Virus record (IMG/VR): IMGVR_UViG_3300017967_005274
Location: 1 to 33,483 of that record
Reading direction: 5' to 3' (one strand)
Source: a virus
DNA length: 33,483 nt
Numbering within the stretch: the stretch's first letter is position 1; each line of letters opens with the position of its first letter. Positions 1 through 33,483 of this stretch are shown piece by piece. The position numbers were made by a program, and so were the translations under genes. The notes under the pieces were generated by a model, which worked only from the letters and a program-made list of their open reading frames with translations, made no database searches and had not been told where the DNA came from.

Positions 1-24
1 AGGGGTCGCCCCTTAGCCCTAAAC

Positions 25-444
25 ATGAGCCAGCCAATTATCACCCCCGACCTGCCAACCGCCGACACGAAGGTTGTCATCGTCAAGTCAAGTGCCAACG
101 ACACCAGAAACTACGACCGCCGATACACCATCCGCCTCGGCGGTGAATACGACTGGAATTCCTATTTGCTCGCCTACATCTACGCAGGCATCAAGGGCTA
201 CGCAAAGGCCAGCATCGGCGGTGGATTCTCAACCAGCCGCTCGGACTTTTGGGTTGCCCCCTCCAAAGTGAAAACGCAAATCAAGACCCTCGCAGACTTT
301 TCCAAATTGTCTGGGGTTCACTTCTTTCACAACGACGACGGCGTGTTGTTTGTTGGTAGCCGATATTGGGCTAAGAGCGTCGACGATGTGTGCAGGGAAT
401 GGGTTTCCTCAACCTCCGCCGACGATCTGACGTTCATTTGTTGA
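25..444 (+). CDS. hypothetical protein, structural-module neighbour
   Basis: This 139-residue protein has no motif I recognise. It begins at an ATG only 24 bases into the window, so its promoter or upstream partner is not visible. The sequence is mixed alpha/beta with a Gly/Ser-rich stretch near residues 60-70 and ends in Cys. There is no signal peptide or membrane segment. It is followed on the same strand by the tail-hub-like gene, so a virion or virion-assembly role is possible from position alone. The reading frame is open and codon use resembles the neighbouring genes, which is the main support that it is real. Confidence 0.6.
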   Translation: MSQPIITPDLPTADTKVVIVKSSANDTRNYDRRYTIRLGGEYDWNSYLLAYIYAGIKGYAKASIGGGFSTSRSDFWVAPSKVKTQIKTLADFSKLSGVHFFHNDDGVLFVGSRYWAKSVDDVCREWVSSTSADDLTFIC

Positions 445-485
445 ACGCAGAAACACGCTTAAACCGCCCGACTGTTGTTCTGGGT

Positions 486-2288
486 ATGGATGATGCCCTT
501 GAGCGTTTTCAACGCCTTGTGCGTAGTCCTGTGGGCGACGAATTGGTGATAACCCCACCCCAACCCCTGCTGGATGAAATCGAGCGGCTGGGGAGCGACC
601 CACGCCGCCCCAGAACCGCCATCGCTCGCTGGGCTTCATCCGTCTGGGTGGACTCCGTTCAAGCCGCTGGGGGTGCTCCAACGCTTGAGGCTGGACACGC
701 CGAGAAGGAAACCATCCAACGCCCCACCCATTATCCAGCCCACTGGGGTTTGGACTTGATACCCTACCCCTCCGACTTAGGCGGCACGATCACAAACGAC
801 CGCCTGTATACGGGATGCTACACGAGCCTGTCCACGCCGCGCCCGTTTGACCCACACCTTCACGGAACGCTCCCCAACGCCGCCCTCGGCTTTGGTTATC
901 ACCTCCTCTCGGAGTCGGGCTTCCCCGACCAATACGACATCACCGCTCGACGTGGGGGTGGCCCACGTGGGGGCTTTGCTTTCACCACGGGACCAACCGA
1001 GGGGGCTTATCCGTCCGCCGTGTTGCCCCAGCCCACGTTCAACCTGGGCGAGTTGGGCTTCAGCAACGGTGGCTGGAATCCAGAGGGTCTGCAATACACC
1101 AACCGACCAAAGAGGCTGATGCTGGGCGGACTCCGCAACGGATGGGCGCACAAGGTTATGTTTGCACGTTCCCGCCGTGTGGGATATCGCAACATTTACG
1201 GTCCCGTCGCCGTCGATGAAGCCACACCTCGTGCCTCTTTGGTTGTCATCAACGGACTGCACCCGCTTCATGGCATCAAGAACATACGGGCTAACGTGCG
1301 GATGAACGCTCCATCAGTGTTTGATATTGAGGTCAATAACGTCGCTGGCAGACGTTCTGGAGCGATCAGGGAGGGCGATGTTGTTCAGGTGTTTGCCTCA
1401 GCCCGTCTTTGGGCTAATCCCCCGCTGGTGTTCACGGGGTTTGTTTCATCAATCCGAGAAGGGTCGGACACTTTGACGTTCACCGCAACGGACACGCTGG
1501 GCTATTTGTCCAGGGAGGTCTTGACAACCTCCCCAGCGTATTATCAAAGCGACGCCGCTTCAATCATCAAGGACATCGCCGCCAACTCAACCTACAACCC
1601 ACCCATCGGCAACATGACAAACACGACCAACTTTGTCGTCCCGCAGGGGCTTGACCTATCCAACCGCTCAAGGCTGGCGGCGATCCAAACGATTCTGTCG
1701 TTGGTGAACGCCACCCCAACGTTTGCGAGGATTTACGCCGACCGCCACGGTGTGTTGCATCTGCGGTTGCTCAAGGAAATCGACGACGCTGACAACCACC
1801 CGCTGAACGGTGGAGCACTGCCCAGAACGGGAACGCCTCAAGACTTCTACCCCTCTTCGGTTTCACGGGAGGACGGAGACGTTCAAGGTTTCAACGTGGT
1901 GCAAATCATCAACGAGGAGGCTGGCATCAGCGTCAGCGTCCCAGACACCACCGACTCCCGCTATCCTTCCCGCCCCGTAGTGCGGATCGTGCGGGACAAG
2001 TCCATCACCCAAACCCAGCAGGCTCGGTTGTTGGGCGAGCAATACCTCCAGTCGCAGGGTGCTCAAAAGTCAAGGTGGACGGTCGTCGGCAGACCCGAAA
2101 GGCTGGACATTGAGCCTGGCGACATCATTGAGTTTGCGACTTCATCCTCCGCCCTCTCTGGACGGTTTAGGGTCTTTGACGTGCGGTGGAATCTGTCACC
2201 TTCATTGGTTGAAATGACGCTGGTCGTCGGTCGTCCTTCACAAGACTTGCTCTCGTCGATTAGGCTCGCCAGCGATGTCAGCCTTTGA
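486..2288 (+). CDS. tail/baseplate hub-like protein (gp27/XkdQ-like)
   Basis: This is a protein of about 600 residues. The C-terminal half has the layout of phage tail hub or late-control-D proteins. A GDVVQVF strand with a following segment on excursion from a reference value lies near residue 296. The C-terminus has a long helix rich in Gln and Leu, then a strand with GRPERLDIEPGDIIEF near residues 530-547, as in hub domains that form the tail-tube initiation ring. The first 270 residues are Pro/Gly-rich and not recognisable. The frame is open upstream to 390, overlapping the preceding gene. ATG 486 avoids the overlap, ATG 399 is the main alternative, and neither has a strong Shine-Dalgarno. 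The family call rests on pattern resemblance, not a database match. Confidence 0.55.
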   Translation: MDDALERFQRLVRSPVGDELVITPPQPLLDEIERLGSDPRRPRTAIARWASSVWVDSVQAAGGAPTLEAGHAEKETIQRPTHYPAHWGLDLIPYPSDLGGTITNDRLYTGCYTSLSTPRPFDPHLHGTLPNAALGFGYHLLSESGFPDQYDITARRGGGPRGGFAFTTGPTEGAYPSAVLPQPTFNLGELGFSNGGWNPEGLQYTNRPKRLMLGGLRNGWAHKVMFARSRRVGYRNIYGPVAVDEATPRASLVVINGLHPLHGIKNIRANVRMNAPSVFDIEVNNVAGRRSGAIREGDVVQVFASARLWANPPLVFTGFVSSIREGSDTLTFTATDTLGYLSREVLTTSPAYYQSDAASIIKDIAANSTYNPPIGNMTNTTNFVVPQGLDLSNRSRLAAIQTILSLVNATPTFARIYADRHGVLHLRLLKEIDDADNHPLNGGALPRTGTPQDFYPSSVSREDGDVQGFNVVQIINEEAGISVSVPDTTDSRYPSRPVVRIVRDKSITQTQQARLLGEQYLQSQGAQKSRWTVVGRPERLDIEPGDIIEFATSSSALSGRFRVFDVRWNLSPSLVEMTLVVGRPSQDLLSSIRLASDVSL

Positions 2289-2300
2289 ATCCCCCCGTTC

Positions 2301-2310
2301 TTTTGATATA
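2301..2310 (+). promoter_or_regulatory. TATA-type promoter with no gene behind it
   Basis: TTTTGATATA lies just after the hub gene. In this window the end of this kind of element sits 22-23 bases before the start codon of leaderless genes. The same spacing here points to position 2332, one base before a perfect 10-bp hairpin, and no start codon of a plausible gene lies there. It is therefore assigned to the candidate RNA that follows. Confidence 0.55.
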
Positions 2311-2331
2311 GCGCAGGTTTAATGTGCATCA

Positions 2332-2463
2332 TTGGGTGTGGCTACGCCACACCCAGCCGAAAGAATGCTACCTGAGCCTGTGCTGAGACACACACACCAT
2401 CGTCAAACTGTATATGTGTTCATGTAGGGGTATGTTGTCATCATTGTTTGGTTTTCCTTTTTG
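2332..2463 (+). ncRNA. candidate small non-coding RNA, about 130 nt
   Basis: No convincing reading frame lies on this strand between the hub gene and 2506. The stretch has a TATA-type element 22 bases upstream, a perfect hairpin at its predicted 5' end (TGGGTGTGGC 2333-2342 paired with 2346-2355, loop TAC), and a T-rich run at 2447-2463 that fits an archaeal terminator. After the hairpin comes CCCAGCCGAAAGAATG, which closely resembles the bases after the 5' hairpin of the second candidate RNA near 28576-28592. Function is unknown. A terminator hairpin for the upstream structural operon is an alternative reading of 2333-2355. Confidence 0.45.
2447..2463 (+). terminator. T-rich terminator-like run
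   Basis: The bases TTTGGTTTTCCTTTTT form the longest T-rich run in the first 12 kb. Archaeal transcription commonly stops in such runs. It would end the candidate small RNA just before the promoter of the gene at 2506. Confidence 0.4.
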
Positions 2464-2474
2464 ATATAGCAAAC

Positions 2475-2498
2475 CATTGATAAAGGAGAACCTGCTGG
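2475..2498 (+). promoter_or_regulatory. CATTGATAWA-class promoter for 2506 gene
   Basis: CATTGATAAA (2475-2484) is followed by GGAGAACCTGCTGG. The same block recurs at 12792 and 28531, and more loosely at 17122. The element ends 22 bases before the ATG at 2506, which fits a leaderless transcript with the TATA box near -26. Confidence 0.65.
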
Positions 2499-2505
2499 TC
2501 GGGGT

Positions 2506-2700
2506 ATGAGCCGACACCAATTCAGCCCAACCCCAGCCAGCCCAGAGCCAAACATGGCCTACAGTCACACCGTCACGACCTTTGCCGAGGTCATCAAGAG
2601 CCTGCAAGCCTGCGGTGAATTGGGCTGGGCTTCTTGCTACAGTGAGGACACCATCACCGATGCCAACATTCAAGTTTGGCACATTTTCAACAACGCCTGA
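2506..2700 (+). CDS. small hypothetical protein
   Basis: This 64-residue protein is first in a run of three small genes. The N-terminus is Pro/Ser-rich. The C-terminal 45 residues, from MAYSHTV onward, look folded, with aromatic and Cys residues. The ATG was chosen because it lies 22 bases after a CATTGATAAA promoter element, the same distance seen at 17153. The internal Met17 would need a leader. No known domain is visible. Small genes directly after a strong viral promoter are often early host-interaction proteins, but that is only a positional suggestion. Confidence 0.6.
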   Translation: MSRHQFSPTPASPEPNMAYSHTVTTFAEVIKSLQACGELGWASCYSEDTITDANIQVWHIFNNA

Positions 2701-2709
2701 GGAATTAAC

Positions 2710-2979
2710 ATGAGCAAAGCCACATGGTTCAAGCGGATATTGAAGAAAGAACACACCGTCATGGCGTTTGAGCCAGGTGAAGATGGGCATATTTTGTTTG
2801 GCTACAGTGATGAAAACACCGATGCCAATATCCTCGATGAGTTTATGTCACGTTTGACGGACAAATACGGAGCATGGCATGACCTGTCCTACATCAGAAT
2901 TGACAAGTGCTGGACATTGTTCAACCGTTGGAGCGTCTTTCACCGTGATGTCTTTGTTCACGATCTGATGGAGGACTGA
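2710..2979 (+). CDS. small hypothetical protein
   Basis: This is an acidic, aromatic-rich protein of 89 residues beginning nine bases after the previous stop, with GAGGAAT just before the ATG acting as a weak ribosome site. It has a basic N-terminus followed by alternating strand- and helix-like segments, and no cysteines in a metal pattern. I do not recognise a family. It shares a transcript with the genes on either side by spacing (9 and 6 bases). Confidence 0.6.
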   Translation: MSKATWFKRILKKEHTVMAFEPGEDGHILFGYSDENTDANILDEFMSRLTDKYGAWHDLSYIRIDKCWTLFNRWSVFHRDVFVHDLMED

Positions 2980-2985
2980 GGAAAC

Positions 2986-3345
2986 ATGACCCCCATCGGT
3001 ATTCACGGTGAGAAGTCCTACCACCTGACGACCACCAAAACGCCCCGTGGCGGTATGTCCTACGCCCGCATCAAGTTTGCCGACTGCGTCCACCACTACA
3101 CCGTTTACAAGAACGGGGGGATGGAGGGCTACGGGTTTATCGTTGAAATCTATGACCTGAAGGGCAACCTCATCGCCTTTGGCGACGATCAGGATTTCAT
3201 CGGCCAAGTGCGGCAGGGTCAAACCCTCCCCGCCACGAAGTCTTACGCCATCCAACACGCCCAGGGCATGGTTGAATATCACCTCAACGACGAGGAGATA
3301 CCTCTCTGGACACCCAGCGGCTACACAATCGAGTGCAACCTGTGA
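2986..3345 (+). CDS. small hypothetical protein
   Basis: This 119-residue protein is predicted to be mostly beta strand, with alternating hydrophobic residues throughout (for example FIVEIYDLKGNLIAFGD). It has no signal peptide or membrane segment. The start ATG is preceded by TGAGGAAAC, a weak Shine-Dalgarno six bases after the preceding stop. It is the last gene of the small-gene run; the helicase that follows has its own promoter motif. The family is unknown. Confidence 0.6.
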   Translation: MTPIGIHGEKSYHLTTTKTPRGGMSYARIKFADCVHHYTVYKNGGMEGYGFIVEIYDLKGNLIAFGDDQDFIGQVRQGQTLPATKSYAIQHAQGMVEYHLNDEEIPLWTPSGYTIECNL

Positions 3346-3356
3346 AAAGGGTGGGA
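3345..3356 (+). promoter_or_regulatory. GGGTGGG-class promoter for helicase
   Basis: GAAAAGGGTGGGA lies with its last base 16 bases before the ATG at 3372, the same spacing as six other copies of this G-rich motif. The TGAAAA just upstream would occupy the TATA position. Confidence 0.5.
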
Positions 3357-3371
3357 TGACCACCTCAAGGC

Positions 3372-5111
3372 ATGGCGGTCGTCCGTATCAACATACCGTC
3401 AAAGGCTACGCTCCCAAATGAATGGGACGATATCCAGCCACACTTCCCAATGCCAGCCCCCCGCAAATATCAAGACGACGCTTTGAGCGTGGCGTGGTGG
3501 GCGTTGAAGAATGACAACTTTGACAACATCGTGATCGAAGCACCCACGGGAATCGGCAAATCCGCCGTGGCCATGACCCTCCAGTCTCAGTTTCAATCAG
3601 CCTACCTCTTGACCCCCACGCTGGGGCTGACTGAGCAATACAAACGGGACTACGGACACGTCGTGGAAGAGGTTCGGGGGCGTAGCAACTTCCCATGCTG
3701 GATTCAGAGCGGATCGGCACACAACGCCCCCTGCTACAAGAACGGCAAGACGTGTCCCCACGCAAAGAAGGACGAGGACGACCCCTGCCCGTATTATGAG
3801 CAAAAGTGGGCTGGTCAAGACGCTCGCATAACGTTGAGCAACCCCGCCTACCTCTTCAGGGCTATCCAATTTGACGAGGGCTGGGGTCAGCGTGACTTTG
3901 CTATCATCGATGAAGCACACAACCTGGAGCCGTTCTTCATGGGGTTGCTTGAAGTCAAACTAACCGAGGCGGACTTCACCGCCGTCTATGGTCCAAAGTC
4001 CATGCCCTTCATCCACGTCCCAAAGGATTGGGAAGAGCCTGTTCAAGAGTTGCTGGACGGTGCTATCAAGAGCCGTGATGAAGCAAAGAAAGAGCGGAAC
4101 GAACAGGCTGAAGAGGCGTTCAATGGAATCGCCCAGAGGTGCTCGATGATGCTGACGTTGCTGGGCAAACCCAATGACATGGTGATGACTCAAGAGAGCG
4201 ACCGCTCTGGGCGGAGTTTGACGGGCAAGCCTGTGCGGGTCAGCCAATTTGCTGGTGAACGTCTGGAGCAAATATCCCGCCAGCGCATCATGCTCTCAGC
4301 GACGATCCTTGACATTGACACCTACCTCAAGTCCCTGGGGTTGGAGCACCAAAAGACCCTGTTCATTTGCATCACGAAGTCCCCGTTCCCGCAGACCAAT
4401 TTCAACATCCACTACGCGCCCTGCGGCCCTATGTCGTGGGCTAAACGCAAGCATAGCATCCCCCGTCAAGTCAAGGCGATTGCCGCCATCATGCGGAAGT
4501 GGCCTGAACGTCGAGGGGTTGTGTTGCCCCACACCCACGCCATACGAAAGGAAATCGTTGAAGGACTCAAGGCTGAGGGATTGGGCGACCGTGTCTTGAC
4601 CCATGATTCAGACGGACGGGCGCGGGACTTGGTGCTTGATAGGTTCATGAAGTCGGGGAAACCAGGCGAGGTTCTCATCTCCACCTACGTTGGTGAAGGG
4701 TTTGACTTTGCGGGCGATCTGGCTCATTGGCTCGTATTGAGCAAAATACCCTACCTTTTCACGCCCGATCCGCAAATTGCCCAGCGCATGGAACAAGACG
4801 AGCATGAATGGAGGCGGGAGAATGAGGGGTCGCCAGCCTGTCCGTATGAACCGCCAAACAAATATAGCAACGGGCTGTGCTCGTCCTTCTCATGCCCCAA
4901 GCCGTGTCAACGCTGGTATAACCTCCAGACGACGCTGAAGTTGGTGCAGGGTGCTGGACGTATTCACCGCCGCCCTGATGACGTGGGACACATCTTCATT
5001 CTCGACGGCTCATGGCAACGGTATTATCGCCAAAACGGGCATCTCCTCCCCTCTTGGTTCAGGGACAACATCAGCGACCCGCCCAATTGGTTGAAGCGTC
5101 ATATTGCTTAA
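3372..5111 (+). CDS. XPD/Rad3-type superfamily 2 helicase
   Basis: This 579-residue ATP-dependent DNA helicase shows Walker A APTGIGKS (57-64), DEAH box (180-183) and motif VI QGAGRIHR (526-533). Four cysteines at 109, 121, 128 and 139 sit between motifs I and II, where XPD and DinG enzymes hold a 4Fe-4S cluster. It would act in viral DNA replication, repair or transcription initiation with a 5'-3' polarity typical of the family. A second cluster of four cysteines (490, 503, 508, 512) lies between motifs V and VI, which is not a standard XPD feature. It starts the large replication block and has a G-rich promoter motif upstream. Family assignment is firm; the exact role is not. Confidence 0.9.
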   Translation: MAVVRINIPSKATLPNEWDDIQPHFPMPAPRKYQDDALSVAWWALKNDNFDNIVIEAPTGIGKSAVAMTLQSQFQSAYLLTPTLGLTEQYKRDYGHVVEEVRGRSNFPCWIQSGSAHNAPCYKNGKTCPHAKKDEDDPCPYYEQKWAGQDARITLSNPAYLFRAIQFDEGWGQRDFAIIDEAHNLEPFFMGLLEVKLTEADFTAVYGPKSMPFIHVPKDWEEPVQELLDGAIKSRDEAKKERNEQAEEAFNGIAQRCSMMLTLLGKPNDMVMTQESDRSGRSLTGKPVRVSQFAGERLEQISRQRIMLSATILDIDTYLKSLGLEHQKTLFICITKSPFPQTNFNIHYAPCGPMSWAKRKHSIPRQVKAIAAIMRKWPERRGVVLPHTHAIRKEIVEGLKAEGLGDRVLTHDSDGRARDLVLDRFMKSGKPGEVLISTYVGEGFDFAGDLAHWLVLSKIPYLFTPDPQIAQRMEQDEHEWRRENEGSPACPYEPPNKYSNGLCSSFSCPKPCQRWYNLQTTLKLVQGAGRIHRRPDDVGHIFILDGSWQRYYRQNGHLLPSWFRDNISDPPNWLKRHIA

Positions 5112-5149
5112 TGGTTTAAGCAAACAAGGTGCGGGGTTTATATGCGGTG
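5107..5149 (+). promoter_or_regulatory. GGGTTTATATG-class promoter for 5167 gene
   Basis: TTTATATG (5137-5144) ends 23 bases before the ATG at 5167. The 43 bases match the identical repeats at 21887 and 24307 at about 30 positions, including GGGTTTATATG and an upstream AATGGTT. It overlaps the helicase stop codon. Confidence 0.6.
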
Positions 5150-5166
5150 GGGGTGTCGGGTCAGCC

Positions 5167-5343
5167 ATGAACGAGCCACATCGTCATGCCCTGAAGCCCG
5201 CCGACCCGACCGCCCCGATTTTGGTTTGCCCCGTTTGTGAGAAAACCTTCTTTGAAATCGATTTGCCAACCTTGACCGCCATTTGCTCTCTCGGTTGCGA
5301 TTCCAGAGTCCAGATCGACACCATGCTTTTCACGGAGAATTGA
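5167..5343 (+). CDS. small zinc-ribbon protein
   Basis: This is a 58-residue protein with CPVC (C21, C24) and a second pair C40/C44, the layout of a zinc ribbon. Such viral proteins often bind nucleic acid or act as adaptors to polymerases. The frame is open further upstream to 5104, but ATG 5167 is chosen because it lies 23 bases after a clear TATA box, giving a leaderless transcript. It is followed by a 25-codon gene and then a larger cysteine-containing protein, probably in one operon. Confidence 0.65.
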   Translation: MNEPHRHALKPADPTAPILVCPVCEKTFFEIDLPTLTAICSLGCDSRVQIDTMLFTEN

Positions 5344-5345
5344 AC

Positions 5346-5423
5346 ATGGACGACAATAAGCACAACTTGAAAATCCGCATTGAAACGGACGAGTACATCT
5401 ATTGGGAATATCTGGAGGCTTGA
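5346..5423 (+). CDS. 25-residue small protein
   Basis: An ATG frame of 25 codons has a GGAG ribosome site seven bases upstream and sits two bases after the previous stop. It ends three bases before the next start. The product is acidic and aromatic-rich (ends IYWEYLEA). The tight spacing and good ribosome site favour a translated gene, but with so few codons it could also be a coupling leader for the next gene. Confidence 0.4.
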   Translation: MDDNKHNLKIRIETDEYIYWEYLEA

Positions 5424-5426
5424 AAA

Positions 5427-6509
5427 TTGAGCGGACTGTTGGCCCGTCAAGCGAGCAAATGGAAGGCTCAAGAAGGGCGCGGTGAATTGCCCGACGCTCT
5501 CTATGCCGCCCTGTCTGAAGGCCACGCCAGCGGCTACGAGCGTCGGATTATCCGCAACCTCGCCAGAGTTAGCCGCATTATCAACGACGACGGGACGATC
5601 CGTCCCTACGCCGTGTTCTCCCTCGATTGGGTCTATCGTCATTCTGTGTATGGTGAAGTCCAAAAGTGTCAACTGTGCGGCCACGAGCCCATCGTTGAAA
5701 ACTGCGTCCTTGAGAACACCGAGAGCGGTGAGAGCATTTACATCGGCAACACGTGTGTGCTCCGCTACATTGAGGTGCGGGACAAGAACGGCAACATCAT
5801 GACCGCCCGTGAAAAGGCGGACTACCTCAAAGGTGAAATGGGCGAGGCCAAGACTGAGTTTCGCCGTCAGGACTTTGCGTCCCGCTTCCCGACCGCTATG
5901 CGTGACCTCGCCAAATACGAGCCCATGATGAAAGAGCGCAAAGCCCTCAAGACCCTACACGCAAAGGTGATGAGCCGCATCGTGAAATACGGCTATCTTG
6001 GTCCCAAAATTGACGCTGAGTTTGCTCAATTCATGCTGACCGCCGAGGATGACTACAACGCATGGAGAGCGGACAACCAGCGGAGGTTGGAGGAACGCCA
6101 AGCCAGGAACGCCGCCACCGCCCTCAAGGTCGCCCAGATGAGAAATGAATGGGCAAAAGAAGCGGACGGCTGGATCGAGAGCGTCAACGATTTGACCCTC
6201 AACTCGTGGGAGCAGGGAATGGTTCAGCGTGTTGAACGCCACATCCGCAACCGTGGTCGAGCGTCCATCCGTCACGGCATGGCTCGATTTGTTGAAGAGA
6301 TTGAAGCCCGTGTCAAGTTGGAGGACGGAGAGGCCAGCAACCCGTTGGCTCGTGAATTGCTTTCAATTGACACACACCGCCTCAACGAATGGGAGCAGGG
6401 CTTTGTCACGTCCGTGGTCAGCCGTCTGGAATGCGGACGATCATTGTCAAAGGGTCAGCAGGCAGTTGTTGAAAAATTGAAAAAGAAGCACCTGCCTCAT
6501 GCGTCTTGA
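5427..6509 (+). CDS. phage-type cysteine-containing protein of unknown function
   Basis: This is a 360-residue protein starting at TTG, supported by GGAGG nine bases upstream. Cysteines 81, 84, 93 and 110 form a probable zinc site (CQLCGH, then IYIGNTCV), a pattern I associate with uncharacterised phage proteins. The middle is a charged helical segment (about 200-245). The last 110 residues carry two imperfect repeats beginning WEQGMVQRV and WEQGFVTSV, the second ending in GRSLSKGQQAVVEKLKKK, a motif common at the C-terminus of phage DNA-metabolism proteins. Its place in the replication block suggests DNA or RNA binding. The next gene overlaps its stop by one base. Confidence 0.7.
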   Translation: MSGLLARQASKWKAQEGRGELPDALYAALSEGHASGYERRIIRNLARVSRIINDDGTIRPYAVFSLDWVYRHSVYGEVQKCQLCGHEPIVENCVLENTESGESIYIGNTCVLRYIEVRDKNGNIMTAREKADYLKGEMGEAKTEFRRQDFASRFPTAMRDLAKYEPMMKERKALKTLHAKVMSRIVKYGYLGPKIDAEFAQFMLTAEDDYNAWRADNQRRLEERQARNAATALKVAQMRNEWAKEADGWIESVNDLTLNSWEQGMVQRVERHIRNRGRASIRHGMARFVEEIEARVKLEDGEASNPLARELLSIDTHRLNEWEQGFVTSVVSRLECGRSLSKGQQAVVEKLKKKHLPHAS

Positions 6510-6790
6510 TGTCTATGTTTGACTCGCCGCCGAGCAGGGTATTGACCCCCTCAACCCCTCAGCAACCGTCCAGAATGGCCGATGTCGTTGGGGTGGGGGT
6601 GTTGGAGCGTTGCCCCAATTGTCAACGCACAGGCCGCTTCACGGTGCTCATGCTTGCCCCTGGCGACATCTATCCAAACCAAGCCGTGATATGTGGCGAG
6701 GGTGGGTGTGGTGTGTTTTGGGCTTTAGGGCCAGCCCCACTTCAGTCACGCTTCTTTGATGAGGGTGGGCAGTCTGGGGTGAACCCATGA
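6509..6790 (+). CDS. small zinc-ribbon protein
   Basis: This is a 93-residue protein translated from an ATG that overlaps the preceding TGA (TGATG), so translation is probably coupled. CPNC (35-38) and C62/C67 make a zinc ribbon. The first 30 residues are Pro/Ser-rich and probably disordered. Its final codons contain a GAGGGTGGGC motif that serves as the upstream element of the next gene, and the stop overlaps the next ATG (ATGA). A role as a small adaptor in replication or transcription is plausible from context only. Confidence 0.6.
   Translation: MSMFDSPPSRVLTPSTPQQPSRMADVVGVGVLERCPNCQRTGRFTVLMLAPGDIYPNQAVICGEGGCGVFWALGPAPLQSRFFDEGGQSGVNP
6756..6770 (+). promoter_or_regulatory. GAGGGTGGGG-class promoter for 6787 gene
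   Basis: TTTGATGAGGGTGGGC ends 17 bases before the ATG at 6787. It lies inside the end of the preceding coding sequence, yet keeps the spacing seen at the intergenic copies, which argues that it is functional rather than chance. Confidence 0.55.
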
Positions 6791-8790
6791 CCGAGAAAAT
6801 CGTGGTGCGTCAATCCACTGAAACCGCTTCAAAATACGAGGCCAGCGTTGGCGGCTACGACCTCGTCTTTGCCTTCTTGAAGTCCTCAAAGAACCGCATG
6901 GACTTCATGGTTGAGCACGACAACAAACCCCACGGAACGTATAACCTGCTCAGCCAGCATAGCATCAGCCGCCTGTGCAAATCGATGAAAGTCCCAGAGG
7001 ATGAACGGGAGACGTTCAAGGTCGGCGTGTTGCAGGTCGGCGTTTCTTTGCGGGACGGTGAATACGAGCCTGCGCCAATTGTGGATCGACGGGTCGCTGA
7101 GAAGGAGGACTACAACGGCAAGATGTCCAGCCGTGGGGCTATTGACACCAATATCATCACTGACTTTCTGGGCGATCAGCACCTGCTTGACTCCGTGAAC
7201 GAGGTGCTTCATGGGTCAAGGGGTGTCCCGTTTGTTGGTGATGATGCCAACCTTCTGCTCACCTTCTTGGTTATGCTCTCATGCAAAACCGACCAACCCC
7301 TCAACCTGGAAATGGTCGGCCAATCCGCAAGCGGCAAGACCTACATGACACTGACCGCTCGCAACGGCTTCCCGAAGTCAATGTGCATGGTGCTGGCTGG
7401 TGCATCACGTGAGGCTCTGAAATACGACTACGATGAAATCGACGACGACGGCAACTTCATCGTCCATGTGGACGGGCGTTGTATCGTCATTCTTGAGAAG
7501 GATGAGTCCGAGGCGTTTATCCGCAAAATGAAGCCGCTGATGAGCGGTGACGATAAGGAGTTGGTCTGGAAAACGCCCATCAAAAACGACCTCACGGGGG
7601 AGATTGAAACACGGGACTTCATCATCAAAGGCCAGCCGTCCTTCATCACGCTGACCACCCGCAACCCCAGAGAGGCGGAGCAAATCACACGTCAACTGCT
7701 CATGACCCCAGACACCACCAGCGACAAGGTGGAGGCGGTCGTCGGCAACGCCCTGCAAGCCAAAGCGCGCCCCGATGAGATGCTGGTTCACCCCGATGTG
7801 GATTTGCTTCAAGCATCCATGCTCAACCTCAAGCAATACCGCATACGCAACATCTTCGCCCCGCTCATGGTGGACTTCTTCCCAGCCCGCAACGCTCAAC
7901 ACCAACGTGACATCAACAAAGTGCTGTCCATCATTGACTCCGTGACGTTGCTTCACCAAAAGCAACGGCCTGTGCAACGTGTGGGCGACCGTGAATACCT
8001 CATGGCGTCGATTGAGGACAACATCATCGGCCTCATTCTATGCGACCTCGTGTTGCGGGCAAGCCTCAGCGGTATTCCCGACGACTCATGGATCGTGTTC
8101 AGCGAGTTGCAGTCAATGGAAGAAGCAAACCGCCCGCTGACGGAGGACAATATCCTTCAGTGGCTCAACATCCACGCCTTTTCATGTTCAAAGAACGCCC
8201 TCAAGGAGAAGCACCTGCCAACGTTGGAGGATGCTGGGTTGATTGAGTTGGCACGACGTGGTGGCGGACGTGGAGGCGGTCGCAAATCATGGAGAATCGT
8301 CAAGACCCGACAAGGGCTGATGGAGACCTATGCCCTCGCCCCGCTCTTTGTTGAAGCGGCCAGGAACAACCTGCCGACCATTCTCGATGAGTTTAGAGGC
8401 GTTATTGACTCCTGTATTGCCCCAGAACGTTGCAGACGTTTGGATCGGGGCGAGCGTGAATTGCTCCAGCGTCTTGGTTGCTCAAGCAAAACCGCCAGCA
8501 TGACCTATCGCTCGTTGTTGTTGGGGTCATACCTTCACAACACGGGGCGGGATGGGGTGTTGTTCAACATTGTTGGCGACGTTCCTTCCCGTGATTCTTT
8601 GTTTGCACGTGTCCCAGCGTGGCTCAATGAAGAGATAGAAGGACGAGCCACCCAAACCCTCGCCAAGAAACGCAAAGCCGCTGAGAAGGTCAAAGAGGCA
8701 ACCCGCATCGCCGCAGTCGGTGATAACGCCGACGACCTTTGGAACGCTCTGGCTGAAGCCCACCTCTTTGATGATGATTCTTCTTTATGA
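6787..8790 (+). CDS. AAA+ ATPase, candidate replicative helicase (MCM-like)
   Basis: This 667-residue protein has Walker A GQSASGKT (178-185), a Walker B-like CIVILEKDE (232-240) and a sensor-1-like TLTTRNP (288-294). A winged-helix segment follows at about 450-515 and ends in a Gly/Arg-rich turn. An ATPase core followed by a C-terminal winged helix, in a block with clamp, primase and polymerase, fits the replicative helicase slot occupied by MCM in archaea. The N-terminal 130 residues lack the usual MCM zinc domain. Alternatives are a primase-associated helicase of the mobile-element type or another AAA+ remodeller. Its ATG overlaps the preceding stop and it has its own G-rich promoter motif. 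Confidence 0.65.
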   Translation: MTEKIVVRQSTETASKYEASVGGYDLVFAFLKSSKNRMDFMVEHDNKPHGTYNLLSQHSISRLCKSMKVPEDERETFKVGVLQVGVSLRDGEYEPAPIVDRRVAEKEDYNGKMSSRGAIDTNIITDFLGDQHLLDSVNEVLHGSRGVPFVGDDANLLLTFLVMLSCKTDQPLNLEMVGQSASGKTYMTLTARNGFPKSMCMVLAGASREALKYDYDEIDDDGNFIVHVDGRCIVILEKDESEAFIRKMKPLMSGDDKELVWKTPIKNDLTGEIETRDFIIKGQPSFITLTTRNPREAEQITRQLLMTPDTTSDKVEAVVGNALQAKARPDEMLVHPDVDLLQASMLNLKQYRIRNIFAPLMVDFFPARNAQHQRDINKVLSIIDSVTLLHQKQRPVQRVGDREYLMASIEDNIIGLILCDLVLRASLSGIPDDSWIVFSELQSMEEANRPLTEDNILQWLNIHAFSCSKNALKEKHLPTLEDAGLIELARRGGGRGGGRKSWRIVKTRQGLMETYALAPLFVEAARNNLPTILDEFRGVIDSCIAPERCRRLDRGERELLQRLGCSSKTASMTYRSLLLGSYLHNTGRDGVLFNIVGDVPSRDSLFARVPAWLNEEIEGRATQTLAKKRKAAEKVKEATRIAAVGDNADDLWNALAEAHLFDDDSSL

Positions 8791-8798
8791 GGGTGGGG
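8784..8798 (+). promoter_or_regulatory. GAGGGTGGGG-class promoter for SSB gene
   Basis: CTTTATGAGGGTGGGG spans the stop of the AAA+ gene. It lies 36 bases before the ATG at 8834, not the usual 16-17, and this is the one copy of the class followed by a good ribosome site (AAAGGAG). If RNA starts about 17 bases after the motif, it would have a short leader of about 19 bases holding that site, which supports a promoter rather than a translation signal. Confidence 0.5.
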
Positions 8799-8833
8799 GA
8801 TTTCTGGGGAGTCTGCAAAAGGAGACAACACCT

Positions 8834-10132
8834 ATGCCAGCAAAGAAAAAGCAAAACAAAACAAGCCTGCCACCTGTAGCCGAGAAAGCCCTGCGCCCCT
8901 TCATTGACAAGGGAATTGCAAACGGCATCTTCAAAGACGACAAGCAAGTCGTTGAGATGTTCAAGCGCAAAGCCGCTGACCCATCCTTGAAGGACACCAT
9001 CGACACGCTCGGCGGCATCAAGTCGCAAACCGCCCAATCCTTCTTGGCCGACATTGTCCGTGTTGACCTCTCAGCCATCCTCCGCCAACGCCGCTACACC
9101 GCCCACCTTGACGTGTGGCAGGTTCAACACCGAACCGTTGGAGCGGCATCGGGCAACCCCCGCCCCGTCTGTTTCTTGATGGGTCAGGCCGTTGTTGAGG
9201 ACGGCGACTCCGAGATGGAGCCTGCCCTCTTCAAGATGGGTCTTTGGGACGAGGACGCTTCTCTGGGTGACGACATCGAGTCGGGCGGACACTACCAAGC
9301 CGCCGTGACCTGCCGCAACCTTGACGACGCAACCCTCAACCTCAACGCCCTGTCGGGTTTCACCGTGTTCAACGCTGAGGAATACGAGCACCACGATCCC
9401 GTTGAGTTGCTCCGCTCCACCTTTGAGGTGACCCCGATTGCCGACCTTGAGGATGACATTTCACGGGGCCGTGACGACTTCCGATTGGTTGAGGCTCAAG
9501 TGTCCTACTCTGGGGTTCAAAACTCCAAGAACGGTGGGCAGTTTGGCAAAATCATCCTCAAGGACGAGAGCACCATGACGATGGAGGCCATTGAATCTGG
9601 CGACACCCTCAACCTCAACTGCATCTGCGCCACGGACGTTGCCGCTCGATTCGGCAAATACAGTCGCATCCTTGCGTTGGTCACGACCCGTATCAATGGA
9701 GAATACGGACTGTCGGGCAACCTTGAGTGCGCCGTTGGCATCATCACCGTTGCCCCTCCAACCGTTGAAACTCCCGCCGCCGTTGAGCAAAAGGAGGACG
9801 ACGCTTCAGATTATTTCAAAGGCCAACTCGTGAGCCTTGATGATGACGAAGAGGACGACGACGATCAAGAGGACACCGACGCTGAGGACACCGACGCTGA
9901 GGACGACGATGAGGATGAGGCTGAAGAAGCCCCACCCGCCAAGCCCGCCAAAAAGACCTCAAAGAAAGCCGCCCCTGCACCCCCAGAGGACGACGATGAG
10001 GATGAGGACGACGACGGGTGGCTCGACGACGCTGAGGACGACGCTGAGGACGACAGCACCCCTGCTGAAGCCGCTGACGACAACGACTCCGACGATGACG
10101 ATGAAGAGGACGACTGGGACGACTGGGAATGA
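8834..10132 (+). CDS. single-stranded DNA-binding protein with long acidic tail
   Basis: This 432-residue protein begins with a Lys-rich stretch, has a beta-rich body and ends in an acidic segment covering its last 100 residues. That segment is interrupted by a Lys/Pro/Ala-rich island and ends DDWDDWE. An acidic tail with terminal aromatic residues is the hallmark of phage and bacterial SSBs (T4 gp32, T7 gp2.5), where it recruits polymerase, helicase and nuclease. Position between a helicase candidate and a recombination ATPase fits. The start ATG has AAAGGAG upstream; an upstream in-frame extension to 8720 would overlap the AAA+ gene and is rejected. OB folds are inferred, not demonstrated, and an RPA-like identity is equally possible. 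Confidence 0.65.
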   Translation: MPAKKKQNKTSLPPVAEKALRPFIDKGIANGIFKDDKQVVEMFKRKAADPSLKDTIDTLGGIKSQTAQSFLADIVRVDLSAILRQRRYTAHLDVWQVQHRTVGAASGNPRPVCFLMGQAVVEDGDSEMEPALFKMGLWDEDASLGDDIESGGHYQAAVTCRNLDDATLNLNALSGFTVFNAEEYEHHDPVELLRSTFEVTPIADLEDDISRGRDDFRLVEAQVSYSGVQNSKNGGQFGKIILKDESTMTMEAIESGDTLNLNCICATDVAARFGKYSRILALVTTRINGEYGLSGNLECAVGIITVAPPTVETPAAVEQKEDDASDYFKGQLVSLDDDEEDDDDQEDTDAEDTDAEDDDEDEAEEAPPAKPAKKTSKKAAPAPPEDDDEDEDDDGWLDDAEDDAEDDSTPAEAADDNDSDDDDEEDDWDDWE

Positions 10133-10191
10133 ACCCAGCCCACCCAATCTGAACCGCACCCCTCATAACCGTGGGATATCAAGGTGAGACC

Positions 10192-11082
10192 ATGCCAAGA
10201 CGCAAGAAGCCAGACTACGCCAGCCTCATTGAAGCCTGTGACACGGGCGACTCGATGATTGAGAACCGAACCCGCCACATCAAACTTCAAGGGTTCAGCG
10301 GATCGGGGAAGAGCACTTTCGCCCTTTCCTTCTTTGCACACCACGCCAAAGACCTCAAGCCAGAGGAATGCCTGCTGACCATTGTTGACTGCGACATGGA
10401 GGGTCAAGCCGACCTGGTTGCACGTGAGGACATCGTCCCAGCCACCCTACGGCCACGGATTCTCCGCAAAGTCTGCCAAACCCCAGACGAGGTCAACGAC
10501 TACGTCTTGGCGTTCATCGACCTCCACCGCCAGCACCAAGAGGAACATCCCAACGGGGTGCGGGTGATGGTGATGGAGAACGAGGGGGCGTATTACATGG
10601 GGGTTCGCAACCACTACGCCGAGAGCGTTCACGGTCAATCTGAAGGCGACCTGCTTCTTTCACGCCAACGCCAAGCATTGAGCGAAGGCAAAAAGACCCT
10701 GCCAACCTACGAGGAAGGACAAATGCATGCCTACAAAGTCATCAACCGCCTGTTCATCCAGCCATACGAGCGGCTGAAAATGGGGGCTGAGTTGTATAAC
10801 TCCCATTTCATCAGCACCACGCTGATGAAATCGAGGGTGGAGGGCTTCGGCACTGCCAACGCAAAGGACATCACCGTCGCCACGGGTCGTCCTGAAATCA
10901 CCGACCCGCTCTTTGATTGGATTATTGAGTTTACGCAACAACAACGCATCCGCAAGGGTGAGTTGAAATCACGCCACATCGCTCAAGTCGTCAAGTCACG
11001 AGCCTGCCAACCCTTCGCCATTGACAACCCAACCCAGGAACGTTTCTGGGCGGCGGTCGAGAAGCAAAGCCAAACGGAGTGA
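10192..11082 (+). CDS. RecA-fold ATPase, Sak4-like recombinase
   Basis: This 296-residue P-loop ATPase has Walker A GFSGSGKST (34-42). The following IVDCDMEG strand (64-71) and the hydrophobic strand VRVMVMENEG (123-132), in the Walker B position, resemble single-domain RecA-fold proteins such as phage Sak4. The acidic residue at the end of that strand is Glu-Asn-Glu instead of the usual Asp. It would promote strand annealing or exchange, working with the neighbouring SSB and PD-(D/E)XK nuclease. The ATG is preceded by AGGTGA; an open frame seven codons upstream lacks a site. A KaiC-like or terminase-type ATPase is a less likely alternative. Confidence 0.7.
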   Translation: MPRRKKPDYASLIEACDTGDSMIENRTRHIKLQGFSGSGKSTFALSFFAHHAKDLKPEECLLTIVDCDMEGQADLVAREDIVPATLRPRILRKVCQTPDEVNDYVLAFIDLHRQHQEEHPNGVRVMVMENEGAYYMGVRNHYAESVHGQSEGDLLLSRQRQALSEGKKTLPTYEEGQMHAYKVINRLFIQPYERLKMGAELYNSHFISTTLMKSRVEGFGTANAKDITVATGRPEITDPLFDWIIEFTQQQRIRKGELKSRHIAQVVKSRACQPFAIDNPTQERFWAAVEKQSQTE

Positions 11083-11087
11083 TCGTG

Positions 11088-12311
11088 ATGAAAGTCCCCT
11101 ACCTCTCGGCCACACGGCTCAAGAAACTGAAGGACTGCCCGTTTGCGTATCAGTGCCACTACGATGCTGACAACTGCCCCAGCCCAGACGATGCAAAGGC
11201 TCTCAAGAAGCGAGCCAACCATCAAGAAAACGGGCAGGCTTCACGGGTGGGCAACATTGTCCACGGTGCTCTTGAGGATTGGCGAAAGCCAGATGAAGCA
11301 ACGGGCAAGCCAACCAAGCCCCGCTTTGGCGATCTGATGAAGCACTACGAGGTGTGGGCGGCAAAGCCCCAATACACCGTGGACCTTGACTTCTATGAGG
11401 ACGGCAAACAACTGCTCCGCCGCTGGTTTGACCGTCGAGGCAAAACCCCCGTCCGTGTCGTTGCCGTTGAGCAAAACATCGGGCAGGCGTATGCCCCCTA
11501 CGTGTTGGAGAACGGTGTGCCGATCCACGGCTTCATCGATTTGATTCTTGAGCACAAGGATGGCACGATTGAAATCATGGACTACAAATCCAACCGCGCC
11601 CCCAAGAGTCAAGGGGAGGCCGACCAAGACGTTCAGGCTGGCATCTATCTCAGTTGGGCGCGTGAGCAATACCCAGATCGCCCGCTGAAGTTTTCCTTTG
11701 AAATGCTACGGTTCGGCGTGGTCACGACCGTTTGGTCGGATGAAAAAATCGCCACGTTCACGGATTGGCTGAAAAGCAAATACGAAGCGGCCCTGGCACT
11801 TGAAGAAGCCCAGCCCACCATTGGCGACGAATGCAAATGGTGTGCCTACGACTCCATTTGTCCTGAAGCGTTCAACCTCCGTGAGAAGGGGGCGTTTGAC
11901 CTCATCCTCCACGAGTTTGGCGACGACGATGAGATGCTGGACAACCTCGCCCAAATCAAGGCGGCGAAGGCTCTCCTTGAGCGAGCCCAGCGCAAAATCG
12001 AGAAGGACATACGCCAACGCCCAGAGATTGATGCCAGCAAGCCTGCGGACGAGCGGGTGATTCAAACCCAAAAGTGGGAGGTTCGCTTGAATGAATCACG
12101 CCGTGAGGAATACGTCCCGCACGAGGTTCAACGCTTAGTCCCTCCCGCCGTCTTTGGTCAAATGGTTTCTCTTTCAAAGTCCGCCGTCGAGCGAGCCCTT
12201 CCCGTGTTGCCCCCAGACGTGGCCGACGCAGTTGAGGCCAGCAAAATTAGCAAACCAACAACACGGCTCACCATCAAACCCAAGCCAGAGGACTCCGAAG
12301 GTTCTCAATAG
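11088..12311 (+). CDS. PD-(D/E)XK nuclease, Cas4/AddB-like with Fe-S site
   Basis: This 407-residue nuclease shows H59, D151 in GFIDLIL and DYK (165-167), then Q183 in DVQAGIY, the ordered RecB-family active-site residues. Cys17 plus C249, C252 and C258 (CKWCAYDSIC) match the split four-cysteine iron-sulfur site of Cas4 and AddB. It probably resects DNA ends for recombination with the adjacent RecA-fold ATPase. The last 120 residues form a helical extension with Lys/Arg-rich segments, not typical of Cas4. The ATG follows GGAGTGATC, which spans the preceding stop; a GTG at 11079 is the alternative. No cas1, cas2 or CRISPR array is present, so a CRISPR role is unlikely. Confidence 0.85.
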   Translation: MKVPYLSATRLKKLKDCPFAYQCHYDADNCPSPDDAKALKKRANHQENGQASRVGNIVHGALEDWRKPDEATGKPTKPRFGDLMKHYEVWAAKPQYTVDLDFYEDGKQLLRRWFDRRGKTPVRVVAVEQNIGQAYAPYVLENGVPIHGFIDLILEHKDGTIEIMDYKSNRAPKSQGEADQDVQAGIYLSWAREQYPDRPLKFSFEMLRFGVVTTVWSDEKIATFTDWLKSKYEAALALEEAQPTIGDECKWCAYDSICPEAFNLREKGAFDLILHEFGDDDEMLDNLAQIKAAKALLERAQRKIEKDIRQRPEIDASKPADERVIQTQKWEVRLNESRREEYVPHEVQRLVPPAVFGQMVSLSKSAVERALPVLPPDVADAVEASKISKPTTRLTIKPKPEDSEGSQ

Positions 12312-12354
12312 CCGCAGGGTTCAAAGGCAGTGAAGTCCACGGGCATAACAACCA

Positions 12355-12714
12355 ATGCCCACCCCCACCGATGATGAAGAGGAATACGTCCCTTCATCCA
12401 AATACGGAACGCGCCGCAAAGGACGGCTCGGTCGCTCTGGGGGTCGCAACATCAAACGGCTGTGGCAGTGCATGGTTGATGCTGGGGCAATCGACGTCAA
12501 GAACGCCCTGACCAGCGGGCAAATCGTCCGCCTTCCACGGCAACCCTTCTCAATGAATGCCTTGACAAATCACCTCAAAGGCAAAACCCACCTTTTCACG
12601 TGCGTCGGCAAAGTGCGGGTCGCTTCGCTTGACGGCAAATCATCCTACGACCAGCAGGTGTGGATCGTGAACCCTACGGCCTACGATACAGAACCCAATA
12701 ACACCAAATCCTGA
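12355..12714 (+). CDS. small hypothetical basic protein
   Basis: This 119-residue protein has a short acidic N-terminus (residues 5-10) followed by a strongly basic stretch (about 19-36) with Arg, Lys and Gly. A predicted alpha/beta part containing several aromatic residues follows. The basic segment suggests nucleic-acid binding. There is no Shine-Dalgarno and no clear promoter in the 43 bases upstream. It ends just before a strong terminator hairpin, so it is the last gene of the first replication transcript. The family is unknown. Confidence 0.6.
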   Translation: MPTPTDDEEEYVPSSKYGTRRKGRLGRSGGRNIKRLWQCMVDAGAIDVKNALTSGQIVRLPRQPFSMNALTNHLKGKTHLFTCVGKVRVASLDGKSSYDQQVWIVNPTAYDTEPNNTKS

Positions 12715-12724
12715 CACGTGGCAA

Positions 12725-12778
12725 ACCTGAACCCCCTACGGGGGTTCAGGTCATCTTCGCTTCTTTCTTCTTTCTCAT
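12725..12778 (+). terminator. hairpin plus pyrimidine-rich terminator
   Basis: A perfect 12-bp inverted repeat (12725-12736 with 12740-12751, loop TAC) starts ten bases after a stop codon and is followed by a T/C-rich run (TTCTTTCTTCTTTCTC). This is the clearest terminator in the window and divides the replication block into two transcripts. The loop TAC is the same as in the hairpin at 2333-2355. Confidence 0.75.
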
Positions 12779-12791
12779 TGATACATCAAAG

Positions 12792-12815
12792 CATTGATAT
12801 AGGGAAACCTGCTGG
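12792..12815 (+). promoter_or_regulatory. CATTGATAWA-class promoter for 12834 gene
   Basis: CATTGATATA is followed by GGGAAACCTGCTGG, nearly identical to the copy at 2475. It lies 33 bases before the ATG at 12834, so with the usual 22-base offset the transcript would have an 11-base leader. Confidence 0.65.
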
Positions 12816-12833
12816 GAGGATTGAGGCAGACCA

Positions 12834-13283
12834 ATGTTCACCAGCACACCAAAAAGCATGAAAATCCGAGGCATGAAGGGTATGGTCGCATACGACTTCA
12901 ACTATGAAAACCCAGGCACCAAGCGTGTTCAGCGACTTTCCTACGGCCAATACGGGGCTAAGTGGAGCATCGCCGCATCCGTTGATTGGGACGGCAAATC
13001 CGCTCACCTCGTGGTTGAGTCCGACTGGTCAAAGAAGGGAGATGAAATCCTCCGCCGAGCCACGTTCTATGACGGCGAAAAGAAAATCTCAGCCTACGTC
13101 AGCGTTGACATGGAGAACAACCTCTACGGCAATTTTCCGTTCAACCCACACCGCCGACCCGCCCGCCGATCCGACGACGAGCAGGTGCATGGGTTCACGG
13201 GACTCATCATGGTTGACATGGTTCTCTCGCAGTTTGCGTTGGGCGACTACGTGTTCATCTGGGAAGCCGAGGGACAAAACTGA
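12834..13283 (+). CDS. hypothetical beta-rich protein
   Basis: This 149-residue protein is rich in aromatic residues and alternating strands (for example KWSIAASVDWDGKSAHLVVESDW). It has no cysteine motif, signal peptide or membrane segment. It is the first gene after the terminator and has a strong CATTGATATA promoter. The next gene, the clamp, has a separate promoter motif, so this gene may be expressed on its own. The family is not recognised. Confidence 0.6.
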   Translation: MFTSTPKSMKIRGMKGMVAYDFNYENPGTKRVQRLSYGQYGAKWSIAASVDWDGKSAHLVVESDWSKKGDEILRRATFYDGEKKISAYVSVDMENNLYGNFPFNPHRRPARRSDDEQVHGFTGLIMVDMVLSQFALGDYVFIWEAEGQN

Positions 13284-13292
13284 GACCCCCTC

Positions 13293-13307
13293 TTTATGAG
13301 GGTGGGG
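13293..13307 (+). promoter_or_regulatory. GAGGGTGGGG-class promoter for clamp gene
   Basis: TTTATGAGGGTGGGG ends 17 bases before the ATG at 13324. The motif sits in a short hairpin: CCCTC (13288-13292) can pair with GAGGG (13298-13302), leaving TTTAT in the loop. Confidence 0.6.
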
Positions 13308-13323
13308 ATGCACCTTTGGGGGT

Positions 13324-14142
13324 ATGAGCGCAACCACGCCAAATAGCCCAACCGCCAGCCGCACAGTCAAAGCCCGTGTGAGTGCCAACGAATTCTCGGC
13401 ACTTCTCCAGCGCACCGTTCTGGATAACCCACCCACGCCCGTCAAGGTTCTCCTTGAAGAGGACGGGGTTTCAATCTGGACGCACGATGCCGCCAAGACC
13501 ATCCAACTTCTCATCGACCGAGCCGAGGTTGGCACTCTCCGTGTTGCCGACCCCTGCATTCTTTTGGTTGAACCCAAGTCCTTCTCGGAGTTGTTGAAGT
13601 CAAAGTTTGCTGGAGAGGTTGTTGAAATCAACACCGAGGCTGGTCAGCCCATCACCGTCAAGAACCGCACAGGCTCAAGCGTGACCTACCACCCTGCGGA
13701 TGAGGACGACTGCAACACCATCCCAGACCACTGGGTTTTGCCCGTTGATGACGGCTGGCGGTTGTTCCCCATGTTTGACAACGAGAAGGCCACGACCCGC
13801 ATCGCCATCTCGGTGGCGGAGTTGAAGAAGGCTCTCGTTGACATGAACATCGCCAAAGCCCCCTACGTTGTCTTTGACTTCAAGGCGGCTGGTTCAACGT
13901 GTCAGTCGGGTCATTGGGGTTCAAAGTCCAACCGCTCAACCTCTCCCGTCACCGCCACCGTCGAGGGCGACGACACCGAGGTGTGCTTCACCGAGAACCT
14001 GCAACGCATCCTGGGTTGCTTTGACTCCCGCTCCGAGGCCATCATCATTCACAAGCATAGCAAGGGCGGCTTCATTGTTCTGGAAGCCCACGACCACACG
14101 CCCACCACCGTTGTTGCGACTGAAGCGATCCGTGAAGTGTGA
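13324..14142 (+). CDS. PCNA-like DNA sliding clamp
   Basis: This 272-residue protein has the length and alternating strand/helix pattern of PCNA (two repeated domains). Features include the N-terminal VKARVSANEFSALLQRTV strand-helix and a C-terminal segment running from FTENLQRILGCF to a final ATEAI-type strand, as in archaeal clamps. It would tether PolB and the ERCC4 nuclease to DNA and be loaded by the clamp-loader subunits encoded at 17432 and 23371. The similarity is weak in the middle, with a Ser/Gly-rich insertion at about 190-208. The presence of both loader subunits in the window strengthens the call. Another viral processivity factor is the alternative. Confidence 0.6.
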   Translation: MSATTPNSPTASRTVKARVSANEFSALLQRTVLDNPPTPVKVLLEEDGVSIWTHDAAKTIQLLIDRAEVGTLRVADPCILLVEPKSFSELLKSKFAGEVVEINTEAGQPITVKNRTGSSVTYHPADEDDCNTIPDHWVLPVDDGWRLFPMFDNEKATTRIAISVAELKKALVDMNIAKAPYVVFDFKAAGSTCQSGHWGSKSNRSTSPVTATVEGDDTEVCFTENLQRILGCFDSRSEAIIIHKHSKGGFIVLEAHDHTPTTVVATEAIREV

Positions 14143-14147
14143 GCGTC

Positions 14148-14375
14148 ATGTTTGACCCAAACGCAAAGAAGTTTGACCTTCAAGCCGCTGAAGCGATGCT
14201 CGGCATTGACGACGAGACCCGTGAAATCATCCGCCAACGTGTAGCCATCGATTTGTTGCTGGCTCATGCTGGCATCACCGATGAGCAGGTTCGCCACGCA
14301 TACGCTGAACGGATAAAGAACGATGTGCGGGATGCCGCCGCTTCCCTTTCTTCTCTGGCGGGCGATGATGATTGA
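14148..14375 (+). CDS. small helical protein
   Basis: This is an acidic 75-residue protein predicted to be mostly alpha-helical, lying between the clamp and primase genes, five bases after the clamp stop. The ATG at 14148 is chosen; a GTG at 14139 overlapping the clamp stop would add three residues. There is no metal site. Position suggests a small partner of the clamp or primase, but no family is recognised. Confidence 0.6.
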   Translation: MFDPNAKKFDLQAAEAMLGIDDETREIIRQRVAIDLLLAHAGITDEQVRHAYAERIKNDVRDAAASLSSLAGDDD

Positions 14376-14384
14376 GGGGGGCGT

Positions 14385-15563
14385 ATGCTCCCCAATGTTC
14401 AGGCCTTTGATGAGATGCTCACGCACCTCGGCTTTGTTCACTTCCCCCGCTCCGTAGGCAACCCACGCCAGCACTTTGTGTTCACCAGCGAAGATGCTTT
14501 CAAGCACTTCAAGAAGTGGGACGGAGAGTCCTCATGCTTCATTTCAACGCAAGGCTACGACAACCTCGTGTTTGACGGTGGAGGCAAACAACTGCCAGCC
14601 AGCATCATCTATGGCTTGACGTTCTTTGACTTCGATCACGACACTAAGCCTGAGAACGCCTACGCTGATGCCCACCGCCTATCCCAATTCTTGACGGAGA
14701 ACGATATCGCTCATTGGGTGGCGTATTCTGGGAGCAAAGGGTATCACCTTCACATCGTCCACCGTCCTGTCCGTTTCAAGTTTTCACACCGTGACGGATC
14801 GGGAGAAGCCCTGCGGCAGTTGGTGTGGCAGGTGCAAAACCACCTCAAGGTTGCTCTTGGGCTGAACACGCTTGACGCTCAAACGATGGGCGACCCCAAA
14901 CGTTTGTGCCGTTTGCCGTTCACCGCCCATGTTGACCGACACGGTCAGGCTTCGGGAAAACACTGCTACCCGATACCGCTTGACGTTCTCGCCAACTCGA
15001 CGCACGTTGAAATCGAGCAGGCCGCATACAGACCTGTGTATGATTTGCCCGCAGTCCCTGGGCGAACACTGACTCTCGCTGAATTGATTCAAGAGTTGGG
15101 GGTCAAACTTGAAGCACCCGAAACCCAGATACGACCCGTGATTGGTGGAGAGTTTGAGTTTCAAGACGCAGGCTCAGCCACCGCCCGCTTCATCTCGGCC
15201 TTAGACGTGAAGTGCATGGGCGTTGTCAATGAATTGAAGCGGGTCAATCCTTCACACAAATCCCGTGTCCACGCCGCCCTCTTTGCTAAGTTTCTCGGCA
15301 TGGACACCGACCAATTTGAGGCGGTGTGGGTGGAGTTGGGTCAACGTGTGGGCTATGTCGATTTAGCAAACGCTGAATATCGCCGCTTTCAAATGGAGAG
15401 CATTTTCAGCAACGACAAGATGCGGTCGTTCCCCAACTGCTCAACGTTGAAGCGGGACGGGTGTTGCGTTGGCGACGTTTGCCCCAGATTCAAGACGGCG
15501 GAGGAGTTGATGAAAACCCAGCCGCAAATCAAACGCAAGTGGAGGAAAAAGGATGGCTCGTAG
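14385..15563 (+). CDS. archaeal-type primase (PriS with PriL-CTD-like end)
   Basis: This 392-residue archaeo-eukaryotic primase has the catalytic triplet DFDHD (D82, D84), the SGSKGYHLH motif (115-123) and GDPKRLCRLP as the third AEP motif. The C-terminal third is helical and ends in FPNCSTLKRDGCC with C352, C360, C361 and C366. This is the cysteine spacing seen in the iron-sulfur domain of the large primase subunit. It therefore looks like a one-polypeptide fusion of the small subunit and the PriL C-terminal domain, as reported for some archaeal plasmids and viruses. It would make primers for the PolB encoded at 18786. A GAGGGGGG site precedes the ATG; the 3' end overlaps the ERCC4 gene by 11 bases. 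Confidence 0.88.
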   Translation: MLPNVQAFDEMLTHLGFVHFPRSVGNPRQHFVFTSEDAFKHFKKWDGESSCFISTQGYDNLVFDGGGKQLPASIIYGLTFFDFDHDTKPENAYADAHRLSQFLTENDIAHWVAYSGSKGYHLHIVHRPVRFKFSHRDGSGEALRQLVWQVQNHLKVALGLNTLDAQTMGDPKRLCRLPFTAHVDRHGQASGKHCYPIPLDVLANSTHVEIEQAAYRPVYDLPAVPGRTLTLAELIQELGVKLEAPETQIRPVIGGEFEFQDAGSATARFISALDVKCMGVVNELKRVNPSHKSRVHAALFAKFLGMDTDQFEAVWVELGQRVGYVDLANAEYRRFQMESIFSNDKMRSFPNCSTLKRDGCCVGDVCPRFKTAEELMKTQPQIKRKWRKKDGS

Positions 15564-16413
15564 GTCAAAGACAAAGCGCAACCTGTTGGACGATGAGATG
15601 ACGATCAGGGAGCGAGCGGGTGGCCCGTTGGGTCAGCGGTTCTCGTTGTTGCGGGCTATCCTTGAAGAGTTGGAAGGGGGCTGGGATGACGTATTCCCCA
15701 TGAGGGCTGACCTCTTCACCCCCGAATACATCAAGACCAAAGAAGCCGCCCAGCAGGTTGCGCTGGACATTATCGGGGAAATGCTTCATCGACAAAAGCG
15801 GGTAGACCATCGAGAGCACATCAAAATGCTGGACTACCTCAGCGATCTGGGCTTTGAGGTTGTTCACCTTCACACGGGGGAGGGTGATGTAGCCAGCCGC
15901 CGTGTCAGCATTGAACGCAAAGAGGACGACCTCATCTCCAGCCTGTTTGACGACCGCCGCTTGCGTCAGTTGGGGGCTATGCGTGAAGAAGCCGAGCACT
16001 CCTTCTTGATTGTCACGAAGTCCTTTGAAATGGTCCGCAGGGATGCTCAAAAGCGTGGCCTGTCCGTCCGCACCTTGATTGGCTACATCGCCAGCCTGTG
16101 TGCCGTGGGGTATCCCCCATTGTTCATCGCAAACAAAACCGAGGCGGCTACGTTGATGAGCAGGATCGTGAACAAAATTGAGGATGACGTGCCACGGGTC
16201 TATGTGCCGCGCCCCAAAGCCCCAGAGCCTCAAGAATACCGAAACGCCATCATAGAAGCCCTCCCTGGAATTGGACTCAAGACCCGCCGCCTTCTCGTTG
16301 AAGAGTTTGGCTCGTTGGCTGGTCTTTGTTCAGCCTCCCCAGAGGACATCGCTGGGGTCAAGGGAATAGGTCAAGCAACCGCCGACCGTGTCCATGAGAT
16401 TCTTCATTCTTGA
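15553..16413 (+). CDS. XPF/ERCC4-type structure-specific nuclease with HhH
   Basis: This 286-residue protein has the ERCC4 active-site signature GDVASRRVSIERK (111-123, key residues D112, E121, R122, K123) followed by acidic residues at 125-126. The C-terminal 55 residues contain tandem helix-hairpin-helix motifs (ALPGIGLKTRRLL and IAGVKGIGQATADRV), the usual DNA-binding end of XPF/Mus81/Hef. It would cut branched or flapped DNA during viral replication and recombination, often with PCNA. It lacks the helicase part of Hef. The start overlaps the primase stop, indicating co-translation. Confidence 0.9.
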   Translation: MARRSKTKRNLLDDEMTIRERAGGPLGQRFSLLRAILEELEGGWDDVFPMRADLFTPEYIKTKEAAQQVALDIIGEMLHRQKRVDHREHIKMLDYLSDLGFEVVHLHTGEGDVASRRVSIERKEDDLISSLFDDRRLRQLGAMREEAEHSFLIVTKSFEMVRRDAQKRGLSVRTLIGYIASLCAVGYPPLFIANKTEAATLMSRIVNKIEDDVPRVYVPRPKAPEPQEYRNAIIEALPGIGLKTRRLLVEEFGSLAGLCSASPEDIAGVKGIGQATADRVHEILHS

Positions 16414-16417
16414 TAAA
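16410..16417 (+). promoter_or_regulatory. TATA-type promoter for FkbM-like gene
   Basis: TTGATAAA overlaps the stop codon of the ERCC4 gene and ends 23 bases before the ATG at 16440, the spacing of the other TATA-type leaderless promoters here. Confidence 0.5.
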
Positions 16418-16439
16418 CCGCCAACCGTGACGGCTGACC

Positions 16440-17111
16440 ATGACAGGCGGAGCATATCGTCAATTTTTGAAAGACCTCCCAGGCTTGGATTCAGTGAAGG
16501 TTGCTCTTGAATTGGGTTCAAGGGATGCAAAAGACGCTGTGTGGTTGGCCGACCACTTTGGTTGCGAGGTCATCACGTGGGAAGCAAACCCGCCATCGAT
16601 TGAGGTTTGTGAGTTTGTGATCGGCAACCGAGAGGACATAACGCTGGTCCCGTTTGCCGCATGGTCTGAAAACACCACCATCCCGTTCTATCCCGTCATC
16701 AACGGCAACGTGGGCGCGTCGTCGGCCTTCAAAGCAGACCCCACTTATCCCCACGAGCGTCGGTATCAGCAAAAGCAAATCGAGGTCAACGCCCTACGAG
16801 TTGAGGATTGGTGGAGCAACCGCCCAGCCCCAGAATTGCTGTGCATGGATTTGCAGGGAGCGGAGTTGGAGGCGTTGAAGGGTTGCGGCGAATTGCTTGA
16901 CAACGTGGAGGTGATCGTGACGGAGGGGCAATACAGACGTCTATATTACGACACGCCGCTCCTGGCAGACCTTCAGGCGTTTCTTGAAGAGCACGACTTT
17001 CACATGGTGACGGGCAAACGTGTGAACGATTGGTTTGGCGATTTCCTCTTTGTCAAAGGTCGAGCGTGGGCGATTGCTTTGGAATCACACTTTCACCCCT
17101 CTCCATATTGA
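16440..17111 (+). CDS. FkbM-family SAM-dependent methyltransferase
   Basis: This 223-residue protein has a Rossmann methyltransferase core. The SAM-binding ALELGSRDAKDA lies at residues 22-33, the acidic end of strand two at ITWEANP, and MDLQGAELEALKG at 136-148 is the characteristic FkbM segment. FkbM enzymes O-methylate sugars or small molecules, so a viral copy might modify virion or host-surface glycans. It interrupts the replication block, has its own TATA-type element, and is followed by another separate promoter, so it is probably a single-gene transcript. Confidence 0.8.
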   Translation: MTGGAYRQFLKDLPGLDSVKVALELGSRDAKDAVWLADHFGCEVITWEANPPSIEVCEFVIGNREDITLVPFAAWSENTTIPFYPVINGNVGASSAFKADPTYPHERRYQQKQIEVNALRVEDWWSNRPAPELLCMDLQGAELEALKGCGELLDNVEVIVTEGQYRRLYYDTPLLADLQAFLEEHDFHMVTGKRVNDWFGDFLFVKGRAWAIALESHFHPSPY

Positions 17112-17121
17112 GATAACAAAG

Positions 17122-17136
17122 CATTGATATAGGGGA
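17122..17136 (+). promoter_or_regulatory. CATTGATAWA-class promoter for 17153 gene
   Basis: CATTGATATA ends at 17131, 22 bases before the ATG at 17153. It is followed by GGGGAAAC, as in the other copies, although the later CTGCTGG part is not kept. Confidence 0.65.
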
Positions 17137-17152
17137 AACGCTTCGTCCCGAC

Positions 17153-17383
17153 ATGAGCCGATACCTTTCCGAGATGGATATTCCTGAAAACTACGAATTC
17201 AGAGGCTACGATTACCACTTGTGGAAAGCCTACACCGAAGAAGGTATGGCTCGCATTGAAGCATCAGGCGTCCGATCTGGCTACGCCGAGCGAATGTATG
17301 GCGTTAACCGAGCCTGCGTCAAGCGTTGGACGATTGACGGCGTTGAGGTTTGGTGCGTCTACGCTCGCTATTGCTCTTGGTGA
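17153..17383 (+). CDS. small hypothetical protein
   Basis: This is a 76-residue protein rich in Tyr, Trp and Arg. The segment YAERMYGVNRACVKRWTIDG looks helix-turn-like, and basic residues cluster in the second half, but I cannot assign it to a DNA-binding family. It is expressed from a strong, separate CATTGATATA promoter and followed 48 bases later by the clamp-loader gene with a different promoter class. It may be an early single-gene product. Confidence 0.6.
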   Translation: MSRYLSEMDIPENYEFRGYDYHLWKAYTEEGMARIEASGVRSGYAERMYGVNRACVKRWTIDGVEVWCVYARYCSW

Positions 17384-17401
17384 ATGTTGAGCCTCAACCA
17401 T

Positions 17402-17431
17402 TGAAGAGGGTGGGGCAGACAGTCCACCCTC
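17402..17431 (+). promoter_or_regulatory. GAGGGTGGGG-class promoter with inverted repeat
   Basis: GAGGGTGGGG (17406-17415) ends 17 bases before the ATG at 17432. GAGGGTGG (17406-17413) can pair with CCACCCTC (17424-17431) directly against the start codon, so the element could also act as an operator or, if transcribed, hide the start. Confidence 0.55.
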
Positions 17432-18454
17432 ATGCTCTGGGCTGAATCATACCGACCGCAAACGCTGGACGATGTCATTGGACAGGACCACATCACAAAG
17501 CGGCTACGCTACATGGTGGAAGAGTTGCATCGCACAGGCAACGATGCTGGCTTCCCCCACCTCATGTTTGCTGGCCCTGCGGGAACGGGCAAGACGGCCA
17601 CCGCCGTGGCTCTCATGCGTTCTATGTTTGGGGATGATTGGAAGGCCAACTTCATTGAAATGAACGCCAGCGACGAGCGGTCGATTGGCGTTGTCCGCAC
17701 TAAGGTCAAGGAGTTTGCTCGCCGTGGCGTGGTTGGGACATACCTTGCGGGGGAGACGATCCGCCCCATCCCGTTCAATGTGGTTTTTCTGGATGAATGC
17801 GACCAACTGACCCCCGACGCTCAAGGTGCTCTCCGCCGTATCATGGAGCAATATTCCAAGCAGACCCGCTTCATTCTATCGTGCAATTATCCGCATCGGC
17901 TCATAGACCCCGTTAAAGACCGCTGTGCGTTCTCCGACACACGATTCCGCCCCATCAGCCCAGCCACCGTTTACGACGCTCTGGTGAACGTTGTGGAGCG
18001 TGAAAACCTCAACATCCAAGAGGATGCCGTTGAAGCGATTGGCGAGTTGTGTCGTGGCTCAATGCGGAAGGCGTTGAACATCCTCTTTGCCGCCACACGT
18101 GTGCCAACCGCCGCAACCGTTGACGATGTCAAGGATGTCGTGAGCGAACTCGACCCCAAAGCCAGGACACGTCTGCTGGCGACGGTCATGCGAGCCAACT
18201 CATCGACGGACGAGAAGGAATACACGAGCCTGTATCGCCGTGTAGACCGTATGGTTGAGGAATTGGGCGAGCAGGGTTTCAGCGGAGCGGACGTGCTGGA
18301 CTCAATCTATCGTGCCGCCTCGGAGGATGACAAAATGCCGCTGACGTTGAAGCGTTCAATTTTCAAGGGAGTCGGTGAGGCTCTTTATCACGCCAGCGTG
18401 ACCCAAGACGACCTGCTGACGGTCAAGACATTTCTGCGGGGGCTTGAGGTTTGA
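17432..18454 (+). CDS. rfcS: clamp loader small subunit (RFC small)
   Basis: This 340-residue AAA+ protein has all RFC boxes: N-terminal WAESYRPQTLDDVIGQ, Walker A GPAGTGKT (48-55), Walker B DECD (121-124, Cys instead of the usual Ala), and the SRC region as DRC (163-165). It would load the PCNA-like clamp onto primed DNA with ATP, together with the large-subunit-like protein at 23371. The length is normal for archaeal RFC small subunits. The change in the SRC serine is a small deviation whose effect is unknown. The 3' end overlaps the next start by four bases. Confidence 0.92.
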   Translation: MLWAESYRPQTLDDVIGQDHITKRLRYMVEELHRTGNDAGFPHLMFAGPAGTGKTATAVALMRSMFGDDWKANFIEMNASDERSIGVVRTKVKEFARRGVVGTYLAGETIRPIPFNVVFLDECDQLTPDAQGALRRIMEQYSKQTRFILSCNYPHRLIDPVKDRCAFSDTRFRPISPATVYDALVNVVERENLNIQEDAVEAIGELCRGSMRKALNILFAATRVPTAATVDDVKDVVSELDPKARTRLLATVMRANSSTDEKEYTSLYRRVDRMVEELGEQGFSGADVLDSIYRAASEDDKMPLTLKRSIFKGVGEALYHASVTQDDLLTVKTFLRGLEV

Positions 18455-18810
18455 CCGATCCGCTGACCCTTGACGACAACCCAGCCCTGCTTGAAATCCT
18501 ACGAGAGCGGCTGGCGTTGGGTGCAGAACGCTACGGTCACGGGCTACGATCAGGAGATGACACGACCCAATGGGGAACGAAAGAGGATTCATGGGCTGAA
18601 ATGGGGCTGGAAGAAATCCTGGACATGACGATTTATCTGGCCTGCGCCCTTCTCCGTGTCCGTCGATTTGAGGCTGAGGCCGCTGAGAAGTTGAGGGACG
18701 CTGAAATTGCCCTAAAGCAGGCCGAGACGATGAGAAGTCAAGCCTTCACGGGCGTTAAAGAGGGTGGGGACACGTGGCTGAAACGATGGTTCAAAAGACC
18801 CCGCTCTTGA
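18451..18810 (+). CDS. MazG-like nucleotide pyrophosphohydrolase-type protein
   Basis: This 119-residue protein starts at a TTG that overlaps the RFC stop (TTGA). Residues 20-68 match the phage pattern with LGAERYGHGL, a Trp-containing loop and EMGLEEILDMTIYLACALLR, where the acidic EExxD-type helix resembles metal-binding helices of all-alpha NTP pyrophosphohydrolases. It may clean or adjust the nucleotide pool for replication. The remainder is a long charged helix ending in a basic tail. The DNA polymerase gene starts inside its last codons. Full MazG motif II is not clear, so the activity is uncertain. Confidence 0.5.
   Translation: MTDPLTLDDNPALLEILRERLALGAERYGHGLRSGDDTTQWGTKEDSWAEMGLEEILDMTIYLACALLRVRRFEAEAAEKLRDAEIALKQAETMRSQAFTGVKEGGDTWLKRWFKRPRS
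18755..18769 (+). promoter_or_regulatory. GAGGGTGGGG-class promoter for polymerase
   Basis: GTTAAAGAGGGTGGGG lies within the preceding gene and ends 17 bases before ATG 18786. This spacing is the reason for choosing that start over GTG 18774. Confidence 0.55.
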
Positions 18811-21437
18811 TTGTTGGTGTGACCTATCAAGACGACCCGTTGGTCACCAAACTACGGGTGAAGAACCTCAAGGGTGAAGCGTTCAACATTGAAGTCACGG
18901 GCATCCAGCCACGGTTTTGGACGGAGAAGAACCCAGCGGGGATGCAACTCCCAGAGCAGGTGAAGTCCGCCAAACCCTCTCGGTTCAAGTCAATCACAGG
19001 CACACCGCTCTTTGAAATCCGTGTGGACAAACCCTCCGATATCCGTGAAGTGAGGGACTTCTTCTATCCCCACTATTGTGCTGACGTTCCGTGGGCGACC
19101 TTTGTCCGCTGGATCGCAGGCTGGACAGCCGTTATTGAAGCCAATACCGCCCTCCTCAACACGTCCAGGAGGTTCAGGCCAAAGGACATCACACCGTCCG
19201 AGGTGGAGGTTGGGTTGTTCAAGTTGGACACGATGTATTTTGACATTGAAACGGAGGATTGGCTGGACGTTGATGACCCACAGGGGCGGATAGTCAGCAT
19301 CGCCGTCTATGACGACAAGACCGACCGCCACATCGTTGCGACCACGGCTCATACGTCCGAGCGTCAAGTCCGCCGCTTCTTATCCTCTCAAGACGCTCTC
19401 CACTCCGTTGTTGAGCATGACAACGACATCCCGCCGCTCGACGCTGACAAAATCCACGTCGTGAACATTGAGGGCGCGGATGAGAACGAGCGTGAAGCGG
19501 CTTTGATGTGGTGGTTCAAGCACACGATTGAGCAATTCAACCCAGATGTGATCGCCGCACACAACGGGAGGGACTACGATATCCCGTATTGCCGCAACCG
19601 TTGTCGCCTTCAAAACAAAGCCATGCGGAGGGAATACGGAGATAACGTCCCCGTGTTTCACCGATACCCACGCCTGTTTGAAGCCCGCCGCCCTCTCCGC
19701 CCCCACTTTGACACCAAGATGGCCTACGCCGAGCAGGTTCAAGGGGCGGCATTGACAACGGGGCAGTCGTCTTTGGCGTGGATGGGTGGGGCAACGTTGG
19801 GCTACGGCAAAGTGCCGAGAACATCCATCGTTGACATGATGAAGAACGACCCCATGATGCTGGCCGTTTACAACATCTGGGACAACGTGGTCGCCGCACG
19901 ATCCATGCAGAAACTTGACCTCGTGGGCTTTTACACCTTCAAGACGGCCTGGCACAACTCCACGCTACACAACGCCCACAGCAATATGATGCTGGTTGAG
20001 GACATGATGGGGCATTTGCTCTGGGAGCGTGATACCGTCATGCCCTCTTTGGACGTAGTGCGAGAACGGTTGCCGACCAGCGGCATTGAGCAGGGCGGGT
20101 TTGTCATGGATGCACCCACGGGCGTTTGGCTCAACGCTATGGAGTTGGACAATTCAAAGGAATACCCCTCCGCCATCATCAGCGGCAACCTTGACCCAGC
20201 AACCAAAGTGAACCCAGCGGATTATCCAGACGGCTTCCCCTTCCCCGTGGCTACAACTCCATCGGGGCGCGTATATCGACAAGACTTTGAAGGCTTGATG
20301 CCCAGCATTCTGCGCTACCTCGCAACCAACCGTGACATCGTGCGGGCTGAGATGGGCGAGGCTGAACGTGCGGGCAACTACGACGAAGCGGAACGGCTCA
20401 ACAAAAAGCAACGGGTCATGAAGGAGAATATGAACAGTTGGTATGGGGTGTTGGGTTCTGGGCGGACTGAAAAGACCCGTGGCCGTCCGTTCCGTTTGGC
20501 CGACCCTGAAATTGGGAGCGACATCACGGAGATAGCACGTGTTCACAACAATTGGAACAAGGAATGGATCGAGCGGGTCGGCGTCGATTTCACCGTTGGC
20601 GAGGGTGCTCAAGGATTGAGATTTGAAAACATTGATAAACCCCCAGCCCATGTCGGCATGGTTCTCCGCTTCAAGACCATCTACCAAGACACGGACTCGT
20701 GCAAGGTCAGCATCATCAATCAGCCCCCAGATATGACACCAGCACAGGTGGCGACCGTTGCCCACCTTCTATGTGATGGGCTGAACGAGTCCTTCCATGA
20801 GTTTGTTCAAACGACGCTGGGCATTCCTAAGAATGAGTTTTTTGAAATCAAGCCCGACGCTTTCTATGCTCGATATTTCCAATGGGGCGTGAAGAAGCGG
20901 TATGCCTACGTTGACTATGACGGCAAGTTTGGCTACCGTGGCGTGGAGATGCGACGATCCTCAACGCCGCCAGCCGTCAAGACGTTTCAGCAGTCCCTCT
21001 TTGATTGCATTCTGGGCGGTGGTGAACGTGGCGATATCAACGCCCTCGTCCGCAGGCTGAAGGATGAAATGCTGTCCGATGCTTTCACCGATGCTGACTT
21101 CGGCCAACCCCACGGCATCAAGAAGCCAGGAACGATGGCTCATCGAGCCGCCATGTGGAGCAACGCCAACCTTGACACGCACTTTGAGTTGGGCGACAAG
21201 CCTGTGATATACACGGCTCAATCAACCCCCAACGGGTTGCCAGCGAACCGCATGGTCGCCCTTGAATGGGGTGAGAACCCAGCCGACTGGGGCGTGGTTG
21301 TGGATCGTGAAGCCAGCATCACCCGCCTCTTTGCTAACTCCAACTCCTTCGCCGCCATTTTGGGCGCGTTCAAAACGTCATGGGAGCGGGCGTTGGCGGG
21401 CATGGGGCAGGCTGACATGGGAGACTGGTTTGCTTGA
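18786..21437 (+). CDS. polB: family B DNA polymerase with proofreading exonuclease
   Basis: This 883-residue replicative polymerase shows Exo I FDIE (152-155), Exo II HNGRDYD (259-265) and Exo III YNIWDN. Polymerase motif A is written LDNSKEYPS (D455), motif B is NSWYG (550-554), motif C is YQDTDS (633-638), and KKRYA follows. Both exonuclease and polymerase sites look intact. Motif A has NSKEYPS where most family members have a FxSLYPS-type sequence. It would be tethered by the PCNA-like clamp. ATG 18786 is chosen on promoter spacing; GTG 18774 adds four residues. The stop overlaps the next TTG. Confidence 0.95.
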   Translation: MVQKTPLLIVGVTYQDDPLVTKLRVKNLKGEAFNIEVTGIQPRFWTEKNPAGMQLPEQVKSAKPSRFKSITGTPLFEIRVDKPSDIREVRDFFYPHYCADVPWATFVRWIAGWTAVIEANTALLNTSRRFRPKDITPSEVEVGLFKLDTMYFDIETEDWLDVDDPQGRIVSIAVYDDKTDRHIVATTAHTSERQVRRFLSSQDALHSVVEHDNDIPPLDADKIHVVNIEGADENEREAALMWWFKHTIEQFNPDVIAAHNGRDYDIPYCRNRCRLQNKAMRREYGDNVPVFHRYPRLFEARRPLRPHFDTKMAYAEQVQGAALTTGQSSLAWMGGATLGYGKVPRTSIVDMMKNDPMMLAVYNIWDNVVAARSMQKLDLVGFYTFKTAWHNSTLHNAHSNMMLVEDMMGHLLWERDTVMPSLDVVRERLPTSGIEQGGFVMDAPTGVWLNAMELDNSKEYPSAIISGNLDPATKVNPADYPDGFPFPVATTPSGRVYRQDFEGLMPSILRYLATNRDIVRAEMGEAERAGNYDEAERLNKKQRVMKENMNSWYGVLGSGRTEKTRGRPFRLADPEIGSDITEIARVHNNWNKEWIERVGVDFTVGEGAQGLRFENIDKPPAHVGMVLRFKTIYQDTDSCKVSIINQPPDMTPAQVATVAHLLCDGLNESFHEFVQTTLGIPKNEFFEIKPDAFYARYFQWGVKKRYAYVDYDGKFGYRGVEMRRSSTPPAVKTFQQSLFDCILGGGERGDINALVRRLKDEMLSDAFTDADFGQPHGIKKPGTMAHRAAMWSNANLDTHFELGDKPVIYTAQSTPNGLPANRMVALEWGENPADWGVVVDREASITRLFANSNSFAAILGAFKTSWERALAGMGQADMGDWFA

Positions 21438-21883
21438 CCCAGACCAGCAAATACACGCTGGCGTATCGATTGCTGAGAGGCAACTGCGGGCTGACCCACT
21501 TTGAAGTCCGCCATATCCTCAAAACACACTACGGGCCGCTGGCTCTCCACGAGAACCTGCTCAAACGTGAAGCAAAGCGAGAGCGGGATGAATTGAGCAC
21601 CGTGATCGAAGCGACCGCTTTGTTGGCAAACCACGCCGAGCCAGAAGAGGCCGCTCAGCGGTTGCGTAGGCTGATTGAAGAGGACGACAACCTTGACTAC
21701 CTCATTTGCCGCCAAGCCGCCAAGCAAATCCGAGCCTGGCACCCAGATTGGGGTGAAGCCGAGCGTCAATCAATGGAGAAGGTGCTGGCGTGGTTGCGGG
21801 TGAAAGAGCAACGACGCGCCCTCCGTGAATGGAAGAAGCGCAACCTGCTGACGTATCTGCGGGTTCAAGGTTTAGACCTCTAA
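21434..21883 (+). CDS. helical hypothetical protein after polymerase
   Basis: This is a 149-residue, strongly charged, mostly alpha-helical protein whose TTG start overlaps the polymerase TGA (TTGA). Segments such as the Arg/Glu-rich helix around residues 44-55 and a basic C-terminal helix suggest coiled-coil or nucleic-acid contacts. I recognise no family. Translational coupling to PolB suggests a replication accessory role. It ends three bases before the 43-bp promoter repeat. Confidence 0.6.
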   Translation: MTQTSKYTLAYRLLRGNCGLTHFEVRHILKTHYGPLALHENLLKREAKRERDELSTVIEATALLANHAEPEEAAQRLRRLIEEDDNLDYLICRQAAKQIRAWHPDWGEAERQSMEKVLAWLRVKEQRRALREWKKRNLLTYLRVQGLDL

Positions 21884-21886
21884 ACT

Positions 21887-21929
21887 CTCAATGGTTCGTG
21901 GTTTCAATGTGTTGGGTTTATATGGTGTG
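21887..21929 (+). promoter_or_regulatory. GGGTTTATATG-class promoter, copy 1 of 43-bp perfect repeat
   Basis: These 43 bases are identical to 24307-24349 and include GGGTTTATATGG (TATA at 21917-21924). With the 22-base offset RNA would start near 21946, leaving a leader of about 53 bases with an AAAGGAG site before ATG 21999. The leader can form CCCC/GGGG pairing around 21950-21966. Confidence 0.75.
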
Positions 21930-21998
21930 ACTTGCTGGCGTAGGATAACCCCACAGGAACAGGGGCAACAAAACACAACAAAAAGGAGATGAAGAAAA

Positions 21999-23177
21999 AT
22001 GGGAATGATTGAAAATATGAGAGACGCAGTTGAAATGGCTGGCGGTCGCATGAGCGAGGAGGCATACCTCCGAGACGTGCAAACGCTAATCGAGAAGGAC
22101 GGGGGCAACACCAGCCTTGAGAGCCTACGAGCAAACGCCTTCGCAAAGCGACGCATGGTCCCCGCAGGGGTCATGCGTGTCACCATTGGCGACACCAAAG
22201 AAGTCTGGCTACAAGAAAAGGCTGAAGAAATCCTGAGCGGGACGCTCTCTGGAATGCCTCAAGCCACCAAAATTGAAATGGACTACCACACGGGAGAAGG
22301 AGCATACAACGGCATCGCCGTCCGTGGCGTTGACGAATTCCCTCAGCACCTTCACGCCAACATTTACCGACCAGGCTCGGTCATGTTTGAAGAAACCAGC
22401 AAGGGCGAGATGCGCTTGATGAGCATCGCCTACCGCACAGGCCACCACATCATGTTCACGGGGCCAAAAGGTTGCGGCAAAACGATGGCCGTCAAAGCCT
22501 TCGCCAGCCACATTGGTCTGCCCGTTCTCCGTGTCAATTGCTCGGAGGGCATCACCGAAGACCAGTTTATTGGCTACCGCACCATCGTCGACGGCGAGGT
22601 TGTTTGGATTGACGGCCTTTTGCCTATCGCCATGCGCCACGGTTGCCTTTTGCTTTTGGATGAGTTTAACGGAGCACGAGCCGAGATTCTGATCGCTCTC
22701 AACAGTGTCGGAGACAGCGGCACGTTGCTCCTTCCGCTCAACAACAACGAGGTCATCAAGGCACACCCGTCCTTCCGCATGGTTGCGACCATGAACCCCG
22801 TTGACGGCTACGAAGGCGTTCAGCAGGTCAATCAAGCAACGAAAGACCGCTTCGCCCTTCAACTCGACTTTGATTATCTGGAAGCCGACAAGGAGATTAG
22901 CGTCATCCAAAAGGTCAGCGGCATCACCAACCCACCGCTCGCCCGTGAATTGGTGGCCCTCGCCAACGACCTCCGCCGTCTCCGCCGAGACCACACGCTG
23001 GAGTCCGACACCTCGACCCGCACCCTCATTCAAATGATGGAGATGAGCGGCGACCTCAACGTCACCGAGTTGGTTGACTACATCATGGTCGGCAAATACG
23101 AAGCCCATGAAGCCGAGGATGTCCGCATGGCCGCACGAGCCCGCCTCTCCGCCTACGGTGCAGTCCCGTCCGCTTGA
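21999..23177 (+). CDS. MoxR/CobS-like AAA+ ATPase
   Basis: This 392-residue protein has Walker A GPKGCGKT (155-162), Walker B LLLLDEFNGA (217-226), a sensor-1-like ATMNP and arginines in TKDRFALQL, the pattern of MoxR/CbbQ/CobS AAA+ proteins. Such ATPases remodel protein complexes together with a VWA-domain partner, and a CobT-like VWA protein is encoded at 24366 with the same 43-bp promoter. The first 140 residues are unfamiliar. No cobaltochelatase large subunit or cobalamin gene is nearby, so cobalt insertion is unlikely; remodelling of a viral or host complex is inferred. The ATG has a good AAAGGAG site. Confidence 0.85.
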   Translation: MGMIENMRDAVEMAGGRMSEEAYLRDVQTLIEKDGGNTSLESLRANAFAKRRMVPAGVMRVTIGDTKEVWLQEKAEEILSGTLSGMPQATKIEMDYHTGEGAYNGIAVRGVDEFPQHLHANIYRPGSVMFEETSKGEMRLMSIAYRTGHHIMFTGPKGCGKTMAVKAFASHIGLPVLRVNCSEGITEDQFIGYRTIVDGEVVWIDGLLPIAMRHGCLLLLDEFNGARAEILIALNSVGDSGTLLLPLNNNEVIKAHPSFRMVATMNPVDGYEGVQQVNQATKDRFALQLDFDYLEADKEISVIQKVSGITNPPLARELVALANDLRRLRRDHTLESDTSTRTLIQMMEMSGDLNVTELVDYIMVGKYEAHEAEDVRMAARARLSAYGAVPSA

Positions 23178-23202
23178 TGCTCTCTGGGGCAGGTTGTTCC
23201 AC

Positions 23203-23246
23203 GGTGGCGGGGGTGCTTGCCCCACGCATTCCCAACCCCCGCCACC
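23203..23246 (+). terminator. strong hairpin between AAA+ gene and next promoter
   Basis: A perfect 12-bp inverted repeat (GGTGGCGGGGGT 23203-23214 with 23235-23246, 20-base loop) starts 25 bases after the AAA+ stop codon. No T-run follows, but a second small hairpin ACCCTC/GAGGGT (23247-23252 with 23261-23266) overlaps the next promoter motif. It may end or process the AAA+ transcript. Confidence 0.45.
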
Positions 23247-23254
23247 ACCCTCTC

Positions 23255-23270
23255 ATTGAAGAGGGTGGGG
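23255..23270 (+). promoter_or_regulatory. GAGGGTGGGG-class promoter for 23286 gene
   Basis: ATTGAAGAGGGTGGGG ends 16 bases before the ATG at 23286. As at 13293, an upstream CCTC-type segment can pair with the G-rich part, leaving the TATA-like bases in the loop. Confidence 0.55.
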
Positions 23271-23285
23271 AACGACGAGCAAACC

Positions 23286-23444
23286 ATGAGCGACGCAGAC
23301 CTCAAACATGAAATCCAAAGACTGACGACCCGCATTGAGGCGTTGGAGCGGCTGGTTGAAAATCTGGCCGATGCCCTCCGCCCTCGACCAAAGGACTACG
23401 CCCAGCGACGGATCGGGGACGACTTTGACACCCGCCACGGATGA
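23286..23444 (+). CDS. 52-residue coiled-coil protein
   Basis: This short acidic/basic helical protein has a heptad pattern through residues 5-31 (Leu, Ile and Val spacing in LKHEIQRLTTRIEALERL). The start is set by the promoter motif 16 bases upstream. Its second half overlaps the start region of the clamp-loader-like gene in another frame. It resembles SlyX-type small coiled coils in general form only. It may instead be a translated leader that couples expression of the next gene. Confidence 0.5.
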   Translation: MSDADLKHEIQRLTTRIEALERLVENLADALRPRPKDYAQRRIGDDFDTRHG

Positions 23445-24303
23445 GTTGGTTGGGGCAAAGCGACGATACGCCACGCTCCGCTCATGGCTTCAAGGATGGA
23501 AGGAGGGCAACCCCTCCCAGAACCCGCTGGTCATAGTGGGCGACGTTGGTTGCGGGAAAAGCACCGTAGCAACGGCACACGCCGCTTCGTTTGGCTTTGA
23601 CCTCATAACCTCCGATGGAGGGGAGGAACGGCACACAGACCACTTCAAACGGCTCAATTCGGACGGGCGCATGCCGACCTTCTTTGGCGAGCGTCGTTTG
23701 GTGCTAATCGACGACGCACACCTCATCAACTCTCGGTGCTGGGATATCGTCCGTTCCTATGGGACGGCGTTCCCCTGCATCATCACCTGCACCGATGCAA
23801 ACGATGTGCCGTATGCCGTCCGCAAATCTGGGGTCACGTGGACGTTGGAGAACCCCACCAAAGCAGACCTCGTTGAATACGGGGAGCGGTTGGTTGAACG
23901 TCTGGGGCTGGCTCATCAATACGCTGACATCGCCAACGCCGCTGAGACGATCCAGTCGTGGCGGGGCATGAAACACGCACTGCTGACAACGCCCCCTGGC
24001 TTTGACTTTCACGCCAGCGTATTCACACCAATACGGGTCGGACATCAGCAGGTTGCATCGATTTTGGCGGGGCAATACCAGCACCCAATTTCAGTGCATC
24101 CAATGGCGTTGCTTGCCGCCGCCGAATACAACCACGCCGACCCCGACGATCTGAAGGTGGCGAATTGGCTCTATTCTCAGTCTTGGGCGGTTGAAGGACT
24201 CAGCCAAGTCGCCTCGTCCTATCTGGGGACGCTGAGGGCAAAGACACAGGATAAGCCACCGTTCCGCAAACGTTCAATCCGTGGGGCAACACGGAGAACA
24301 TGA
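23371..24303 (+). CDS. clamp loader large subunit-like AAA+ ATPase
   Basis: This protein of about 310 residues has TDELVGAKRRYATLRSWL before Walker A GDVGCGKS (57-64). It continues with SFGFDLITSD, which follows the RFC large-subunit pattern, and has Walker B LVLIDDAH (110-117). The C-terminal part is helical, like clamp-loader collar domains, and ends in a basic tail. It would pair with the small RFC subunit to load the clamp. Start choice is uncertain: ATG 23371 overlaps the coiled-coil gene by 74 bases; TTG 23425 or 23335 are alternatives. It lacks the BRCT and long C-terminal region of cellular RFC-L. Confidence 0.65.
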   Translation: MPSALDQRTTPSDGSGTTLTPATDELVGAKRRYATLRSWLQGWKEGNPSQNPLVIVGDVGCGKSTVATAHAASFGFDLITSDGGEERHTDHFKRLNSDGRMPTFFGERRLVLIDDAHLINSRCWDIVRSYGTAFPCIITCTDANDVPYAVRKSGVTWTLENPTKADLVEYGERLVERLGLAHQYADIANAAETIQSWRGMKHALLTTPPGFDFHASVFTPIRVGHQQVASILAGQYQHPISVHPMALLAAAEYNHADPDDLKVANWLYSQSWAVEGLSQVASSYLGTLRAKTQDKPPFRKRSIRGATRRT

Positions 24304-24306
24304 AAC

Positions 24307-24349
24307 CTCAATGGTTCGTGGTTTCAATGTGTTGGGTTTATATGGTGTG
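24307..24349 (+). promoter_or_regulatory. GGGTTTATATG-class promoter, copy 2 of 43-bp perfect repeat
   Basis: It is identical over 43 bases to 21887-21929. TTTATATG (24337-24344) ends 22 bases before the ATG at 24366, which fits a leaderless mRNA. The exact identity over a region wider than a TATA box suggests a shared operator for the AAA+ and VWA genes. Confidence 0.75.
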
Positions 24350-24365
24350 GCGTAGTGCGTAGACC

Positions 24366-26393
24366 ATGAGCCGAGCAAACTCATGGAAACTACGAGCACG
24401 ACAAGCCCGACTGACACGCATCGCACGTATCATGTCTGGTGAATTGGAAGAAATCGGGGCTAAGGTGGAGCGTGTCATCCTCAACCGTCAAGGCAAAGCA
24501 TCGACGGACGGCAAGAACGTCTACATCCCCGAAACCTACGACACGGGCGATGAGGCTCTGGAGTTGATGATGCAAGAAGCCGTCCTCGCCCATGAAGCCG
24601 CAGGCCACATGAGGTATACCGACTTTGGCTCATGGCACAAACTCTCGGAGACGGTCAAGTCTGGAGACGACGACCAACTCATCCACGACTTTGTGAATAT
24701 CCTTGAGGACGCTCGTGTCAATCACCTCCTCTCTCAGGATTTTCCAGGGTCGGGCAAGCGACTTCATGTCAGCCAGCAGGTGTTCATGCAACGGCACAAA
24801 GACCACTGGGCTAAGGCCGACTCCGCCGACGAGAGCCTCGACCCCAAAGCCGCCATCGTTGCGATGATGACGGAGGCCATTATTCACGAGCCACACTTCA
24901 ACACGGATCGTGAAACCGTCTGCACCTTCATGGATGAGGTTCGCCCTCTTCTCAACAACGCCATCGCCCAGCCCGACACCCCTGCGGTCATCAAGCAGGC
25001 TCGACGGTTGGTTGAAGTGTTCCGCACTTATTGGCCTGCCTTTGATGAATACGGAGAGCCGCAGGGTGGCTCTGGCGAAGGCATCATCCTTGACGACATG
25101 ACCCCCGAACAGGTTAAGCGCATGAAAGAGGCTCAAGAGCGGGGCGATGTCAAAGTGGTGAAGGTCAGCAAAGCCCGTTTCAATGACATGAAGAAGGCCA
25201 AGAAGCCCGAAGCCGCTGAGGACACCCCAGAGGGCGAGGAATCGTCCGCTGGTGGTGATGAGGGGGACAACCCATCCGAAGGCGACACGGGCGACGAGAG
25301 CGGCGATTCTGGCGATGCTTGCGCTGATGCTGACGCTGACGACCAAGCCGACCTCGATGAGGCTGGCGACGCTCGTGGAGCACGTGAGCAGGAGTTTGGC
25401 ATTGACTACAACCAAAATGAGGACGGCGATATTGACCGCCTCTTTGCTGAGTTGACTGAGGCTTTGGAGTCCGAGAGTGACCAAGCCGCCGACATGGAGC
25501 ACGACTTCAACGAAGAGGCTGGGGACTCCCGACAGGACATTGACGGCGGGATTATCAAGCGACATGAAATCCGCATCACCCACGGGACCGACGATTTGGT
25601 CCGCCGTGGTGTTTCCGCCGTGGATTCATGGGCGGCAGAATACGACAGCACCATCAAGCAACACAACACGCAAATCAAGACCATGAAGAACGAACTCCGC
25701 CGCATTATCAAGGGGCGGGACTCCCGCTTCACGGACGGGCTGAAGAAGGGCGACCTCGACGACCGCCGCCTTTGGCAACACCGAACCAACGACCGCCTGT
25801 TCCGCAAGAAAGACCAGCCCAAGAAGGCCGAGGCCAATGTGCTCATTTTGGTTGACGCATCTGGGTCAATGGGTGCAGGCACTCGAGCGTCCAGCGCAAG
25901 TGAATGCGCCGCCGTGGTCACCGAGGTCATGGACTCTTTAGGCTTTGGTTGCGAGGTTGTTGACTTCAATTCAGATGGAGCATCCGCCAGCGGCTACACG
26001 TCCATGCGTGTCCGCAAGGGCATGAACGCCCCCTTGAACCGAATCACCAAAGCCGCCATCCGCGCGCCGTTTGTTGGCTCTCAAAACTCGGACGGCTACG
26101 CAGTGCAGTGGTGTCTTGACCGCTTGAAGGGCATGAAGGGCAACCGCATGCTCTTTGTCATCAGCGACGGACAACCCGCTGGCCCATACGACAAGGACTA
26201 CCGCAACGGCGAAGCACACTTGAAGGCGGTTGTCGCCAACGCTCCAAAGGACATCGGTTTGTTCTCGATTGGCATTGACGGCATGGACACGAGCAGGTTT
26301 TACCCCAACGGGGCAACCTGCAACGCCCACGAATTGACGGCCAAAGCCATGCCAATCATCCGCCGCATGGTCCGCAAAGTCCGAGCCGCTTGA
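24366..26393 (+). CDS. CobT-like VWA-domain protein
   Basis: This 675-residue protein ends in a von Willebrand A domain with a MIDAS site DASGS (497-501), and TSMRVRKG and ISDGQP segments follow in the right order. The N-terminal third contains HEAAGHMRYTDF (76-87), similar to the conserved histidine/glutamate segment of CobT and related VWA partners. A long acidic low-complexity stretch lies at about 280-345. This layout matches CobT partners of MoxR/CobS ATPases, and the ATPase gene at 21999 carries the same promoter. The pair probably forms an ATP-driven remodelling machine; its target is unknown. It is read from a leaderless-type start. Confidence 0.8.
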   Translation: MSRANSWKLRARQARLTRIARIMSGELEEIGAKVERVILNRQGKASTDGKNVYIPETYDTGDEALELMMQEAVLAHEAAGHMRYTDFGSWHKLSETVKSGDDDQLIHDFVNILEDARVNHLLSQDFPGSGKRLHVSQQVFMQRHKDHWAKADSADESLDPKAAIVAMMTEAIIHEPHFNTDRETVCTFMDEVRPLLNNAIAQPDTPAVIKQARRLVEVFRTYWPAFDEYGEPQGGSGEGIILDDMTPEQVKRMKEAQERGDVKVVKVSKARFNDMKKAKKPEAAEDTPEGEESSAGGDEGDNPSEGDTGDESGDSGDACADADADDQADLDEAGDARGAREQEFGIDYNQNEDGDIDRLFAELTEALESESDQAADMEHDFNEEAGDSRQDIDGGIIKRHEIRITHGTDDLVRRGVSAVDSWAAEYDSTIKQHNTQIKTMKNELRRIIKGRDSRFTDGLKKGDLDDRRLWQHRTNDRLFRKKDQPKKAEANVLILVDASGSMGAGTRASSASECAAVVTEVMDSLGFGCEVVDFNSDGASASGYTSMRVRKGMNAPLNRITKAAIRAPFVGSQNSDGYAVQWCLDRLKGMKGNRMLFVISDGQPAGPYDKDYRNGEAHLKAVVANAPKDIGLFSIGIDGMDTSRFYPNGATCNAHELTAKAMPIIRRMVRKVRAA

Positions 26394-26402
26394 GGTGAAA
26401 AC

Positions 26403-27917
26403 ATGGCACGACGAACCGTTCTTATCCCATTGGGCGAACCAACACCCGCCAGCCATTGGCGTGTCATTGGAGCGCAGGGGTTGTATCGTCAGCCGATGCT
26501 TGAATGTCAAGTGCATCGGAACGACACCAAACGGATTGAGAAGGACGGACTTATCCAGCAATCAAACCACCGCCTCTACAGTGAATTGCACGACGTGTTC
26601 GATCATGCACACCGCCACGCCATTTGCACCTCTCTGGGGTTGGAATGGGACTATTTCCCATTGAACACGGGTCGCTCGTGGGGTCATCCAATTGACGGGC
26701 GACACCATCAACACCAGCCCATTTCAATAGGCACTGGGTTCAGTGGGCGTTTGATTGGCACTTATGCGACCAAAGACGTCCCTCGGATTCAATACGACCC
26801 AGAAGGGGACATCGAGGACGGGGCTGACCTTGAAGGGTGGTTGCTTTGCCGTCCTCCAAAGTCCGACTCAACCCGTGAAAACTTGATACGGGCGATGCGC
26901 ATCACGGTCATCATCAATATGTGGCAACGCTACAAAGACGAGCGGACATCCATCAATTGGTTCAAATCGATTCAAGAATACGAGGGCATGCCCCTTGTTC
27001 CAGACGATGAAGCGGACGATAGAGCCTGGGCTGAGTTGGGCGAGTCCGCCGATCCGCTGAGTTTCCTCTCGGCGTTTGAAATCCAGCGTCTTTTCAACTT
27101 CACCATGTGGACAACGCAAGAAAGCAACAACACAATCGCCATCAACACGCACAACGACTTCGCCTTGACACGTGTGCTCCCCATGCGTGTTGTCCGCTTT
27201 GGCAAATACCCCCAGCACTTTGCTTTGTGTCAGCCGATTGGATTGACCGACCTTGACACCCAGGCCGTCGCCCCACGCATGATACGGGTGGTCGTTCCAA
27301 AAACCAACGACCAGCGCGTGGGTATGTTCATGTTGTTTGATGAAGCCGTCGCCACCGACCTCTTCAATGGTTTGTTTGAATTGAAAAGAACACCGACATC
27401 GATGATGGCGACGGGCGTTCATCTTGATACGTTCACGACCCCTTCTCTCGCCACTTCTTTGCGTTTGGCGGACACACCACCCACCGTTGGCTGGTTGCCC
27501 GACCATCGCGGAGGGGTGAAGCGATACACCTTCTCAAGTGCCTACGACTATTCATCACACCTTGAGGCTCAAACCGAGGCGTATTCAACGCACGACAGCC
27601 TTTTTGCGTTGACCGATGAGATTGATGACGGGGCTGACCCAGAAACGTTCATCCCCACATGGAAGGATCGTCGCCCGATGGCGGTCGTCGATTATGCAAA
27701 GCCCCGATATCCCTTCTGGTCTGACCTGCTCAAGTGCAAGGTCTGCAACCAGCGTGTCCGTGTCCTTCTCCCGTCTGGGAACGACTTGACGTATGTCGCC
27801 TGCCCGTCATGCAAAGACGAGCAGGGCGTTTCAACCGAGCACCTTATGAACGATTGGAAACCAGCGACAGCCGCCCTCGCCGTTCAGAAAGGTCAGGGAG
27901 AGACAATGCTGGAGTGA
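26403..27917 (+). CDS. large hypothetical protein with C-terminal zinc ribbon
   Basis: This 504-residue protein has no family I recognise. A GAGGTGA site gives a firm ATG start nine bases after the VWA gene. The body is alpha/beta with many His and aromatic residues in the first 120 residues. Near the C-terminus a zinc ribbon is formed by CKVC (445-448) and CPSC (467-470). It follows the VWA gene with tight spacing and no own promoter, so it may be a third part, or the substrate, of the AAA+/VWA system. Confidence 0.7.
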   Translation: MARRTVLIPLGEPTPASHWRVIGAQGLYRQPMLECQVHRNDTKRIEKDGLIQQSNHRLYSELHDVFDHAHRHAICTSLGLEWDYFPLNTGRSWGHPIDGRHHQHQPISIGTGFSGRLIGTYATKDVPRIQYDPEGDIEDGADLEGWLLCRPPKSDSTRENLIRAMRITVIINMWQRYKDERTSINWFKSIQEYEGMPLVPDDEADDRAWAELGESADPLSFLSAFEIQRLFNFTMWTTQESNNTIAINTHNDFALTRVLPMRVVRFGKYPQHFALCQPIGLTDLDTQAVAPRMIRVVVPKTNDQRVGMFMLFDEAVATDLFNGLFELKRTPTSMMATGVHLDTFTTPSLATSLRLADTPPTVGWLPDHRGGVKRYTFSSAYDYSSHLEAQTEAYSTHDSLFALTDEIDDGADPETFIPTWKDRRPMAVVDYAKPRYPFWSDLLKCKVCNQRVRVLLPSGNDLTYVACPSCKDEQGVSTEHLMNDWKPATAALAVQKGQGETMLE

Positions 27918-27922
27918 TAACA

Positions 27923-28402
27923 ATGCCAAAGAAACTGCCCAAAGCCCTACGCCAAACCATTTTGAAAGCCCTGGCCGTCAACGACGACGGAACGCTGACC
28001 GCATCACAAATTGCTGATCGTGTCAACGCCGACCCAGACCTGCCAGAGAATCAACGCAAGAACGCCAAGCAAATGGCACACGTGATGAAGCAACTCGCCA
28101 GAGAGCACGAGAAGGTTGAGCAGGTTGTCCTCTCATCCAACGGCATCTCCCACCACGGGAACGCCCGCTACCGTGTCGGCTACACCGCGCCCGCCTTGAC
28201 GTTGGCTGAGGCCGTCGATGCTGAACCAACCACGCCCAAACCCAAACTGAAGCAAATCACCGTCAACCTCCCGCCCGACTGCGTTGAATACCTCAAGGCA
28301 TCAAAGAGCGTCCGTGGACTCTCGGCTGGTCGTGCGATTGAGCAACTCATCCGAGCGGACTTGGACGTGAATGGCCTGCCTACAGAACCCAATAACGACT
28401 GA
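27923..28402 (+). CDS. regulator with winged-helix and ribbon-helix-helix domains
   Basis: This 159-residue protein has an N-terminal winged-helix-like region (about 10-87) with LTASQIADRV as the likely turn. After a Pro/Lys linker comes a ribbon-helix-helix segment (109-147): the strand KQITVNLP, then two helices ending in AIEQLIRADL. Both parts are typical DNA-binding units, so a transcription regulator is likely. GGAGTGAT gives the start. It lies directly before inverted CATTGATAAA repeats at 28496-28540, a plausible operator. The open frame continues upstream to 27734 inside the previous gene, but that part has no support. Confidence 0.65.
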   Translation: MPKKLPKALRQTILKALAVNDDGTLTASQIADRVNADPDLPENQRKNAKQMAHVMKQLAREHEKVEQVVLSSNGISHHGNARYRVGYTAPALTLAEAVDAEPTTPKPKLKQITVNLPPDCVEYLKASKSVRGLSAGRAIEQLIRADLDVNGLPTEPNND

Positions 28403-28495
28403 GGGTTGGCGATCCACACGGTTTGAGCCGTTGCGAATCCGTCAAACTTGACACACCCGAAACGCCGCCGAGCCTCAGCGCAGGTGGGCTTACGG

Positions 28496-28540
28496 TTTAT
28501 CAATGTTTTGAAATCATTGATAAATCGGAACATTGATAAA
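28496..28540 (+). promoter_or_regulatory. CATTGATAAA promoter with inverted second copy
   Basis: TTTATCAATG (28496-28505) and CATTGATAAA (28515-28524) form a perfect 10-bp inverted repeat with a 9-base spacer, and a third copy (28531-28540) continues GAGAACCCTGCTGG like the promoters at 2475 and 12792. The third copy ends 22 bases before 28562, one base before the first hairpin of the candidate RNA. The inverted pair is a likely binding site for a dimeric regulator. The remaining gene-free bases 28403-28495 hold only weak pairing (GTTTGA 28421-28426 with 28442-28447). Confidence 0.65.
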
Positions 28541-28561
28541 GAGAACCCTGCTGGGTTGGTT

Positions 28562-28860
28562 TGCTGGGGCAACAACCCCAGCCGAAGGGAATCGACGCAA
28601 AGAGGTTGAGCCTCCCCTATTGCCACGGGGAGCGCAAGTCCGTATTCAGAAATAGCGTCCCTTTGGCTGGGGTTGCCCAGCGTCAATCGCTGAAAGACCC
28701 GCCTACCCAGCGGATCGGACGGCGGGGCGACCCCCACATCCCGTCTGACGGGAGAAGGCGAGCGGGACAAGGTTTCCGCCGATTGAAGGGGACTAAGCCA
28801 TAGCCCGCTGGGGAGCGGGAGGGGGTCGTCCTAAATCCACGCATTCACCCACCCCCCGTT
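28562..28860 (+). ncRNA. candidate structured non-coding RNA, about 300 nt
   Basis: This gene-free stretch has its own promoter. Its predicted 5' end (28562) lies one base before hairpin 28563-28569/28576-28582. A long-range helix joins 28582-28590 with 28658-28666 (nine pairs, one G-U) around an inner hairpin 28612-28617/28627-28632. Further helices are 28667-28671/28676-28680 (or the alternative 28678-28682/28688-28692), 28698-28703/28721-28726, 28740-28744/28748-28752, 28757-28760/28777-28780 and 28804-28809/28814-28819. Conserved-looking single-stranded purine runs lie between them. Pairing was found by eye. An 80-codon TTG frame crosses it, but its product looks like chance translation. 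It matches no RNA family I can name. Confidence 0.55.
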
Positions 28861-28874
28861 TGATAACGGTGGGC
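28860..28874 (+). promoter_or_regulatory. GGTGGG-class promoter for 28890 gene
   Basis: TTGATAACGGTGGGC ends 16 bases before the ATG at 28890. CCGTT (28856-28860) can pair with AACGG (28865-28869), so the end of the candidate RNA and this promoter overlap in a hairpin. Confidence 0.5.
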
Positions 28875-28889
28875 GTTCACCTCCAATCT

Positions 28890-29090
28890 ATGCCTCAATA
28901 CCGCATCCGTGTTGACATGGGGACGGACGGAGTCGTTGATACGACCGCCGACACCATCAGCCAAGCCTTGAAGTCAGCCTACGAAGAATGCAAAGCCAGA
29001 CGGACAAACCCCGTGAACGTGACGGTCACGCAGGTGGTTGAGCAGGGAAAATGGGAAGCCAGCCGACCAGGACGCTCTATCAACTCTTGA
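28890..29090 (+). CDS. small hypothetical protein
   Basis: This is a 66-residue protein with a strand-helix-strand pattern (YRIRVDMG, then a helix around SQALKSAYEECKA, then VNVTVTQVVE), similar in form to small phage proteins of unknown role. ATG 28890 is chosen from the promoter spacing; an upstream start at 28860 would overlap the promoter. Its end overlaps the next gene by 40 bases. Confidence 0.55.
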   Translation: MPQYRIRVDMGTDGVVDTTADTISQALKSAYEECKARRTNPVNVTVTQVVEQGKWEASRPGRSINS

Positions 29091-29299
29091 GCATCGGGAA
29101 CGCTGGCGGCAAACTCCACCTCATTCACACGGACAAACTCGCCACCACGCTTTGCGGTCGATCCACGGAAGGTGGCGTGATTCACGATAGCGAATGGGCG
29201 TTTGAAATCCTCAACGGTGACATGACACGGGCGACCAGCGTGTGTGCTCGATGCCGCAACACCCACGCCAAACAACAAAAACCCCAAACGGCAAGGTGA
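29051..29299 (+). CDS. small zinc-binding phage-type protein
   Basis: This 82-residue protein has a single TTLCGRST segment and a later CARC pair, a layout common in small phage proteins where a Cys-containing strand and a CxxC knuckle bind zinc. It probably acts as a small adaptor. It begins within the previous gene in a different frame (40-base overlap), and GGGAAA is the only ribosome-like site. The next gene starts five bases after its stop. Confidence 0.55.
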   Translation: MGSQPTRTLYQLLSIGNAGGKLHLIHTDKLATTLCGRSTEGGVIHDSEWAFEILNGDMTRATSVCARCRNTHAKQQKPQTAR

Positions 29300-29303
29300 C
29301 CCT

Positions 29304-29630
29304 GTGACCGAGTTGTTTTGGCGGATTGGCGGTGAACGTGGTCGTGAATTGCATGGCTGGGTCGTCAATGAACACGATGAGTTTTCCACAGACGACTTGC
29401 CCGACATAGTTGTGAAGGCAGGCTCAGCCGTTTGGGACTTCACCTTTGAGGGTGTCAATGGCACTGGTCGTTGCCGTGTGGGGAACGGGTGTGCCTACAA
29501 CCCCCTACACCTCATTGAAGCGATATACCGATTCGTCAAAGGACACCATGACGCGCCCACGTTGGAGGATATTCAAATGAACCCCGACTTTCAATCATGG
29601 CAGAAAAGCATGGGGGATGAATGGGCGTGA
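29304..29630 (+). CDS. hypothetical protein
   Basis: This is a 108-residue acidic protein from a GTG start with AAGGTGA five bases upstream. The upstream open part of the frame (to 29244) overlaps the previous gene and is not used. It is mixed alpha/beta, with two cysteines (CRVGNGC) close together. No family is recognised. The next gene overlaps its stop by ten bases, so these small genes are co-translated towards the tail fibre. Confidence 0.55.
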   Translation: MTELFWRIGGERGRELHGWVVNEHDEFSTDDLPDIVVKAGSAVWDFTFEGVNGTGRCRVGNGCAYNPLHLIEAIYRFVKGHHDAPTLEDIQMNPDFQSWQKSMGDEWA

Positions 29631-29911
29631 TTATCTGGGTGGACAAGCATGAAGGCACGACACGTTTGAGGGGCTACGACCGCAAACTCCGCAACATCGT
29701 GACCATGACCGAGACGGACGGCGGGGAGAATTGGAGAATCCAACACTACAAAGAAACCCACGTCATGAAGGCTTCGGGTTGTCCCGATCCCGTCGATTTC
29801 ATCATGCGGCTCATCAGCCCACGCAACGAGGAGCGGTATGACGACATGGCCTTCTTGACCTTCATTAACCACGACACCAACGAATCCATTGAAGTCTGGG
29901 AGATGATTTGA
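29621..29911 (+). CDS. hypothetical protein
   Basis: This is a 96-residue protein with strand-rich first half ([19 protein letters not shown]) and acidic second half, with no metal motif or membrane segment. It begins in the end of the preceding gene and its stop overlaps the tail-fibre ATG (TGATG). Such a small gene next to a fibre could be a fibre chaperone, but this is only positional. Confidence 0.55.
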
Positions 29912-31710
29912 TGGCGAGCCGTTCTGACATTTTGCGGGCTAAACTTGAGGCTCTCGGTGTCAAAGTCCGTGACAATTGGGACTACCGCAGGCTGGCGATT
30001 GAATATCAAGCGGTGAGCGGCATTGGTGTGGATTTGCCGACCGACCTCCAAGACGAGAGGCTGGTCGGTTCAACGTCCAGCAACGTTGCGGCATCGAGCA
30101 CCGATACAGAAACCAATACGACGACCGCTACGTTGGGAATCGGAACGGTTGACACGCTTTCAGCGGGTGCTTCAGCAACTGCTCAAATCGTCGGGACGAC
30201 GCTAAATCTGGGAATCCCAGCGGGTGCTCAAGGAGCAACGGGAGCAACGGGAGCGACAGGACCAACGGGGCCAGCAGGTGCTACGGGTGCTACGGGGGCG
30301 GCTGGGGCTGATGGCGCAGACGGTTTGCCAGGAGCCGATGGCGCAGACGGTGCTGACGGTGCTGACGGCCAAGCCGCCACGATCAGCGTCGGAACGGTCA
30401 CCACGGGTTCAGCGGGGTCATCAGCAACTGTCGCCAACTCTGGGACAACGTCAGCGGCGGTTCTTGATTTCACCATACCTCGTGGCGATACGGGGGCGAC
30501 TGGCCCTCAAGGAGCAACGGGGGCGACTGGCCCAACGGGTGCAACAGGGCCGCAAGGTCCAGCAGGGGCTGATGGAGCAAACGGCCTGGACGGAGCGGAC
30601 GGAGCGGACGGTCAAGCCGCAACCGTGGCGGTCGGCACGATCACAACGGGCGCGGCTGGTTCTTCAGCCACCGTCACCAATTCTGGGACAACGTCTGCCG
30701 CCGTCTTTGATTTCACGATACCCCGTGGGGACACGGGTGCTACAGGGGCGACGGGTGCTACGGGACCAGCAGGGCCACAAGGCATTCAAGGCATTCAAGG
30801 GCCAGCAGGGGCGGACGGTGCAGACGGCCAAGACGGTGCAACAGGACCAGCGGGACCAGCAGGACCAGCAGGGGCTGACGGTGCTGACGGGGCAGACGGG
30901 GCCATAGGACCACAAGGACCACAAGGGCCAGCAGGTGCTGACGGGGCAGACGGTTTGGACGGTGCAATAGGGCCGCAAGGACCAATAGGACCAGCAGGGC
31001 CAGCAGGGGCTGATGGGAACACCATTGACATTTCAGCCTTGACCGCCAACACCCAGATCGCTGACGCAGACCTGCTTCTTCTCGACGATGGGGCAAACGG
31101 CACAAACCGCAAAATCACCTTCACCGAGGTCAAGGAATGGATTCGGGGCGACGGCGTGATGGTCGGTCGTGATGGTGGGGTTCACGAATTGAGGGTGCGG
31201 GACTCCCGTGATGATGGGGAATTGTTGCCCGATTCGGTGGGCGACAAGCAGGTTCGGTTTGACTTCACAGACGACCTCAGCCCCTACACACCCAGCGCAT
31301 ATTGGTCGGGGGTCATGACGCTCAAGGGGTGGGGTGGTTCATACCGAGCGTGGCAGTTGCTTTCATCCGCCTCAAGCGAGGGGACTTCAGCCGTCAACAC
31401 CGAGCCCCTCTATTTTAGAAGCGGAGAGGACAACGTGTGGGGGACTATGCGTGAGATTTTGACGTTCCCAGGAACAACCCCTAACGCTGACGGGATCGCC
31501 AACCAAGTGCTTCAAACAAACGGAGCGGGGACGCTTTCGTGGGCGAGCCTCAATTTTGTGACGGCGGGTCTTGGGGGTCAAGAGCCGTTTAACGTCGTTC
31601 CGCCCGCCACGGGGACAGAATGGTTGGGTGCTCCCCCCGTCACAATTGAAGAAGCCATCAACCGCCTCGCCGTCATCGTATCTGCCATGAATGGCGGGCC
31701 AATCCCTTGA
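29911..31710 (+). CDS. collagen-like tail fibre or spike
   Basis: This 599-residue protein begins with a helical segment of about 50 residues and a Thr/Ser-rich stretch. Gly-X-Y collagen-like repeats then fill about residues 105-370. They are interrupted by two near-identical modules of about 45 residues that end in [13 protein letters not shown]; a third, shorter relative starts near residue 70 ([11 protein letters not shown]). The last 230 residues form a non-repetitive tip ending in an [15 protein letters not shown] helix, as in marine phage fibres. It would trimerise and contact the host surface. The ATG overlaps the previous stop. Confidence 0.85.
30223..31020 (+). repeat. collagen-type coding repeat with duplicated modules
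   Basis: The DNA is built from GGN-containing 9-base units (GGAGCAACG, GCAGACGGT and similar) coding Gly-X-Y, with two copies of a longer non-collagen module near 30373-30500 and 30616-30740. Repeats of this type recombine easily and may vary between related viruses. Confidence 0.85.
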
Positions 31711-31743
31711 GGTGAAACGCTGACACCCAACGATGTTGAATAC

Positions 31744-32124
31744 GTGATGAGCGTCGTCGCTTTGCTGACGAACCTGCACTGGTTTCCTCAATGTCGCAGG
31801 CTCATCAAACGCAAGCATTCAGACGACTTCTCGCTTTGGACGACCGTTATCCTTCTCGGCAACAACTTGGCGTGGTGGTGGTATGCGGCGTTCATCGATT
31901 CACCGTCCTTGTTGCTTCAGCAGGGGTTGACGATCATCATGCTTCTTTTCTTTGCATCCCTTATCATCCGCTATCACACGACCCCGTTGCTTTTTGAAAA
32001 TGACATCGGGGAACGTGTGTGGCTTTGGTGGCAGTGGGTTTGTGTTGGCCTTGTGTTCTCCCTGGCGTGGGCTTGGGTGTTGATACAGAAACCAATAACG
32101 GCACTTAGGGGCGGTGGATCGTGA
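31744..32124 (+). CDS. PQ-loop membrane protein, SemiSWEET-like
   Basis: This protein of about 126 residues has four hydrophobic segments. The first is followed by the PQ-loop signature HWFPQCRRLIKRKHSDDFSLWT, then LLGNNLAWWWYAAFI, then a third segment, which is the three-helix SemiSWEET/PQ-loop plan. A Trp-rich fourth helix follows. Family members transport sugars or other small molecules as dimers. A holin-like lysis role is an alternative, since the gene follows the fibre. GTG 31744 is used here, but a strong GGTGA at 31711-31715 lies five bases before an in-frame CTG (31720) that would add eight residues. Confidence 0.6.
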   Translation: MMSVVALLTNLHWFPQCRRLIKRKHSDDFSLWTTVILLGNNLAWWWYAAFIDSPSLLLQQGLTIIMLLFFASLIIRYHTTPLLFENDIGERVWLWWQWVCVGLVFSLAWAWVLIQKPITALRGGGS

Positions 32125-32309
32125 AACGGACATGGACGACCAACGCCAAAGACGACTACGGCAACTGCCGAGACTGCGGGGTTGCCGTCACACGCAAAAA
32201 CACCCGAAGCAACTACGGCAGAAACGACACCCAACGGGCGGAGGTTGTGTGCGGGCGGTGCTATCTGAAGCAACGTGCGGAGGAACGCAAACGGCGGGGT
32301 CTTGAATAA
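32121..32309 (+). CDS. small zinc-finger protein
   Basis: This 62-residue basic protein has CRDC (16-19) and CGRC (44-47), a treble-clef or zinc-ribbon spacing. It ends in an Arg/Lys-rich helix, so nucleic-acid binding is likely. The GTG start overlaps the end of the membrane-protein gene (GTGA) and follows GGTGG. Zinc proteins of this kind often sit beside viral methyltransferases, but no partner is proved. Confidence 0.6.
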   Translation: MKRTWTTNAKDDYGNCRDCGVAVTRKNTRSNYGRNDTQRAEVVCGRCYLKQRAEERKRRGLE

Positions 32310-32319
32310 AAGGGTGGGG
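32306..32319 (+). promoter_or_regulatory. GGGTGGGG-class promoter for methyltransferase
   Basis: AATAAAAGGGTGGGG ends 16 bases before ATG 32335. It overlaps the stop of the zinc-finger gene, and ATAAAA takes the TATA position. Confidence 0.55.
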
Positions 32320-32334
32320 CGACCATCTGGCCGC

Positions 32335-33255
32335 ATGGCTAAGTTTGACGTGCTCGTGGGCGACGCTCTGGAGAAGTTGTCTGAGTTGCCCAGCCAAAGC
32401 GTGAACACTATCGTCACTTCTCCGCCGTATTATGGCCTGCGGGACTATGACATGGAGGGGCAAATCGGCAACGAGCCAACGCCGACTGAGTTTATCGATT
32501 CATTGGTTGCCGTGTTTCGTGAAGCCCGCAGGGTGCTCCGTGACGATGGGACGCTTTGGGTGAACATGGGCGACTCATTCAGCAGGGATTCAAGCGGGGG
32601 CATCAAACGCAAAGACCTCATGGGGATGCCCTGGGCGTTGGCGTTTGCCCTACGTGCGGACGGGTGGTTCTTGCGTTGCGATGTGATTTGGGCGAAGCCC
32701 TCATCCATGCCTGAAGCCGTGAAAGACCGCCCAACAAGAAACCACGAATACGTCTTTTTGTTCTCCAAAAATGAGGCCTACGCCTACGATCACGAGGCCA
32801 TCCTTGAACCCGTCAAAGCGTCCAGCCTTGAACGTGCAAAGCGTGGCTGGAAGAGCACCCACCCAACGGCGGGCAACGTCAAGGGCGGGGGTGTTGATGT
32901 TGAAGAGATGGGGACACGTTTCGCCAATCCAAAGGGACGCAACAAGCGGTCCGTTTGGGAGGTGGGTCTAAAGTCATGGCGCGGAGCACACTTTGCCACG
33001 TTCCCGCCCGAATTGATTGAGCCGTGTATTTTGGCGGGTTGTCCTCCAGGCGGCGTTGTTCTCGATCCGTTTGGCGGTGCTGGGACGACAGCGGGGGTTG
33101 CACTTCAACACGGGCGGAACGCCATCATCATTGAGTTGAACCCAGACTACGCCGCCCTCATCCCGAAGCGGGTTGAGCACATTCTCGGTTATGCCGTCCC
33201 AGAGGGAGAACCAGCACCCAATGTCGGCAACGACTTCGGAGGTTGGTTTGATTGA
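32335..33255 (+). CDS. DNA N4-cytosine/N6-adenine methyltransferase
   Basis: This 306-residue DNA methyltransferase has the catalytic TSPPY (28-32) near the N-terminus and the SAM-binding DPFGGAGTT (244-252) near the C-terminus, the beta-class order. TSPPYYGLRDY is more usual for N4-cytosine enzymes, but N6-adenine activity cannot be excluded. There is no restriction endonuclease beside it, so it is probably an orphan that protects viral DNA from host restriction. The start is set by the promoter motif; an upstream open extension to 32275 overlaps the zinc-finger gene. Confidence 0.88.
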   Translation: MAKFDVLVGDALEKLSELPSQSVNTIVTSPPYYGLRDYDMEGQIGNEPTPTEFIDSLVAVFREARRVLRDDGTLWVNMGDSFSRDSSGGIKRKDLMGMPWALAFALRADGWFLRCDVIWAKPSSMPEAVKDRPTRNHEYVFLFSKNEAYAYDHEAILEPVKASSLERAKRGWKSTHPTAGNVKGGGVDVEEMGTRFANPKGRNKRSVWEVGLKSWRGAHFATFPPELIEPCILAGCPPGGVVLDPFGGAGTTAGVALQHGRNAIIIELNPDYAALIPKRVEHILGYAVPEGEPAPNVGNDFGGWFD

Positions 33256-33483
33256 AGGTGCTCTCCCTCTTTGACGGTATATCATGCGGGCGCGTAGCCC
33301 TTGAACGTGCGGGCATTGAGGTTGAGGCGTATTATTCAAGTGAAATCGATGAGAAGGCCATGAGCGTGGCTCAACGCAACTACCCCGACACGATTCAGTT
33401 GGGAACGGTTCTCAATTGGAGGGACTGGGATTTGCCCGATCTGGATTTGGTGATGGGCGGTTCTCCGTGTCAAGGATTCAGCA
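33252..33483 (+). CDS. DNA cytosine-5 methyltransferase, N-terminal part
   Basis: The first 77 codons of a C5-methyltransferase are present before the window ends. It opens with KVLSLFDGISCGRVALERAG (motif I), has YYSSEID (motif II), and reaches GGSPCQGFS (motif IV), where the cysteine of PCQ is the catalytic residue. The start is a TTG overlapping the previous stop (TTGA), so it is coupled to the other methyltransferase. The target-recognition domain lies outside the window. Confidence 0.85.
   Translation, partial: MKVLSLFDGISCGRVALERAGIEVEAYYSSEIDEKAMSVAQRNYPDTIQLGTVLNWRDWDLPDLDLVMGGSPCQGFS

Follow-up and report, generated by a model that had tools for sequence, protein, structure and literature searches.

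Large structured RNAs of bacterial phages, such as GOLLD and ROOL, have been characterized in their structures, while they have no known function. GOLLD RNAs have one conserved and one variable end, are often longer than 800 nt, and are often located near tRNA genes (PMC12286853). No papers describing such large structured RNAs in tailed viruses of archaea were found in a search of open-access text. The RNA family analyzed here is real and previously uncatalogued, and its job is unknown.

The window, which is the whole analyzed stretch of DNA, is a virus record of 33,483 bases (IMGVR_UViG_3300017967_005274). It encodes a family-B DNA polymerase (PolB), a helicase, a homologue of the clamp-loader small subunit, a DNA methylase, and a tail protein. 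Among deposited phages, the polymerase was closest to those of haloarchaeal tailed viruses (~25% identity), and the clamp loader was ~47% identical to archaeal clamp loaders. Because of these two similarities the virus is treated here as a presumed tailed virus of archaea, the host order of which is not established. Elsewhere in the window, an ORF with long collagen-like GXY repeats, which is possibly a tail fibre, is located at 29908–31710 beside variable small genes, while the region 21999–26393 encodes a pair of a MoxR/CobS-like ATPase and a CobT/VWA-like protein, which is also present in cyanophages.

The locus lies in a gap of exactly the 487 bases (28403–28889) that had been claimed for it, because it extends from the end of the preceding ORF at 28402 to the leaderless ATG of the following gene at 28890. 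The features of this gap are as follows:

28496–28505, minus strand: inverted copy of the promoter box, TTTATCAATG, forming a dyad with 28515–28524; possible regulator site
28515–28524, plus strand: upstream one of the two direct promoter boxes, CATTGATAAA; the second follows 16 nt later
28531–28540, plus strand: TATA-like promoter box, CATTGATAAA, taken to drive the RNA; a box is at the identical distance in all eight family members
28562–28564, plus strand: predicted transcription start, from the peak of ATGs 21–23 nt after the box and the 22-nt register in all eight RNAs
28562–28840, plus strand: noncoding RNA body, with fold z of −4.6 and no Rfam match; the 3′ end is somewhere between ~28831 and 28857
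28563–28582, plus strand: 5′-terminal hairpin P1, GCUGGGG-CAACAA-CCCCAGC; found by a held-out covariance model (E 3.3e-8), with a double change (U-A to C-G) and a single change (U-G to U-A) relative to the family
28582–28587, plus strand: conserved CCGAAG after P1, invariant in all eight members
28582–28590, plus strand: 5′ strand of a nine-pair helix (partner 28658–28666), possible in single-sequence folding only
28658–28666, plus strand: 3′ strand of the nine-pair helix, which together with 28666–28681 can join a 24-bp helix that replaces P1
28666–28681, plus strand: hairpin GCUGGG-GUUG-CCCAGC, present when P1 is formed (constrained fold)
28725–28735, plus strand: 5′ strand of the helix closing the 3′ domain (partner 28821–28831), in the minimum-energy and centroid folds
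28821–28831, plus strand: 3′ strand of the helix closing the 3′ domain, in the same two folds
28858–28867, plus strand: promoter box of the next gene, GTTTGATAAC, which ends the RNA unit; the leaderless ATG at 28890 is 22 nt after it

The original prediction had placed a third copy of the promoter in the gap; the box is indeed there, but the count of three was too low. Copies are located at 2475, 12776/12792, 17122, and 28515/28531, and another lies within the PolB gene at 20630. With at most one mismatch allowed, eight box matches were found in the window versus 1.5 expected, and no shuffle reached eight. When 58 boxes at 12 loci of the window and its relatives were scanned for ATGs up to 50 bases downstream, 23 ATGs were found at 21–23 nt after the box, while other distances mostly had one to three. 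This rule sets the predicted transcript start at 28562–28564, at the base of the hairpin 28563–28582, which agrees with the claim that an offset of 22 bases places the RNA 5′ end at its first hairpin. Transcription of the RNA is thus inferred from the promoter rule, without transcript data. Because the next gene has its own box and an ATG 22 nt further on, promoters bound the RNA on both sides. A tandem pair of boxes 16 nt apart is also present at 12776/12792, and in two relatives (L019 and L063) a similar pair lies ahead of the RNA. Ahead of the RNA, at 28496–28540, the direct and inverted CATTGATAAA boxes make up a dyad; at the offset expected from the inverted box (28496–28505) the minus strand has neither an ATG nor a gene, and a scan with the dyad promoter pattern found nothing. 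At three promoters of the window (2475, 12792, and 28531) AACCTGCTGG or its close variant is located between the box and the start.

Scans with the shared 5′ sequence and the two-hairpin pattern identified seven distinct further members of the family in IMG/VR contigs of related viruses (L019, L063, L023, L025, L030, L032, and L026). Several of them have near-identical copies from other samples, and the family comprises only eight distinct sequences, with the window included. The immediate IMG/VR neighbours of the window region end before it, and a search from the flanking 504-aa gene gave no relatives. In all eight members the 5′ module consists of the 7-bp hairpin P1 (G(U/C)UGGGG, loop, CCCC, and closing bases) followed by CCGAAG, and the P1 loop is CAACAA in all members except L063. 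A second hairpin, P2, which is often capped by a GNRA loop, follows CCGAAG in seven of the eight. The model did not find P2 at the family position in the window, which has a different hairpin further downstream (~28610–28632). In each of the eight members the TATA-like box ends exactly 22 nt before P1, and the predicted probability of P1 in the relatives is 0.76–1.0. The covariance model built without the window and L026 recovered the window with E of 3.3e-8 (32.8 bits), and L026 with E of 2.4e-16. P1 is paired in 100% of alignment cells, and one of its pairs carries a double change in the window, from U-A to C-G. In P2, double changes are seen at two pairs, one of which comes from a shifted L026 row, while the clean one is a change from C-G to U-A in L063. 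Hence, the proposal of a structured RNA with its own viral promoter is supported by homologous modules observed in seven relatives, in the same register, by the held-out model (E = 3e-8), and by compensatory changes.

Among 390 Thermoplasmatota genomes, the 5′ module was found only once, as a coincidence within coding sequence. The only exact match in 84,980 cellular genomes (L033:6593–6616, 24 nt) is antisense in an apparent rpoD gene of a Thermoplasmata MAG; it was judged a coincidence, because about one match is expected by chance, the match lacks the promoter register, and no other of the Thermoplasmatota genomes matched. Pattern matches in L022, L083, L085, and L087 were attributed to chance and read as coding sequence. 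A covarying long-range helix in L019 was dropped, because the local P1 hairpin, which is common to all members, accounts for the bases concerned.

The original prediction of a structured RNA of ~300 bases is consistent with the strong folding of the region starting at 28562. The minimum free energy (MFE) of 28562–28841 was −136.9 kcal/mol, with z of −4.6, and none of 200 shuffles was as low; the 3′ limit of the RNA is an inference based on the last helix and the promoter that follows. At this unconstrained minimum, however, a 24-bp helix between 28563–28590 and 28658–28683 replaces P1, while with P1 forced the window RNA folds at −126.7 kcal/mol, which makes the alternative 10.2 kcal/mol more stable than the P1 fold. 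In silico co-transcriptional folding gave P1 as the predicted state until ~108 nt are transcribed. It remains open whether P1 and the 24-bp helix constitute a switch or whether P1 is held by a partner. The nine-pair long-range helix noticed initially can form, but it is absorbed into the longer helix competing with P1 at the unconstrained minimum, and its conservation has not been shown. Similarly, the compensatory changes to be looked for in the individual helices were present in the family hairpins, but the long-range helices have no individual support from covariation in the window lineage, since no close relative reaches this region. The modeled 3′ body of the window RNA therefore rests on single-sequence folding, as the window lineage has no second member.

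The bodies downstream of the 5′ module were also compared among the relatives. L023, L025, and L030 have ~205 nt in common. The 62 pairs predicted there are formed to 94.6% and include three double compensatory changes, versus at most 45% formed when the partners were slid. L030 contains ~190 extra nt between P2 and this common body. The body of L032 is different and folds with z of −6.0, and the fold z values of L025 and L019 are −4.3 and −3.2, respectively. L019 and L063 agree in the first 70 nt at the 5′ end and in a CUGGG-CCCAG hairpin at the 3′ end, with little in common between them. The L026 RNA is longer, and near its end there is a hairpin with TTTTTT after it. This comparison shows that the family combines a 5′ handle that stays fixed with a strongly folded body that changes freely and is unrelated between groups.

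Other RNA-like units were noticed in the relatives. L023, L025, and L032 have a second promoter downstream of the RNA (in the region ~+250 to +500 relative to P1), and after it come one or two copies of GCGCATACCGAGAATCCC..GGGCAAAGTTCTCGCTCCCTGCGC with the appearance of nested-helix modules. A common CTTCATATAGGAG stretch was rejected as an RNA module, because it is better read as a second promoter. A second, smaller unit is located beside a tail gene (L043:5091–5170, the same in L045, and the minus strand of L037 near 9850–9925). It also starts 22 nt after a TATA-like box, has no Rfam match, and is followed in L043 and L045 by a T-rich terminator-like sequence. Its ends pair, as GAGG..GACAGACCC/GGGUCUGUC..CCUC versus GAGA..GGACCCC/GGGGUCC..UCUC, which are compensatory changes by eye.

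Comparison with Rfam gave no match in the window at the gathering score, as the original prediction had anticipated in finding no resemblance to RNase P, SRP, group I, or group II RNAs. For 28380–28920 only chance matches at E of 3–10 were obtained, with none meaningful up to E = 10, and the relatives matched neither GOLLD, ROOL, nor any other family. Covariance models or ARAGORN also gave no match to RNase P, SRP, group I, group II, tmRNA, or tRNA, and neither the window nor ten fetched loci yielded any tRNAs. These data bear on the possibility that the RNA is a structural RNA like GOLLD or ROOL, which acts alone or as an oligomer in late infection, as a scaffold, a container, or a ribosome-bound RNA, and not in anti-defence. 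Such RNAs are also phage-encoded and ornate, without a protein frame, and in GOLLD, too, one end is conserved and the other variable (PMC12286853). However, the lack of Rfam matches and of tRNAs, and the length of ~280 nt compared to >800 nt of many GOLLDs, make this explanation unlikely, although it survives better than the others.

It is less likely still that the locus is a replication element, either through a transcript that would prime or license replication of the DNA, or through an origin formed by the GC-rich hairpins with their CATTGATA repeats. The tandem and inverted boxes just upstream, and the fact that the virus encodes PolB and a clamp-loader homologue, could be consistent with this role. 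On the other hand, the GC skew has a local minimum near 28–29 kb in the window without a consistent switch at the RNA, and G005 has no clear switch at the RNA either, so that an origin is not supported by GC skew. The placement of the RNA relative to homologous genes varies, and the same promoter type also serves protein genes. Nevertheless, a role in DNA, for example in replication, is not excluded by sequence alone.

The placement of the RNA differs among the relatives, as do the downstream genes. In a relative with 53% identity (L007/L009) the flanking genes and the promoter are retained, and the promoter drives a leaderless ORF of 146 aa instead of the RNA. This ORF was present in two of the 19 related records searched, both from this relative, in which a whole-record search located the RNA 5′ end elsewhere, upstream of the portal gene. 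The observed distribution is patchy, with 30 of 46 related records having no model match at E ≤ 1, and weak matches looking like chance. That a protein gene can replace the RNA at this promoter and between these flanks suggests that the RNA behaves as swappable accessory cargo, as far as can be judged from genome comparison. The differing positions, constant 5′ end, and variable body could also be explained by a mobile non-autonomous element or an intron-like insertion; this is improbable, because the RNA always starts at a viral promoter and not within genes, its groups have no common 3′ end, and Rfam gave no group I or group II match. Even less probable is a cis-acting leader of the downstream gene, similar to a riboswitch or attenuator. 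While the RNA is upstream of a same-strand ORF in the window (28890) and in L019, the downstream gene of the window has its own box 22 nt before the ATG, downstream genes differ, and the next gene is convergent to the RNA in L023, L025, L030, and L032.

A protein frame conserved in relatives would have refuted the RNA interpretation, and none was kept: every frame of each relative tested has stops, except in L032, and no conserved reading frame was found across the relatives. A fast-evolving small protein gene, such as the 80-aa TTG frame at 28561, is hardly credible, because, while the window frame 28561–28803 is open and some frames in GC-rich sequence are long by chance, in L019 and L030 the corresponding frame reaches a stop after ~18 codons, a 2-nt indel inside P1 and the conserved block breaks it in L063, and the conserved block is a hairpin with compensatory changes. 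That the locus is a noncoding RNA gene can therefore be stated with high confidence.

The observed promoter register, the conservation starting from the transcript start, and the protein gene at the RNA position in a relative argue for a separate accessory RNA, with action in trans inferred, rather than for a leader or an origin. In the explanation that we favor, and consider reasonably probable as a whole, the locus would be a gene for a structured noncoding RNA of ~270–295 nt in a tailed, PolB-encoding archaeal virus, with a viral TATA-like promoter that would start transcription at the base of the 5′-terminal hairpin. The constant 5′ module (P1, CCGAAG, and usually P2) would serve as a functional handle, to which a conserved partner of viral or host origin most likely binds, although this partner is inferred. 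The fast-changing body, built from long helices and exchangeable insertions, may be a variable effector or scaffold, and the RNA would act in trans as a moron-like accessory gene. The predicted minimum-energy fold of the window, in which a longer helix replaces P1, is evidence against this explanation. The most likely, weakly supported function would be the binding or titration of a host factor, resulting in counter-defence or host takeover. This role is favored because it explains the patchiness, the rapid change, and the fixed handle with a fast-evolving body, but it is a tentative inference without direct evidence. It is a more speculative generalization that archaeal tailed viruses carry exchangeable RNA genes at promoter-marked sites, with a constant handle and a free body, as RNA factors of counter-defence or host takeover. 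If true, such factors would be comparable to protein morons. With its constant 5′ module, precise start, and varying bodies, the family sets the functional part apart from the variable one, so that fishing for partners and structural work are straightforward.

Among described systems, ROOL is similar to the window RNA in being an ornate RNA of unknown role encoded by phages or prophages (PMC12286853), while it differs in that the window RNA has no Rfam match and the members of its family are largely unrelated outside of the 5′ module. GOLLD has in common with it the viral origin, large size, complex fold, lack of a frame, and one conserved and one variable end (PMC12286853). However, the conserved end is the 3′ one in GOLLD and the 5′ one in the window family, and the window RNA is shorter, belongs to an archaeal virus, and has no Rfam match, and no tRNAs were found near it. 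Hence, by analogy, the window RNA perhaps works like GOLLD or ROOL, without being shown to be one of them. The virus itself resembles the Magrovirales, an order of Poseidoniales viruses, which are likewise tailed viruses of archaea that encode PolB replication genes of their own (PMC12999244); this is a likeness only. The RNA anti-CRISPRs (Racr) are also small viral noncoding RNAs (PMC10651486) and provide an analogy of mechanism only, with the difference that Racrs mimic CRISPR repeats.
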